Shown piece by piece: positions 1 through 64,000 of a stretch of DNA of 64,000 bases. Both the position numbers and the translations under genes were made by a program. Under the pieces are notes generated by a model that did not search any database, had not been told where the DNA came from, and saw nothing but the letters and a program-made list of their open reading frames with translations. The DNA comes from Streptococcus anginosus (lineage in GTDB: Bacteria; Bacillota; Bacilli; Lactobacillales; Streptococcaceae): positions 654,501 to 718,500 of the forward strand of contig NZ_CP012719.1 of NCBI RefSeq assembly GCF_001697145.1, written 5' to 3'. Each line of letters opens with the position of its first letter. Within the stretch, counting starts at the first letter, position 1.

Positions 1-1139
1 ATCTGCTTATGCTTGTCCGTCAGCTTTGCATGTGCAAGCAGAGTATTTACCGTCTGTGTCTGATTGATTTCGTCCAGCTTTAGTGCCACCTTTAAGGTAG
101 GAGCGACCTGACGAGCCAGCCAGTTTAGCGTTCGCTCATAGGTATAGGGTTCCGGTTTTGTCGTGAGTTTTAAGCGGTCACGGTGATTGCCGATAAACCA
201 AGCCCATTCATCATTCAATTTCCAGTCACAGCGAGGTCTGTTATCATCCCTGTCTACAAAACGGATATAGCGGTTGATAATCTTAAAGGCGGTCTGCTCC
301 GGATTGTCAAAGATAAGCAGGTCACGAACGGCATAATAGGCACGCTCATTTTTCAGACGGATTTCAAAGCGGTTTTTCACTTCCGCTTCACGGATGGGAA
401 TATGATTCTTCCTGTACTGCTCATAGTCCTTTTCATAAATGCAAAAGTAAACTTCGCTTTGAAGAGAACCAATATAGAGAGTATTTCCCATACATTCCTT
501 TTCATCTTTGCGTACCAGTTCACCGCTTCGGTAGCTTTTGAAACTGCGAAAGACGGAGATACATTCCTCATTCCTGCATTTTTCGGTAAGCATGGGAATA
601 TTCAAAATGCCGGTTCTGTCATTGATGGCTAAATCCAGTCGCTTCATCACACCGCCAGCCGATAAGGCGTCCATGAAAAATTCATACCAGCTTCGCTCCT
701 GTGCCAGAAGATAGGCTTCAAACTGTCTGCACCCACGTCCCTTTAGTTCTACCAGCACACCCTTACTAAGCTCCGATGAACAGAGAACAAATATATCTCC
801 TAAAGCGTAATGCTCCGAATAGGAGTAGAAGCCGTAATCCTCATGAAGAAAATAGAACAGCTTTAATCGCAGGATTTGTTCTACCACATATCTGACATCT
901 GTTGTCGGAAAGCGAATCCTTACATAGTCAAAAATAAGCTCAAGCGGAGAGTTAGGATTGAACCGTTCCAAGGTTTCAAAGAGTACATGTTCCAGTTCCT
1001 TTGACGGTATGACTTTCCCTGTTTCAATATCACTTAAATACTGCCTTGTAATACCTGCTCCGGTTGCCAGACGGCTCTGTGAAATACCATAAGCCAATCG
1101 TGTTTCTTTTATCTTTTCGATATGATTTTCTTTCTCCAG
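1..1139 (-). CDS. Conjugative relaxase / replication initiator, Tn916 Orf20 (MobT) type, 3' end cut by window
   Basis: An open minus-strand frame runs from about 1139 through base 1 without a stop (about 379 codons). The N-terminus (residues about 10-45) is a Xre-like helix-turn-helix (SRLATGAGITRQYLSDIE), followed by a Rep_trans/MobT-type region with RLDLAINDRTG and the Tyr-rich stretch YEKDYEQYRKN. Proteins of this family nick oriT and start rolling-circle transfer and replication of the element. No ATG fits; GGAGG at about 1146-1150 (read on the minus strand) is 7 nt before an in-frame CTG at 1139-1137, which I take as the start. The C-terminus is missing because of the window edge, not visibly because of mutation. 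Confidence 0.85.
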   Translation of the reverse strand, partial: MEKENHIEKIKETRLAYGISQSRLATGAGITRQYLSDIETGKVIPSKELEHVLFETLERFNPNSPLELIFDYVRIRFPTTDVRYVVEQILRLKLFYFLHEDYGFYSYSEHYALGDIFVLCSSELSKGVLVELKGRGCRQFEAYLLAQERSWYEFFMDALSAGGVMKRLDLAINDRTGILNIPMLTEKCRNEECISVFRSFKSYRSGELVRKDEKECMGNTLYIGSLQSEVYFCIYEKDYEQYRKNHIPIREAEVKNRFEIRLKNERAYYAVRDLLIFDNPEQTAFKIINRYIRFVDRDDNRPRCDWKLNDEWAWFIGNHRDRLKLTTKPEPYTYERTLNWLARQVAPTLKVALKLDEINQTQTVNTLLAHAKLTDKHKQ

Positions 1140-1349
1140 TAAAATCCCTCCTGTCTAAAAAGGCAGATGTCAACTTTGAAAGCTCACTTGACACCTGCCG
1201 TAATTTCTATAATCCCTTGTCCTGTAAAGAATAAGAGATGATAAATAAATTGTTTTTTGTCGATTTGTACCCCCCTGTTAGATACGGGGGGTTGAATGGT
1301 TGGCGTGGCTGCCGCCACACCAACCGGCAAACCGTCCGCACGGCAAGGC
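1140..1349. other. oriT-containing intergenic region of the ICE
   Basis: Between the relaxase and coupling-protein genes lies a palindrome with six C (1270-1275) and six G (1286-1291) around a 10-nt loop, TGTTAGATAC. Read on the minus strand this is the CCCCCC-GTATCTAACA-GGGGGG arrangement typical of Tn916/ICEBs1 origins of transfer, where the relaxase nicks. A second hairpin, GGTTGGCGTGG (1298-1308) with CCACACCAACC (1315-1325), sits between it and the coupling gene. Position between orf20 and orf21 matches the known Tn916 oriT location. No gene is seen in these 210 bases. Confidence 0.75.
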
Positions 1350-2726
1350 TTACGCTTCGCACGCCTTTTGTGCGTCCTGCCTGCCGTCTGTGAGTTTCCG
1401 TATCTCCTCTAAAAAATCATGTCCTTTGGGAACAAGGGGCGTATAAAATTCAGATATGACGCTTGTTCCCACATCAACATAGCCATGCCCTTTGATTTGT
1501 TTTGAGAAGAAATCCTTTTGCACATCACTTCCAAACATCATGCCGTATCCCATTTCAGACATACGACCTAAAGCTACTCTGAAATGAAACTGGTCACGGA
1601 TTCCGTCGCCAAGGTATTTTGCGTCCGGTCTTTGACAGGCTAATATTAGGAAAAATCCTGCCTGACGACCTAACATGACAATCTGCTTTAATTTATTTAA
1701 GACGGCAGTATTCTCCTTTGTTCCCAGCATTTCCATAAAAGCGACATATTCATCAAAAATCAGGAAATGAGCCGGAAGCCCCAAGTAGGAATAATTTTCG
1801 CCTGTTTTATAGTTTTCCATTTCTTTCATGGCGAGGCTTCGCTTCACCATTTCTTCATAGAATCTGTCAATGCAGGAAAGGATATCTTCCTTTTGAAAAT
1901 ACACCTCTTTCATAACAGAGCCTAAGTCGGCAAGATCGGCATTTTTCGGGTCAAGGATATACAGCTTTGCATTTGTACGGAGCAGGGCTTCAATCAGTGT
2001 CAGGATAAAATAGGTTTTACCGCCGCCTGTACCACCGGCAATTAACATATGAGGGAGCTTGTCATATTCCCACCATATATTTTTCATAAGGCGTAGCTTT
2101 CCGCTTTTTGCCTGTACCTCGTCAATGGAAATACGATTGGCAATCATGTCATAAAGCAGGGTATATTCCACATAGGAATCTTTCAGCTCCTTTTCGGTCA
2201 GCTCACAATATAAGCCGCTCTCCAGCTTTTTCTCCAAATGCAGGAGCTGTTCCTGATACTTGCCCAGCGTAATTTCTACACGTATCTGAATCAGACCGTT
2301 TTTCATGCGGTAATAGACTTTCGGGAAGTAGCTTATCTTTTCTCTTGTCCGGCTGGAAGAATCTTTAAAAATCCCCTCTGATTTTACCTGCTTTGCTTCA
2401 TACCATTTGTTTTCCAGTATCATTCTGGCTAATTTCTGACGATGATAGAGCTGTTTTATCCAGTCATAGCGATAGCGTTTAATCACCAAAACAAGCAGCA
2501 GGCAGATAACACCGGAGCTAATACAGCTTATGGAAAGATAGGGAACATTGATTTCACCTGCTTTTGGTAAATGAAAATCCTGCCAGTTTATCTCTGAGAT
2601 TGTCTTTGCATGAAACAGGGCAACAACAAGAATAAAAACCGGCAGGAATATTGATACGGCTGTATGAAAGACCAAATCCTTATCGCTTGGTCGAATCCGT
2701 TTACCGGAAAGAAGCCACTGTTTCAT
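1350..2726 (-). CDS. FtsK/SpoIIIE-like conjugal coupling ATPase, Tn916 Orf21 type
   Basis: 458 residues, close to the length of Tn916 Orf21. Two hydrophobic segments near the N-terminus (about 24-40 and 62-82) anchor it in the membrane. The ATPase domain has a Walker A motif GGTGGGKT (about residue 230) and a Walker B region HFLIFDEYVAFME, followed by the RQAGFFLILACQRPD segment typical of FtsK-like motors. In this family the protein links the relaxase-bound DNA strand to the mating channel. It is preceded closely by the DUF961 genes and followed by oriT and the relaxase gene, all in the same direction, so one transcript is likely. AAAGGAG upstream supports the start at 2726. Confidence 0.92.
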   Translation of the reverse strand: MKQWLLSGKRIRPSDKDLVFHTAVSIFLPVFILVVALFHAKTISEINWQDFHLPKAGEINVPYLSISCISSGVICLLLVLVIKRYRYDWIKQLYHRQKLARMILENKWYEAKQVKSEGIFKDSSSRTREKISYFPKVYYRMKNGLIQIRVEITLGKYQEQLLHLEKKLESGLYCELTEKELKDSYVEYTLLYDMIANRISIDEVQAKSGKLRLMKNIWWEYDKLPHMLIAGGTGGGKTYFILTLIEALLRTNAKLYILDPKNADLADLGSVMKEVYFQKEDILSCIDRFYEEMVKRSLAMKEMENYKTGENYSYLGLPAHFLIFDEYVAFMEMLGTKENTAVLNKLKQIVMLGRQAGFFLILACQRPDAKYLGDGIRDQFHFRVALGRMSEMGYGMMFGSDVQKDFFSKQIKGHGYVDVGTSVISEFYTPLVPKGHDFLEEIRKLTDGRQDAQKACEA

Positions 2727-2761
2727 GTGCCTGTTTCTCCTTTCGATTTGCGTTCTTTACC

Positions 2762-3142
2762 TTACTTTTCAGATATGGGTTCTTTTTTAGGAGCTTCCCT
2801 CTTGAAATTTCCTGAATCCTTCGCCGGCACAATATCATCTGCCTTGATATACCAGTCCACCTCTGCTCCCTGAAAGGTTGCGGTCGCTACCGTATCGGCT
2901 ACCGGATTGATAAGCTCTACATGTGCGTTATAGTCAAATTCTTTCAGCGGAACGCTTGCAGGAATGCTCACCTGAATCATTCGTCCCTGTCCTTTGGATT
3001 TGAGGTCATAGGTACGCTCCTTAATTTCTTCCGAAAGCGTGCCATCTTCCTTTTGAATGCGTACCTCACGGCGAAGTGCGGAGAATTTCAACTCTCCAAA
3101 TGTCGCTTCCTTTTCTAAGACGATACCGTTTGCTAATCTCAT
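2762..3142 (-). CDS. DUF961 family protein, Tn916 Orf22 type
   Basis: 126 residues beginning MRLANGIVLEKEATFGEL, the characteristic start of the Tn916 Orf22 (YdcP/DUF961) family. It has the shared core RREVRIQ..RTYDLKSKGQGRMIQVSIP and ends in a charged tail. The family is always found with ICE conjugation genes; its molecular role is not established. It lies 35 bp upstream of the coupling ATPase gene and 16 bp downstream of a second, related DUF961 gene, suggesting an old tandem duplication within one operon. Confidence 0.88.
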   Translation of the reverse strand: MRLANGIVLEKEATFGELKFSALRREVRIQKEDGTLSEEIKERTYDLKSKGQGRMIQVSIPASVPLKEFDYNAHVELINPVADTVATATFQGAEVDWYIKADDIVPAKDSGNFKREAPKKEPISEK

Positions 3143-3158
3143 TTCTTTTCCTCGCTTT

Positions 3159-3473
3159 CTATGCCTTTATCATGTCGTCGGCTTCCAGAATGTAATTGGT
3201 AAATCCTCGTGTGCCGATTTTATATCCCTCTGCTCTGATACGGGGATGGATGAGTTTTACTTTTTCCTCAAAGGCAAAGTTCTTTTCGCCTGCTTCTGCC
3301 GGAAGTATCACGATAATATCGTCTGCTCTCTGCACATCGGAATAGAGGTTGTAGCTTCTTGATAAGACCGTAAGCTGTCCGTTGATTCTTCTTTGTATGA
3401 CTTTATCCTCACCGGCAAATTCTAAGTTTCCAAAAGTCTTTTCCATGTTGGGAATAACAAATTTTAGTTCCAT
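3159..3473 (-). CDS. DUF961 family protein, Tn916 Orf23 type
   Basis: 104 residues from an ATG at 3473 (MELKFVIPNMEKTFGNL), matching the usual Orf23 length. The reading frame stays open for another 57 codons upstream (to 3644), but the internal ATG has the family N-terminus and a ribosome site (GAAAGGACG) about 7 nt before it, so I choose the shorter form. It shares the RINGQLTVLSRSYNLYSDVQ and GTRGFTNYILEADD blocks with relatives. Function unknown; probably an accessory part of the transfer module. It is the first gene of the visible operon. Confidence 0.88.
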   Translation of the reverse strand: MELKFVIPNMEKTFGNLEFAGEDKVIQRRINGQLTVLSRSYNLYSDVQRADDIIVILPAEAGEKNFAFEEKVKLIHPRIRAEGYKIGTRGFTNYILEADDMIKA

Positions 3474-3962
3474 ATTTTTTCGTCCTTTCTGTGATCTATT
3501 GATTTTTATGTTTTCAGCGTATCTTTCGTAGGAGAACGACATTTCCTTTCCAAAGTTTTTCTTTCCATCATTATCACGACCTTTCAAATTAAATACAAAA
3601 ATAGACACCTCATTGTTGAAGTGTCTACCTTTATGAATATTCAATTTGTGCTGGAGGTATCTATTAAATCTTCACCTTTCAAGGAAAATCGTCGTACCAA
3701 AGCTCATTCATACGTAGTAAATCAGTAGTAATTTAATTGGTTTTATCCTTGATAAGGTGCAGTGTCTCCAGTGTTTATGCAGATAATTGGGATTTTATGA
3801 TGTTTTTCATTTAAAAAAGTTTACTCTTTTATCGACTATTTAGTAGGAATGGAATGAAAAGTTTAAAATTTTAACAAAATCTAGTTATTTTTGCTAATAG
3901 TGGGCATTATTTGAAGAAATGTTCGGTTTTGAGAATTTTTTGTAATAATAATGGAAATTTAC
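3474..3962. other. ICE-chromosome junction region without a recognised gene
   Basis: About 490 bp between the first ICE gene and the glgB promoter. It holds the minus-strand hairpin at 3597-3627 and an open minus-strand frame continuous with the Orf23-type gene, but no further coding region I can support. The right part (about 3790-3960) is very AT-rich, as expected for a Tn916-type target. I could not identify attachment-site sequence with certainty. Confidence 0.5.
3597..3627 (-). terminator. Hairpin with U-tract upstream of the Orf23-type gene
   Basis: Complementary arms 3602-3612 and 3617-3627 (TAGACACCTCA/TGAAGTGTCTA, one mismatch) with a 4-nt loop. Read on the minus strand the stem is followed by TTTTT (3601-3597), the form of an intrinsic terminator. 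It lies 124 bp before the first ICE gene, so it could stop transcription entering from the chromosome or act as an attenuator in the ICE leader. Confidence 0.55.
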
Positions 3963-3991
3963 TTGAAAAGCAATAGGAAAAATAGTAAAAT
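3963..3991 (+). promoter_or_regulatory. Promoter of the glycogen operon
   Basis: TTGAAA (3963-3968), 17-bp spacer, TAAAAT (3986-3991). Predicted transcription start near 3998, about 30 nt before the glgB ATG, which has AGGTGAAAAA as ribosome site. Confidence 0.7.
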
Positions 3992-3999
3992 AGAATCAT

Positions 4000-4013
4000 A
4001 GAAAACGCTTACA
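4000..4013 (+). promoter_or_regulatory. cre site (CcpA) overlapping the glg transcription start
   Basis: AGAAAACGCTTACA matches the CcpA consensus TGWAANCGNTNWCA at all but the first position. It lies immediately downstream of the -10 box, at the predicted start site, a location that normally gives repression by CcpA when glucose is abundant. Confidence 0.7.
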
Positions 4014-4028
4014 AAACGAGGTGAAAAA

Positions 4029-5939
4029 ATGGATAGACAAGAAGCATTGAGAACTTTTACCACAGGTGAAAATTTCCATTTGCAGCACTATTTGGGGGCT
4101 CATCAAGATGAAGTAGATGGGCAAAGTGGCTATACATTTCGTGTATGGGCACCGAATGCTCAGAGTGTGCATCTGATTGGAGACTTTACCGACTGGTATG
4201 AAAATCAAATCCCTATGGCACGTAATGAAGGTGGCGTATGGGAAGTGTTTACGGATTTACCTAAGGAAGGAGACATTTACAAATACAACATCAAACGAAG
4301 TAGCGGGCAAGAAATTTTGAAAATTGATCCGCTGGCAGTTTATTTTGAAAAACGTCCTGGTACAGGTGCAGTAATTCGGACGATTCCAGAAAAGAAATGG
4401 AAAGATGGTCTATGGTTAGCTCGCAGAAAACGTTGGGGATTTTTCTCACGTCCAGTGAATATTTACGAAGCTCATGCAGGTTCCTGGAAGAAAAATGAGG
4501 ATGGTAGCCCGTATTCATTTGCTCAATTAAAAGATGAACTGATTCCTTATTTGGTTAAAATGAATTATACTCATGTGGAATTCATGCCACTAATGGCGCA
4601 TCCACTTGGATTGAGCTGGGGTTATCAGCTAATGGGATATTTTGCACTTGAGCACACGTATGGAACGCCTGAAGAGTTTCGTGATTTTGTTGAAGAATGT
4701 CATGTCAATAATATCGGAGTTATTGTTGACTGGGTGCCGGGTCATTTTACTATCAATGATGATGCCTTGGCTTATTATGACGGTACACCTACGTTTGAAT
4801 ATCAGGATCATGACCGTGCCCATAATTACGGCTGGGGCGCTCTCAATTTTGACTTAGGAAAGAATGAAGTGCAGTCTTTCTTGATTTCTAGTATCAAGTT
4901 TTGGATTGACTTTTATCATTTAGACGGAATCCGCGTGGATGCTGTTAGCAACATGCTCTACCTAGATTATGATAGTGGTCCATGGCAACCAAATATTGAC
5001 GGGGGCAATCGCAACTACGAAGGCTATTACTTCCTTCAACGCTTGAACACGGTTATCAAACTGGCTCATCCAGATGTCATGATGATTGCAGAGGAAAGCA
5101 CGAGTGATACAAAGATTACAGGTATGGCAGAAATGGGTGGTCTTGGATTTGACTACAAGTGGAACATGGGCTGGATGAATGACATTCTGCGCTTCTACGA
5201 AGAAGACCCAATTTACCGCAAGTATGATTTTAATCTAGTAACCTTTAGTTTTATGTATGCTTTCTCTGAAAATTTCTTACTGCCATTCTCTCATGACGAA
5301 GTGGTGCATGGTAAGAAGAGCCTCATGCATAAGATGTGGGGAGACCGCTACAATCAATTTGCTGGTCTGCGAAATCTCTATACATATCAAATGTGTCACC
5401 CAGGGAAGAAGCTTCTTTTCATGGGTAGTGAATGGGGACAATTCTTAGAGTGGAAATGCGAAGAATCTTTGGAATGGCGTGATTTGGCTGATGATATGAA
5501 TGCCAAGATGCAGCATTTCACTTCTCAGCTCAATCAGCTTTATAAAGAAAATCGTGTTTTATGGGAAAATGACTTGAGTTGGGACGGTTTAGAGATTATT
5601 GATGCGGATAATACAGATCAAAGTGTGCTTTCCTTTATTCGGAAAAATGACAAGGGAGATATGTTAGTTTGCGTCTTTAATATGGCTCCGGTAGAGCGCA
5701 AAGACTTTACCATTGGTGTTCCGGTAGCAGCCATATATGAAGAAATTTGGAATACGGAATTAGAAGAATGGGGAGGTGTGTGGAAAGAGCACAATCAAAC
5801 GGTTCAGTCTCAAGAAGGCTTGTGGAAGGATTATCCTCAGACGTTGACCTTTACTTTGCCAGCATTAGGGGCAAGTATTTGGAAGATTAAACGTCGTGTG
5901 AAATCAGCAAATGTAAGTAAAAAGTCCAAAAAGGAGTAA
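4029..5939 (+). CDS. glgB: 1,4-alpha-glucan branching enzyme
   Basis: 636 residues, a normal bacterial GlgB length. An N-terminal CBM48-type beta domain (about 30-125, [17 protein letters not shown]) precedes the GH13 barrel. Catalytic residues are visible: Asp about 304 in [11 protein letters not shown], Glu about 355 in MIAEEST, and the [10 protein letters not shown] block. The enzyme introduces alpha-1,6 branches into growing glycogen in the cytoplasm. It is the first gene of glgB-C-D-A-P. Its last codons contain AAGGAG, which serves as the ribosome site of glgC 3 bp downstream, so translation is tightly linked. Confidence 0.97.
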
Positions 5940-5942
5940 CAA

Positions 5943-7085
5943 ATGAAGAATGAAATGCTAGCTTTGATTCTTGCCGGTGGGCAAGGAACGCGTCTTGGAA
6001 AACTCACTCAAAGTATTGCCAAACCAGCAGTACAATTTGGTGGACGTTACCGTATCATTGACTTTGCTTTGTCCAATTGTGCGAATTCAGGGATTCATAA
6101 TGTTGGTGTCATTACTCAATATCAACCATTAGCTTTGAATAGTCATATTGGGAATGGCTCTAGTTGGGGACTTGACGGCATTAATACAGGAGTATCCATT
6201 CTCCAGCCTTACTCAGCAAGTGAAGGAAATCGTTGGTTTGAAGGAACGAGCCATGCGATTTATCAAAACATTGATTATATTGATACTATCAATCCTGAAT
6301 ATGTCTTGATTTTGTCTGGTGATCACATTTACAAAATGGATTATGATGATATGCTTCAGTCTCATAAAGATAACAATGCCAGCTTAACAGTGGCTGTTCT
6401 AGATGTCCCTCTGAAAGAAGCAAGTCGTTTTGGTATTATGAATACAGATGCCAATAACCGCATTGTCGAGTTTGAAGAAAAACCAGCTGAACCTAAGTCT
6501 ACCAAGGCTTCTATGGGGATTTATATCTTTGACTGGAAACGCCTGCGTACTATGCTGGTAGCTGCTGAAAAGAGCAATGTAGATATGTCTGACTTCGGTA
6601 AGAATGTTATTCCAAATTATCTAGAGTCTGGCGAGAGCGTCTACGCTTATGAATTCAACGGATACTGGAAGGATGTCGGCACGATTGAATCTCTCTGGGA
6701 AGCTAATATGGAATATATCGATCCCAATAATGCCTTAGATAGCCGTGATCGTCAATGGAAAATTTACTCACGGAACTTGATTTCCCCACCAAACTTCCTT
6801 GGAGAGAACGCTCATGTTGAAGATTCTTTGGTTGTGGACGGCTGTTTGGTAGATGGCACGGTTAAACATTCGATTCTTTCTACGGAAGCTCAGGTGCGTA
6901 AAGATGCAGTTGTAGAAGATTCTGTTGTTATGAGTGGAGCTATCATTGGTCAAGGAGCAAAAATCAAACGTGCTATTATCGGTGAAGGAGCTATCATTTC
7001 TGATGGTGTAGAAATTGATGGAACAGACGAAGTACAAGTTATCGGATACAATGAGAAAGTGGGGGTACCATCAGATGAAGATTGA
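5943..7085 (+). CDS. glgC: Glucose-1-phosphate adenylyltransferase, catalytic subunit
   Basis: 380 residues. The N-terminal nucleotidyltransferase domain carries the intact [13 protein letters not shown] pyrophosphorylase motif and the [13 protein letters not shown] block; the C-terminal part (about 290-370) is a left-handed beta-helix with hexapeptide repeats (VEDSVV, AIIGQGA, AIIGEGA). It makes ADP-glucose from glucose-1-phosphate and ATP, the committed step of glycogen synthesis. Its 3' end overlaps glgD by 11 nt. In streptococci GlgC works best with GlgD as partner. Confidence 0.97.
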
Positions 7086-8214
7086 TAAATATTCAGCAAT
7101 TTTAGGAAATACAGTTGGATTTCATGATATGTCTACTTTGACAAGTCATCGTCCAGTTGCCAGCTTGCCTTTTGGTGGGAAATATCGGTTGATTGACTTT
7201 CCATTATCCAGCTTAGCAAATGCAGGGATTCGGAGCGTCTTTTGCATTTTCCAACAAGATAATATTAGTTCTGTCTTTGACCATATCCGTTCTGGACGTG
7301 AATGGGGGCTGTCTACTCTTTTGAGTCACTACTATCTTGGTATTTATAATACGCGCGTAGAAAGTTCTACTGTTGGTAAAGAATACTACGAGCAATTATT
7401 GACCTATTTAAAACGTTCGGGCAGCGATCAAACGGTAGCATTGAACTGTGATGTTTTGGTGAACATCGACTTGAACCAAGTCTTCCACTTACATGGTACA
7501 ACTGATCAACCGATTACAGTTGTCTATAAAAAATTACCAAAAGAAGAAATTTCCGAAGTCAACGCTGTTTTGGAAATTGATGAAACAGATCATGTGAAAA
7601 ATCACCATCTTTTTGATGATAAAAAAGATCAGGATTTGTACAACATGTCAACGGATATCTTTGTTGTGGATACACCTTGGCTGATTGAAAAGTTAGAAAT
7701 AGAAGCACAAAAAGAATTTCCTCAAAAATTACGTTATGTTTTACGTGATTTAGCTACTCAGGAAAAAGCATTTGCTTATGAATATACGGGTTATTTAGCA
7801 AATATTCATTCTGTCACTTCGTACTTCAATGCCAATATTGATATGCTTGATTCGCAAAAATTCTATTCTCTTTTCTCCCCAAATCAAAAGATTTATACTA
7901 AAGTAAAAAATGAAGAGCCAACTTATTATGCAGTCGGTTCTAAGGTTTCAAATTCTCAATTCGCTTCTGGTAGTATCGTGGAAGGAGAAGTGATTGATTC
8001 TGTCATTTCTCGTAATACCCGCGTTAACAAAGGAAGTAGTGTTAAAAGCAGCATTCTCTTCCCACGTGTCCTTATTGGTGAAAATGCTGTTGTAGAAAAT
8101 GCTATTTTAGATAAGGGTGTTGAGGTTGCTGAGAATGTGACCATTCGAGGAACAGTTGATAACCCAGTTGTCATTAAAAAAGGTGAAAAAGTAACAGAGG
8201 ATAGAATTCAATGA
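7075..8214 (+). CDS. glgD: ADP-glucose pyrophosphorylase regulatory-type subunit
   Basis: 379 residues from ATG 7075 ([13 protein letters not shown]), which overlaps the end of glgC; the frame is open 60 nt farther upstream but inside glgC, and GTGGGGG lies about 9-13 nt before the chosen start. It aligns with GlgC through [22 protein letters not shown] but lacks the GGxGTRL catalytic loop at the N-terminus, where it has GNTVGFHDM. GlgD proteins of Firmicutes are known as poorly active partners that activate GlgC in a heterotetramer. A beta-helix with hexapeptide repeats forms the C-terminus. glgA begins inside its stop region. Confidence 0.95.
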
Positions 8215-9641
8215 AAATTTTATTTGTAGCAGCAGAAGGGGCACCTTTTTCTAAAACAGGAGGTTTGGGAGACGTCATTGGCGCTCTCCCTAAATCTCTT
8301 GTGAAGGCAGGTCATGAAGTGGGCGTCATTCTTCCATACTATGATATGGTGGATAAAAAGTTTGGCGACCAAATGGAAGACTTGTTCCATTTTGAAGTGA
8401 AGGTCGGTTGGCGTGGTCAATATGTAGGCGTGAAACGTACCGTTTTAAATGGTGTGACCTTCTACTTTATAGACAATCAATACTATTTCTTCCGTGGACA
8501 TGTTTATGGCGATTTTGATGACGGCGAACGCTTTGCCTATTTCCAAATGGCAGCTGTTGAGTTAATGGAGCGAGTGGATTTTATTCCAGATGTTCTCCAT
8601 GTGCATGATTATCATACAGCGATGATTCCATTTTTGGTGAAAGAAAAATACCATTGGATTCAGGCTTATCATGGTATTCGGACTGTTTTAACCATTCACA
8701 ATTTAGAATTTCAAGGGCAATTTTCGGATGGGATGCTCTGGGATTTGTTTGGAGTAGGATATGAGCGTTATGCAGATGGTACTTTGCGTTGGAATGATTG
8801 CCTCAACTGGATGAAAGCAGGGATACTGTATGCAGATCGTGTGACAACCGTGTCACCAAGTTATGCACGTGAAATTATGACACCAGAGTTTGGTTGCGGT
8901 TTGGATCAAATTTTGCGGATGGAGTCGGGTAAAGTCTCAGGTATTGTCAATGGAATCGATACAGATATTTATAATCCAGAAACAGATGCGTTACTGGATC
9001 ATCATTTTAATAAAGATGATTTATCTGGCAAACTTGCTAATAAGCGTGCGTTGCAAGAAAAAGTTGGTCTGCCTGTGCGAGATGATGTACCTCTAGTAGG
9101 GATTGTATCACGTTTGACTCGGCAAAAAGGTTTTGATTTAGTTGTGGATCAATTACACAATTTACTACAAGATGATGTACAAATTATCCTTTTAGGAACA
9201 GGAGACCCATCTTTTGAGCAATCATTTGCTTGGTTTGGTCAAGCCTATCCAGAAAAATTATCTGCCAATATCACTTTTGATGTGAAATTAGCGCAAGAAA
9301 TTTATGCAGCTTGTGATATGTTCTTAATGCCAAGTCGCTTTGAGCCATGTGGATTGTCCCAAATGATGGCCATGCGTTATGGAACATTACCACTTGTACA
9401 TGAAGTTGGTGGTCTTCGTGACACCGTTCAACCCTACAATGCTTATGAAGGAACAGGAACTGGATTTAGCTTTAATAATTTCTCAGGTTACTGGCTGAAA
9501 TGGACATTTGACATGGCTATTGACGTATACCACAATGATAAAGATACATGGTATAACCTTCAAAGACAGGCTATGGAACGCGATTTTTCATGGGATACAG
9601 CTAGCCAAGCTTACAGTCATTTGTACCAATCTCTTTATTGA
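8211..9641 (+). CDS. glgA: Glycogen synthase (ADP-glucose)
   Basis: 476 residues, GT5 family. The N-terminus has the ADP-glucose binding [13 protein letters not shown] motif (about 15-28); the second Rossmann domain has [14 protein letters not shown] and the [22 protein letters not shown] segment with the conserved Glu. It extends alpha-1,4-glucan chains from ADP-glucose. The ATG overlaps the glgD stop (ATGA), consistent with translational coupling in the operon. Confidence 0.97.
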
Positions 9642-9665
9642 TAGAAAGGAGTTTGCCGTTAAGAA

Positions 9666-12062
9666 ATGAAACTAACAAAAGAGCAGTTTCTTCATGATTT
9701 TAAGGATATTTTGCATGAAGAACAATTGATTAAAGTAGAAGATGCCACTCCGGCAGAACTGTTTCAAACCTTAGCACGTACAATTCGCAAATACATCACT
9801 CCTATGTGGTTGGAGCGACGAAACAAATTAGTAGAAGACAAGCAAAAAATTGCTTATTACTTTTCGATTGAATTTCTACCTGGGCGGATGCTGGAAACTA
9901 ATTTGCTAAATCTTGGAATCCTCGATGTTGTCAAAGAAGGTTTTGACGAATTAGGTATTGATTTTACAGCTGTAAAACGGGCTGAACACGATATGGCATT
10001 AGGGAATGGCGGTCTTGGTCGCCTTGCAGCAGCTTTTATGGATTCGCTTGCAACTACAGGCTATCCGGGATTTGGTAATGGAATCCGCTATCGCTACGGA
10101 CTTTTCAAACAAAAAATTGTGGACGGTTACCAAGTCGAGTTGCCTGATAATTGGTTTGGTAGTCTAGGAAACGTCTGGGAAACGCGGAAAGATCACGATG
10201 TTGTAGATGTCAAAATTTTTGGGAATGTCTATCTTCAAGCCAACAAGGAAGGTCGGATCGTTCCTGTTTATGAAAATTCACAAACTCTTCGTGCAGTACC
10301 TTACGACGTGCCACAAATTGGTTTTGAAAATGATACTGTCAACAATCTTCGTTTATGGGATGTTGAAATTCCTGAAGAATATGAACTAGAATATCCAACG
10401 ATTGAAGCACGCCGCAAAGTGCAAGATATTACGGCTATTTTGTATCCAGATGATTCAAGTTACGAAGGAAAAGAACTGCGCTTGATTCAAGAATATTTCA
10501 TGACTAGTGCGGGTTTGCAGACGATTATCAAATCTTATCGGAAACAAGGCCTGCCTTTAGAGCAAATTCCTGAAAAGGTATCGGTCCATATCAACGATAC
10601 CCATCCAGCGGTTGCACCAGCAGAATTTATGCGGCTTTTACTTGATGACTGCGGTCTTGAATGGGCGGACGCCTGGAATGCAACAGTGAAGACGATGAGT
10701 TATACCAATCACACCATTCTTTCGGAAGCTTTGGAAAAATGGGACGCGGAACTCTTTAAAAATGTTCTTCCTCGTGTTTACCAAATCATTCTTGAAATTG
10801 ACAATCGCTATGTTTCTGATATGGCTGCACGCGGTATTGATCCGCAAGTGATTGAAAATACTCGGATTGTCAAAGATAATCAAGTCCACATGGCGCATCT
10901 TGCGATTATTGGTGGGCATTCGGTCAATGGAGTGGCAAAACTTCACACAGAGTTGCTCAAAGAAGATACGTTGCGTGACTTTTATGCTATTTATCCTGAA
11001 AAATTCAATAATAAAACGAATGGCATCATTCAACGTCGCTGGTTGCAAATTGCAGATGAACCATTGTCAAATGAAATTGATCGTTTAATTGGTAAGGGCT
11101 GGCGGACGGATATTCATGAACTTCGCAGACTTTTAGACTACAAAGATGATCGGCAAGTTTTGAGTGAATTTTATAATGTCAAGCAAGAAGCCAAGGCGCG
11201 CTTAGCAGTTTTCATCAAAGAATCTACAGGAGTGGAAGTGTCAACGGAAGCTATCTTTGATGTACAAGTGAAACGGCTTCATGCTTATAAGCGTCAATTG
11301 CTCAATTTGCTCCATATTCTTAAACTATATTGGGATTTAAAAGACAATCCTAATAAAGATATGGTGCCACGTGTCTTCATTTTTGGTGCCAAGGCAGCGC
11401 CGGGTTATCATTTTGCCAAATCTGTTATCAAATTGATCAACGAAGTGGCAAATCTTGTCAATAATGATGAGAGTCTACAAGGCAAGCTAAAGGTTGTTTT
11501 CCTTGAAAATTATCGGGTCAGCTTGGCTGAACTCATCATTCCTGCTGCAGATGTGTCAGAGCAAATCTCGCTTGCTTCTAAGGAGGCTTCCGGCACATCT
11601 AATATGAAATTCATGATGACAGGTGCCATTACTCTGGCAACTCTTGATGGAGCCAATATTGAAATCAAAGATGAAGTCGGAGATGACAATATTGTAATTT
11701 TCGGTATGGACAAAGACGAAGTCTATGACCATTATGCCCGTCATGATTACTACTCACGTGGTGTTTATGAAAGCAATCCTGTGGTTCGCCGTGTGGTGGA
11801 TAGCTTTGTGGACGGAACTATTCCAAATGTCCGAAATGAAGGTTCTGAGATTTATGAAGCTTTGATTACGCACAATGACGAATACTTCCTTCTGGAAGAT
11901 TTTGCTTCGTACGTAGCGGCTCAAGAAAAGATTGATCAACTCTATCGTGACAAAGGGAAATGGGCGCGTATGAGCCTTATTAATATCGCAACATCTGATA
12001 AATTCACATCAGATGATACGATTGAACAATACGCCAAAGAAATTTGGAACCTAAAAAAGTAA
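9666..12062 (+). CDS. glgP: Glycogen/maltodextrin phosphorylase
   Basis: 798 residues, GT35 family. Conserved blocks include GNGGLGRLAAAFMDS (about 113-127), VHINDTHPA, VFLENYRVS, and the pyridoxal-phosphate site EASGTSNMKFMMTGA with the Schiff-base Lys near residue 647. It releases glucose-1-phosphate from alpha-1,4-glucan ends, so the operon codes for both synthesis and breakdown of the store. The AAAGGAG ribosome site is about 14 nt from the ATG, somewhat long. A terminator follows at once. Confidence 0.96.
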   Translation: MKLTKEQFLHDFKDILHEEQLIKVEDATPAELFQTLARTIRKYITPMWLERRNKLVEDKQKIAYYFSIEFLPGRMLETNLLNLGILDVVKEGFDELGIDFTAVKRAEHDMALGNGGLGRLAAAFMDSLATTGYPGFGNGIRYRYGLFKQKIVDGYQVELPDNWFGSLGNVWETRKDHDVVDVKIFGNVYLQANKEGRIVPVYENSQTLRAVPYDVPQIGFENDTVNNLRLWDVEIPEEYELEYPTIEARRKVQDITAILYPDDSSYEGKELRLIQEYFMTSAGLQTIIKSYRKQGLPLEQIPEKVSVHINDTHPAVAPAEFMRLLLDDCGLEWADAWNATVKTMSYTNHTILSEALEKWDAELFKNVLPRVYQIILEIDNRYVSDMAARGIDPQVIENTRIVKDNQVHMAHLAIIGGHSVNGVAKLHTELLKEDTLRDFYAIYPEKFNNKTNGIIQRRWLQIADEPLSNEIDRLIGKGWRTDIHELRRLLDYKDDRQVLSEFYNVKQEAKARLAVFIKESTGVEVSTEAIFDVQVKRLHAYKRQLLNLLHILKLYWDLKDNPNKDMVPRVFIFGAKAAPGYHFAKSVIKLINEVANLVNNDESLQGKLKVVFLENYRVSLAELIIPAADVSEQISLASKEASGTSNMKFMMTGAITLATLDGANIEIKDEVGDDNIVIFGMDKDEVYDHYARHDYYSRGVYESNPVVRRVVDSFVDGTIPNVRNEGSEIYEALITHNDEYFLLEDFASYVAAQEKIDQLYRDKGKWARMSLINIATSDKFTSDDTIEQYAKEIWNLKK

Positions 12063-12068
12063 TAAGCT

Positions 12069-12098
12069 AGGGGCTGGGACTTATCCAGCCTCTTTGTT
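12069..12098 (+). terminator. Terminator of the glg operon
   Basis: AGGGGCTGG (12069-12077) pairs with CCAGCCTCT (12085-12093) with one G-U pair and a 7-nt loop, followed by TTTGTT. It lies 7 bp after the glgP stop. Confidence 0.75.
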
Positions 12099-12328
12099 GA
12101 AAAAGTGAATTGTAGTTTTTGTCTATATTTAATCGATAAAGATTACCTATAATATACATATATAGGAAAAAATTCGATAATTGGAAATAGCTATTTCTAC
12201 ATCAACAAACTGATAGTGGGATCAAGTTCGTTTTACTACTATTCTACAACCACAATTGTTGCAGGATAGCCTACTTTTTTGGAAATTGAAAGAAATCCGT
12301 ATAAAACGTTTCCAAAAGACAAAAACAT
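12099..12328. other. Intergenic region between glgP and the atp promoter
   Basis: AT-rich, no coding sequence seen. It contains a perfect 14-bp palindrome GAAATAGCTATTTC (12184-12197) and an imperfect hairpin around 12240-12264. Neither can be tied to a regulator. Confidence 0.5.
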
Positions 12329-12357
12329 TTGACAAAAAGAATTTTTAGGACTAAACT
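12329..12357 (+). promoter_or_regulatory. Promoter of the ATP synthase operon
   Basis: Consensus TTGACA (12329-12334), 17-bp spacer, TAAACT (12352-12357). Predicted start near 12364; the atpE ATG follows 30 nt later behind AAAGGAG. Confidence 0.85.
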
Positions 12358-12393
12358 AAGTAAGTAAATTTTAAACATAAAGGAGAATTCATC

Positions 12394-12594
12394 ATGAATT
12401 TAACATTTTTTGGATTATGTCTTGCCTGTATGGGTGTTTCACTCGCTGAAGGGTTTTTAATGGCAAATCTATTTAAATCAGCATCACGTCAGCCAGAAAT
12501 CATTGGTCAGTTGAGAACACTTATGATCATGGGGATTGCCTTTATCGAAGGTACTTTCTTCGTAACACTTGCGATGTCATTCATCATTAAATAA
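12394..12594 (+). CDS. atpE: F1Fo ATP synthase subunit c
   Basis: 66 residues forming a two-helix hairpin; the proton-binding carboxylate is Glu52 in [10 protein letters not shown], and the polar loop is KSASRQPE. Subunit c forms the rotating membrane ring of the H+-translocating ATPase. In streptococci the enzyme mainly pumps protons out to maintain internal pH. First gene of atpEBFHAGDC. Confidence 0.96.
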
Positions 12595-12633
12595 GAAAAG
12601 AAAGTTATCCTTTAGAAAAGGGGGTGGAGTTCG

Positions 12634-13347
12634 TTGGAAGAAAGTGTAAATCCAACTATCACTTTAGGTCCTGTGACCTTTGATTTGACTCTACTTGCTA
12701 TGTCTCTTCTAACCGTACTTATCGTATTTGCTTTCGTCTATTGGGCTAGTCGGAAAATGACGCTGAAGCCTTCTGGTAAGCAAAACGTCTTAGAATACCT
12801 CTATGATTTTGTCATTGGCTTTACAAAGGGCAATATTGGCGATAAGTATATGAAGAATTACTCTCTATTTATCTTTTCCTTATTCCTTTTCGTTGCAGTA
12901 GCTAATAACCTTGGCTTGATGGCAAAAGTGCAGACAACCAAGGGATATAACTTGTGGACATCTCCAACAGCTAATCTTGCATTTGACCTAGGATTTTCAT
13001 TCTTGATTACCTTGATTTGTCACATTGAAGGGATTCGCCGACGTGGGGTGAAAGCGTATCTCAAAGCTTTTGCGACACCTGCTGGAATGACACCGATGAA
13101 TATTTTGGAAGAATTCACCAATTTTGCTTCTTTGGCTTTGCGGATCTATGGTAATATCTATGCAGGGGAAGTTCTGTCTGGCTTGTTATTAACTTTGTCA
13201 CAACAAGCTGCTGCTTGGTATCCAATAGCATTTGTCTTGAATCTTGTTTGGACAGCTTTTTCAGTCTTTATTTCATGTATTCAAGCCTATGTATTTACCA
13301 TGTTGACATCTATGTATCTAGGTAAGAAAATTAATGGTGAGGAATAG
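12634..13347 (+). CDS. atpB: F1Fo ATP synthase subunit a
   Basis: 237 residues, multi-pass membrane protein. The conserved Arg of the proton channel is in [13 protein letters not shown] near residue 170. The start is a TTG at 12634 behind a strong GGGGTGGAG; the next Met would remove the N-terminal region shared with relatives. It forms the stator half-channels against the c ring. Confidence 0.95.
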
Positions 13348-13361
13348 AAGGGAGAAAAGAG

Positions 13362-13856
13362 ATGAATATTACTTTAGGTAGTCTTATTGGGGATTTTATC
13401 CTTGTAGCAGGCTCATTTCTTCTGTTAATCGTTTTAATTAAGAAATTTGCCTGGGATAATATTACAAGTACTTTTGAGCAACGTGCCAAAAAGATTTCGG
13501 ATGATATTGATGGCGCAGAATCTGCTCGTCAAAAAGCAGAAGATTTGGCTCAAAAGAGAGAAACAGAATTAGCAGGTAGTCGTCAAGAAGCGACAACAAT
13601 TATTGAAAATGCCAAGGAAACTGCCGAGAAAAACAAGGCAGGAATCTTGGCAGATGCAGCTGATGAAGCTGGACGTTTAAAAGAAAAGGCTAATCAAGAA
13701 ATCGCTCAAACCAAAGCAGAAGCCATGAACAGTATCAAAGGTGATGTAGCCGATTTGACTGTAAATCTTGCTAGCAAAATTTTAGGTCAAAAATTGGATC
13801 AAGAAGCTCACAAAGAGCTCATTGACCGCTATATTGACAAGCTAGGAGATGCTTAA
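13362..13856 (+). CDS. atpF: F1Fo ATP synthase subunit b
   Basis: 164 residues: one N-terminal membrane helix (about 7-26) followed by a long charged helix rich in Ala, Glu and Lys that forms the peripheral stalk. The C-terminus ([15 protein letters not shown]) binds delta. Its stop overlaps the atpH start by one base. Confidence 0.95.
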
Positions 13857-14392
13857 TGGACAAAAAAAGATATGCGGTAATTGAAAAATATACCACACCT
13901 TTTGTCCAACTCGTGATTGAAAAAGGTCAGCAAAAAGATGTTTTTGAAAAACTTCAACAAATCAAAGACATTTTTGACAATACACATTTAGCTGCTTTTT
14001 TGTCACATATTGGTGTTGATGATACAGAAAAAGAAAGAAGCCTTCGCTATTTTCAAGGATCTGATTCATCCTTGATTGACAATTTCATTGAAGTTATTAT
14101 TCATAATCATCGTGAAGATCTTTTTTATGATATTTTAGTAGAAAGTCTTCACCAGCTTGAAGAGATTAGTAATGAATTTGAAGTGACAATCAAATCAGTT
14201 CAAGGTTTATCGGAGGAGCAAAAATCTAAAATTATTCCGATTATTGAGCGAAAATTTGGATTGCAGGTCCGTTCTTTAAAAGAAGAACTGGATGCAAGCC
14301 TCATTGGTGGCTTTATCATCACAGCTAATAATAAGACAATTGATGCAAGTATTAAACGTCAATTACAAACAGTAAAAGAAAATTTGAAATAG
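13856..14392 (+). CDS. atpH: F1Fo ATP synthase subunit delta
   Basis: 178 residues of the OSCP/delta family. Typical features are the helical N-terminal domain and the C-terminal segment KSKIIPIIERKFGLQV..DASLIGGFIITANNKTIDAS. It connects the peripheral stalk to the F1 head. ATG overlaps the atpF stop. Confidence 0.95.
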   Translation: MDKKRYAVIEKYTTPFVQLVIEKGQQKDVFEKLQQIKDIFDNTHLAAFLSHIGVDDTEKERSLRYFQGSDSSLIDNFIEVIIHNHREDLFYDILVESLHQLEEISNEFEVTIKSVQGLSEEQKSKIIPIIERKFGLQVRSLKEELDASLIGGFIITANNKTIDASIKRQLQTVKENLK

Positions 14393-14404
14393 AAAGTGGT
14401 GTGA

Positions 14405-15913
<1,509 letters not shown>

Positions 15914-15928
15914 GAATAGAGGTGTCAG

Positions 15929-18248
<2,320 letters not shown>

Positions 18249-18258
18249 GAGGTGACCT

Positions 18259-18678
18259 ATGGCTCAAATGACAGTACAAATCGTGACACCTGATGGTCTA
18301 GTTTTTGACCACCATGCAACGTTTGTTTCCGTTAAAACTCTTGATGGAGAAATGGGGATTTTACCGCATCATGAAAATATGATTGCTGTTTTGGCTGTCG
18401 ATGAGGTCAAAGTGAAGCGGATTGATGATGAAGATCATGTCAATTGGATTGCTGTGAATGGTGGAATTGTCGAAGTAGCTGATAATGTAATCACCATTGT
18501 TGCAGACTCTGCCGAACGTGCTCGCGATATTGACATCAGTCGTGCTGAAAGAGCAAAATTACGTGCTGAACGTGCTATTGAAGAAGCACATGAAAAGCAT
18601 TTGATTGACCAAGAACGTCGTGCCAGAATCGCTCTTCAACGTGCCATTAACCGAATTAACGTTGGAACAAGATTATAA
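18259..18678 (+). CDS. atpC: F1Fo ATP synthase subunit epsilon
   Basis: 139 residues: N-terminal beta sandwich ([23 protein letters not shown]) and a C-terminal two-helix arm rich in Arg and Ala. It regulates rotation and couples gamma to the c ring. It is the last gene of the operon and is followed immediately by a strong terminator. Confidence 0.95.
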
Positions 18679-18712
18679 AAAAGGCCAATTGGCCAATTGG
18701 CCTTTTTTATAA
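18675..18712. terminator. Terminator of the atp operon
   Basis: A near-perfect palindrome AAAAAAGGCCAATTGG/CCAATTGGCCTTTTTT with flanking AT arms. The A and T tracts on both sides let it work in both directions. It overlaps the atpC stop codon. Confidence 0.9.
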
Positions 18713-18751
18713 TGGCTTTTTTGTTATCGGTACATGATTCGTGTCCGATAG

Positions 18752-18780
18752 TTTGCTCTCATCTATTTTTTTGGTATAAT
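18752..18780 (+). promoter_or_regulatory. Promoter upstream of DUF1146/murA
   Basis: TTTGCT (18752-18757), 17-bp spacer, TATAAT (18775-18780) with an extended -10 TGG. The predicted start is 6-7 nt downstream, at or next to the A of the DUF1146 ATG. Confidence 0.7.
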
Positions 18781-18786
18781 GGGAAT

Positions 18787-19017
18787 ATGATTCAGTTAAT
18801 TTTTACGCTTAGTAGCCATATGATCTTTATTTTTCTTTCATTTCACTTACTTTCTACTGTTGTGAATTGGGAAAAACTATTGAAAGTGAATGCTGACAAT
18901 GCTTTTAGAATTCGTTTTTTGATTTTATTGCTTAGTATTGCATTAGGCTTTTTGCTCAGCTCTTTCTTCCTCAGTCTCTATACATTAGGACGTGATGTGT
19001 TTAATAGCAATTTATAA
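18787..19017 (+). CDS. DUF1146 family small membrane protein
   Basis: 76 residues from ATG 18787 (MIQLIFTLSSHMIFIFL) with two hydrophobic helices (about 1-22 and 44-68). It matches the DUF1146/YwzB family, found next to atp and murA genes in Firmicutes; its function is not known. The frame is open upstream to 18697 but that part lies in the atp terminator. No ribosome site precedes the ATG and the promoter places the RNA start at it, so the mRNA may be leaderless. murA follows after 38 bp with no separate promoter seen. Confidence 0.8.
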   Translation: MIQLIFTLSSHMIFIFLSFHLLSTVVNWEKLLKVNADNAFRIRFLILLLSIALGFLLSSFFLSLYTLGRDVFNSNL

Positions 19018-19055
19018 GATGAGAAAAGTAATAAAATAAGTGTTTTGGAGAAAAT

Positions 19056-20336
19056 ATGGATAAAATTATTATACAAGGCAGTTCGAATCCATTAGTTGGT
19101 TCGGTTAAAATTGAAGGTGCCAAAAATGCTGTTTTGCCTTTGCTTGCAGCAACTATTCTAGCGACGACAGGGAAAACAACTCTAACCAATGTTCCGGTTC
19201 TATCAGATGTGTTTACGATGAACAATGTGGTTCGTGGATTGAATACAAAAGTGACTTTTGAGCAAGAAGAAAACCGGATTACGGTGGATGCTACACAGCC
19301 GTTGAGTGAAGAAGCGCCTTATAAATATGTGAGTAAAATGCGTGCTTCAATTGTTGTATTAGGACCTATTTTGGCGCGTAATGGTCACGCAAAAGTTTCC
19401 ATGCCGGGTGGCTGTACGATTGGAAGCCGTCCTATTGACCTTCATTTGAAAGGTTTAGAGGCAATGGGAGCAGAAATTAAGCAGACGGCTGGATTTATCG
19501 AAGCAAAAGCTGACCAATTGCATGGAGCTCATATCTATATGGACTTTCCAAGTGTAGGGGCGACACAAAACATTATGATGGCAGCAACGTTAGCAGACGG
19601 TGTGACCGTTATTGAAAATGCAGCTCGGGAGCCTGAAATTGTGGATTTAGCTGTTTTGTTAAACAAAATGGGGGCTAAAGTCCGTGGAGCAGGTACGGAA
19701 ACATTAACCATTACTGGGGTTAAGGAATTGTCTGGGACAAGTCATAGCGTGGTGCAAGATCGTATCGAAGCTGGAACTTTTATGGTAGCAGCTGCTATGA
19801 CAGGTGGCAATGTTCTTGTGCAAGATGCTATCTGGGAGCATAATCGTCCCCTCATTGCGAAACTGATGGAAATGGGTGTGTCTGTTACCGAAGAGGACGA
19901 AGGAATTCGGATTTGTTCGGATTTATCCAAGTTAAAAGCGGTCAATGTGAAGACTCTTCCGCATCCAGGTTTCCCGACAGATATGCAGGCGCAATTTACA
20001 GCTTTGATGACGGTTGCCAAGGGTGAGTCTACCATGATTGAGACTGTTTTTGAGAATCGTTTTCAACATCTGGAAGAAATGCGTCGGATGGGTTTACATT
20101 CAGAAATTATGCGGGACACAGCTCGTATCGTTGGTGGTCAAGCCTTGCAAGGGGCAGAGGTGATGTCAACAGACTTGCGTGCGAGTGCCGCGCTGATTTT
20201 AACAGGCTTGGTTGCAGAAGGTGAAACAAAAGTAGGACAACTAACTCATTTGGACAGAGGATATTATCAGTTCCATAAAAAGTTGGCTAACTTAGGTGCT
20301 TCTATTAAGCGAGTGAAGGAAGAAGACGATGAATAA
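19056..20336 (+). CDS. murA: UDP-N-acetylglucosamine 1-carboxyvinyltransferase
   Basis: 426 residues. [17 protein letters not shown] near the N-terminus and the loop [16 protein letters not shown] with catalytic Cys120 identify MurA. It transfers enolpyruvate to UDP-GlcNAc, the first committed step of peptidoglycan synthesis, and is the fosfomycin target (Cys form, therefore expected sensitive). Streptococci carry two MurA paralogues; this locus next to atp/epuA/endA holds the one usually called murA or murA1. epuA overlaps its end by 8 nt. Confidence 0.96.
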
Positions 20337-20505
20337 TGATTTGAAATATGTTGGAAAACAAGTCGGAATTGTTCTGATAGTCTTATTGTTGGGTTTGATT
20401 TTGTTTGCACTCGGTTTAGTTGTTGGTTATGGTGGAAAAAATCCATGGGCTATTTTATCGCCAGATAAGTGGCAGGAGATTATCAGCAAATTCACAGGAC
20501 AATAG
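20329..20505 (+). CDS. epuA: EpuA family small membrane protein
   Basis: 58 residues ([13 protein letters not shown]...SKFTGQ), with one transmembrane helix (about 12-34) followed by [17 protein letters not shown], the hallmark of the EpuA family. Some databases label the family DNA-directed RNA polymerase subunit beta-like, but no catalytic role is shown. It overlaps murA and precedes endA, the arrangement known in Streptococcus pneumoniae. Confidence 0.85.
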
Positions 20506-20519
20506 ACAATAATATTGAT

Positions 20520-20582
20520 AGGAAAAAGGGAGTGAGACAGAGGTCGTGATTTCGTAGAAATTGGCTTTGAGTCCCGCTTCCT
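20520..20582. repeat. Imperfect inverted repeat between epuA and endA
   Basis: AGGAA..GGGA arms (from 20520) can pair with TCCC..TTCCT (to 20582). The GGGAGTGAGACAG / GTCCC wording resembles the GTCCCACTCCC hairpin after endA, suggesting a family of streptococcal intergenic hairpins. It has no strong T-tract, so read-through into endA is likely. Confidence 0.35.
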
Positions 20583-20603
20583 ATTTATTTAAAAGGGGGA
20601 GAA

Positions 20604-21449
20604 ATGGCGAGAAAGAAATCCAATCAGAAAGTAGCACAAAGTGTAGCTGGTTTGGTTATAGCACTGGTTCTTGCGCTGGGAGGTTATTCTTTTAGCAATC
20701 ATCATGGTAGTACGAAGCCTTCTGACAGCACTGCTATTAATCGAAGTATTCGAACGAATCATGCAGCACCCAGTCAAGAATTAGCACAGAGTGTTTTGAC
20801 AGAGTCCGTTAAACGGCAACTCAAAGGAAAGATTGAATGGAATGGGGCAGGAGCCTTCACAATCAATGAAAATAAAACAACATTGGATGCTAAAGTTGCA
20901 AGCGTTCCTTATGCGGATAATAAGACTAAACTCGTCCGAGGTCAGACCGTTCCGACGGTTGCAAATGCTCTTTTATCCAAAACAACTCGCCAATATAGAA
21001 GTCGTGAAGAAACAGGAAATCGCTCCACGACTTGGACGCCTGCTGGTTGGCATCAAGTCAAGCATTTATCAGGTGAATACAACCATGCAGTTGACCGAGG
21101 ACATTTGTTGGGTTATGCTTTGATTGGTAACTTGAAAGGGTTTGATGCTTCGACCAGTAACCCGAAAAATATAGCTGTGCAAACAGCTTGGGCTAATCAA
21201 GCAAATACTAGTCATTCTACGGGTCAAAATTTCTATGAAACAAAGGTTCGCAAGGCACTAGACAAAAATAAACGAGTTCGGTATCGAGTGACTTTGATTT
21301 ATGCCAATGAACAGGATTTAGTGCCAGTTGGTTCGCATATTGAAGCTAAATCAAGCGATAGTAGCTTGGAAATGAATGTTTTTGTTCCCAACGTACAGAC
21401 AGGACTTCGGCTAAATTATCAAACAGGAGAAGTGACCGTTACCAACTAG
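20604..21449 (+). CDS. endA: DNA-entry nuclease (DNA/RNA non-specific endonuclease)
   Basis: 281 residues. An N-terminal hydrophobic segment (about 13-28) is a signal anchor; the nuclease domain has the DRGH motif with the general base His167 ([11 protein letters not shown]) and the Mg-binding Asn in the following helix. EndA degrades one strand of DNA during natural transformation and, in pathogenic relatives, also digests extracellular DNA. AGGGGGAG lies 4-5 nt before the ATG. It is transcribed after epuA and followed by the promoter of the next operon. Confidence 0.93.
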
Positions 21450-21462
21450 ATTATTGCTAGCG

Positions 21463-21491
21463 TTGCATTTATATCATATTTTTGTTATACT
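21463..21491 (+). promoter_or_regulatory. Promoter of the ABC exporter operon
   Basis: TTGCAT (21463-21468), 17-bp spacer, TATACT (21486-21491). Predicted start near 21498, giving a leader of about 240 nt before the first ABC gene. Confidence 0.7.
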
Positions 21492-21501
21492 ATTGTTACA
21501 T

Positions 21502-21671
21502 GAGGTCGGACAAAAAGTATCTCAGCCTCTATCTAATTTAGTGATAAGCGAATGACGCAGTAGGTGATTGGACTCTTTATTCGCTTTTCAAGCTCGAAAG
21601 AGCACCTAATCACCCTCGCGGGGGTGGGACCACGAACTTAAATTTTTCAAGATAAGTTCTGTCCCACTCCC
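21502..21671. repeat. Intergenic repeat element, copy A
   Basis: The order of motifs here (GAGG...TCTCAGCCTC, then AAGCGAATGACGCAGTAGGTGATT, then AGCACCTAATCACC, then a final hairpin) is repeated in diverged form at 38944-39170 after galE. This suggests a mobile or formerly mobile intergenic repeat family. Confidence 0.4.
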
Positions 21672-21680
21672 ATTTTGTCT

Positions 21681-21703
21681 AAAAAGTACGTTGGTGCTTT
21701 TTT
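21681..21703 (+). terminator. Intrinsic terminator in the ABC exporter leader
   Basis: AAAAAGTAC (21681-21689) pairs with GTGCTTTTT (21694-21702) with one G-U pair and loop GTTG; the U-run extends to 21703. It lies between the promoter and the ATG at 21739. Confidence 0.6.
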
Positions 21704-21738
21704 ATTGTGGATTTGTTTTATGAGGAGAAAGGAGAAAC

Positions 21739-23478
21739 ATGAAGTATATTTGGTCTTATTTGAAAAAATATCCCAAATGGTTGATGTTGGATTTCTTTGG
21801 TGCTGTCTTCTTTGTCGTGGTGAATCTCGGTTTGCCGACTGTTTTGGCACGAATGATTGACGAAGGGATTAATCGAGGAGACAGCAATCGTTTGTATTAT
21901 TGGGCGATTGTGATGCTTATTGTGATTTTGTTGGGAATTTTGGGGCGGATCGTGCTTTCTTATGCAGCTGGTAAGTTGACAACGAGTATGGTGCGTGATA
22001 TGCGTAATGACATCTACGACAAATTGCAAGAGTATTCGCATCATGAATATGAGCAAATTGGCGTTTCGTCTTTGGTGACACGGATTACCAGTGATGCCTT
22101 TGTTCTCATGCAATTTGCAGAGCAATCCTTAAAAATGGGTGTCGTCACGCCTATGATGATGATTTCCAGTGTGATGATGATTTTTGTCACCAGCCCCTCT
22201 TTAGCTTGGATTGTCGCAATTTCCGTTCCTTTTCTCGGCATTGTCGTTTGGTATATAGCAGTCAAGACTCGTCCTTTATCAGAAAAACAACAAAAAACGT
22301 TAGATAAAATCAATCAATACGCACGTGAGAATTTAATGGGGCTGCGCGTTATTCGTGCTTTTGCTCGAGAAGAATTTCAAGAAGAGCGTTTTGCTTCACA
22401 AAATGAAATTTATGCGGATAATTCCAATCGCTTATTTAAATTAACTGGTTTGACAGAACCGCTCTTTGTTCAAATCATCATTGCCATGATTGTTGCTATT
22501 GTCTGGTTTGCTTTAAAACCACTTGGTACAGGAGACTTGCAAATTGGCGATTTAGTTGCTTTTATCGAATACAGTTTTCATGCATTGCTGTCTTTCTTGT
22601 TGCTATCTAGCTTGTTTACGATGTATCCTCGTACAGCTGTTTCAAGTGAACGCTTGAAAGAAGTAATGGAAATGCCGATTTCGATCAATCCAAACGAAGA
22701 CGGTGTTACGGAGACAGACAGTCACGGTTATTTAGAGTTTGACAATGTTACTTTTGCTTATCCTGGTGAGACTGAAAGCCCAGTGCTACATGATATTTCG
22801 TTCAAAGCGAAACCTGGTGAAACGATTGCTTTTATCGGATCAACTGGTTCAGGAAAGTCTTCATTGGTGCAATTGATTCCGCGTTTCTATGACGTGACAC
22901 TTGGAAAGATTTTAGTAGACGGAGTGGACGTGCGTTCTTATAACCTAAAAGCGCTTCGGCAGAAGATAGGTTTCATTCCACAAAAAGCTCTGCTCTTTAC
23001 CGGCACAATCGCAGAAAACCTTCGCTATGGGAAAGAAAATGCTAGTCGTGAGGAATTGGTGCAAGCAGCAGATGTAGCACAAGCGAGAGACTTTATCGAA
23101 AGCAAGGAAGAGCGTTTTGAAACGCATTTGGCAGAAGGAGGGAGCAATCTCTCTGGTGGTCAAAAGCAACGTCTCTCCATTGCGCGGGCAGTCGTAAAAG
23201 AGCCAGATATTTATATTTTTGATGATTCGTTTTCCGCTTTGGACTATAAGACCGATGCCATTCTTCGAAGTCGACTCAAAGAAGTTACGCAAAATGCTAC
23301 TGTATTGATTGTAGCACAACGTGTGGGAACCATTATGGATGCAGATCAGATTATTGTTCTGGATAAGGGAGAAATTGTCGGGCGCGGAACGCATGAAGAA
23401 TTGATGCAAGATAACGACATCTATCGCGAAATTGCCAATTCTCAGCTCAATAGTCAATCACTAACAGAAGAAGAATAG
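21739..23478 (+). CDS. Heterodimeric multidrug-type ABC exporter, subunit with degenerate ATP site
   Basis: 579 residues: six-helix exporter membrane domain (about 15-310) and a nucleotide-binding domain (about 335-570). Walker A GSTGSGKSS at 367-375 and signature LSGGQKQR are normal, but Walker B ends DDSFSALD with Asp instead of the catalytic Glu, and the switch His is Gln in VAQRVGTI. This is the pattern of the degenerate half in heterodimers such as BmrC or TM287. It is expected to pair with the protein encoded 15 bp downstream. The substrate is unknown; drug efflux is inferred from family resemblance. AAAGGAG precedes the ATG. Confidence 0.9.
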   Translation: MKYIWSYLKKYPKWLMLDFFGAVFFVVVNLGLPTVLARMIDEGINRGDSNRLYYWAIVMLIVILLGILGRIVLSYAAGKLTTSMVRDMRNDIYDKLQEYSHHEYEQIGVSSLVTRITSDAFVLMQFAEQSLKMGVVTPMMMISSVMMIFVTSPSLAWIVAISVPFLGIVVWYIAVKTRPLSEKQQKTLDKINQYARENLMGLRVIRAFAREEFQEERFASQNEIYADNSNRLFKLTGLTEPLFVQIIIAMIVAIVWFALKPLGTGDLQIGDLVAFIEYSFHALLSFLLLSSLFTMYPRTAVSSERLKEVMEMPISINPNEDGVTETDSHGYLEFDNVTFAYPGETESPVLHDISFKAKPGETIAFIGSTGSGKSSLVQLIPRFYDVTLGKILVDGVDVRSYNLKALRQKIGFIPQKALLFTGTIAENLRYGKENASREELVQAADVAQARDFIESKEERFETHLAEGGSNLSGGQKQRLSIARAVVKEPDIYIFDDSFSALDYKTDAILRSRLKEVTQNATVLIVAQRVGTIMDADQIIVLDKGEIVGRGTHEELMQDNDIYREIANSQLNSQSLTEEE

Positions 23479-23492
23479 GAGGGAAAGAGAAA

Positions 23493-25265
23493 ATGAAAAA
23501 ACAACATAGTTTTATTCGTTTGTGGAGTTACTTAAAAGTTTATAAAGCTTCCGTTATCCTTGCTATCTTTTTGAAGGTGGTGAGTATTGTGATGAGTGTG
23601 TTAGAACCATTTATTATCGGATTAGCGATTACGGAAGTGACACGAAATGTATTGGATATGGCAAAAGGAGTGGAAGGCGCAAGCATTAATACCACGTATG
23701 TCTTTTGGATAATGGCGCTCTACCTCTTGCGTGGCTTATTCTATGAAATTGGAGCATATTATTCAAATTATTTTATGACCAATGCGGTGCAAAATACGGT
23801 ACGCGATATGCGCAATGAACTCAGTCATAAAATCAATCAAATTCCGGTTTCTTATTTTGATAAACATCAATTTGGAGATTTGCTAGGACGTTTTACCAGT
23901 GATGTAGAAACTGTCTCAAATGCGCTTCAACAATCATTCTTACAAGTTGTAAATGCGGTTTTGACCATTACCTTAGTTATCGGAATGGTCTTGTATCTTA
24001 ATTTTCAACTGGCTTTGATAGTGATTGCTAGCATTCCGTTGACCTATTTGGGGGCAAACTTTATTTTGAAAAAATCACAACCGTATTTTAAAAAGCAAGC
24101 AGATACGCTAGGTGTCATGAATGGATTTGTTCAAGAAAATCTAACTGGTTTTAATGTGCTGAAACTCTATGGCCGTGAAGAAACATCTTCAAACGATTTT
24201 CGAGAAATCACGCAAAACCTCCAAGAAGTCGGATTCAAAGCTAGTTTTATTTCTGGCTTGATGATGCCAATTTTGAACGCAATTTCAGATTTGACTTATC
24301 TGCTTGTAGCAGTTGTTGGTGGTTTGCAAGTCATTTCTGGACAATTAACAATTGGGAACATGCAAGCATTCGTACAATATGTGTGGCAAGTAAACCAACC
24401 AATCCAAAACTTAACGCAACTAGCTGGGCAATTGCAGAGTGCTAAGTCTTCGCTGGATCGTGTTTTCCAAGTCTTGGATGAACCAGACGAAGTAACAGAT
24501 GCGAAAGAGCGGCTGGAACATGATTTGACAGGTCAGGTCAGCTTCAAGCATGTTGACTTTCAATACGTGGAAAACAAACCGCTCATTCGAGACTTCAACT
24601 TAGAGGTTAAGCCGGGCGAAATGGTGGCGATTGTCGGTCCAACAGGTGCCGGAAAGACCACCCTCATCAATCTACTCATGCGCTTTTACGATGTAACAGC
24701 AGGTTCAATTTCTGTGGATGGTCACGATATTCGCAACTTATCGCGCCAAGATTACCGCAAACAATTTGGTATGGTCTTGCAAGACGCTTGGCTTTATGAA
24801 GGAACAGTCAAAGAAAACTTGCGCTTTGGAAATCTGAATGCGACAGATGAAGAGATTGTGGAAGCCGCCAAAGCAGCTAATGTCGATCATTTCATTCGGA
24901 CGCTTCCAGGTGGCTATAATATGGAAATGAATCAGGAATCCAGCAATATTTCGCTAGGACAAAAACAATTGCTGACCATTGCGCGAGCACTATTGGCAAA
25001 TCCCAAAATCTTAATTTTGGATGAAGCAACCTCGTCGGTTGATACGCGCTTAGAGCTTTTGATTCAAAAGGCGATGAAGAACCTCATGCAAGGACGGACA
25101 AGCTTTGTCATTGCTCACCGCTTATCGACGATTCAAGAGGCAGATAAGATTTTGGTTCTCAAAGATGGACAAATCATTGAGCAAGGAACTCACGAATCGC
25201 TTTTAGCTGATAAAGGTTTCTATTACGACTTATATACAAGTCAGTTTGCCAAGAAAGAAGCCTAA
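23493..25265 (+). CDS. Heterodimeric multidrug-type ABC exporter, catalytic subunit
   Basis: 590 residues: membrane domain (about 15-320) and nucleotide-binding domain. Walker A GPTGAGKTT at 382-390, Walker B ILILDEATSSVD with the catalytic Glu, and switch His in IAHRLSTI are intact, while the signature is the non-canonical SLGQK. In the dimer this weak signature faces the degenerate Walker site of the upstream subunit, leaving one consensus site. It is translated from a GGAGGGAAAG site and ends the operon before a terminator. Confidence 0.9.
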   Translation: MKKQHSFIRLWSYLKVYKASVILAIFLKVVSIVMSVLEPFIIGLAITEVTRNVLDMAKGVEGASINTTYVFWIMALYLLRGLFYEIGAYYSNYFMTNAVQNTVRDMRNELSHKINQIPVSYFDKHQFGDLLGRFTSDVETVSNALQQSFLQVVNAVLTITLVIGMVLYLNFQLALIVIASIPLTYLGANFILKKSQPYFKKQADTLGVMNGFVQENLTGFNVLKLYGREETSSNDFREITQNLQEVGFKASFISGLMMPILNAISDLTYLLVAVVGGLQVISGQLTIGNMQAFVQYVWQVNQPIQNLTQLAGQLQSAKSSLDRVFQVLDEPDEVTDAKERLEHDLTGQVSFKHVDFQYVENKPLIRDFNLEVKPGEMVAIVGPTGAGKTTLINLLMRFYDVTAGSISVDGHDIRNLSRQDYRKQFGMVLQDAWLYEGTVKENLRFGNLNATDEEIVEAAKAANVDHFIRTLPGGYNMEMNQESSNISLGQKQLLTIARALLANPKILILDEATSSVDTRLELLIQKAMKNLMQGRTSFVIAHRLSTIQEADKILVLKDGQIIEQGTHESLLADKGFYYDLYTSQFAKKEA

Positions 25266-25305
25266 CGAATAAAGGAGCAAAACAAAACTCCAACGAAACA
25301 ATAAA

Positions 25306-25360
25306 AGCACGAACCCTGTCTTGACTAGCAGTTAGCTAATCTGGACGAGTTCGTGTTTTT
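25306..25360 (+). terminator. Terminator of the ABC exporter operon
   Basis: CACGAAC (25308-25314) pairs with GTTCGTG (25349-25355), with an inner stem GACTAGC/GCTAATC, followed by TTTTTC. Confidence 0.85.
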
Positions 25361-25449
25361 CTATCCTTAGCGGCACAAAGCTAAAATGCAATTGCTCTGT
25401 CTCACAACTATTTTTTGCTAAATCTTCAAAATTGCATCATATTTCTTCC
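25361..25449. other. Intergenic spacer before the tandem repeat
   Basis: About 90 bp with small inverted repeats only (for example ATGCAAT near 25386 and ATTGCAT near 25432). No gene is seen. Confidence 0.5.
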
Positions 25450-25940
25450 GTCCGCCCGGCGGACGAAGTGAACTAGTTTTGGTTTATAGTGTCAGCCGAG
25501 CGGATGGGGTGGATTAGTTTTGATTTATATTGTCAGCCGAGCGGATGGGGTGGATTAGTTTTGATTTATACTGTCAGCCGAGCGGATGGGGTGGATTAGT
25601 TTTGGTTTATTGTGTCAGCTGGGCGGACGAAGTGAATGAGTTTTGGTTTATAGTGTCAGCCGAGCGGATGGGGTGGATTAGTTTTGATTTATATTGTCAG
25701 CCGAGCGGATGGGGTGGATTAGTTTTGATTTATACTGTCAGCCGAGCGGATGGGGTGGATTAGTTTTGGTTTATTGTGTCAGCTGGGCGGACGAAGTGAA
25801 TGAGTTTGGGTTTATAGTGTCAGCCGAGCGGACGAGGCGAATGAGTTTCAGTTTACTTCGTCGTCCTGGTCGACGGTCTGAACCAGTTTCAGTTTACTTT
25901 GTCGCCTCGGTCGACAGCTTCAATCGTTTTCTACGAATTG
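25450..25940. repeat. 41-bp tandem repeat array, 12 units
   Basis: Units start at 25450, 25491, 25532, 25573, 25614, 25655, 25696, 25737, 25778, 25819, 25860 and 25901 (last one 40 bp). Each begins with a 15-bp core GTC-N9-GAC or GAT; in the first unit it is a perfect dyad, GTCCGCC-C-GGCGGAC. The remainder is AT-rich, around TTTTGGTTTATA. Units at the ends are more diverged than those in the middle. The period is not a multiple of three, and the apparent peptides across it repeat only because three units restore the frame, so it is unlikely to be coding. It lies between convergent genes. Confidence 0.95.
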
Positions 25941-25966
25941 TTCATTCCGTTAAGTAAAATTACGCC

Positions 25967-26968
25967 TTATCGAAAGAGGTTAGTAAGCCAAACAATGAAA
26001 TACAATCCAAGAAAAATAGCGTGCCATTTCCAATAAAGCACGATCAGTCCAAGCGTTTCACGTATCCAAGATGATGGTAGAAAATAAGGTGCTGTTCGGG
26101 AACCTATACTACGTCCTTTCAAACCAATCTTTCGCATGTAAATACCCGCTCGCAAGGAGTGGAAAGAATTGGTGACAACTAGACAACGATAATTTTTCTC
26201 ACGTGTCTCATCCAAAATTGCTTTGCTAAAACGCAAATTTTCTAAGGTATTGGTTGACTGCCGTTCAATTATAATATCTTCTTGTGGAATACCTACTTGC
26301 CTTAAATATTGCGCCATTGCTTCTGCTTCGGTTATTGGTTCATCGACACCTTGTCCTCCAGAAACGACAATTTTGGGATGGTTATGAAATTTTTCATACA
26401 TCGTCTTCCCCTTTTCGAGTCGTTGAGCGAGAAGAGGTGGAACCTTGTCTCCTATCAAACCAGACCCTAAGATGATGATGTAGTCTGGATGTTTTATGAC
26501 GGGCAATACATTATAAACAAAACCGTAAAGGATATAGGTCACATAAAGATAGCTACCATAAATTAGAAGTCCATTTGTAAGAGATAGGATTTTATGAAGA
26601 AAGATAAAATGAGGAAAGAAAAAAGTAAGCGCTAGGGAAAGAGCAATAGCGAGTCCATAAAAGAGGGAGAGAAGGTTTGCTAAACGCCTGCCTTCAAAGG
26701 TCATCATCTGTCTGCCATTAAAAATGAGATAAATGGTTGAAATTATAACACTCAAAGGAATGAAAAGTGCTAAGATGAGCAAAGAAAGCATTGCCAGATT
26801 TCTATTGACAAGTTGTTCCATATGAATCACAAACAAACCAGAAACGATAGCGGCGAATAAAATTAAAACGATACTAAGCAAATACGCATTGAAGAGTCGC
26901 CTTGGCTCTATATAAAACAAGACAAGAAAAAGAAGAGTAGGAAGAAGCCAAATAAGATGCAATACCAT
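25967..26968 (-). CDS. YdcF/SanA-like DUF218 membrane protein
   Basis: 333 residues. The first 160 or so form four to five membrane helices; the DUF218 domain follows (about 165-305) with DYIIILGSGLIGDKVPPLLAQRL, IVVSGGQG, ESTNTLENLRFS-like STNTLENL and VVTNSFHSLRAG; a last hydrophobic helix ends the protein. The family is linked to envelope processes, but no reaction is firmly assigned. It is a single gene convergent with the ABC exporter operon. An extended -10 lies upstream on the minus strand. Confidence 0.88.
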   Translation of the reverse strand: MVLHLIWLLPTLLFLVLFYIEPRRLFNAYLLSIVLILFAAIVSGLFVIHMEQLVNRNLAMLSLLILALFIPLSVIISTIYLIFNGRQMMTFEGRRLANLLSLFYGLAIALSLALTFFFPHFIFLHKILSLTNGLLIYGSYLYVTYILYGFVYNVLPVIKHPDYIIILGSGLIGDKVPPLLAQRLEKGKTMYEKFHNHPKIVVSGGQGVDEPITEAEAMAQYLRQVGIPQEDIIIERQSTNTLENLRFSKAILDETREKNYRCLVVTNSFHSLRAGIYMRKIGLKGRSIGSRTAPYFLPSSWIRETLGLIVLYWKWHAIFLGLYFIVWLTNLFR

Positions 26969-27004
26969 AATGTGATAACAATCCTTTCAAACAGATTCCT
27001 TTTT

Positions 27005-27013
27005 AGTATAGCA
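27005..27013 (-). promoter_or_regulatory. Extended -10 promoter of the DUF218 gene
   Basis: Read on the minus strand, TGC followed by TATACT. The predicted start is about 30 nt before the ATG. The -35 region is T-rich without a clear consensus. Confidence 0.5.
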
Positions 27014-27061
27014 TAAAAGTTCCTGTAAAAAAGTAGATTTAAAAAACAATGGACTTAAAAA

Positions 27062-27091
27062 TTGAAATATTATTAAAAAATATGGTATAAT
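27062..27091 (+). promoter_or_regulatory. Promoter of ssrA
   Basis: TTGAAA (27062-27067), 18-bp spacer, TATAAT (27086-27091) with extended TGG. The mature RNA begins 14 nt downstream. Confidence 0.75.
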
Positions 27092-27104
27092 ATTTTTATG
27101 TCTT

Positions 27105-27451
27105 GGGGTCGTTACGGATTCGACAGGCATTATGAGGCACATTTTGCGACTCATCGAGCGGATGTAAAGCGCCAGTTAAATATAACTGCAAAAAATAATA
27201 ATTCTTACGCTTTAGCTGCCTAAAAAACAGCCAGCGTGACCAGATTCGGATCGCTCGTGTTCGATGACCGGTCTTAATAATAGCGAGATACGATTAAGCC
27301 TTGTCTAGGGGCTTGATAAGAGACTGATAGACTCGCTTGGCTTGGGCTTGAGTTATGTGTCAAAGCGAAGTTAAATCCAATACATAACCTATGGTTGTAG
27401 ACAAATGTGTTGGCAGGTGTTTGGACGTGGGTTCAATTCCCACCGGCTCCA
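27105..27451 (+). ncRNA. ssrA: Transfer-messenger RNA (tmRNA)
   Basis: The 5' end GGGGTCGTTACGGATTCGAC and the 3' end GGGTTCAATTCCCACCGGCTCCA form the tRNA-Ala-like part, with GGGGTCG pairing with CGGCTCC and CCA encoded. The tag frame at 27188-27223 reads AKNNNSYALAA then TAA, a streptococcal-type degradation tag. The RNA rescues stalled ribosomes with SmpB. It is one continuous (not permuted) molecule of 347 nt. Confidence 0.97.
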
Positions 27452-27462
27452 TTGTTAAATAT

Positions 27463-27550
27463 GGAAGATTACTCAAGAGGCTTAAGAGGCTGTGTTGGAA
27501 ACGCAGTAGGCGTGTGAAAGCGTGCGTGGGTTCGAATCCCATGTCTTCCG
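27463..27550 (+). tRNA. tRNA-Ser (anticodon GGA)
   Basis: 88 nt with acceptor stem GGAAGAT/GTCTTCC, anticodon stem CTGTG/CGCAG around TTGGAAA (GGA at 27497-27499), a long variable arm typical of serine tRNAs, and T arm GTGGGTTCGAATCCCAT. Discriminator G at 27550; CCA is not encoded. It is 11 bp after ssrA, so the two RNAs are probably made as one precursor. Confidence 0.96.
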
Positions 27551-27559
27551 TTTTGTTAC

Positions 27560-27587
27560 AAAACGCTCGTTAGTGGCGTTTTTTTTA
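27560..27587 (+). terminator. Terminator after ssrA and tRNA-Ser
   Basis: AAAACGC (27560-27566) and GCGTTTT (27576-27582) with the T-run to 27586. Confidence 0.8.
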
Positions 27588-27600
27588 CTAGAAGATAAAA

Positions 27601-27637
27601 TGAGTGAAGAGAACGGATTCACTCATTTATTTTTTGA
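27601..27637 (+). terminator. Second terminator-like hairpin before lrgA
   Basis: TGAGTGAA (27601-27608) pairs perfectly with TTCACTCA (27618-27625), followed by a T-rich tract. Confidence 0.65.
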
Positions 27638-27643
27638 AAAATA

Positions 27644-27671
27644 TTGAAATTTTTCTGAAAAGTAGTAGACT
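27644..27671 (+). promoter_or_regulatory. Promoter of lrgAB
   Basis: TTGAAA (27644-27649), 16-bp spacer, TAGACT (27666-27671). GGAGG follows about 15 nt downstream for the GTG start of lrgA. Confidence 0.55.
27649..27663 (+). promoter_or_regulatory. CodY-box-like operator in the lrgAB promoter
   Basis: ATTTTTCTGAAAAGT matches the CodY consensus AATTTTCWGAAAATT at 13 of 15 positions and fills the spacer between -35 and -10. CodY control of lrgAB is reported in Streptococcus mutans; here it is inferred from the site. Confidence 0.55.
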
Positions 27672-27697
27672 GTAACTAGAAAGTTTGGAGGTTTCTC

Positions 27698-28078
27698 GTG
27701 AAATTATACGTACAATTGATGATTATTTTTTCAATTTCTTTGATAGGAGAAGGGATTTCCTATCTTTTTCATTTGCCTATTCCGGGGAGTATTATTGGGC
27801 TTATTCTTCTTTTTTTGGCTTTGCAATTTAAAATTTTCAGATTGCGGCATGTGAGTATGGTGGGAAATTTTTTATTAGCCAATATGACCATTTTATTTTT
27901 GCCGCCAGCAGTCGGAATTATGGATAAATTTCATGTCATTGCGCCTTATCTGCTGCCGATTGTTTTGATTATTGTTGGAGCGATTGTAATCAATGTGATT
28001 GTCATTGCCGTGGTTGTTCATTTTATCAAAAATCGCTTTGAAGGAGATTACGGAGAAGGAGAAACAAGAAATGTCTAA
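27698..28078 (+). CDS. lrgA: LrgA/CidA family holin-like membrane protein
   Basis: 126 residues with four membrane helices and the family signature FHLPIPGSIIGLILLFLAL. It starts with GTG at 27698 behind GGAGG. LrgA acts with LrgB; the pair was first described as an antiholin system controlling autolysis, and in Streptococcus mutans LrgAB takes up pyruvate. lrgB starts inside its last codons. Confidence 0.92.
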   Translation: MKLYVQLMIIFSISLIGEGISYLFHLPIPGSIIGLILLFLALQFKIFRLRHVSMVGNFLLANMTILFLPPAVGIMDKFHVIAPYLLPIVLIIVGAIVINVIVIAVVVHFIKNRFEGDYGEGETRNV

Positions 28079-28766
28079 TTTGTGGGGCAATCCTTTATTT
28101 GGTTTGGCTTTATCGATCTTTGCTTATCTGGTAGGAATGTTGATTTTTCGCAGATTTCCGCATCCTTTGACAACACCTTTGCTTCTAGCCACCATATTTG
28201 TCATTGTATTTTTAAAATTGACAGGAATTTCTTATAAACATTACTACATAGGTGGAACGTATTTGAATAATCTCATTGTGCCGTCAACGGTTGCACTGGG
28301 AATTCCTTTGTATAAAACATTTCATCTCATGAAACACCATGCCAGAAGCATTTTGATTGGTACTTTTGTAGCAGTGGTAGTGAACACTAGTTTTACGGCC
28401 TTGGTCGCCAAGGCTTTTGGAATGGATTTTTTCTTAGCAATTTCACTCTTTCCCAAATCAGTAACAACAGCTATGGCGGTTGGAATTACAGATAAAATGC
28501 AAGGGCTGACGACGGTGACGTTGGTGGTCGTAGTAGCAACGGGAATTTTGACAAGTGTGATAGGACCGACTGTTTTAAGGATTTTAAAAATCAAAGATCC
28601 TGTTGCAGTAGGCTTAGCTCTTGGAGGAACGGGACATGCTGTTGGGACAGGGACAGCCTTTAAATACGGACAAGTTGCAGGTGCTATGGCTGGTCTAGCT
28701 ATTGGCGTGACAGGGATTATGTATGTGATTGTCAGTCCAATTGTTGCAAGTATTATTTTAAAATAG
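28071..28766 (+). CDS. lrgB: LrgB family membrane protein
   Basis: 231 residues from ATG 28071 (MSNLWGNPLFGLALSIFAYL), overlapping lrgA by 8 nt with GGAGAAGGAG upstream; an earlier in-frame ATG (27999) lies deep in lrgA and is rejected. Many membrane helices and the LFPKSVTTAMAVGITDKMQGL and GTGHAVGTGTAFKYG motifs identify LrgB. It forms the transport or lysis-control unit with LrgA. Confidence 0.92.
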   Translation: MSNLWGNPLFGLALSIFAYLVGMLIFRRFPHPLTTPLLLATIFVIVFLKLTGISYKHYYIGGTYLNNLIVPSTVALGIPLYKTFHLMKHHARSILIGTFVAVVVNTSFTALVAKAFGMDFFLAISLFPKSVTTAMAVGITDKMQGLTTVTLVVVVATGILTSVIGPTVLRILKIKDPVAVGLALGGTGHAVGTGTAFKYGQVAGAMAGLAIGVTGIMYVIVSPIVASIILK

Positions 28767-28841
28767 CAAAAAACGAGAATGACTGTGCTGTGACTATTTT
28801 TTGAAAGCAAGTATGTTTTCTGCCCCATTTCTTAAAAAACA

Positions 28842-28850
28842 TGATATAAT
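28842..28850 (+). promoter_or_regulatory. Extended -10 promoter of apt
   Basis: TGA followed by TATAAT (28845-28850), about 34 nt before the apt ATG. Confidence 0.6.
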
Positions 28851-28883
28851 AGAGAGTAAAAACTTTTTGATAGAAAGACAGTT

Positions 28884-29396
28884 ATGGATTTAAAAGATTA
28901 TATTGCAACCATTGAAAATTACCCGCAAGAAGGGATTTTATTTCGTGACATTAGCCCATTGATGGCAGATGGAAATGCCTATAGCTATGCTATTCGTGAA
29001 ATTGTCCAATATGCTACGGACAAGAAAATTGATATGATTGTCGGTCCAGAAGCGCGTGGATTTATTGTTGGATGTCCGGTAGCTTATGAGCTTGGAGTTG
29101 GTTTTGCTCCAGTACGTAAGCCTGGGAAATTGCCTCGTGAGGTTATCTCAGCTAGTTATGAAAAAGAGTATGGTGTAGATACCTTAACAATGCACGCTGA
29201 CTCTATCAAACCTGGACAGCGTGTACTGATTGTTGATGACCTTCTTGCAACAGGAGGAACGGTTAAAGCAACAATTGAAATGGTTGAACGTTTAGGTGGT
29301 ATCGTTGCAGGTTGCGCTTTCCTTATTGAATTGGATGAATTGAAGGGACGCGAAGCTATTGGTAACTACGATTACAAAGTTCTCATGCATTATTAA
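28884..29396 (+). CDS. apt: Adenine phosphoribosyltransferase
   Basis: 170 residues. The type I phosphoribosyltransferase PRPP loop [13 protein letters not shown] is near residue 115-127, and the [18 protein letters not shown] block is typical of Apt. It converts adenine and PRPP to AMP in purine salvage. It has its own promoter and is probably monocistronic; no convincing terminator separates it from metA. Confidence 0.96.
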
Positions 29397-29398
29397 GG

Positions 29399-29415
29399 TA
29401 TAAGTAAAAGCTATA
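29399..29415 (+). promoter_or_regulatory. Weak MET-box-like palindrome upstream of metA
   Basis: TATAAGTAAAAGCTATA has TATA/TATA ends and matches about 11 of 17 positions of the MtaR/MetR box TATAGTTTSAAACTATA. It is 34 bp upstream of a better copy. Confidence 0.35.
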
Positions 29416-29432
29416 TCTTGTTGTAGAAAAAG

Positions 29433-29449
29433 TATAATTGAAAACTATA
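29433..29449 (+). promoter_or_regulatory. MET box at the metA promoter
   Basis: TATAATTGAAAACTATA matches about 14 of 17 positions of the streptococcal MtaR/MetR (LysR-type) methionine regulator consensus. It overlaps the -35 hexamer at 29438-29443. Confidence 0.55.
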
Positions 29450-29466
29450 TCTCCTTTCAGTATAAT
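29438..29466 (+). promoter_or_regulatory. Promoter of metA
   Basis: TTGAAA (29438-29443), 17-bp spacer, TATAAT (29461-29466). Predicted start near 29473; AAAAGGAG lies 9 nt before the ATG. Confidence 0.8.
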
Positions 29467-29495
29467 AAAAGCAGAAAGCAAAAGGAGATATTTTC

Positions 29496-30440
29496 ATGCC
29501 TATTAAAATTGATAAGAAATTACCAGCTGTTGACATTTTAAGATCTGAGAATATCTTTGTCATGGATGATGAGCGTGCAGAACACCAAGATATTCGTCCT
29601 CTGAATATCTTGATTTTGAATTTAATGCCGCAAAAAACAGTAACAGAAACGCAGTTGTTGCGTCATTTAGCAAATACGCCATTGCAACTTCGGATTGAAT
29701 TTCTTTATATGACTTCTCATACCTTCAAAACGACACATGCGGACTATATGGAGACCTTTTATAAGACTTTTGATGAGATCAAGGGTCGTTATTTTGACGG
29801 TTTGATTGTCACTGGAGCGCCAGTCGAGCATTTGCCTTTTGAAGCAGTAGATTATTGGGAAGAATTTCGACAAGTTATTAACTGGTCCAAATCGCATGTT
29901 TACTCAACGTTGCATATTTGTTGGGGAGCGCAAGCAGCTCTTTATGCTCGTTATGGCATTGCCAAACACCAGATGAAGCGCAAGTTGTCCGGTATTTATA
30001 GTCAATCCACACCAGAAAAACCAAATTTGTTGTTTCGTGGTTTTGATGATGAATACGCAGCTCCTCATTCGCGTTATACAGAAGTTCGCAAAGAGGATAT
30101 TTTAAACAAGAGTAATTTGGAAATTTTAGCTTGTGGAGAAGAGGTTGGTGTCTCCGTTGTGGCAAGTCGTGATCTTCGCGAAGTGTATAGCTTTGGTCAT
30201 TTGGAATATGACCGCGAGACCTTGGCAAAAGAATATTTGCGTGATGTAGACGAAGGGCTGAATCCGCATATTCCAGAAAATTATTTCAAAAATGATGACG
30301 TTACTTCAGTTCCCTGTTTACGATGGAATCTGGCTGCGGCGCTGTTTTTCAACAATTGGATTAATTATGCTGTTTATCAAGAAACGCCATTTGACTGGGC
30401 AAATGCAGCAAATGACGCTTCCTTGTTTGCTTATTTATAA
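29496..30440 (+). CDS. metA: Homoserine O-acetyltransferase, MetA family
   Basis: 314 residues. The catalytic Cys142 is in [11 protein letters not shown], and the HLEYDRETL segment carries the catalytic His. Residue 111 is Glu ([10 protein letters not shown]); in this family Glu at that position goes with acetyl-CoA use and Gly with succinyl-CoA, so acetyl transfer is more likely than the common label succinyltransferase. It activates homoserine for methionine synthesis. dnaD follows after 8 bp, probably by read-through. Confidence 0.93.
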
Positions 30441-30448
30441 GAGGTGTT

Positions 30449-31123
30449 ATGACTTATTTATCAGCGTATAAGACGGGCAATTTAGTATTGCCAACTGAGC
30501 TTCTTTTTCATTTTCATGAGATATTTGATAATAGTGATGACTTTTTGGTCTGGCAATTTTTCTATTTGCAAAATACAACGTCGCTAGAAGAGATTTCTCC
30601 TGTTCAGATTGCAGAAAGTATCGGGAAATCCGTTGCAGAGGTCAATCGCTCTATGTCAAATTTGACAGAAAAAGGATTGTTGCAGTATAAAACGATTGCC
30701 CTCAATGGTGAAATTGAGGCAGTTTTTGATGCGCTACCAGCGCTTGAACGATTAGATGAAATTGTAGAAAGTCGCTCAAGCGTTGCGCAAACTGTTTCTC
30801 AAAATGTTTTAAAAGACTTGGTCGAGACTTTCCAGCAAGAATTAGGTCGTCTCTTGACACCATTTGAAATCGAGGATTTGACAAAAACGATTCAAGATGA
30901 CAAGACCAGTCCTGAACTTGTTACTGCTGCTCTTCGTGAAGCTGTTTTTAATGGAAAGGCAAACTGGAAATACATCCAAGCTATTTTGCGGAATTGGCGC
31001 CGTGAAGGCATTACAACAGTAGCACAGGTAGAAGCGAAGCGAGAAGAACGTGAAGCGGCAAATCCGCAAAATATCACTGTCTCAGATGATTTTTTGAAGG
31101 CTATGGATTTGTGGCGAGATTAA
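30449..31123 (+). CDS. dnaD: DnaD family replication protein
   Basis: 224 residues. An N-terminal winged-helix region (about 1-100, with IAESIGKSVAEVNRSMSNLTEKGLL) is followed by a DnaB_2-type domain (about 125-195) with FEIEDLTKTI and the NWKYIQAILRNWRREGI motif. DnaD remodels DNA during primosome loading in low-GC Gram-positives. It overlaps neither neighbour; GAGGTG precedes the ATG. A terminator follows. Confidence 0.92.
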   Translation: MTYLSAYKTGNLVLPTELLFHFHEIFDNSDDFLVWQFFYLQNTTSLEEISPVQIAESIGKSVAEVNRSMSNLTEKGLLQYKTIALNGEIEAVFDALPALERLDEIVESRSSVAQTVSQNVLKDLVETFQQELGRLLTPFEIEDLTKTIQDDKTSPELVTAALREAVFNGKANWKYIQAILRNWRREGITTVAQVEAKREEREAANPQNITVSDDFLKAMDLWRD

Positions 31124-31130
31124 GATGTCG

Positions 31131-31162
31131 GAGTTTATTCCCTTGGAATAGACTCTTTTTTT
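31131..31162 (+). terminator. Terminator after dnaD
   Basis: GAGTTTATTCC (31131-31141) pairs with GGAATAGACTC (31145-31155) with one G-U pair, then TTTTTTT. Confidence 0.85.
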
Positions 31163-31175
31163 AGTTCCTTAAAAA

Positions 31176-31184
31176 TGATATACT
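31176..31184 (+). promoter_or_regulatory. Extended -10 promoter of the trmK operon
   Basis: TGA followed by TATACT (31179-31184), 33 nt before the trmK ATG. Confidence 0.55.
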
Positions 31185-31216
31185 AAGTGAAACGATTATT
31201 TTAGAAATGAGTTATC

Positions 31217-31906
31217 ATGCAAGTAAAGAATATCTCAAAACGTTTGAGAAAAGTAGCTGGTTTTGTACCACAGGATGCCAAAATCTTGGATGTAGGAAGT
31301 GACCACGCTTATTTACCGATTTATCTAATTCAGCAGGGTAGCATTTCCTCAGCCATTGCTGGTGAAGTTGTTGAGGGACCTTATCAGTCTGCGGTGACGA
31401 ATGTAGCCGATAACCAGATGTCCGATAAAATTTCTGTTCGTTTGGCAAATGGTTTGGCAGCTTTTGATGCAGAAGATCAGATTGATGTTATCGTTATTGC
31501 AGGAATGGGAGGAGGATTGATAGCAGATATTTTAGACAATGACAGTGCAAAATTAGCATCTGTTAAGCGCCTGATTCTTCAGCCTAACAATCGGGAAGAT
31601 GAACTTCGCAGGTGGTTGTGTGGTCATAATTTTCAAATTACAGAAGAAGCTATTGTGGAAGAAAATGGGAAATTTTACGAGATAATGATAGCTGAACAGG
31701 GGCATCAAGTGTTGAATGCTAAACAAGAACGCTTCGGACCTTATCTAATGAGGGAGCAATCAGCTGTTTTTCTAGATAAATGGCAGCGAGAAGTAGACAA
31801 GCTGGAAAAAGCTCTGGCTAAAATCCCTGAGAAAAATCTAACGGAACGCTCTGCTATGTCCCAAAAAATCAAGCAAATCAAGGAGGTACTGCATGCTGGC
31901 AAGTGA
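31217..31906 (+). CDS. trmK: tRNA (adenine(22)-N1)-methyltransferase
   Basis: 229 residues. The SAM-binding motif [17 protein letters not shown] (about 18-35) and [16 protein letters not shown] are characteristic of TrmK; the C-terminal part is a coiled helical domain. It methylates A22 of tRNAs. The Nif3-like gene overlaps its end by 14 nt, the usual arrangement in Firmicutes. Confidence 0.94.
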
Positions 31907-32690
31907 TGTTATTAACCGTTATGAAGCATACTGTCCTAAGGATCTGTCCATGACGGGAGATGTCTGCGGACTGCAAATTGGAACTCTGAATAAGGAAGTT
32001 AAGCGAGTACTGATAGCTTTGGATATCCGCGAGCAGACAGTTGCAGAGGCGATTGAAAAAGATGTAGATTTGATTTTGGTTAAACACGCACCGATCTTTC
32101 GGCCTATTAAGGATTTAGTGGCAGACCGACCTCAGAATCAGATTTACATCGATCTGATTAAGCACGATATTGCAGTCTATGTCAGCCATACCAATATTGA
32201 TATTGTGGATGACGGTCTCAATGACTGGTTCTGTGATCTACTAGAAATCACTGATACGGATTATCTTAGCGAAACGGTTCCTGGACACGGCATTGGTCGT
32301 ATTGGCAAGATTGCACCTCAGACTTTTGGAGACTTTGCAGGCAAGGTTAAGGAAACTTTTGGTCTGGATAGTCTGCGTTTGGTGACTTATTCGGCTGTGG
32401 ATCTGGAGCGAATGATTGAGAAAGTGGCAATCTGTGGTGGCAGTGGTCAGTCCTTTTACAAGGAGGCTTTAGCACAGGGCGCTCAGCTTTATATTACAGG
32501 TGATATTTACTACCATACAGCACAGGATATGCTGAGCGAGGGACTTCTAGCTTTGGATCCGGGTCACCATATAGAAGTGCTCTTTGTAGAAAAATTAGTT
32601 GAAAAATTTCAAGACTGGAAAGTAGAAGAGAGTTGGGAAGTTGAATTTTTAGCCAGTCAGGTTTCTACAAATCCTTTTAAATATATCTAA
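31893..32690 (+). CDS. Nif3-like dinuclear metal-centre protein (YqfO type)
   Basis: 265 residues with the family landmarks: [23 protein letters not shown], the metal-binding VKHAPIFRP and YVSHTNIDI motifs and, near the C-terminus, [17 protein letters not shown] cyclohydrolase I type 2 is a common automatic label, but the biochemical role is not settled. It is cotranscribed and overlapping with trmK. Confidence 0.92.
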
Positions 32691-32702
32691 GTAGGGGACT
32701 GT

Positions 32703-33800
32703 ATGAAAAAAGTAGCGATTATTGGAGCAGGGATTGTCGGATCAACTGTTGCCTATTATCTATCAAAAAATCCTGCTTATCAGGTAACAGTTTTTGACCA
32801 TGGAATAGGTCAGGCAACCAAGGCAGCGGCTGGTATTATCAGCCCGTGGTTTTCTAAGCGGCGCAATAAAATATGGTATCGTATGGCGCGACTGGGAGCA
32901 GATTTTTATCTGGATTTGGTGGCTGATTTACAGAAGGACGGTTTTGCAACGGATTTTTATCAGCAGACTGGTGTATTTGTGCTGAAGAAAAAGGAGGAAA
33001 GTTTGGAAATACTCTATGACTTGGCAGACCAACGGCGAAAAGAGTCACCGCTCATTGGCGACTTGCGGCTGCTTTCACGAGCGGAAGCGGCAGAGTATTT
33101 TCCGAGGCTTCAAGGGTTTGACCGTCTGCTCTATGCTTCTGGAGGAGCACGCGTGGAAGGCTCATTATTGACTCAGACTTTGCTTGTGGCTAGCGGTGCA
33201 GAAGTACTCCAAAAGAAAGTAAGTTTGGACATTCGAGATGATGCTTTCTGGGTTGATAGTTGCTATTTTGACCAAGTTATATTAGCAACAGGAGCTTGGT
33301 TGCCTGAGCTTTTGAGCCCATTAGGTTATCAAGTGGATATTCGTCCACAAAAAGGTCAGCTACGAGATTATCAGACTGCTCTGGTGACAGATGATTATCC
33401 AGTTGTTATGCCAGAAGGAGAGCTAGATATTATTCCTTTTCAAAATGGCAAAATCAGTATGGGAGCTACTCACGAAAATGAAATGGGCTATGGTCTAGGA
33501 GTAGATCAAGGTTTGCTGGATAAAATGGAACAAGAAGCTCTTTACTATTTTCCTAGCTTGTCTCAGGCAAAAGTGGTGAGCGAGCGGGTCGGAATTCGAG
33601 GCTATACAAGTGATTTTTCTCCTTTCTTTGGTCAGGTGCCAAATCTTCCGCAGGTACTTGCAGCCGGTGGCTTAGGTTCTTCTGGTTTGACGACAGGGCC
33701 ACTCATCGGATATCATTTAGCTCAGATGGTTCAGGGAAAAAGTGGTAGTTTAAATCCAACGGATTATCCTATTGAAAGATATATTAAAAAAGAGAAATAG
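32703..33800 (+). CDS. FAD-dependent oxidoreductase (DAO family)
   Basis: 365 residues. The N-terminal dinucleotide fold VAIIGAGIVGSTVAYYL and the C-terminal LAAGGLGSSGLTTGPLIGYHLA with the following helix place it in the DAO/GlpO-like family of D-amino acid or glycine oxidase relatives. Substrate cannot be told from sequence. It is 12 bp after the Nif3-like gene and abuts the Nudix gene, so it is part of the trmK operon. Confidence 0.9.
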   Translation: MKKVAIIGAGIVGSTVAYYLSKNPAYQVTVFDHGIGQATKAAAGIISPWFSKRRNKIWYRMARLGADFYLDLVADLQKDGFATDFYQQTGVFVLKKKEESLEILYDLADQRRKESPLIGDLRLLSRAEAAEYFPRLQGFDRLLYASGGARVEGSLLTQTLLVASGAEVLQKKVSLDIRDDAFWVDSCYFDQVILATGAWLPELLSPLGYQVDIRPQKGQLRDYQTALVTDDYPVVMPEGELDIIPFQNGKISMGATHENEMGYGLGVDQGLLDKMEQEALYYFPSLSQAKVVSERVGIRGYTSDFSPFFGQVPNLPQVLAAGGLGSSGLTTGPLIGYHLAQMVQGKSGSLNPTDYPIERYIKKEK

Positions 33801-34277
33801 ATGACAGAAAAAATTTTAAATTGGGTCAATGTTTGTGTGAAAAAAGGGAATCAAGTTCTTTTGCTCAATCGACAGCATGATGATTTTAAAGGGTGGATTC
33901 AGCCAGGTGGGAAAGTTGAGTTTCCAGAATCTTTTTTTGAAGCAGCTGTGCGAGAGTTGAAAGAGGAAACAGGATTGACGGCTTTGAAATTACAGCTTAA
34001 AGGCATTTCAGGTTTTACCAATCCGACAAAAGCAGAGCGTTATGTCTATTATGATTTTCTCTGTGAGAATTTTGAAGGAGAACTACTAACAAAATCACGG
34101 GAAGGTCAGCCAAAATGGTGGTCAATTGATGAACTGGATTATCTCGATATGCAGGACGACATCAGAGATAGGCTTCCTTTGTACTGGCGCAAAGGCTCCT
34201 TTGAGCGGATTCACTATTGGGATGAAGAGAACCATTGTATCAAAGAAACCAAGACGATATTGTATGATGAAAGATAA
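33801..34277 (+). CDS. Nudix hydrolase
   Basis: 158 residues. The complete Nudix box GGKVEFPESFFEAAVREL followed by KEETGL is at about 30-55, with all catalytic Glu residues. MutT-type or other nucleotide-diphosphate substrate is not predictable. The ATG follows the DAO stop codon directly, so translation is probably coupled. Confidence 0.92.
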   Translation: MTEKILNWVNVCVKKGNQVLLLNRQHDDFKGWIQPGGKVEFPESFFEAAVRELKEETGLTALKLQLKGISGFTNPTKAERYVYYDFLCENFEGELLTKSREGQPKWWSIDELDYLDMQDDIRDRLPLYWRKGSFERIHYWDEENHCIKETKTILYDER

Positions 34278-34295
34278 TGAGGAGGTGAAGTTGTT

Positions 34296-35122
34296 ATGAA
34301 CTGGTTGCAGGAGCAGCCTGTGGTGCTGCAGGCTTTTTTGGCGGGACTCTTTACATGGGGCTGTACCATTGTGGGCTCTGCGGTTGTCTTTTTTTTAAAA
34401 CAGTCAGTCGTAAGCTGCTGGATATTATGATGGGATTTGCAGCTGGTGTCATGATTGCAGCTTCATTTTGGTCGCTCTTGCAGCCTTCAATTGAGTATGC
34501 AAAAAGTAACTATGAAGTCTGGTCTTGGATGCCAGCCGCCCTTGGTTTTCTGTTGGGTGGTTTCTTCTTGCGCTTTATTGATGCGGTAGTTCCCCATTTA
34601 CACCTTAGCAAGAAGGATGTATCTGAGGCAGAAAGTCTGCCGGAGCACAGCCGGAATAAACTGTCCAAAACGGCCCTGCTTTTTCTGGCTATTACCATAC
34701 ACAATTTTCCAGAAGGCTTGGCAGTAGGAGTGGCCTTTGGTGCCTTATCCAGCAATTCCAGTCCAGAAGTCTTTATCGGAGCCGTAGGTCTGGTTTTGGG
34801 AATTGGTCTCCAAAATGTGCCGGAAGGGGCAGCCTTGTCCATTCCTATACGGACAGACGGGGAATCGCGTCTTAAGGCTTTTTACTGGGGCTCGATGTCA
34901 GCTATTGTTGAGCCTATCGGAGCGGTCCTTGGCGCTTATGCAGTTATGGTAATGACGGCTATTTTGCCCTATGCCCTGTCTTTTGCGGCAGGAGCTATGA
35001 TTTTCGTCGTCGTGGAGGAGCTGATACCAGATTCTCAGACAAATGGCAATACAGATGTTGCGACTTTAGGTCTCATGGTGGGCTTTGTGTTGATGATGGT
35101 ATTGGATGTGGCTTTAGGATAG
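34296..35122 (+). pseudogene. ZIP family divalent metal transporter, frameshifted in a T8A4 tract
   Basis: A strong GGAGG precedes ATG 34296, and the frame from there reads MNWLQEQPVVLQAFLAGLF..., then runs into TGA at 34428. The rest of the transporter is in the -1 frame (open to 35122, apparent first Met at 34355 without a ribosome site). The switch falls at eight T followed by four A (34389-34400); nine T would restore VVFFFKTVSRKLLDIMMGF. The downstream part has the ZIP motifs HNFPEGLAVGVAFG and NVPEGAALSIP. It may be a true mutation, a sequencing error, phase variation, or recoding at U UUU UUA, which is in the zero frame here. Last gene of the trmK operon. Confidence 0.8.
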
Positions 35123-35160
35123 CAGATACTTTTTTAAAATTAGGTGTCTATTTTATCAGT

Positions 35161-35197
35161 TGCCTAGATAACAACAGTTCTATCTTGGCAGATTTTT
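35161..35197 (+). terminator. Terminator after the ZIP gene
   Basis: TGCCTAGATA (35161-35170) pairs with TATCTTGGCA (35181-35190) with one mismatch, then GATTTTT. Confidence 0.7.
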
Positions 35198-35282
35198 GGT
35201 TTCGTTTTTGATTTTCATTAAGTGTGAAAGGCCTTGAATGAAAATGCTCTCTTTCTTGAAGGATGACATCCGCTTTCAAAAA

Positions 35283-35291
35283 TGGTAAAAT
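35283..35291 (+). promoter_or_regulatory. Extended -10 promoter of rfbACB
   Basis: TGG followed by TAAAAT (35286-35291), 31 nt before the rfbA ATG, with AGAGAGGAAA as ribosome site. No good -35 at normal spacing. Confidence 0.5.
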
Positions 35292-35322
35292 AAAGAGAAT
35301 ACATTAAGAGAGGAAACTCATT

Positions 35323-36192
35323 ATGAAAGGTATTATTCTTGCAGGCGGCTCTGGTACACGTTTGTATCCTTTGACTAGAGCTGCATCTAAACAACTCATG
35401 CCGGTTTATGATAAACCCATGATTTATTATCCGCTATCAACCCTCATGCTGGCTGGTATCAAGGACATCTTGATTATCTCAACACCGACAGATCTCCCTC
35501 GCTTTGAGGATTTGTTGGGCGATGGCTCGGAGTTTGGTATCAAGCTTTCTTATGCTGAGCAACCAAGTCCAGATGGCTTGGCGCAAGCCTTTATTATCGG
35601 TGCTGACTTTATCGGAGATGACCATGTGGCTTTGATTTTAGGTGATAATATTTATCATGGTCCAGGCCTTAGTAAAATGCTGCAAAAAGCTGCTTCTAAG
35701 GAAAACGGAGCGACTGTCTTTGGTTATCAAGTAAAAGACCCAGAGCGTTTCGGTGTGGTTGAATTTGATGAAAATATGAATGCAATCTCTATCGAAGAAA
35801 AACCAGAACAGCCACGTTCTAACTATGCAGTTACAGGACTTTATTTCTATGACAATGACGTAGTAGAAATTGCTAAAAATATCAAGCCTAGTCCACGTGG
35901 AGAGCTGGAAATCACTGATGTCAATAAGGCTTACTTAGACCGCGGCGATTTGTCTGTTGAGCTTATGGGACGTGGTTTTGCTTGGTTGGACACCGGTACA
36001 CACGAGAGCTTATTAGAAGCTGCTCAATACATCGAAACCGTCCAACGTATGCAAAATGTTCAAGTAGCAAACTTAGAAGAAATTGCCTACCGTATGGGAT
36101 ATATCACTAAAGAACAAGTGCATGATTTGGCACAATCGCTTAAAAAGAACGAATACGGTCACTACTTATTACGTTTGATTGGAGAAGAATAA
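35323..36192 (+). CDS. rfbA: Glucose-1-phosphate thymidylyltransferase (RmlA)
   Basis: 289 residues. [36 protein letters not shown] is cut here to its key part [13 protein letters not shown], the nucleotide-binding loop of Rml[10 protein letters not shown] and [10 protein letters not shown] are also diagnostic. It makes dTDP-glucose, the first step to dTDP-L-rhamnose. rfbC follows after 3 bp. The rhamnose feeds the polysaccharide cluster downstream. Confidence 0.97.
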
Positions 36193-36195
36193 GAC

Positions 36196-36789
36196 ATGTC
36201 TGAACAATTTTTTGAAAAAAAATTAGCAGCCCGTAAAATTGAAGCGATTCCTGGCATGCTGGAATTTGATATTCCAGTTCATGGGGACAATCGTGGCTGG
36301 TTCAAGGAAAACTTTCAAAAAGAAAAAATGGTACCCCTTGGTTTTCCAGAAAGCTTTTTTGCTGAAGGTAAGCTCCAAAACAATGTCAGCTTTTCCCGCA
36401 AAAATGTGCTCCGTGGTCTTCATGCAGAACCTTGGGATAAGTACATTTCTGTCGCAGATGGCGGAAAAGTTCTCGGTTCTTGGGTTGATTTGCGTGAAGG
36501 GGAAACATTCGGAAATACCTACCAAACGGTCATTGATGCCAGCAAAGGGATTTTCGTTCCTCGCGGTGTAGCAAATGGCTTTCAAGTATTGTCAGATACG
36601 GTTTCTTATAGCTATTTGGTCAATGACTACTGGGCATTGGAATTGAAACCTAAGTATGCCTTTGTCAACTATGCTGACCCCGCTCTTGGCATTGAATGGG
36701 AAAATCTTGACCAAGCAGAAGTATCTGAAGCAGATAAGAATCATCCAATGCTTAAGGATGTTAAACCTTTGACCAAAGATATGTTATAA
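36196..36789 (+). CDS. rfbC: dTDP-4-dehydrorhamnose 3,5-epimerase (RmlC)
   Basis: 197 residues. The cupin-type core has DNRGWFKENF, NVSFSRKNVLRGLHAEPWDKYISV (catalytic His in LRGLH) and VPRGVANGFQVLSD. It epimerises dTDP-4-keto-6-deoxyglucose at C3 and C5. It sits between rfbA and rfbB in one operon. Confidence 0.95.
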   Translation: MSEQFFEKKLAARKIEAIPGMLEFDIPVHGDNRGWFKENFQKEKMVPLGFPESFFAEGKLQNNVSFSRKNVLRGLHAEPWDKYISVADGGKVLGSWVDLREGETFGNTYQTVIDASKGIFVPRGVANGFQVLSDTVSYSYLVNDYWALELKPKYAFVNYADPALGIEWENLDQAEVSEADKNHPMLKDVKPLTKDML

Positions 36790-37866
<1,077 letters not shown>

Positions 37867-37899
37867 TCACTATTGAAGCTTTGTCTTTAAAGGAGAATC

Positions 37900-38919
37900 A
37901 TGAAACATAAAATTTTAGTAACAGGTGGAGCCGGATTTATCGGAACGCATACCGTTATTGAGTTAGTCAATGCTGGACACGAAGTTGTTATTGTTGATAA
38001 TTTAGTGAACAGCAGCAAAAAAAGTGTAGAAGTTGTAGAACGAATTGTTGGTCAAAAAATTCCATTTTATCAAGTGGACATTCGTGATAAGAAAGCCTTA
38101 CTTGAAATCTTTAAAACAGAACAACCAACAGGTGTGATTCATTTTGCGGCGTTGAAGGCAGTTGGTGAATCAACACAAATTCCGCTGACTTATTACGAAA
38201 ACAACATTACAGGAACGTTGACATTGCTACGCGTCATGGAAGAAGTCAATTGCAAAAATATCATTTTCAGCTCTTCTGCAACTGTCTATGGCGATCCTCA
38301 TACCGTTCCAATTTTAGAAGATTTTCCTCTGTTAGTCACCAATCCTTACGGACGTACAAAACTGATGATTGAAGAAATGCTGACGGATATTTACAAAGCT
38401 GATGCAAACTGGAATGTTGTCTTGCTTCGGTATTTTAATCCAATTGGTGCTCATGAAAGTGGTGATTTGGGTGAAAATCCAAATGGCATTCCAAATAATC
38501 TCTTGCCATATGTGACGCAGGTTGCTGTTGGAAAATTAAAAGAAGTGCAAGTATTTGGCAATGACTATCCAACAGTTGACGGTACCGGTGTTCGTGACTA
38601 TATTCACGTGGTAGATTTAGCAAAAGGACATGTGGCTGCTCTGCAAAAAATTGAAGGAACTGCTGGTCTAAATATCTATAACCTTGGTACCGGTAAAGGA
38701 TACTCTGTTTTAGAAATTATCCAAAATATGGAAAAAGCAGTCGGAAAACCAATTCCTTACAAGATTGTTGACCGCCGCCCTGGTGACATTGCAACTTGCT
38801 ATGCCGACTCTACAAAAGCAAAAGAGGAATTAGGCTGGGAAGCACAATTTGATATTACACGCATGTGCCAAGACGCTTGGCATTGGCAAAGCAAACACCC
38901 AAATGGATTTGATGACTAA
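37900..38919 (+). CDS. galE: UDP-glucose 4-epimerase
   Basis: 339 residues, extended SDR. GGAGFIGTHTVIELV, SSSATVYGDP, YGRTKLMIEE (catalytic Tyr/Lys) and RYFNPIGAH are GalE hallmarks. It interconverts UDP-glucose and UDP-galactose (or the GlcNAc/GalNAc forms), and here probably supplies side-chain sugars. It has AAAGGAG and follows rfbB by 33 bp; a terminator ends the unit. Confidence 0.95.
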   Translation: MKHKILVTGGAGFIGTHTVIELVNAGHEVVIVDNLVNSSKKSVEVVERIVGQKIPFYQVDIRDKKALLEIFKTEQPTGVIHFAALKAVGESTQIPLTYYENNITGTLTLLRVMEEVNCKNIIFSSSATVYGDPHTVPILEDFPLLVTNPYGRTKLMIEEMLTDIYKADANWNVVLLRYFNPIGAHESGDLGENPNGIPNNLLPYVTQVAVGKLKEVQVFGNDYPTVDGTGVRDYIHVVDLAKGHVAALQKIEGTAGLNIYNLGTGKGYSVLEIIQNMEKAVGKPIPYKIVDRRPGDIATCYADSTKAKEELGWEAQFDITRMCQDAWHWQSKHPNGFDD

Positions 38920-38943
38920 ATAAAAAATATGTCAAATAGTAGA

Positions 38944-38979
38944 CGAGGCTGGGATAGTAGTTTCTCAGCCTCGCTTTTT
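38944..38979 (+). terminator. Terminator after galE
   Basis: CGAGGCTG (38944-38951) pairs with CAGCCTCG (38966-38973), followed by CTTTTT. Confidence 0.9.
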
Positions 38980-39170
38980 AAATAGAAATAAGCTTGATGC
39001 ACAGTAGTTGATTGTTCAAAACATTGCGTTGAAGTTGCGAATAATGCTTGCGAGGTAAGGTTAATTTTGTTTCCTAGTCAAACTCGTAAGAAGTACCTAA
39101 TCAGCCTTGTGGAAGTTGACCAGAATTCACTGTTCTGAGGTTTTTGCGTAATGACTTGAAAGTAAGCTTA
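38944..39170. repeat. Intergenic repeat element, copy B
   Basis: A diverged second copy of the element at 21502-21671: hairpin ending TCTCAGCCTC, then ATAAGCTTGATGCACAGTAG with TTGATT, then AAGTACCTAATCAGCC. No gene is found in the 319 bp between galE and the methyltransferase gene; the repeat fills most of it. Confidence 0.4.
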
Positions 39171-39223
39171 CTAAAAAAGTAGAAAACCAGTTAAGCATTT
39201 TTCTGGAAGAATGATTTACTTTC

Positions 39224-39232
39224 TGTTAAACT
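39224..39232 (+). promoter_or_regulatory. Extended -10 promoter of the methyltransferase gene
   Basis: TGT followed by TAAACT (39227-39232). The expected RNA start, 6-7 nt downstream, coincides with the ATG at 39239. Confidence 0.5.
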
Positions 39233-39238
39233 AAAAAT

Positions 39239-39829
39239 ATGGAACATCATTTTAATCATAAGGCAGAATCATTCGATTCTCTCAAAAATAGATTTATTGC
39301 CGATCTCATTCGCCAGGAAGTGGAAAAACAAATAGTAGATTTTTCTGACAAGCGCATTTTGGATTTTGGCGGTGGTACAGGCTTGGTGACTCTGCCATTG
39401 GCAGCTCAATCCAAGTCAGTCACGCTTGTTGATATTTCAGATAAAATGCTTGATCAAGCTCGCCTAAAAGTGGAAAAGCAAGCCATTGATAATGTTTATT
39501 TGTTGCAGCAGGATTTGTTGACAAACCCATTAAATCAATTATTTGACATCATCGTGGTTAGTCGTGTTCTTCATCATATGCCAAATGTTGAGAAGACTCT
39601 AGCAATGTTTAGAAATCATCTTGTAGAGGACGGACAGCTTTTTATTGCAGATTTTGTTAAAACAGACGTAAATCATCATGGCTTTCATCTTGCTGATTTG
39701 GAAGGAAAACTGTCTCAAAGTGGCTTCTCATCCGTCAAATCTCAGATAATTTATAGTGCAGAGGAACTCTTTTTAGGAAATTATGCCGAGCTTTTCTTGA
39801 CATTAGCACAAAATCACTTGTTTGCATGA
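39239..39829 (+). CDS. Class I SAM-dependent methyltransferase
   Basis: 196 residues. SAM-binding motif I is ILDFGGGTGLVTLPLA (about 40-55), followed by VTLVDISDKML and the VVSRVLHHMPN segment typical of the UbiE/Methyltransf_11 group. The substrate is unknown. It stands alone between two terminators and is probably unrelated to the polysaccharide genes on either side. There is no ribosome site before the ATG, and the promoter suggests a leaderless mRNA. Confidence 0.85.
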   Translation: MEHHFNHKAESFDSLKNRFIADLIRQEVEKQIVDFSDKRILDFGGGTGLVTLPLAAQSKSVTLVDISDKMLDQARLKVEKQAIDNVYLLQQDLLTNPLNQLFDIIVVSRVLHHMPNVEKTLAMFRNHLVEDGQLFIADFVKTDVNHHGFHLADLEGKLSQSGFSSVKSQIIYSAEELFLGNYAELFLTLAQNHLFA

Positions 39830-39845
39830 CGAGTGATTTTGGTTT
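39810..39845 (+). terminator. Terminator overlapping the methyltransferase stop
   Basis: AAAATCACT (39810-39818) and AGTGATTTT (39832-39840) form a perfect 9-bp stem; the first arm is inside the coding sequence. Confidence 0.75.
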
Positions 39846-39907
39846 GTCTTTATAGTAGATTTCTTGATTATTTTATGGAAATAGTAGAAAATGGCGCGTG
39901 GATATAG

Positions 39908-39913
39908 TATAAT
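39908..39913 (+). promoter_or_regulatory. -10 box upstream of the GtrB-like gene
   Basis: TATAAT about 45 nt before the ATG at 39959. No convincing -35 hexamer at normal spacing. Confidence 0.4.
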
Positions 39914-39958
39914 GGGATTATTGTGAATTAGAGCTATTTCTAACAGAAAGGGAGAAGA

Positions 39959-40885
39959 ATGACAATATCAGTAATTATTCCTTGTTATTATGAAGAAGAG
40001 ACGATTCCACTATTTTATGCGGAAATAGAAAAAATTAAATCACAAACAGATGATAATTTTGAATACATCTTTGTCAATGATGGTTCAAAAGATAGAACTT
40101 TACAAGTTCTACGCGACTTAAATCAAGCAGATAAAAATGTTCACTATCTTTCTTTTTCGAGAAATTTTGGAAAAGAAGCAGCTCTGTATGCAGGTCTCAA
40201 ACATGCAACTGGTGATTTAGTGACTGTCATGGATGCGGATTTGCAAGATCCTCCGGGACTTTTACTCACAATGAAATCTATGCTGGAGAAGAATCCAGAT
40301 TTGGATTGTGTAGGGACACGACGGACAACGCGTGATGGGGAACCTCTGATCCGTAGTTTTTTTGCTAGGATGTTTTATAAATTAATCAATAAAATTAGTC
40401 AAGTTGAAATGGTGGACGGTGCGCGTGATTTCCGTCTCATGCGCAGGCAAATGGTAGATGCCATTTTAGAAGTTTCTGAGTACAATCGTTTTTCTAAAGG
40501 GATATTTGCATGGGTTGGTTTTGAGACAGAGTATTTAGAATATAAAAATGTCGAACGTGTGGCAGGTCAGACGAGCTGGAATTTTTGGCAGTTATTCAAT
40601 TATTCTTTAGAAGGAATCATTAATTTTTCAGACGCTCCTTTGACTATTGCTTTTTTAGCAGGTATTTTGGCTTGTATAGTAGCATTTGTTTTGATGTTAA
40701 TTGTGATTGTACGAACACTAATTTTTGGAGACCCAACGTCTGGTTGGCCTTCGATGGTGTCTATTATTCTCTTTTTAGGAGGATTCCAATTATTGACTAT
40801 TGGTATTTTAGGAAAATATGTTGGCAAAATTTTTATGGAAACAAAGAAGCGACCAGTTTATGTGATTAAGGAGAAGAGTGAATGA
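39959..40885 (+). CDS. GT2 polyprenyl-phosphate glycosyltransferase, GtrB type
   Basis: 308 residues. A GT2 fold (SVIIPCYYEEETIPLFY, FVNDGSKDRT, VMDADLQDPP) is followed by two membrane helices (about 233-256 and 266-290), as in GtrB/GacI/CsbB-like enzymes that load a hexose onto undecaprenyl phosphate. The lipid-linked sugar is used outside the cell by a GT-C enzyme; the next two genes are candidates. GGGAG precedes the ATG, and the next gene overlaps by 4 nt. Confidence 0.9.
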   Translation: MTISVIIPCYYEEETIPLFYAEIEKIKSQTDDNFEYIFVNDGSKDRTLQVLRDLNQADKNVHYLSFSRNFGKEAALYAGLKHATGDLVTVMDADLQDPPGLLLTMKSMLEKNPDLDCVGTRRTTRDGEPLIRSFFARMFYKLINKISQVEMVDGARDFRLMRRQMVDAILEVSEYNRFSKGIFAWVGFETEYLEYKNVERVAGQTSWNFWQLFNYSLEGIINFSDAPLTIAFLAGILACIVAFVLMLIVIVRTLIFGDPTSGWPSMVSIILFLGGFQLLTIGILGKYVGKIFMETKKRPVYVIKEKSE

Positions 40886-42366
40886 TTTTTAGGAGATATT
40901 TGTCTGATTTTAAAAATTATATTCAGTTAAATAAAATTTCTGCTATTTTTATTTTTATCATTTATTTAGTTGTTAATATGAATATTGGTTTAGCAGAGTT
41001 TCCCTATATTGATGATATAGGAAGGCAATTGCAAGGATATTCTGGCTTTTCTGAACACTATTCAAGATATGTAAGTGAGTACTTTGCCCATTTTATAAGT
41101 GGAGGATGGCGATTAACAGATTCAGGTCTAACCACTCATGTCATATCTGCTTTTATCTTGGCTCTTGCTAGTCTGATTTTAGTATTTGTTCTGTTCCCGA
41201 AAAACAAAATGAGCCTTACTACTGCCTTTGTTTCTACAATTATAGGAATTAATCCTTGGTTTCTAGAACCACTAAGTTTTAGATTTGACAATCCATTTAT
41301 GTCTCTAAGCATTTTGTTCTCAGTCACTCCTTTTGTTTTTTGGGATAATAAGAAATTATTTGCTACTTCATCTATTATTGGTATATTTTTAATGTGCAAC
41401 TCTTATCAAGCTTCTTCCGGTATTTATATCATACTAACCTTGACAATGTTGTTTTTAGAGTTAACACAAGGAAGACGGTTCAGAGAAGAACTTTTTAAAG
41501 TATTTATTTCTATAGTTTCTTATTCAATCGGAATTGTCTTATATCGTTTTCAAATTCTAATTAAGCCTCCTATTTTTGCTGATCAAGCTAAAATTCCAAG
41601 CCTCTTGGAGATTTTTAAGGTATTCATTATGAATGCTAAGGGATATCTGGAAAATATTTTTTTGCAGAGTTCTACCATTTGGATTATTTTAGCTGCATTA
41701 GCTATTGTTCTATTAATTATCAGTATAATCCGTTTCGCTAAAACAAGATTATTTTCAACTTTAACTTATATAATTATTTGGTTAATATTAGGAAGTATCT
41801 TTAGTTATGGAACGTACTTAATTTTTCCTGTTCCTTATTATTTATTGAGACCAAGATATGAGTACGGTATGGGAATTTTCCTTGCTATTATTTTGGTTGT
41901 TGGTCTTGAGTTTTTTAAGGAAAGCAAATTTTTGCTAGGTTTGAAATCATTCATATCAGGATTATTAGTATTTTATTTCTTGTCATTTTCTTTTGTTTAC
42001 ACAAGTAGTTTAAAGCAGCAGAATGAGATGTTCAAATTACAAAGTATTATGCTAGGGTCATCGTTGAATAAGTATGTGAACTCTTATACAAATGTAATTT
42101 ATGTGAATAGATTCCTTTCTAATTCACCTATTTTTAACAACAGTTCGTCTGTTTATCCAATTTTGAATAGTTTGATTATGCCGAATACTAATGTTTCTTG
42201 GGATATGACTATGAGATTTAATAGTATAACTAACCTAAATGTTGATTTTAAGCTTGTTGATATTTCAACTATAGATTTTACAAATGGGGAATATACACAG
42301 CTTGAAGAAACAAAAATTTATAATATTTATCTTCAAAATAATAAATTGTTTGTTATTATGAAATAA
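40882..42366 (+). CDS. Multi-pass membrane protein, GtrII-like glucosyltransferase
   Basis: 494 residues with about eleven hydrophobic helices. An early extracytoplasmic loop has YIDDIGRQLQGYSGF with the acidic pair expected in GT-C enzymes, and the overall layout resembles the GtrII (Glucos_trans_II) family. It likely transfers a sugar from the lipid carrier made by the upstream GtrB-like enzyme to the surface polysaccharide. Base composition is clearly more AT-rich than the rfb genes. Assignment rests on motif and context, not on strong sequence identity I can name. Confidence 0.7.
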   Translation: MIFRRYLSDFKNYIQLNKISAIFIFIIYLVVNMNIGLAEFPYIDDIGRQLQGYSGFSEHYSRYVSEYFAHFISGGWRLTDSGLTTHVISAFILALASLILVFVLFPKNKMSLTTAFVSTIIGINPWFLEPLSFRFDNPFMSLSILFSVTPFVFWDNKKLFATSSIIGIFLMCNSYQASSGIYIILTLTMLFLELTQGRRFREELFKVFISIVSYSIGIVLYRFQILIKPPIFADQAKIPSLLEIFKVFIMNAKGYLENIFLQSSTIWIILAALAIVLLIISIIRFAKTRLFSTLTYIIIWLILGSIFSYGTYLIFPVPYYLLRPRYEYGMGIFLAIILVVGLEFFKESKFLLGLKSFISGLLVFYFLSFSFVYTSSLKQQNEMFKLQSIMLGSSLNKYVNSYTNVIYVNRFLSNSPIFNNSSSVYPILNSLIMPNTNVSWDMTMRFNSITNLNVDFKLVDISTIDFTNGEYTQLEETKIYNIYLQNNKLFVIMK

Positions 42367-42499
42367 TAATTTTAGGACAGCTAATATTAATATTTTTAGC
42401 ATGTGTCGCATGGAAAGAACGCAATAGGTTTATGTGTTTAAAGAAAAAACAAATATTACTATTTTTCACTATTATTACTTTATTAAAATAGGAGACGTT

Positions 42500-43708
42500 G
42501 TGAAAGAAAAAAAGACTAGTTTGATTTTATTTTTATCTTCATTTATATATGCAATTCAGTTTTATATTAATAACAAGATTGCTCCTGTAGGCGATCAAAT
42601 TGCTTTTTTGAAGTATGCTAAGGAGTTTAAATTTAATTATCTACTGTTTGGGTTGGATCGATATTTCACTTGGAGTAGTAGATTATTGATTGAATCTGCG
42701 ACACTCTTTTTTTCTGTTCATGAAAAATTCATTATTTTTGCGGCTTTTGGAGCAACCATTCTGTTGTTGATAGCGTCTATAAGATTAGCTCCTCAATTAC
42801 CTTGGCTTCCCGCTTTGCTTATTTTTATTTTCTTTCCAGCAACTGAATTTTTAAGTGCAGGTTCCATCCCGACTTACGTGAATTATATATTTCCTGCTTC
42901 ATTTCTGATTTTTTCACTTTTGCAAAAAGATTCCCCCAAAAATTGGATAAAAATACCTTGTTTTATATTTTTTGCTTTTGCAGTAATGCAAGAACAGCTA
43001 GCAGTATACGCTTTTTTGTGGCTTGGTTTTGAACTAATTACTTCTAAAAAAGACAAAATAAGCAATGGCGCTTATTTCTTGCTCTCTATTTTAGGAATTT
43101 TATCTGCAAAATTGTCATCAGGAAATGGAGTTAGGTTTGGTAAGGAAGTTGCCACTTGGTTTCCTAATTTTTCAAATTTAAATATTTTTCAGAAAATAGG
43201 CTTAGGTTTTCTCGAAACAGGCGATAAGATGTTATCTGTCTCCTTTCCATTTGTTATCTTATTTTTGGTAGTATTGCTTATTTGTGAGGTTCAAAAGAAA
43301 AATATCATAGCAATCTCTCTGAGTGGCTTTGTTTTGTTTAATATTTTTTCACAAAAAATTGGATTTAATAATTTATTTGGAACTTTATCGAGCATCAGTA
43401 AAGTAGCTAGAGAATCTGGAACCTTTTCTTTTAACATCACCTATTTAAGTGCGATTGGTTTTTATGGACTTTTGTTATTAATGATTCTTTATTCAATGTG
43501 GTTGGTTATTCCAGAAATGAAAGAAAGAATTTGGCTTATCTATTTATTTGTGATAGGTTTTGCAAGTCGTATGCTCATATCATTATCACCAACCTTATAT
43601 GCTTCAAATACAAGAACATTTTTGCCTCTTATGATTAGTTTATTTATCATTACTTGTAAGTTGGTATATGCCATGTATATTCAGCATGTAGACAGAGAAA
43701 AAGTATAA
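42500..43708 (+). CDS. Multi-pass membrane protein, DUF6056/GT-C-like
   Basis: 402 residues from GTG 42500, which has GGAG 5 nt upstream; the frame is open to an ATG at 42434, but that has no ribosome site and adds 22 unusual residues. About ten membrane helices and an early loop APVGDQIAFLKYA with acidic residue; the SRLLIESATLFF region resembles DUF6056 proteins of polysaccharide clusters. Probable role: a second lipid-linked sugar transferase or ligase. AT-rich. Confidence 0.65.
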   Translation: MKEKKTSLILFLSSFIYAIQFYINNKIAPVGDQIAFLKYAKEFKFNYLLFGLDRYFTWSSRLLIESATLFFSVHEKFIIFAAFGATILLLIASIRLAPQLPWLPALLIFIFFPATEFLSAGSIPTYVNYIFPASFLIFSLLQKDSPKNWIKIPCFIFFAFAVMQEQLAVYAFLWLGFELITSKKDKISNGAYFLLSILGILSAKLSSGNGVRFGKEVATWFPNFSNLNIFQKIGLGFLETGDKMLSVSFPFVILFLVVLLICEVQKKNIIAISLSGFVLFNIFSQKIGFNNLFGTLSSISKVARESGTFSFNITYLSAIGFYGLLLLMILYSMWLVIPEMKERIWLIYLFVIGFASRMLISLSPTLYASNTRTFLPLMISLFIITCKLVYAMYIQHVDREKV

Positions 43709-43756
43709 AGGTATGAAGTGTCAATCTACATAAGAAGATAGACGGATAAGTATGTT

Positions 43757-43780
43757 AAAGCAGATTTTTTCTGCTTTTTT
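43757..43780 (+). terminator. Terminator before rfbD
   Basis: AAAGCAG and CTGCTTT flank a T-rich loop and run into a T-tract. Confidence 0.65.
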
Positions 43781-43789
43781 TGATATAAT
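43781..43789 (+). promoter_or_regulatory. Extended -10 promoter of rfbD
   Basis: TGA followed by TATAAT (43784-43789), 39 nt before the rfbD ATG, directly after the terminator T-tract. Confidence 0.6.
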
Positions 43790-43828
43790 GAATTTATTGA
43801 ATGTTTATTATTCAGAAAGGAATTTCAA

Positions 43829-44680
43829 ATGATTTTAATTACAGGAGCTAATGGACAGCTTGGAACAGAACTTCGTTATCTTTTAGATGAACGCAACGAA
43901 GAGTATGTGGCAGTTGACGTGGCAGAAATGGATATTACAAATGCCGAAATGGTTGAGAAGGTTTTTGCAGAAGTGAAGCCAAGTCTTGTCTACCACTGTG
44001 CTGCCTATACAGCTGTGGACGCAGCAGAAGATGAAGGTAAAGAACTGGATTATGCAATCAATGTCACAGGAACTGAAAATGTTGCTAAAGCAGCAGAAAA
44101 GCATGGTGCAACACTTGTTTACATTTCTACAGACTATGTTTTTGCTGGAGATAAGCCAGTTGGGCAGGAATGGGAGGTAGACGATCAACCAGACCCTCAG
44201 ACAGAATATGGTCGCACGAAGCGCATGGGAGAGGAATTGGTTGAGAAATATTCTAGCCGTTTCTACATTATCCGCACAGCTTGGGTCTTTGGAAATTATG
44301 GAAAGAACTTTGTTTTCACTATGCAAAATTTAGCGAAAACACATAAAACTCTGACTGTTGTCAATGATCAACACGGTCGTCCGACTTGGACGCGTACGTT
44401 GGCTGAATTTATGACGTACTTAGCAGAAAATCAAAAAGAATTTGGCTATTATCATTTGTCAAATGATGCCACAGAAGATACGACTTGGTATGATTTTGCA
44501 GTGGAAATCTTAAAAGATACAGATGTCGAAGTTTTGCCAGTGGACTCTAGTAAGTTTCCAGCGAAAGCGAAGCGACCACTCAATTCTACCATGAGTCTAG
44601 CTAAAGCTAAGGCAACCGGCTTTGTCATCCCAACTTGGCAAGATGCCCTCAAGGAATTTTATAAACAAGGGAAGGAATAA
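43829..44680 (+). CDS. rfbD: dTDP-4-dehydrorhamnose reductase (RmlD)
   Basis: 283 residues. GANGQLGTELRYLL, STDYVFAG and YGRTKRMGEE (Tyr/Lys of the SDR active site) identify RmlD. It makes dTDP-L-rhamnose from the RmlC product, using NAD(P)H. It lies inside the glycosyltransferase region with its own promoter and terminator. Its composition is like the core genes rather than the AT-rich neighbours. Confidence 0.96.
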   Translation: MILITGANGQLGTELRYLLDERNEEYVAVDVAEMDITNAEMVEKVFAEVKPSLVYHCAAYTAVDAAEDEGKELDYAINVTGTENVAKAAEKHGATLVYISTDYVFAGDKPVGQEWEVDDQPDPQTEYGRTKRMGEELVEKYSSRFYIIRTAWVFGNYGKNFVFTMQNLAKTHKTLTVVNDQHGRPTWTRTLAEFMTYLAENQKEFGYYHLSNDATEDTTWYDFAVEILKDTDVEVLPVDSSKFPAKAKRPLNSTMSLAKAKATGFVIPTWQDALKEFYKQGKE

Positions 44681-44684
44681 GGTA

Positions 44685-44709
44685 AAGCAGCCGAAAGGTT
44701 GCTTCTTTT
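44685..44709 (+). terminator. Terminator after rfbD
   Basis: AAGCAGCC (44685-44692), loop GAAA, GGTTGCTT (44697-44704), then CTTTT. Confidence 0.75.
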
Positions 44710-44720
44710 GATAGAAATTA

Positions 44721-44729
44721 TGGTATAAT
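44721..44729 (+). promoter_or_regulatory. Extended -10 promoter of the flippase/glycosyltransferase operon
   Basis: TGG followed by TATAAT (44724-44729). From here to the terminator at 55401 no other convincing promoter is seen. Confidence 0.6.
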
Positions 44730-44768
44730 TAATTAGATTGAGATTATTGCAAGGGAGTAATATTTGGT

Positions 44769-46019
44769 TTGGAAACAAGAGCTAAAAAGATTTTTTTCTG
44801 GAACATATTAGGAAGTATGTCATCTGCCGCGGTGTCTGTAGTGTTATTATTTATAGTAACACGTGTTTTATCTAGTGTGTCTGCTGATTTATATAGCTTT
44901 GCGTATGCAATAGCTAATTTGTTTGTTATTATTGCAAGCTTTCAGGTTAGAGATTTTCAAGCAACTGATATAAAAGAAAAATATTCTTTTGATGCTTATC
45001 TGGTAACAAGATTAATTTCAAATTTTTTCATGATAGTAATTTTAGTTAGTTACTTAATCTTAAATTCATCCACTTATTCAAACTTTTGGATTATTTTTTG
45101 GGTCTCTTTTTTTCGAGTAAGTGAAGCACTTTCTGATGTATTTCAAGGTCTATTTCAACAAAAGGAGAGGCTAGATATTGCAGGGCAATCGTTGTTCTTA
45201 CGAAATACAATTTCTACATTAGCTTTTGCTCTAAGTTTGTTATTTTCAAGAAACTTGCTTTTATCTGTGATTATTCAGACAGTGGTTTCTTTCCTATTTA
45301 TTGCATTGTTTGATGTTCCAAAATCTAAATTATTCCATGTAATTGATTTTTCTAATGTAAGAATAAACGATATTTTTAATATTTTAAAAGATTGTTTTCC
45401 GTTGTTTATAAATGCATTTTTATTGGTTTCTATCTATAATCAGCCCAAATATGCTTTAAATGTTATTTTTAATAAAGGAATAATAGAATCGGGTGTTCAA
45501 AGGGATTTTAGTATTTTATTTACTCCAATATTTGCAATGAACTTGATGATTGTGTTTTTGAGACCTATGATTACCCAGCTTGCAGTATTCAAAGAAGAAA
45601 ATAAATTCAAGTACTTCATAACCTATAAAAATAATTTATTTAAAATTTTATGGATAACGAGTGTGCTAATTTGTATTAGCGGTGCAATAGTTGCGATTCC
45701 TTTGATAAATATTGTATATGGAACTAATTTAGAACAGTACTATAGTAGTTTTTTAGTATTATTACTTGGAGGAGTTACAAGTACTTTTTCAACAGTTTGT
45801 GATAATATTTTGACAGTATTTAGAAAGCAACATTATCTGGTAATCTCATTTATGGTAGGCTACCTTGTATCTATATTTATTACAGAACCATTAGTATTAA
45901 AATTTGAAGTTTTTGGAGCTTCCCTTTCTTTCTTAATTTCAATGCTTGCTTGGTTAAGTGTATCTTTGATAATCTATTTTACAGTAAATCCATATACTTT
46001 TTTTAGAAAGAACAAATAA
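44769..46019 (+). CDS. Polysaccharide flippase, MATE/Wzx-like
   Basis: 416 residues with about twelve membrane helices; the first helices (MSSAAVSVVLLFIVTRVLSSVSADLYSFAYA) resemble polysaccharide exporters of the Wzx/RfbX group. It starts with TTG at 44769, 11 nt after GGGAG. Since rgpC/rgpD already provide an ABC exporter for the backbone, this protein more likely flips lipid-linked side-chain sugars or repeat units. Strongly AT-rich. Confidence 0.78.
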   Translation: METRAKKIFFWNILGSMSSAAVSVVLLFIVTRVLSSVSADLYSFAYAIANLFVIIASFQVRDFQATDIKEKYSFDAYLVTRLISNFFMIVILVSYLILNSSTYSNFWIIFWVSFFRVSEALSDVFQGLFQQKERLDIAGQSLFLRNTISTLAFALSLLFSRNLLLSVIIQTVVSFLFIALFDVPKSKLFHVIDFSNVRINDIFNILKDCFPLFINAFLLVSIYNQPKYALNVIFNKGIIESGVQRDFSILFTPIFAMNLMIVFLRPMITQLAVFKEENKFKYFITYKNNLFKILWITSVLICISGAIVAIPLINIVYGTNLEQYYSSFLVLLLGGVTSTFSTVCDNILTVFRKQHYLVISFMVGYLVSIFITEPLVLKFEVFGASLSFLISMLAWLSVSLIIYFTVNPYTFFRKNK

Positions 46020-46024
46020 AAAAT

Positions 46025-46966
46025 ATGAAATTTTCTATTATTATTCCTGCCTATAATATTGCAAATTATTTGGATAATTGTGTACAAAGTGTATTGAATC
46101 AATCATACGAAAATTATGAGCTTATCATTGTGAATGATGGCTCTACAGACAATACAGGGAAAATTGCAGATAAATTCTTATTAAAGTCTAATAAAGTATC
46201 TGTGATTCACCAAACGAATGGTGGTGCTTCAAAAGCACGTAATAACGGGATAAAAAATTCAACTGGAGATTACATCTTATTCTTAGATGGAGATGATTTT
46301 TGGAGTGATACTGACTTTTTACATCAGTTGGCTGTTGAAATTGAAATGAAAGTTTCTGAAGTAGTGATTTTTGGTTTTAGTTATTATGATAATGGTCGAA
46401 TTAAATCCTTTCCTGTATCAGATGAGAATGATTTAGTAAAAGCAGTTAATGCTGGAGTGTTTAATGGACCTAATTGGAATAAATGCATCTCTAAAGAACT
46501 TATTAAAAACGGGTTAGTGTTTCCAGAAGATTTGGTTTCTGAAGATAGTCTTTATTGTTCACAAATATTGAAGTTGATTTCCAATTTCTCTGTTTTGTCA
46601 AGTACTCAATATATGTATCGTCAGAATCGATTAGGCAGTTTAACAAATAGTATTAAAGAAAAAAATGTTTTAGACACATTGAAGGGGATTTCTCGTGGAC
46701 TTGATGATTATTCAAGTTTGTCTAAGGAAAAGCAAGATGCGATAAACATCTATTTTTCAATTTCTTATATATCGATTATTCCTTATGTAGAGCGTTATCT
46801 TTCAAATGGAGAAATATATAATTTGTTAAGAAATTATAAATACTTACTGAGATATTCTAAAAATATAAATAATAAGCCATTCATGCTTACAGGACAATTT
46901 ACTAGAATTTTTGGAATCAATTTCTCTACGAAAATATTTGCTTATCTTCTAAAATTTTATAAATAA
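46025..46966 (+). CDS. GT2 family glycosyltransferase
   Basis: 313 residues. The GT-A core has SIIIPAYNIANYLDNCVQSVL, VNDGSTDNT, NGGASKARNNG and the metal-binding FLDGDDFW. The C-terminal half is divergent and probably sets acceptor specificity. It is 5 bp after the flippase gene and transcribed with it. The donor sugar is not predictable. Confidence 0.88.
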   Translation: MKFSIIIPAYNIANYLDNCVQSVLNQSYENYELIIVNDGSTDNTGKIADKFLLKSNKVSVIHQTNGGASKARNNGIKNSTGDYILFLDGDDFWSDTDFLHQLAVEIEMKVSEVVIFGFSYYDNGRIKSFPVSDENDLVKAVNAGVFNGPNWNKCISKELIKNGLVFPEDLVSEDSLYCSQILKLISNFSVLSSTQYMYRQNRLGSLTNSIKEKNVLDTLKGISRGLDDYSSLSKEKQDAINIYFSISYISIIPYVERYLSNGEIYNLLRNYKYLLRYSKNINNKPFMLTGQFTRIFGINFSTKIFAYLLKFYK

Positions 46967-46991
46967 ATTTCAATATATTAGAAAGAAAAAA

Positions 46992-47960
46992 ATGTCCAAT
47001 CCAGCAGTTTCAGTTGTTATTCCGGTATATAATGCACAAGATGGCATTAAGCAATGTTTGGCTTCTTTATTAAAACAGACGTTCAAAAATTTTGAAATCA
47101 TTCTTTTAAATGATGGTTCTACTGACGAATCCCTAAAAGTTTTACAAAGTTACTCATCTCAGTATAGTTTTATAAAAGTTATTGATAAGGAAAATGAAGG
47201 GGTTGCTAAAACAAGAAATCAAGGGATTTTATTAGCTAAAGGTGAATATATCATTTTTATAGATAATGATGATTTTGTTAATGAGGATTATATAGAACAT
47301 TTTTATAATGTTATTCACCAAGAAAAAAAGGATATTGTTCTTGGGGGCTATAAGCGTATTAATCAAAACAAAAAAATTCTTTTTAGTCAGAACTTATCAG
47401 ATTCAGAGTGGTCTAAGTATATTATAGTTGCTCCTTGGGCTCGTATTTATAGGACCTCTTTTCTAAGAGAAAATAATATTGAATTTTTTGACTATCCAAT
47501 TGGGGAAGATGTTATTTTTAGTATAAAAGCCTATAATAAAACCGATAAGATAAAAATTATTGATTATAATGGATATAATTGGTTTTTCAATGAATCTAGT
47601 ATTTCAAATACATCACAAAAAGGATTTAATTTTAAAATTGACATTATTTATTTTTTGAATAAAGTTAAAGAAGTATCTGGAGATTCAGACTATACGAAAT
47701 ATTTCATAAAACGTTACTATATTTGGTATTTATTATTTTCAGGGAAAAATGCCTCCAGTAAAGAGTTTGTGATTCAATATAATCAAATAAAAAATTGGCT
47801 AAATAAAGAAAATTTAGTTACCAATTTAAATCCACTTTCTAAAGAAATAACTGGCGAAAGGTTTCAAACTACTATATCAATATTGATGTTTGAGATCTTA
47901 GAACATTTAAGATTAGTACCAATATTTGCAAAAATATATTGTAAGGGAAAGGAACAATAG
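46992..47960 (+). CDS. GT2 family glycosyltransferase
   Basis: 322 residues. SVVIPVYNAQDGIKQCL, LNDGSTDES, NEGVAKTRNQG and FIDNDDFV mark a GT2 enzyme; the APWARIYRTSFL segment is typical of the EpsJ/WaaB-like subgroup. It is related in layout to the preceding gene. The following gene starts at the base after its stop codon. Confidence 0.88.
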   Translation: MSNPAVSVVIPVYNAQDGIKQCLASLLKQTFKNFEIILLNDGSTDESLKVLQSYSSQYSFIKVIDKENEGVAKTRNQGILLAKGEYIIFIDNDDFVNEDYIEHFYNVIHQEKKDIVLGGYKRINQNKKILFSQNLSDSEWSKYIIVAPWARIYRTSFLRENNIEFFDYPIGEDVIFSIKAYNKTDKIKIIDYNGYNWFFNESSISNTSQKGFNFKIDIIYFLNKVKEVSGDSDYTKYFIKRYYIWYLLFSGKNASSKEFVIQYNQIKNWLNKENLVTNLNPLSKEITGERFQTTISILMFEILEHLRLVPIFAKIYCKGKEQ

Positions 47961-48677
47961 TTGAAAGTCTTAATGATTATTCCTGCTTATAACGAGGAAG
48001 AGAGCATTTTAAATACAGTTTTAAGCATTATAGAGTATCGAAAAAAAGTTGATTTTGAATTAAATTATGTAGTCATCAATGACGGTTCAACAGATGCCAC
48101 TAAAAAAATCTTAGAGAGCAATCATCTGAACGCAGTTCATTTAGTCATGAATCTGGGGATTGGTGGAGCTGTTCAAACAGGCTACAAATATGCGTTTGAA
48201 AATAATTATGATGTCGCAGTTCAGTTTGATGGTGATGGTCAGCATGATATTGCTTCACTAGCTTCGCTACTGGAGCCTATCCGCCAAGGTCAGGCAGACC
48301 TAGTTGTTGGTTCGCGCTTTATTGGAGATAAAGCTTCCGAATTTCAGACCACTTTTATGCGTCGTTTCGGTATTACTATTATATCCGTTTTTATCAGACT
48401 AACGACTGGCAAACGTATCTTAGACACCACTTCTGGCTACCGCTTAGCTAATAAAAAGATTATCCGACAATTTGCTACTCGTTATCCTGCCAAATATCCT
48501 GAGCCAGAATCAATTGTCCATATTTTGAAACGAAAATATAGAGTAGTAGAAGCTCCGGCAAATATGTTTGAGCGTTCTGGTGGAGTTTCTTCCATAACGC
48601 CTATCAAATCAATTCGGTATATGATTGAAGTTTGTTCATCTATTTTGATTGCTGCTTTTATGAAAGAGAGTGAATAA
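47961..48677 (+). CDS. GT2 family, polyprenyl-phosphate sugar synthase-like
   Basis: 238 residues from TTG 47961. MIIPAYNEEESILNTVLSII, INDGSTDAT, FDGDGQHD and SRFIGDKAS are features of the dolichol-phosphate-mannose synthase subgroup. It lacks membrane helices itself; the next gene encodes a DUF2304 membrane partner, a pairing seen often. Likely loads a sugar onto undecaprenyl phosphate. Confidence 0.85.
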   Translation: MKVLMIIPAYNEEESILNTVLSIIEYRKKVDFELNYVVINDGSTDATKKILESNHLNAVHLVMNLGIGGAVQTGYKYAFENNYDVAVQFDGDGQHDIASLASLLEPIRQGQADLVVGSRFIGDKASEFQTTFMRRFGITIISVFIRLTTGKRILDTTSGYRLANKKIIRQFATRYPAKYPEPESIVHILKRKYRVVEAPANMFERSGGVSSITPIKSIRYMIEVCSSILIAAFMKESE

Positions 48678-49036
48678 TGTCTATTTTGTCTATTGCTATG
48701 CTGGTTGCTTCTGTTTTATTTTTATATTTTGTGTTTAGAAATATCAATAGGAATAACATATTGTTTGAGCAAGCCTTTATGTGGATTGTGATTGGTTTTG
48801 TATTGATTATTATTTCAATTTTTGATTTCATTCCAGTTTATTTTGCTCAACTTTTAGGTTTTGAATTGACCTCAAATTTTTTGCTTTCTCTGGCAGTTTT
48901 TTTCTTGTTGATTATCGTATTTTTTCATACAATTGCTATTTCTAAACAAAAGGAGCAAATCAAGCAGTTGGTGCAAGAATTATCAATTACAAAGCAAAAA
49001 ATTTCTGAATTAGAAAGCGAAAAAGATGAAAAATAA
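48677..49036 (+). CDS. DUF2304 small membrane protein
   Basis: 119 residues with three membrane helices (about 4-20, 33-55, 66-90) and a charged coiled tail (KQKEQIKQLVQELSITKQK). The DUF2304 family accompanies GT2 enzymes such as the one encoded directly upstream, with which it overlaps by one base. It probably anchors or assists that enzyme. Confidence 0.82.
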   Translation: MSILSIAMLVASVLFLYFVFRNINRNNILFEQAFMWIVIGFVLIIISIFDFIPVYFAQLLGFELTSNFLLSLAVFFLLIIVFFHTIAISKQKEQIKQLVQELSITKQKISELESEKDEK

Positions 49037-49808
49037 CCATACTTGGGTCATTTGTGCTTATGGAGAAAGTGAGTTTTTAGAAGCTTGTATTTTATCTTTG
49101 AGGGCTCAGACAATAAGATCGAAGATTATTTGCTATAGTTCGACCCCTCTTGATTCAATCAGGCAACTTTGCCAAACATACGAGATTCCTTTTTATACTA
49201 AAGAGGGTGGAGGGATTGGCAAAGATTGGAATAATGCCCTCTCTTTTGTTGATACGCAGTTTGCGACCATTGCTCATCAAGATGACTATTATGAGCCAAC
49301 TTACCTAGAAGCTGTGCTGCAAAAAATAGAGCAATCTAAAGATGTTTTAATTGCTTATACAGATTACTTTGAAGAAAAAAATGGTGTCAAAGTTTTAGCT
49401 AATAAAAATCTAAAAATCAAGACATTTATGCTCAAAGTATTGAATATAATGCCAGCTAGCCATTTTTGGAGAAATCGAGTATTAGCTTTAGGAAATCCTA
49501 TCTCATGCCCAGCTGTTACCTATAATCTGGCTCGGATCAAGGAGTTTCGCTTTGATGAAAAGATGCGGGTCAGTCTAGATTGGTATGCCTGGTATAAGAT
49601 TAGTGAATATAAGGGACGATTTGCTTTTATCTCTGAAAAACTTATGTGTCACCGGATTCATGAGGAGTCAGAGACGACCAAAACCATTTCAGACAATACT
49701 CGAACCAAAGAAGATTTATATATGTATCAGCTCTTTTGGCCTAAATGGATAGCCAAGCTGATTAATCGTGCCTATATAAAAAGTCAAGATTCTAATTCTA
49801 ATGACTAG
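49026..49808 (+). CDS. GT2-like glycosyltransferase
   Basis: 260 residues. A GT-A-like core is recognisable: WVICAYGESEFLEACILSL, then GGGIGKDWNNAL and the metal-binding region TIAHQDDYYEP. The C-terminal part has SLDWYAWYKISE and HRIHEESET. It overlaps the DUF2304 gene by 11 nt. Donor and acceptor unknown. Confidence 0.82.
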   Translation: MKNNHTWVICAYGESEFLEACILSLRAQTIRSKIICYSSTPLDSIRQLCQTYEIPFYTKEGGGIGKDWNNALSFVDTQFATIAHQDDYYEPTYLEAVLQKIEQSKDVLIAYTDYFEEKNGVKVLANKNLKIKTFMLKVLNIMPASHFWRNRVLALGNPISCPAVTYNLARIKEFRFDEKMRVSLDWYAWYKISEYKGRFAFISEKLMCHRIHEESETTKTISDNTRTKEDLYMYQLFWPKWIAKLINRAYIKSQDSNSND

Positions 49809-49831
49809 ACTTGATATGATAAGGAAAGTGT

Positions 49832-52819
49832 ATGAAAGATTTAATATCTGTCGTTGTGACATGCTACAACCATGAAGACTATATTGAGCAATGCTTGCGC
49901 AGTATTTTTAAGCAGAGCTACAGAAATATTGAACTTTTTGTTTTAAATGATGGCTCTACAGATAAGTCTGCTCAGATTATCCAAGAAACTCTGAGAGATT
50001 CTCCTTTTCCAACACAATTTAAAAGCCATGAGAATATGGGGGTAGTTAAAACACGTAATAAAGGGCTATCCCTGATTCAGGGGACATTTTTCCTCTTTGT
50101 GGATAGCGATAATTTTCTAGATGAGAATTATATTGAAAAACTTTATCAGAAACTTTGTTCGGAAAAAGCAGATATTGCATATAGTAATTTATATGACCCA
50201 GATAGACACAAAATTTATTTAAAAAGTCATCCATTTGATTTATCTTCTTTTTTAGAGAGAAGCTATATTGATAGTTGTTCCTTAGTTCGAACAGAAGTAG
50301 CTCAAGGTATAGTTTATGATGTGGAGCTCAACTATAAGAAGCTAGAGGATTATGATTTTTTGCTTAATTTGATTATCAATAAGCAAGCAGTTCCAATCTA
50401 TGTTCAGGATACGAAATTAAATTATCGTGTTCTTGAAAACTCTATATCTCAGAGAAATTCTACCAAGTACCATTTTGATGTTTATCTTTATGTTTTAAAA
50501 AAATATCTAGATAAAATACCTCAGGAAGTTTATCAGGCTCTGAGTGATAACATCTTTATTCTAGAAGGACGGCTAGATGATTTAATCCAGCATACTGCCA
50601 AGGTAGCTGACTATGTTTCTGAATTAAAAGGAGAATTAAGCACTTCAAAAGAAACTATCAAAACTTTGAAAATAAATGTGAAAAAGATTAAATATCAGAG
50701 AGATGAAGCGATTGAAGAGCAGTTTGAAATTCGCCGTTCTATTTCCTATCGTTTAGGAAATGCAATGATTACACCTCTAAAATATATGGGGCAGATTATT
50801 CGGAACCCTAGAAACATAAAAGGTGTTTTTAGTCTGATAAAACAACAGCTAATTCGACTGAAAAGAAAGGCAAAATCTCCTAAGACATATTATTATCAAC
50901 TATTGCGCAATTCTCAACGTAAGCAGATCGCAAATGTAAATGGAAAAAAAGTGCTCATTTATGTTATTTTTGAATCTGAAAGACGTTTACAGCAATATAA
51001 AATCCTCTTTTTGGAGAAATTAGCGGTTTTAGCTGATGAGACTTTAATTGTAGTGAATGGTGAGTTGCTTGCAGAAGATATAAAAATTTTAGAGAAATAT
51101 GGTCAAGTGTTAACAAGAGATAATATTGGCTATGATACAGCAGCTTTTCGTGAGGGAATTTTGGCTCTTGGAAAGGATAAGTTGCAACAATATTCTCAGT
51201 TAATGTTAGTGAATGATACCAATATTGGTCCAACGAGGGATTTTATAGAAGTATTTCAAGTTATGGCTAAAAAAGAGCTTGATTTCTGGGGAATTTCTTA
51301 CGGAGAAACTCAAGAAGATATTACAGGATTTAATAAGTACGGATATATTCCTGAACATTTGCAGTCGTATTTTCTTGTTATCGAGCCGCTGTTATTACAT
51401 TCAAATGCTTTCTATGACTACTGGGAACAGCTGACAGATACAGACTCACGTGATGAAGCCATTGGTAAACATGAAACTATTTTTACAAAGTATTTTGCAG
51501 ACTTAGGCTATCGTTATGATGCGCTAGTTCATGAAAATAGAGATTCTGCTATGTATATTCATCCCTTGAGAATGTTAGAAGCAGGCAGTCCACTAATTAA
51601 ATACACTGCTTTGCGCAACTACGATGACCAGCAATTTTTATGGCAAGGATTGGAAAGAGAATCTGAAATACCGGATTTGTTAGACTATATTCAAGAGAAT
51701 ACGGATTATCCTATCCGTATTCTTGAAAACATTATTCAAAAATTCAAAGATATACCACGTGATCAATATATCTTAATTATTGACGGAGTGGAGAATATTA
51801 TTCCGCAATGTACCCGCTATCGTGTTTTGAATAAGGCTGAACAGCTTAGAAAAAACGGTTTTGCTGTTAAGGTAGTAAATGCCTCTGAGTTTCAGGTTTC
51901 GCAAGCTCAATATGCTAGTCATATCATTATTTATCGCGCTCCTTGGTCTATCCAATTGCAACTTCTATGCGATTTGGCTAAGAGCGAAAACAAACCAGTA
52001 TATTTTGATATTGATGACTTAGTATTTGATACAATTTATACGGATCAGCTGAGCTATACACAAGGCTTGTCCGAAAAGGATAAAAGCAACTATGATGCTG
52101 GGGTCAGAAACTATGGAAAGATGTTAGCTGCTTGTGATGGAGCCATTACTTCAACTAATCAACTGAAAGAAGAATTACTCAAGTATCAGGATACAGTTTT
52201 GTTAAATAGAAATTTAGCTTCGAGTGAATTGATGGAAGTTAGCTCATGTTTTATCAAGGATTACAATCAGCAAAGCCAACAAGTTAAGATTGGCTATTTC
52301 TCAGGGTCAATTAGTCATAACGAGAACTTTGAATTGATAAAGCCGGCTCTTAAAAAGCTGCTAGAAGCGTATCCGTTTATCGAACTTCATATTGTAGGAC
52401 ATCTAGATATTCCGACAGATATGAAAGTTTATGAGCAACAGATTATTGTTCATGATTATGTTGATTGGAAGACTTTACCACAGTTGATTAGTCAGGTAGA
52501 CATTAATTTGGCACCTCTGGTAGATTCAATTTTCAACCGTGCTAAATCTGAGATCAAATGGTTAGAAGCAGCAATGGTTAAAGTTCCTACAATTGCTAGT
52601 GATATAGGTGCTTTTGCAGATATGGTGATAGATGGTCAGACGGGGCTTTTAGCCAAAGAGGATGAATGGAAAGAGAAGCTGGACAGCTTGATTTTTTCAG
52701 CTGAACTGCGGCAGAGATTGGCAGAAAATGCCTATCATTTTGTTTTAGAAAATTGCAGTTTAGATAACAAAGATGAAATGGTGACATATTTTGAAAAGAA
52801 TAAAAACAATAAAAGTTGA
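49832..52819 (+). CDS. Trimodular glycosyltransferase: GT2, RgpF-type and GT4-like domains
   Basis: 995 residues. Domain 1 (about 1-220) is GT2 (VVVTCYNHEDYIEQCL, LNDGSTDKS, FVDSDNFL). A charged helical linker follows (about 265-300). Domain 2 (about 370-640) is a rhamnan-synthesis RgpF-type module with ILEKYGQVLTRDNIGYDTAAFREG and MLVNDTNIGPT. Domain 3 (about 660-995) resembles a GT4-type enzyme (YFDIDDLVFDTIYT, IGYFSGSISHNENFEL, KSEIKWLEAAMVKVP). It could add more than one sugar. A stand-alone RgpF-like gene is present farther downstream, so the module occurs twice. Confidence 0.85.
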   Translation: MKDLISVVVTCYNHEDYIEQCLRSIFKQSYRNIELFVLNDGSTDKSAQIIQETLRDSPFPTQFKSHENMGVVKTRNKGLSLIQGTFFLFVDSDNFLDENYIEKLYQKLCSEKADIAYSNLYDPDRHKIYLKSHPFDLSSFLERSYIDSCSLVRTEVAQGIVYDVELNYKKLEDYDFLLNLIINKQAVPIYVQDTKLNYRVLENSISQRNSTKYHFDVYLYVLKKYLDKIPQEVYQALSDNIFILEGRLDDLIQHTAKVADYVSELKGELSTSKETIKTLKINVKKIKYQRDEAIEEQFEIRRSISYRLGNAMITPLKYMGQIIRNPRNIKGVFSLIKQQLIRLKRKAKSPKTYYYQLLRNSQRKQIANVNGKKVLIYVIFESERRLQQYKILFLEKLAVLADETLIVVNGELLAEDIKILEKYGQVLTRDNIGYDTAAFREGILALGKDKLQQYSQLMLVNDTNIGPTRDFIEVFQVMAKKELDFWGISYGETQEDITGFNKYGYIPEHLQSYFLVIEPLLLHSNAFYDYWEQLTDTDSRDEAIGKHETIFTKYFADLGYRYDALVHENRDSAMYIHPLRMLEAGSPLIKYTALRNYDDQQFLWQGLERESEIPDLLDYIQENTDYPIRILENIIQKFKDIPRDQYILIIDGVENIIPQCTRYRVLNKAEQLRKNGFAVKVVNASEFQVSQAQYASHIIIYRAPWSIQLQLLCDLAKSENKPVYFDIDDLVFDTIYTDQLSYTQGLSEKDKSNYDAGVRNYGKMLAACDGAITSTNQLKEELLKYQDTVLLNRNLASSELMEVSSCFIKDYNQQSQQVKIGYFSGSISHNENFELIKPALKKLLEAYPFIELHIVGHLDIPTDMKVYEQQIIVHDYVDWKTLPQLISQVDINLAPLVDSIFNRAKSEIKWLEAAMVKVPTIASDIGAFADMVIDGQTGLLAKEDEWKEKLDSLIFSAELRQRLAENAYHFVLENCSLDNKDEMVTYFEKNKNNKS

Positions 52820-54098
52820 AACAATCTTCTTGATATTAGCAAGTATTTTTATCCTGACGTTTATGATTGTCCAGCCAATCAATCGTGTACCTGATGAAAG
52901 TAATCATGCTCGGATGACTTGGGAAGTTTTTCATAAGCCCACATCCGAAACTTATAAATGGATGGAGAAGATTCCTGCTACACCAGATGTTTCTCCTAAG
53001 GACTACAAACAATTATTTACTAAAAAAATTGCTTTATCAAAAGAAACATTTTCTTTTAGATTCAATCTAAAATCCCTCTCTTTTCTTCCTCAGTTAATTG
53101 GAATGACTCTTGGAAGTTTCCTTTATCCCTCTGTTGGTGTAATTGTCATGATGGGACGTCTTTTTAATGCTTTGGCTTACATTATAGGAATTTACTTTCT
53201 TATTAAGTATTTTAAATATGGTAAGAAAGCTCTGCTTTTTATTTCCCTTTTGCCTATTATGGTTCAGCAAGCTGCTTCACTGTCTTATGATGTGATGAAC
53301 TACTTAGAGATTATGCTGGTAATTGGCTTTTTCACTAATATTGCTTATAAAAAGAAATTTACAAATAAGAATTTGCTTGAATTGTTCTTTATTTCAATTG
53401 GACTCTTTATAACTAAGCCTAATAATTTACTTTTGCTGGGACTATTGCCGTTTATTGATTTTGAATTTGAAGGTTTTTTATCAGCTCTAAATAGAAGTTT
53501 TTTAGCAACAAAAAATTTTGTGGGTCGTTATCGCTATGTTTTCTATATATTGGGATTTATTGCATTTTTCTTAGCACTTCATCTGGCTTTTCGCAATCAA
53601 GGCGGATTAATGCATTACGGTCGGGTTTTGCTTAATACTCTCTTTAAACAGCGTCTAAATGGTGATTTGAATACAATTTTGACGATTGGAATATTTGGGT
53701 TCTTGGGAAATTTCACCATCCAATTACCTCTCTGGTTAATTTTTATTGATGTTGCAGTACTGGTCATCATTTTCTTGCAATCCCAAAAGGATTTTATGAG
53801 TCGGAGCTACACTGTTATATCTTGTTATCTTTTTGTAGTGCAGGTTATTGCTGTTATCTCTATTATGTATTTACAGTGGACACCGATTGTCCTTGGTAAA
53901 AATGCACCAGTGTCAGTAGGGGCTCAAGGCCGCTATTTCACGCCTTTTCTCATTTTGCTACTACCAACAGTCGCAAATCTTGGTGTATTGGAGATAAAAG
54001 AAGAAAAAGTTAATAGACTAATGGTTGGTACCTTGATTGTCAACTTCCTGATTTCTCTGTATTTAATGGTACCATTTTATTGGAATTTATTAGGATAA
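52791..54098 (+). CDS. DUF2142 family multi-pass membrane protein
   Basis: 435 residues with about ten membrane helices. The first loop has QPINRVPDESNHARMTWEV, characteristic of DUF2142, a family often placed among GT-C-like transferases in surface polysaccharide clusters. It begins at a TTG (52791) inside the upstream gene, overlapping it by 29 nt; a later in-frame TTG is also possible. The start is therefore uncertain. Confidence 0.78.
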   Translation: MKRIKTIKVETIFLILASIFILTFMIVQPINRVPDESNHARMTWEVFHKPTSETYKWMEKIPATPDVSPKDYKQLFTKKIALSKETFSFRFNLKSLSFLPQLIGMTLGSFLYPSVGVIVMMGRLFNALAYIIGIYFLIKYFKYGKKALLFISLLPIMVQQAASLSYDVMNYLEIMLVIGFFTNIAYKKKFTNKNLLELFFISIGLFITKPNNLLLLGLLPFIDFEFEGFLSALNRSFLATKNFVGRYRYVFYILGFIAFFLALHLAFRNQGGLMHYGRVLLNTLFKQRLNGDLNTILTIGIFGFLGNFTIQLPLWLIFIDVAVLVIIFLQSQKDFMSRSYTVISCYLFVVQVIAVISIMYLQWTPIVLGKNAPVSVGAQGRYFTPFLILLLPTVANLGVLEIKEEKVNRLMVGTLIVNFLISLYLMVPFYWNLLG

Positions 54099-54101
54099 GC
54101 T

Positions 54102-55349
54102 ATGAAAAAAACTATATTATTTATTTCCCCAACGGGAACACTAGACAATGGTGCAGAAATATCAATTGTTCATTTGATGGAATATCTAGTGCAAACGGGC
54201 CATACCGTCATCAACGCTATTCCCGACTACCATGTGTCAGTTCAGCAGGATTATATAGCAAAACTTGCTAAAAAAGGTATCGAAACACTAGCTTTGCCAT
54301 CTGTTAAGTGGTGGTGGGAAGATGCACCAGGTGGTTTACCAGGAACTCATAACGAAAGAGTTATATCCTATCAGGAAAATATTGCTGCACTTAGGAAAAT
54401 CATTACAGACAAACAAATTGAATTAGTCATTACGAATACAGTTAATATGTTTCAAGGAGCAGTTGCAGCAGCCTGTGAGAATATTCCACATTTTTGGCTG
54501 ATTCATGAATTTCCTAATGGAGAGTTTGGCTATTATAAAGAAAAATTAACTTTCATAACTGATTACTCACAGGAAATTTTTGCTGTAAGAGGCGCTCTAC
54601 AAAAGCAGCTGAAAGAATTGCTACCCAAGCAGGGTGTCTTATCTTTTGCGCCTTTTACACAAATTGTTTCTACTGGAATTAAGGGAAAAGACGCAGCAAA
54701 ACGTCGCATTGTGTCTGTTGGTCGCTTAACTGAACGGAAAAACCAATTAGAATTGATTAAAGCTTATAGTAAGTTACCTCATCCTAGTCCAGAGTTGATT
54801 TTTATTGGTGCTTGGGATGAAGAATATAAGAAAAAATGCGAGGCTTATATAGCAGAAAAAAACCTTAAAAATATTCATTTTTTAGGTCATAGAGACCAGC
54901 CTTGGGAAGAAGTGACAGTAGCAGATCTTGCTGTCTTCACTTCAGCTATGGAAACTTTTGGTTTGGTTTATATTGAAGCTATCATGAACGGAATTCCAGC
55001 CATTATCTCAGATAATTTGGGGCATTTGTCGGCTTATGAAATTTTTGAAGAAGGACAATTATATCCATCGGGAAATGTGGAAATTCTCACTGAGCGAATC
55101 AAAGAAGCTTTGGCTTCATTTGAACAGTTAAAAGAAAATTCTTTAGCTAATCTAGAAAAGATTCGCAGCCTTTATACTGTTCAGGAAGTTTATCATGAGA
55201 TATTGGACCGGATTGAAAACCTGACATTTACTGATGGAAATTCCTTGTATCACCTAAAATTTTTATTTGAGTCATCTGTTTCTGCCTATCCTACAAGTTC
55301 TTTTTTGAAAAAATTAAAGAAAAAATTATGTTCAATCCTAAAAGAGTAG
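54102..55349 (+). CDS. GT4 family glycosyltransferase
   Basis: 415 residues. The N-terminal domain has LFISPTGTLDNGAEISIVHLM; the C-terminal donor domain has IVSVGRLTERKNQLELIKAY, FLGHRDQPWEEV and ETFGLVYIEAIMNGIPAI with the conserved Glu residues. Retaining transferase using an NDP-sugar. It is 3 bp after the DUF2142 gene and ends the long operon before a terminator. Confidence 0.88.
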   Translation: MKKTILFISPTGTLDNGAEISIVHLMEYLVQTGHTVINAIPDYHVSVQQDYIAKLAKKGIETLALPSVKWWWEDAPGGLPGTHNERVISYQENIAALRKIITDKQIELVITNTVNMFQGAVAAACENIPHFWLIHEFPNGEFGYYKEKLTFITDYSQEIFAVRGALQKQLKELLPKQGVLSFAPFTQIVSTGIKGKDAAKRRIVSVGRLTERKNQLELIKAYSKLPHPSPELIFIGAWDEEYKKKCEAYIAEKNLKNIHFLGHRDQPWEEVTVADLAVFTSAMETFGLVYIEAIMNGIPAIISDNLGHLSAYEIFEEGQLYPSGNVEILTERIKEALASFEQLKENSLANLEKIRSLYTVQEVYHEILDRIENLTFTDGNSLYHLKFLFESSVSAYPTSSFLKKLKKKLCSILKE

Positions 55350-55400
55350 AGGAGCCAGGATGATAAAATCATTCTGTTTGAGTTTTTTGTATCGCATCAG

Positions 55401-55459
55401 AAAAAGGCGGATAAATCAGTATTATAGTTCAGACTATTGGCTGTTTTAACCGCCTTTTT
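55401..55459. terminator. Terminator after the side-chain operon
   Basis: AAAAAGGCGG (55401-55410) and CCGCCTTTTT (55450-55459) form a perfect 10-bp stem around a 39-nt loop that can fold further (ATAGT/ACTAT). The A and T ends make it potentially bidirectional. Confidence 0.8.
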
Positions 55460-55490
55460 ATTTATTGTATTACACAAACTGTTCATAAAG

Positions 55491-55499
55491 TGGTATAAT
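55491..55499 (+). promoter_or_regulatory. Extended -10 promoter of the rgp operon
   Basis: TGG followed by TATAAT (55494-55499), 35 nt before the rgpA ATG at 55535. Confidence 0.6.
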
Positions 55500-55534
55500 A
55501 GTATGAATTGTAAAATCTTGAAGTGAGGAAAATC

Positions 55535-56683
55535 ATGCAGCATGTATTCATTATTGGAAGTCGTGGTCTTCCTGCAAAATATGGTGGATTTGAAACTTTT
55601 GTAGAAAATTTGGTTGGACACCAGGTTTCATCACAGATTCAGTATCATGTGGCTTGCTTGTCAGATAAAGAAGCCTATCATCATTTTGACTACAAAGGCG
55701 TAGATTGTTTTACGATTCAAGCACCAAAATTTGGTCCAGCTCGTGTTATTGCCTATGATATGATGGCAATCAACTACGCTTTGAAGTTAGTGAAAGAGCA
55801 AGAAATAGTTCAACCGGTTTTTTATATTTTAGGAAATACAATCGGAGCTTTTATTGCACCTTTTTCTCGAAAAATTCACCATGCCGGTGGTATATTTTAC
55901 ATCAATCCAGATGGTCTGGAATGGAAGCGTGCAAAGTGGGCAAAACCAGTTCAAGCTTATCTCAAGTATTCTGAAAAGTTGATGACTAAACATGCAGATT
56001 TGGTAATTTCAGATAATCAAGGAATTGAAATGTACATCAACAAGATCTATCCTTGGTCTAAAACGACTTTTATCGCTTATGGAACAGATTTAAATTTATC
56101 TTCTTTGACAGATCAGACTACAAAAGTGCGTGATTTTTTTAACCAATGGCAGAGTAAAGAAAAAAATTATTATTTGATTGTTGGGCGTTTTGTTCCAGAA
56201 AATAACTATGAAATTATCATTCGTGAGTTTATGAAGTCACAGACGCAACGAGATTTACTGATTGTCTGCAATTATCAAGGGAATGTTTATTTTGACGAGT
56301 TGCGAAATAAAACAGGTTTTGACCAAGATAAGCGGATTAAGTTTGTTGGAACGGTTTATGATCAGGAATTATTGAAGTACATTCGCAATCAAGCCTTTGC
56401 TTATATTCATGGTCACGAAGTCGGAGGGACTAATCCTGGCTTGCTGGAGGCGTTGGCGCAAACGGATTTGAACTTGGTTTTAGATGTCGATTTTAATCGT
56501 CAAGTTGCAAAGGGAACGGCTTTCTATTGGCAGAAAGCAGATGCATCTTTAGTAGAATTGATTGACCAAGTAGATATGAAAGTCGATTTCTCCCAATTAG
56601 GGCAAGCTGCCAAAGAAAATATGAAAGAAAACTACACCTGGGAAAAAATTGTGGGTGAATACGAGGAATTATTTTTATCATGA
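55535..56683 (+). CDS. rgpA: Rhamnosyltransferase RgpA-like (DUF1972/GT4)
   Basis: 382 residues from ATG 55535 with GAGGA 5 nt upstream; an in-frame GTG at 55523 overlaps that ribosome site and is rejected. IIGSRGLPAKYGGFETFVENL is the hallmark of the DUF1972/RgpA group; the donor domain has LIVGRFVPENNYEIII and GGTNPGLLEALA. It starts or extends the polyrhamnose chain on the lipid carrier in the cytoplasm. First gene of rgpA-B-C-D-F-gacH; overlaps rgpB by 4 nt. Confidence 0.9.
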   Translation: MQHVFIIGSRGLPAKYGGFETFVENLVGHQVSSQIQYHVACLSDKEAYHHFDYKGVDCFTIQAPKFGPARVIAYDMMAINYALKLVKEQEIVQPVFYILGNTIGAFIAPFSRKIHHAGGIFYINPDGLEWKRAKWAKPVQAYLKYSEKLMTKHADLVISDNQGIEMYINKIYPWSKTTFIAYGTDLNLSSLTDQTTKVRDFFNQWQSKEKNYYLIVGRFVPENNYEIIIREFMKSQTQRDLLIVCNYQGNVYFDELRNKTGFDQDKRIKFVGTVYDQELLKYIRNQAFAYIHGHEVGGTNPGLLEALAQTDLNLVLDVDFNRQVAKGTAFYWQKADASLVELIDQVDMKVDFSQLGQAAKENMKENYTWEKIVGEYEELFLS

Positions 56684-57615
56684 AAGTGACGATTCTCATG
56701 TCCACCTACAATGGTGAGCGATTTTTAGTAGAGCAGATTGAGAGCATCTTGAATCAGACTTATACAGACTGGCAACTATTGATTCGAGATGACGGTTCTA
56801 AAGACAGGACACGTGAGATTATTCAAGATTTTTGTCAAAAAGATAATCGCATTCGTTTTGTGAATCCCGATAGTGTCGAGAATGTTGGGGTTATTAAAAG
56901 TTTCTTTCATCTTTTGAAATATCAAACGTCAGATTTCTATCTATTTAGCGATCAGGATGACGTTTGGCTACCTGAAAAAATAGAGCTGCAGCTGAAAGAA
57001 GCAGAAAAATATGATAATACGCTACCTTTACTTGTTTATATGGATTTAAAAGTAGTAGATCAAGAACTCAATGTTGTTCATGAAAGTATGATTCAAACAC
57101 AATCGGATCATGCAAATACAGAATTGCTCCAAGAATTAACAGAAAATACTGTGACTGGCGGCGTTTCGATGATTAATCAAGCTCTGGCTGACTTATGGAA
57201 TGGGCAGGAGGAGTATGACTTACTCATGCACGACTGGTATCTAGCTCTACTAGCTACAGCTTTTGGCAAGCTGGTTTATATTGATAAGCAGGGAGAGTTG
57301 TATCGCCAACACTCTAGTAATGTCTTGGGAGCACGCACACTTAGAAAAAGAATGAAAAACTGGATTCGCCCGCATATCCTTTTTGCCAAGTATTGGAATC
57401 TCATCCAAGCGAGTCAAAAACAAGCAAAAAACTTGTTGGGGTTACCATTGAGCCCTGCTGATAAAGAAATTGTAGAAAATTTTGTAACGATTATGGAAGT
57501 ACCTTTGACAGAACGATATAAGCGTCTATGGAAATATGGTTTCCGAAAAAATCGCACCTTCCATACTTTTGTCTTCACCACTTTGATTCTCACAAAATTT
57601 GCTTATAAGGAGTAA
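56680..57615 (+). CDS. rgpB: Rhamnosyltransferase RgpB-like (GT2)
   Basis: 311 residues. ILMSTYNGERFLVEQIESIL, RDDGSKDRT and LFSDQDDVW place it in the RgpB group of GT2 enzymes, which add alpha-linked rhamnose during backbone synthesis. The ATG overlaps the rgpA stop. Function is inferred from family and from position before the rgpC/rgpD exporter. Confidence 0.9.
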   Translation: MKVTILMSTYNGERFLVEQIESILNQTYTDWQLLIRDDGSKDRTREIIQDFCQKDNRIRFVNPDSVENVGVIKSFFHLLKYQTSDFYLFSDQDDVWLPEKIELQLKEAEKYDNTLPLLVYMDLKVVDQELNVVHESMIQTQSDHANTELLQELTENTVTGGVSMINQALADLWNGQEEYDLLMHDWYLALLATAFGKLVYIDKQGELYRQHSSNVLGARTLRKRMKNWIRPHILFAKYWNLIQASQKQAKNLLGLPLSPADKEIVENFVTIMEVPLTERYKRLWKYGFRKNRTFHTFVFTTLILTKFAYKE

Positions 57616-57617
57616 TG

Positions 57618-58424
57618 ATGGACTTATTTAGTCGAAAAAATATGATTCTCTTACGCGAGATGATTAAAACGGATTTTAAATTACGGTATCAAGGAAGTTT
57701 GATTGGGCATTTATGGTCCATTTTGAAACCTTTTATGCTATTTACAATTATGTATTTAGTATTTGTTCGATTTTTGAAATTTGACGATGGAACTCCCCAT
57801 TATGCAGTAGGATTGTTGCTAGGGATGGTAACTTGGAGTTTCTTTACAGAAGCTACCAATATGGGAATGCTATCGATTGTTTCACGTGGAGATTTGCTGA
57901 GAAAATTAAATTTCTCTAAATCAATTATCGTTTTTTCAGCCATTGCCGGTGCAGCTATCAACTATGCAATAAATATTTTAGTAGTCTTTGTATTTGCTTT
58001 GATTAATGGAGTTTCTATAAATGCAGGTTGGTTGATTATTATTCCTTTGTTTGTGGAATTGATTTTAATGGCTACAGGAGTTTCTTTGGCGTTGTCTACT
58101 CTATTTGTTAAATATCGAGATATTGGTCCGATTTGGGAAGTTGTATTGCAGGCTGGTATGTACGCAACGCCTATTATTTACTCTTTAACATTTATTCTTC
58201 AGCGTGGACAAGTAACTATCGCTAAATTGATGATGCTCAATCCTTTGGCACAGATTATTCAGGATTTGCGACATTTTGTGGTTTATTCTGGAAGTATGAG
58301 AGGTTGGGATTTGATTAACACCCCTTGGATTGCAGCGTTTCCTTATGTGTTACCAGTTTTAATTTTTGTCTTTGGTCTATATATTTTTAATAAAAATGCT
58401 AAGAGGTTTGCGGAGATTTTATAA
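57618..58424 (+). CDS. rgpC: Polysaccharide ABC exporter permease RgpC
   Basis: 268 residues with six membrane helices and the ABC-2 type permease pattern: LLREMIKTDFKLRYQGSLIGHLWSILKPF at the N-terminus is distinctive for RgpC/TagG/Wzm proteins. Two ATGs (57615 and 57618) are possible; the second is better spaced from AAGGAG. With RgpD it moves the lipid-linked rhamnan across the membrane. Confidence 0.94.
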   Translation: MDLFSRKNMILLREMIKTDFKLRYQGSLIGHLWSILKPFMLFTIMYLVFVRFLKFDDGTPHYAVGLLLGMVTWSFFTEATNMGMLSIVSRGDLLRKLNFSKSIIVFSAIAGAAINYAINILVVFVFALINGVSINAGWLIIIPLFVELILMATGVSLALSTLFVKYRDIGPIWEVVLQAGMYATPIIYSLTFILQRGQVTIAKLMMLNPLAQIIQDLRHFVVYSGSMRGWDLINTPWIAAFPYVLPVLIFVFGLYIFNKNAKRFAEIL

Positions 58425-59626
58425 TGTCGAATAATATTGCAGTAAAAATTGATCATGTTAGTAAATTTTTTCGTTTGCCAACAGAAGCAACTCAAAGTTT
58501 AAGGACTAGTTTGGTCAATTGTTTTAAAGGAATCAAGGGTTATAAAGAGCAACATGTGTTAAAAGATATTTCCTTTGAAGTTGAAAAGGGTGATTTCTTT
58601 GGGATTGTTGGTCGAAATGGTTCTGGTAAGTCGACGCTTTTGAAAATTATTTCAGAGATTTATGTTCCTGAGAAGGGAACGGTGACTATTGATGGAAAGC
58701 TAGTTTCCTTTATTGAGCTAGGAGTTGGTTTCAATCCTGAGCTAACAGGTAGAGAAAATGTCTATATGAATGGTGCCATGCTTGGATTTTCTACCGAAGA
58801 GATAGACACTATGTATGATGATATTGTTGAATTTGCAGAACTTGAAGAATTCATGAATCAGAAACTGAAGAATTATTCTAGCGGAATGCAAGTCCGTTTA
58901 GCTTTTTCGGTTGCTATTAAAGCTCAGGGAGATATTCTCATTCTTGATGAAGTGTTAGCAGTGGGTGATGAAGCTTTTCAACGCAAGTGCAATGATTATT
59001 TTATGGAACGCAAAAAATCCGGAAAAACCACTATCCTAGTAACCCATGACATGAATGCAGTGAAAAAATATTGCAATAAAGCAGTTTTGATTGAAGACGG
59101 GCTAATCAAAGTGGTCGGTGCACCGGATGATGTTGCAAACCAGTATAGTCTTGATAATGCCAGCCAGAAAAAAGCCTTAAATGACGACTTTACTGCAGAG
59201 CATGAGGCTATCTCTGATTTAAAGGTTGAACTCTTGACTCCTGCACAAATAACTCCGAATCAAGAAATCAAATTTGAAATTTCGTATCAGGTAAAACAAG
59301 ATATTCCGACTTATATCGCTTTTTCTTTGACTGATATTGACCGCAGTATTTGGATTTACAATGATAATTCTTTTGATGATATGACAAATGGAGAAGGCGA
59401 GAAGAGATTTGTATATGCTTGTTCACTTGCTGAAGTAAATGATATCAAGCTTAAATTACAAGTATCAGTCCGAGACCATCATGATCAAATCCTTGCTTTT
59501 GCCAATTCAAAGAATACTCCCATTATCCTTATCAATCGTAACGATATTTCTGATGATGACATTTCAGCAAAAGACTCTGCGACTGGCTTGATTCAGCGGA
59601 ATGGAAGTTGGATAATTTCACAATAG
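58424..59626 (+). CDS. rgpD: Polysaccharide ABC exporter ATPase RgpD
   Basis: 400 residues. Walker A GRNGSGKST (about 63-71), signature YSSGMQVRLAFS and Walker B ILILDEVLAVGDE are intact. The C-terminal region (about 245-400) is an extra beta-rich domain of the Wzt type that may recognise the sugar chain. The ATG overlaps the rgpC stop by one base. Confidence 0.94.
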   Translation: MSNNIAVKIDHVSKFFRLPTEATQSLRTSLVNCFKGIKGYKEQHVLKDISFEVEKGDFFGIVGRNGSGKSTLLKIISEIYVPEKGTVTIDGKLVSFIELGVGFNPELTGRENVYMNGAMLGFSTEEIDTMYDDIVEFAELEEFMNQKLKNYSSGMQVRLAFSVAIKAQGDILILDEVLAVGDEAFQRKCNDYFMERKKSGKTTILVTHDMNAVKKYCNKAVLIEDGLIKVVGAPDDVANQYSLDNASQKKALNDDFTAEHEAISDLKVELLTPAQITPNQEIKFEISYQVKQDIPTYIAFSLTDIDRSIWIYNDNSFDDMTNGEGEKRFVYACSLAEVNDIKLKLQVSVRDHHDQILAFANSKNTPIILINRNDISDDDISAKDSATGLIQRNGSWIISQ

Positions 59627-59640
59627 AATAAGGTGATTCT

Positions 59641-61308
59641 ATGGAGCGAATACTACTGTATACTCATTTTAACAAACTACATCAAGTGAGTGGTCATGTA
59701 TTTTACCAATTAAAACAGATAAAACCGTTATTTTCTACGGTTGTCTTTATTTCAAATAGCCCTTTAGAAAAAGATGACAAGACTAAGTTGCAAAAAGAAT
59801 TAAATATTGATATCGTGATTGAGCGAGACAATACCGGATTTGATTTTGCAGCTTGGCGTGATGGGATGCAGTTCATTGGCTTTGACAAAATACAAGGCTA
59901 TGATTCTCTTACCATTATGAATGATACTTGTTTTGGTCCCCTATGGGATTTGCAAAAAATATATGAAGATATGGAAGCAAATCAGATAGTTGATTTCTGG
60001 GGAATGACGAATTTCCGAAAGACAAAATATTTTAAAGAGCACTTACAAAGTTATTTTGTATCGTTTAAACAATCCATGTTAAAATCAGAAGTTTTCCAAA
60101 AATTTTGGTCGCAAATAAAAGATTTTACAGATGTTCAAAGTGTTATAAATCAATATGAAACGCAGTTTACAGCTTATTTTCAAAAGAAAGGTTTTAACTA
60201 TCAAGCTTTTTATGATACTTGTAAAGAAGAAGTAGGAGAGTTGTTGCATCCTGATTTTTCCTATTATAAGCCACAAACTATTCTTGAAAAAAAAGTTCCT
60301 TTTTTAAAAGTAAAAGCTATTGATGGCAATCCCTTTTTAGCTAGTTCTCTTTTGGAGATAATTAAAAGAGAGTCGTCTTATCCCATCTCTTTGATTAAAA
60401 TGCATATGTTTGAATATTTTTCCCCAGATGCTCCCTATCTTTTACAAGGAAAAATTCTTGCTCAGCACAATGAAGTTACTTCGGCACATAAAGATATTGT
60501 ATTGCATATTCATGTTACAAATTTATCAATATTTGAACAGTGGATGAATAAAATAGTTGTTCAATTTCCTCAAATTGAGTATTTGATGACAACGTCTGAT
60601 ATAAAAATATTTGAGTATTTGAATTCTTATTTAAAAGACTCTTCTATTAAGAATCAGATACGGTTGACTCAAGAGCAACATCCATTATTAGCTATGTTTG
60701 CTCAAGCGGAAAGATTAAAAACATACAAATATATTGGACATTTGTCTACTCATACTTTGATTCCCGAAGTAGCTGGTCTAGATCAATGGATGCGGGATGA
60801 TTTGTTTAATATGATGATTGAGAATATGAACTATAGTATCAATGCTTTGGAACATTGTTCTAATTTAGGGCTTATTATACCTGATCTCCCGAGTGTGGTT
60901 AGAAATGGTTTGTTTTATCAGAAACCTCTTAAAGAGGAGATGGAAAAACTATGGAAATTATTGTCCTGTCGAAAATCTTTTAAGTTTACTGATGCAGTAA
61001 CTCTGACAAGAGTTTACGGTGGGTGGATGTGGTTTAAGTATGAGGCTGTAGAATCCCTATTTAAAGCTAGTTTCAAAACCTTCAGTAGCTATTCTCTTCA
61101 AGAGCAATCAACTATTTTAGAAAATTTACTTGTTTATGTAGCTTGGGACAAGAATTATGATTTTCAAATTATCCTTTTATCACAGTCTTTTCCATCTCTT
61201 TTAGACTTGCAAAGATTGGATTATCAGTTAATGAAACAGCAAGAACAGTTAATACACAAAAAAAGTTTTACAAAACGACTTGCAAGTTTCTTTGGTAAGG
61301 AAGTATGA
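59641..61308 (+). CDS. rgpF: RgpF-like rhamnan synthesis glycosyltransferase
   Basis: 555 residues. The N-terminal half is an RgpF module: LLYTHFNKLHQVSGHVFYQL, IVIERDNTGFDFAAWRDGMQFIG and LTIMNDTCFGPLWDL. RgpF of Streptococcus mutans is of similar length and is needed to build the rhamnan. The rgpE-type GT2 gene usually found between rgpD and rgpF is absent here. Its end overlaps the gacH homologue by 4 nt. Confidence 0.88.
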   Translation: MERILLYTHFNKLHQVSGHVFYQLKQIKPLFSTVVFISNSPLEKDDKTKLQKELNIDIVIERDNTGFDFAAWRDGMQFIGFDKIQGYDSLTIMNDTCFGPLWDLQKIYEDMEANQIVDFWGMTNFRKTKYFKEHLQSYFVSFKQSMLKSEVFQKFWSQIKDFTDVQSVINQYETQFTAYFQKKGFNYQAFYDTCKEEVGELLHPDFSYYKPQTILEKKVPFLKVKAIDGNPFLASSLLEIIKRESSYPISLIKMHMFEYFSPDAPYLLQGKILAQHNEVTSAHKDIVLHIHVTNLSIFEQWMNKIVVQFPQIEYLMTTSDIKIFEYLNSYLKDSSIKNQIRLTQEQHPLLAMFAQAERLKTYKYIGHLSTHTLIPEVAGLDQWMRDDLFNMMIENMNYSINALEHCSNLGLIIPDLPSVVRNGLFYQKPLKEEMEKLWKLLSCRKSFKFTDAVTLTRVYGGWMWFKYEAVESLFKASFKTFSSYSLQEQSTILENLLVYVAWDKNYDFQIILLSQSFPSLLDLQRLDYQLMKQQEQLIHKKSFTKRLASFFGKEV

Positions 61309-63773
61309 TGAAATTTTTACGAAAAAATTATGAGCAAATTAGTTTTATTCTAATTAGCTTTTTAATGCTTGATGTGTCCATTGTTAATCTTAGTATGGCA
61401 TTGAATAGTCATGCTGATTTAACTACTTATCCTTTTTTATGGATTGAGATTCTATTATCTACCTTTTTCTTATTTGGTATCAGTTTCCTAATTTCTAACT
61501 TATCATATAAAAAGCTTACAACATGGTATGTTATTATATATGGTTTATACACTATTTTTTCTTATTTACTTGAGGTGACTAGAAATGTCAATAATCCTTC
61601 ATTTAAATTTGAAAAAATTTTTCAAAATCATTTTTTACAACTATATTTTTTACCAGTTTTATTAGTGATATCTATCATGGTTGTTCTTTATAAAACAATT
61701 CCAAAGTTGGATAACCTATCTTTGTTTAAAGGATTACACATTGATAAAAATAATTCAAGTGGAATGGAGAATCTGCTTTTATCACAATTGTTATTATCCC
61801 TTGTGTTTTCTGATAATAAATTTTTAAGTGTATTAACAAAAACAGAATTTTTGAGCAGATTTTATGAAAAAAAGCTCCAAATCAATGAACTGTTCGTATT
61901 TTCTCTCACTAGTCTAGTATTTTTAATATTTGTGTTTGGCTCTGTATTAAGTCTTTTAGTAGTCCAAGGAATGAAAGATCTTAGTGAGAATAAAAATAGT
62001 TTTTCGGTTGCTACTTTATTTAGTGCAATATTTGCTGTAGTATTCAACTACACAATCCAAAATAGTATTCGAGCAGATATATCAGTTTTAGATTTACGTT
62101 TATTTGCAGGGGCTAGTCTCTTTCAAATTAGTATCTTTTTTATAACTTTCATTTGCCTATATGCAGTTTTTAATAGTTTCCTCTTACCAACTATACTAAT
62201 TTTAGTAGTGGGAATAGGAAGTTCCATTGCTAGTGCTTTAAAATTTCAATATCGTCAAGAACCCATTTTGCCAAGTGATATCGTTTGGTTGCGAAATCCA
62301 AAAACATTGCTTGATTTTATTGGTGGAAATTATATTATTTATATTTTGTTCATTTTTTTACTAATAGCCTCTCTTTATTGGTTTTTGAGAAAAAAGATTC
62401 TACCAAACAAAACAGTTCCAAATATAAAATATCGAATAATTTTGCTTGTATTACCAGCCGTCTTTTTCTTTGGTATTTTACAAGTGTTCTCTTCTAAAAA
62501 GGATGGGAAAATTACTGATAATATTCCAGTAATGTCCATTTTAAATAATTATCATGATTTAACTTGGTTTGGAAACACTGTCAATTCACAGATGCGCTCT
62601 GTATCTTTTGTGTGGTTTTCACAGATGTCAGATACGACTATGACTCAACCGAAAAAATATTCCAAGGAAACCATTAAGAATTTAGAAAATAAATATAAAC
62701 GTATCGCGGCTAACTACAATCAATCCAGAACGGAAACAATTGAAAATCAAACGGTTATTTATATTTTGAGTGAAAGCTTTTCTGATCCTGCCCGTGTAGA
62801 AGGGGTTACTATGTCAGAAAATCCAATTCCAAATATTCAAGAAGTCAAAAACAAATCAACAAGTGGTTTAATGAAATCAGATGGATATGGTGGTGGTACT
62901 GCCAATATGGAATTTCAGACATTAACGGGGCTTCCTTTCTATAATCTTTCTCCTTCTATTTCAGTCATCTACACAGAAGTAGTGCCGGGAATGAACAAGT
63001 TTCCATCAATTAGTGATTTTTATAGCCGTAAGAACCGTACCGTTATTCACTTAGCTTCACCAAGCAATTATTCCAGAAATATTATCTACAATGACTTAGG
63101 GTTTAATAAATTTATTCATTATGGGACTAAGGGGCTAAAAGGTGATCAGATTGGTGGAAATTATAGTGATAAAACAACATATAACCAGATTTTAAATAAT
63201 TTGAAGGAAAATCAAAGTCAATTCTTTTCGGTTATGACGATGCAAAACCATATGCCTTGGACAGAACCGAATCCTATTACTATATCTGCCAAGTATATAG
63301 GTTTTTCGGATGCAGATAACCAAACTTTATCAAACTATGTGAGGATGTTACATCATACAGATGTAGCCACAAAGGATTTTCTTGATCAACTTTCAAAAAT
63401 AAATAAAAAAATTACAGTTGTTTTTTATGGAGATCATTTACCAGGGCTTTATCCACAGTCAGCTTTCAAAAATAATCCAGAGAGTCAATATTTAACAGAC
63501 TATTTTGTGTGGAGTAATTATGAAACACCTAAATTGGACTATCCGATGGTAAATTCAAGTGACTTCACAGCTCTATTGTTAGAACAAACCAATTCAAAAG
63601 TATCACCTTATTATGCTTTATTAACAGAAGTTTTGCATAAGGCAAGTGTTGATAAAAAAGATTTGGATGCAGAAGGGCAGCAAATTGCAGAAGATCTGAA
63701 GCTTGTTCAATATGATATGGTGGCGGGTAAAGGCTATTTGTCAAAAGATTTTTTTAAAGTACATAGTGAGTAA
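61305..63773 (+). CDS. gacH: Polysaccharide glycerol phosphate transferase, GacH/SccH type
   Basis: 822 residues. About ten membrane helices fill the first 450 residues, followed by an extracellular sulfatase-like (LtaS-type) domain: VIYILSESFSDPARV, then GYGGGTANMEFQTLTG with the expected nucleophile Thr532, FSVMTMQNHMPW and VVFYGDHLPGLYP with metal ligands. GacH of Streptococcus pyogenes, nearly the same length, transfers glycerol phosphate from phosphatidylglycerol to side-chain sugar of the cell-wall rhamnan. The gene ends the rgp operon. Confidence 0.9.
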   Translation: MMKFLRKNYEQISFILISFLMLDVSIVNLSMALNSHADLTTYPFLWIEILLSTFFLFGISFLISNLSYKKLTTWYVIIYGLYTIFSYLLEVTRNVNNPSFKFEKIFQNHFLQLYFLPVLLVISIMVVLYKTIPKLDNLSLFKGLHIDKNNSSGMENLLLSQLLLSLVFSDNKFLSVLTKTEFLSRFYEKKLQINELFVFSLTSLVFLIFVFGSVLSLLVVQGMKDLSENKNSFSVATLFSAIFAVVFNYTIQNSIRADISVLDLRLFAGASLFQISIFFITFICLYAVFNSFLLPTILILVVGIGSSIASALKFQYRQEPILPSDIVWLRNPKTLLDFIGGNYIIYILFIFLLIASLYWFLRKKILPNKTVPNIKYRIILLVLPAVFFFGILQVFSSKKDGKITDNIPVMSILNNYHDLTWFGNTVNSQMRSVSFVWFSQMSDTTMTQPKKYSKETIKNLENKYKRIAANYNQSRTETIENQTVIYILSESFSDPARVEGVTMSENPIPNIQEVKNKSTSGLMKSDGYGGGTANMEFQTLTGLPFYNLSPSISVIYTEVVPGMNKFPSISDFYSRKNRTVIHLASPSNYSRNIIYNDLGFNKFIHYGTKGLKGDQIGGNYSDKTTYNQILNNLKENQSQFFSVMTMQNHMPWTEPNPITISAKYIGFSDADNQTLSNYVRMLHHTDVATKDFLDQLSKINKKITVVFYGDHLPGLYPQSAFKNNPESQYLTDYFVWSNYETPKLDYPMVNSSDFTALLLEQTNSKVSPYYALLTEVLHKASVDKKDLDAEGQQIAEDLKLVQYDMVAGKGYLSKDFFKVHSE

Positions 63774-63800
63774 AAAGCTATAATAAGTAGCTCTACAAAT

Positions 63801-63838
63801 CTCTATAGTTGGCTAAAAATTCAACTATGGAGTTTTTT
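63801..63838 (+). terminator. Terminator of the rgp operon
   Basis: CTCTATAGTTG (63801-63811) pairs with CAACTATGGAG (63822-63832) with one G-U pair, then TTTTTT. Confidence 0.88.
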
Positions 63839-64000
63839 CTTATGAAATGAGTTATGAATAGAATATAACAATATGTAAAATTGATTCTGTCATTACTTTT
63901 TGTCGAAAAGAATTCTTCATTTTTTTATGACATGAAAAGAAATTGGCATCAAGAACAATAAAATTTTCTTTGGTATGTTAAAAGTTAAGATGCTTTATAG
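63839..64000. other. Non-coding end of window
   Basis: AT-rich 160 bp after the rgp terminator; no gene, promoter or repeat that I can support. Confidence 0.5.

Follow-up and report, generated by a model that had tools for sequence, protein, structure and literature searches.

A 41-bp tandem repeat array of Streptococcus anginosus belongs to a dispersed family linked to DUF6261 genes

The array and its surroundings

The array discussed here lies within a 64,000-nucleotide stretch of Streptococcus anginosus DNA (contig NZ_CP012719.1, positions 654,501 to 718,500), referred to below as the window. It is flanked by two convergent genes. The left-hand open reading frame, at 23493-25265 on the forward strand, resembles ABC transporters (a name given by eye), and the right-hand one, at 25967-26968 on the reverse strand, is one that we take to encode a YdcF/SanA-like protein. 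Between the left-hand frame and the array, at 25302-25365, a terminator-like inverted repeat (CACGAAC ... GTTCGTG, followed by a T-run) can be made out by eye; the scan tool missed it, probably owing to its long loop. Past the right-hand frame, the region 27105-27551 holds a tmRNA gene (tag AKNNNSYALAA) that is followed directly by tRNA-Ser (gga). No ParA/ParB-type genes were recognized by eye among the open reading frames overlapping positions 22000-29500.

The intergenic space is filled by 12 tandem units of 41 bp (25450-25933), each of which includes a 15-bp core with full or partial two-fold symmetry. A script placed the cores at 25450 + 41n (25450, 25491, and so on to 25901), and Tandem Repeats Finder reported a period of 41 at 25474-25832. 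The 12-unit, 41-bp array between convergent genes that had been proposed in an earlier note, made from the letters alone, is thus real, and it fits the description of a tandem array with a 40-42-bp unit built around a symmetric core. The first core (GTCCGC-CCG-GCGGAC, 25450-25464) is the perfect dyad that the note had described, with all six pairs matched. The cores of units 11 and 12 (25860-25915) do differ from the rest in their inner arms and keep the GTC/GAC ends, again as described, and each forms five of the six possible pairs. The further claim of a GTC-N9-GAC dyad in every unit holds for half of the array: the ends are exactly GTC/GAC in units 1, 5, 9, 10, 11, and 12, whereas units 2, 3, 4, 6, 7, and 8 have GTC...GAT ends and form four of the six pairs. 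A four-pair dyad arises in 53% of shuffles of one such GTC/GAT unit and is unsurprising in a single unit, so the significance of the dyad comes from the repeat family described below and not from the window array itself.

Nor do the 12 units amount to 12 independent observations, since a 164-bp block comprising units 2-5 (25483-25646) is repeated as units 6-9 (25647-25810). The two copies are identical at 163 of 164 positions, and Tandem Repeats Finder also reports a period of 164 at 25458-25832, with 98% matches. The array is crossed by open reading frames of 77 and 87 aa that are no more than readings of the repeat itself, and Rfam gave no family for the array region at an E-value of 5 or better.

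The earlier note had suggested looking for the same array at the same place in related streptococci. It is present there in two related genomes, with six units in G112 and five in G280; a third, G130, has a shorter and diverged stretch of about four units, counted by eye, in which the dyad is still present. A unit number that is 12, 6, 5, or about 4 at a single site looks weakly constrained. Absence from close relatives together with random substitution in the core, the pattern that the note would have taken as the mark of a neutral minisatellite, is not what the nearest species display.

A dispersed family of arrays with a fixed pitch

The window array is no lone minisatellite; it belongs to a dispersed repeat family. 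When 118 genomes of the genus, the host included, were searched at the DNA level, more arrays turned up in the host itself and in one other genome. A two-unit covariance model (R1) was built from 63 gapless unit pairs at 12 loci, and its 131 matches in the host genome fall, by our grouping, into at least 11 places; this count comes from scoring 150 of 390 first-look candidates, so more arrays may exist. R1 matches occur in 11 of 284 Streptococcus genomes, again including the host, a lower bound in view of the stricter filters applied. The first two units of the window are scored by R1 at an E-value of 6.8e-25, a value that is true by construction because window units are in the training set. 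Despite diverging flanks, the pitch is 41 in nearly all spacings. By our reading at least five of the 11 host arrays lie between convergent genes. The arrays of eight loci, scanned against Rfam at gathering scores, matched no family. A T-box leader match was seen in the flank of another host array (L068, 4774-5010).

Across these arrays the core arms come in several kinds, including CGC/GCG, CGA/TCG, GAC/GTC, and others, and they change in a paired way, which supports the conserved symmetry that the earlier note had suspected. Over a set of 63 sequences, the share of core cells that pair is 85.1%, as compared with 75.4% in shuffles, and 65 cells carry changes on both sides as compared with 20 in shuffles. 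When the partner is slid by one base, pairing falls to 47.1% or 9.9%. One measure shows no increase, namely the count of additional pair types (16 versus 17.8 in the same comparison). The rows share units and descent, so the core covariation counts as support and not as proof; palindrome-correcting mutation could also yield the same pattern of paired changes. The flanks are symmetric in composition and show little covariation. An extended hairpin, in which flank would pair with flank, was considered and rejected, as there are just nine both-side-change cells in the flank helix and fewer both-side changes in the spacer helix than in shuffles. TIGR and CRISPR-like readings were dropped on the reasoning that it is symmetric arms that vary here and not spacers.

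Arrays upstream of DUF6261 genes in streptococci

At a number of loci the array lies within about 100 bp of, or touches, the 5' end of a gene for a protein of about 250 aa. This layout was found in the host (L076), G130 (L083 and L085), S. massiliensis (L086), a metagenome-assembled genome (MAG; L088), G225 (L089), G228 (L090), S. sinensis (L091), and G040 (L092), and likewise in a Chryseobacterium MAG (L109) and C. edaphi (L104). All six of the neighboring proteins tested belong to DUF6261 (PF19775; E-values of 9e-40 to 4e-37), which is the sole Pfam match above cut-off in each. Outside the host's clade, which comprises the host with G112, G130, and G280, six of eight arrays, by our grouping, immediately precede a DUF6261 gene, a distribution that suggests an original leader position and later dispersal. 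The window array is one of the dispersed copies and not a leader: neither a DUF6261 gene nor a remnant of one occurs within window positions 20001-32000, and the host's three copies are located elsewhere. At L075 in the host and L077 in G280 an array lies beside a DUF6261 remnant in which residues 1-14 are followed directly by residues 218-246. Upstream of the host's third DUF6261 gene (L209, 324 kb) a degenerate repeat of roughly 42-44 bp can be seen by eye.

Among the 284 Streptococcus genomes, DUF6261 is found in 90 at an E-value of 0.001 or better, 88 of them above cut-off. It is present in 10 of the 11 genomes with R1 arrays as compared with 80 of the 273 others (Fisher p 5.8e-5, uncorrected for kinship). 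The exception, G167, combines a weak array match with the absence of DUF6261, and the 80 DUF6261-bearing genomes on the other side gave no R1 match.

Most Streptococcus leaders have diverged too far to register as plain repeats. Tandem Repeats Finder detected an array at a multiple of 41 bp at only one of 30 DUF6261 loci (L126), and a stricter chain search found 41-bp chains of at least three members at four of the 30. In a plain dyad scan of the leaders the lag of 41 came out on top (37.5, with other lags reaching up to 35); such a scan is weak on AT-rich leaders, and a core-based count was therefore used instead. Among 27 Streptococcus leaders, this count finds core pairs at a pitch of 40-43 (41 at 14 loci) and of 32-34 (eight loci), the rest of the range between 28 and 59 being empty; 13 of the 27 are without a core pair at 41. 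In the set comprising L091, L092, and L112-L136, the DUF6261 gene and its array are common to the species and the sequence upstream of the leader array varies; some of the genes lie near short open reading frames that resemble, by eye, small proteins of type VII secretion or immunity proteins.

The same layout in the Bacteroidota

A collection of 84,980 species was scanned by layout alone, that is, by the outer GTC/GAC, the flank letters, and the 41-bp period. The scan returned 14 stretches. Arrays were found in four Streptococcus records, C. edaphi (three stretches), a Chryseobacterium MAG, and Tannerella MAGs (three stretches); the last three stretches, one each from Belliella, Pedobacter, and an Acidimicrobiia MAG, were isolated chance matches. 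The four genomes of Bacteroidota with arrays contain 5, 2, 7, and 3 DUF6261 matches; Belliella and Pedobacter, the two chance-match genomes that were searched, contain none. In the Chryseobacterium and Tannerella MAGs the same array layout is again found ahead of DUF6261, and the pairing of gene and array suggests a two-part protein/repeat system that occurs in streptococci and in the distant Bacteroidota. The gene can be highly reiterated: in the family to which one Tannerella MAG belongs, DUF6261 is present in 39 of 59 genomes, two of which have at least 52 copies each. One Tannerella protein (L101, 3294-4277) extends about 80 residues further at its C terminus than the streptococcal ones.

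Six Bacteroidota genomes were studied at 94 DUF6261 genes, 78 of which have an upstream array of units of about 41 bp or multiples of it. The array-led genes number 27 of 35 in G310, 16 of 19 in G328, 11 of 14 in G323, 12 of 14 in G341, 9 of 9 in G332, and 3 of 3 in G344; the genes fetched, as with the 35 of G310, were mostly the best-scoring ones, which may favor intact modules. The best-scoring periods at the 94 loci are 40-42, 80-86, 123, 126, and 172, with 24, 29, and 33 occurring once each and no period at 13 loci. Pairs of dyads upstream of 34 Bacteroidota genes show peaks at 41 bp (133 versus 6.5 in coding controls) and at 82 bp (109). At least one dyad is present in the consensus unit of 68 of the 78 arrays, the mean being 1.23 per unit as compared with 0.35 in shuffled units. 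Two dyads per unit are found in 24 of the 78, most commonly spaced 20-22 bp apart.

In G310, the one genome compared in this way, the constant pitch is combined with sequences that are private to each gene. The arrays there are similar to one another in all four pairs whose proteins are at least 80% identical and in none of the 347 other pairs, so that each DUF6261 gene has its own repeat unless the proteins are near copies at that level. Arrays of this kind are not limited to leaders, as 6 of 20 evenly spaced control stretches of G310 also hold them. Two of the six are beside DUF6261-like genes, and the remaining four (L308, L314, L317, and L325) come from among 18 stretches without DUF6261, some of them reaching the edge of the stretch. 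Each of these four has its own repeat at 40-42 bp or multiples, and the control arrays have no repeat in common with the 27 leaders (best E-value 0.13). From these counts the arrays are enriched ahead of DUF6261, yet not confined there, and the same is true of the host.

The DUF6261 protein

AlphaFold predicts an all-helical structure for DUF6261 (pLDDT 82.7, pTM 0.54; five sequences), with two of the five models much worse. The model has no Foldseek match at an E-value of 0.001 or better, and no DNA-binding fold was recognized in it. S23-type helical bundles (2rld and 2gsc) reached Z scores of about 8, in a range where caution is advised for helical bundles and the matches are uninformative, and were kept as a lead. 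A search by sequence for a relative of solved structure gave nothing at a useful E-value (best 0.98). ToxN did not appear among the fold matches, although a ToxN-like fold is still conceivable. No transposase family in Pfam, NCBIfam, or PHROGs matches the protein, and PADLOC and PHROGs gave weak partial matches only.

The whole-protein pI is 8.4-9.1 in three streptococcal DUF6261 proteins and 5.9 in one from Chryseobacterium. In G310 the core of the protein is not basic (median pI 6.3), and 29 of the 35 proteins have tails rich in PK/KP, which may be the parts that touch DNA. A prophage or plasmid origin was considered and rejected: nothing in plasmid or phage records matches the DUF6261 protein of the host, and viral contigs contain neither a DUF6261 relative (query A2) nor a match to the layout.

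What the arrays may do

The reading favored here, to which we assign a probability of about one half, is that DUF6261 binds its array as DNA, the array being a probable cluster of candidate sites. The home position of the repeat family would be directly upstream of DUF6261 genes, with the window array as a dispersed member. Each 41-bp unit presents one two-fold symmetric core, and part of the Bacteroidota arrays add a dyad half a unit away, so that symmetric sites recur every 20.5 bp or so (two helical turns) and like cores every 41 bp (four turns), all on one face of the helix. DUF6261 could bind this DNA as a dimer or oligomer, and from the leader array it might control its own gene. In the host's streptococcal clade it would in addition sit on arrays dispersed to other intergenic positions, and the one in the window would then be an extra site or a relic, any present role being conjectural. 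The earlier note had thought of a protein-binding array, an idea that gains from the conserved symmetry, the 40-42-bp pitch in unrelated sequences, the arrays at the same site in relatives, and a candidate partner in DUF6261; for the replication-fork or partition role that it also mentioned, nothing was found in favor.

An alternative is that the array acts as RNA, in the manner of type III toxin-antitoxin systems: the array would be transcribed, its 41-nt units would fold, and DUF6261 would bind or process the cognate RNA, with orphan arrays serving as decoys or spare antitoxins. TAnnTTTG is a promoter motif of the Bacteroidota, and upstream of the array it occurs at 12 of 74 loci on the sense strand (2.9 expected), as such a system would have it, and at 8 on the antisense strand (2.8 expected); with promoter-like sites on both strands, the arrays may be transcribed. 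The same motif is found between the array and the ATG, however, at 16 of 74 loci (4.3 expected; 2 on the antisense strand against 4.4), and 15 of the 17 sites in this gap are 33-56 bp from the ATG, so that a promoter-like site often follows the array. Private repeats of conserved unit length ahead of each gene do recall ToxI, with its units of 34-36 nt, but the definition given in the part of that account consulted calls for a terminator between repeats and gene (PMC5086642). The leader arrays generally do not have one, a terminator-like site, by our own simple criterion, being present at just 4 of 27 G310 loci. Nor do the dyads show an excess of G-U on the sense strand in either the Streptococcus or the Bacteroidota set: mismatches of the G-T and A-C kinds are equal in number in Streptococcus (20 each; 10 arrays of 26 loci), and they stand at 45 to 75 in the Bacteroidota (23 of 34), and at 25 to 43 in the 78 consensus units (composition-corrected p 0.18). 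With the all-helical prediction for DUF6261 and the lack of an adjoining DUF6261 gene at the window array, the RNA reading is improbable, and the constant pitch, the missing G-U excess, and the promoter-like sites in the gap favor clustered DNA binding sites.

The identity of the inner arms is harder to reconcile with sequence-specific binding. Units of one array bear differing inner arms, which a constraint on pairing alone (hairpin or cruciform) or palindrome-correcting mutation would fit better. A single-stranded hairpin DNA element, similar to REP/REPIN elements and their HUH transposase (RAYT), with DUF6261 aiding movement, would explain why pairing is retained as arm sequence changes, and it would suit the dispersal of arrays to several sites in one clade and the duplication of G310 modules together with their arrays. 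It is nonetheless highly improbable, given that DUF6261 matched no transposase family in the three collections searched, that no locus was shown to be a mobile insertion, and that plasmid and phage records lack the host's protein. Another possibility is that DUF6261-array modules spread, decayed, and lost their genes, leaving the window array as a relic or as the simple minisatellite for which the earlier note had allowed, neutral and growing and shrinking by slippage. The DUF6261 remnants beside arrays at L075 and L077 are just what such decay would leave, and the turnover of units (12, 6, and 5 at one site), the 164-bp duplication, the short diverged copy in G130, and the position of at least five of 11 host arrays between convergent genes, where insertions are least harmful, all point the same way. 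Against this, the window has no DUF6261 remnant near its array, the pairing of the cores is kept through changes on both sides, and the pitch of 41 is held while the flanks diverge; the relic reading is taken to be less likely than not.

The binding of DUF6261 to array DNA can also be put in a stronger form. DUF6261 and its array would then make up a two-part system not described before. Dozens of paralogues per genome would each recognize a lattice of symmetric DNA sites of its own, quick to diversify in sequence and spaced at two and four helical turns, protein and array co-diversifying with the geometry frozen; in some streptococci the protein would also occupy chromosomal arrays such as that in the window. 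This extension is put forward tentatively, with the odds somewhat against it.

Relation to known systems

One structural parallel is the sopC centromere of the F plasmid, a series of some 12 direct repeats, 43 bp long, in each of which a partition protein binds an inverted repeat. The number of repeats, their length, and the inverted repeat in each are all reminiscent of the window array. There is one such centromere per plasmid, however, and it lies beside sopAB, whereas the arrays described here are many and chromosomal, and no partition gene was noticed at the window array. Elements with 41-nt tandem direct repeats, termed 464/PgRS, are dispersed in the genome of Porphyromonas gingivalis, also a member of the Bacteroidota; in the portion of the source consulted they are described as repeat elements, with no partner protein or dyad layout, and the comparison is by description only (PMC4596501). 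The BOX elements of pneumococcus and S. suis are likewise dispersed and intergenic, with variable tandem modules predicted to fold, but they have boxA and boxC end modules around boxB, and the sections consulted report neither a constant 41-bp pitch nor a partner gene (PMC3049150). According to the abstract, the three pneumococcal repeats are almost wholly missing in other streptococci, the exceptions being S. mitis and the BOX relatives of S. suis (PMC3049150). Type III toxin-antitoxin loci share with the DUF6261 arrays tandem repeats of conserved length upstream of a gene, with sequences specific to each system; as far as the excerpt consulted goes, they pair an RNA that forms a pseudoknot with an endoribonuclease of the ToxN type, and a terminator separates the two (PMC5086642). 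The DUF6261 arrays differ in their symmetric dyads, a protein that is predicted to be helical, the usual lack of a terminator, and the existence of orphan arrays.

No literature linking DUF6261 to repeat arrays was found in a search that covered few subscription papers. The domain is named in one paper, where it stands in a table listing S. oralis changes in the part consulted (PMC10376253), and no 41-bp repeats were found in the part consulted of another (PMC5771137).

The window array is real, yet it is dispersed and weakly constrained, and it is the link to DUF6261 that is the finding of interest. A protein family that occurs in two phyla, and that reaches 52 copies or more in certain genomes, is bound up with a precise DNA architecture whose geometry is retained while its sequence varies from gene to gene. 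What began as an odd streptococcal minisatellite has thereby become a testable hypothesis with a named partner. If DUF6261 does read its own array, the many genes and their leaders would provide a ready-made library of proteins matched to their DNA sites, and they would represent a novel form of self-recognition or of chromosome marking.
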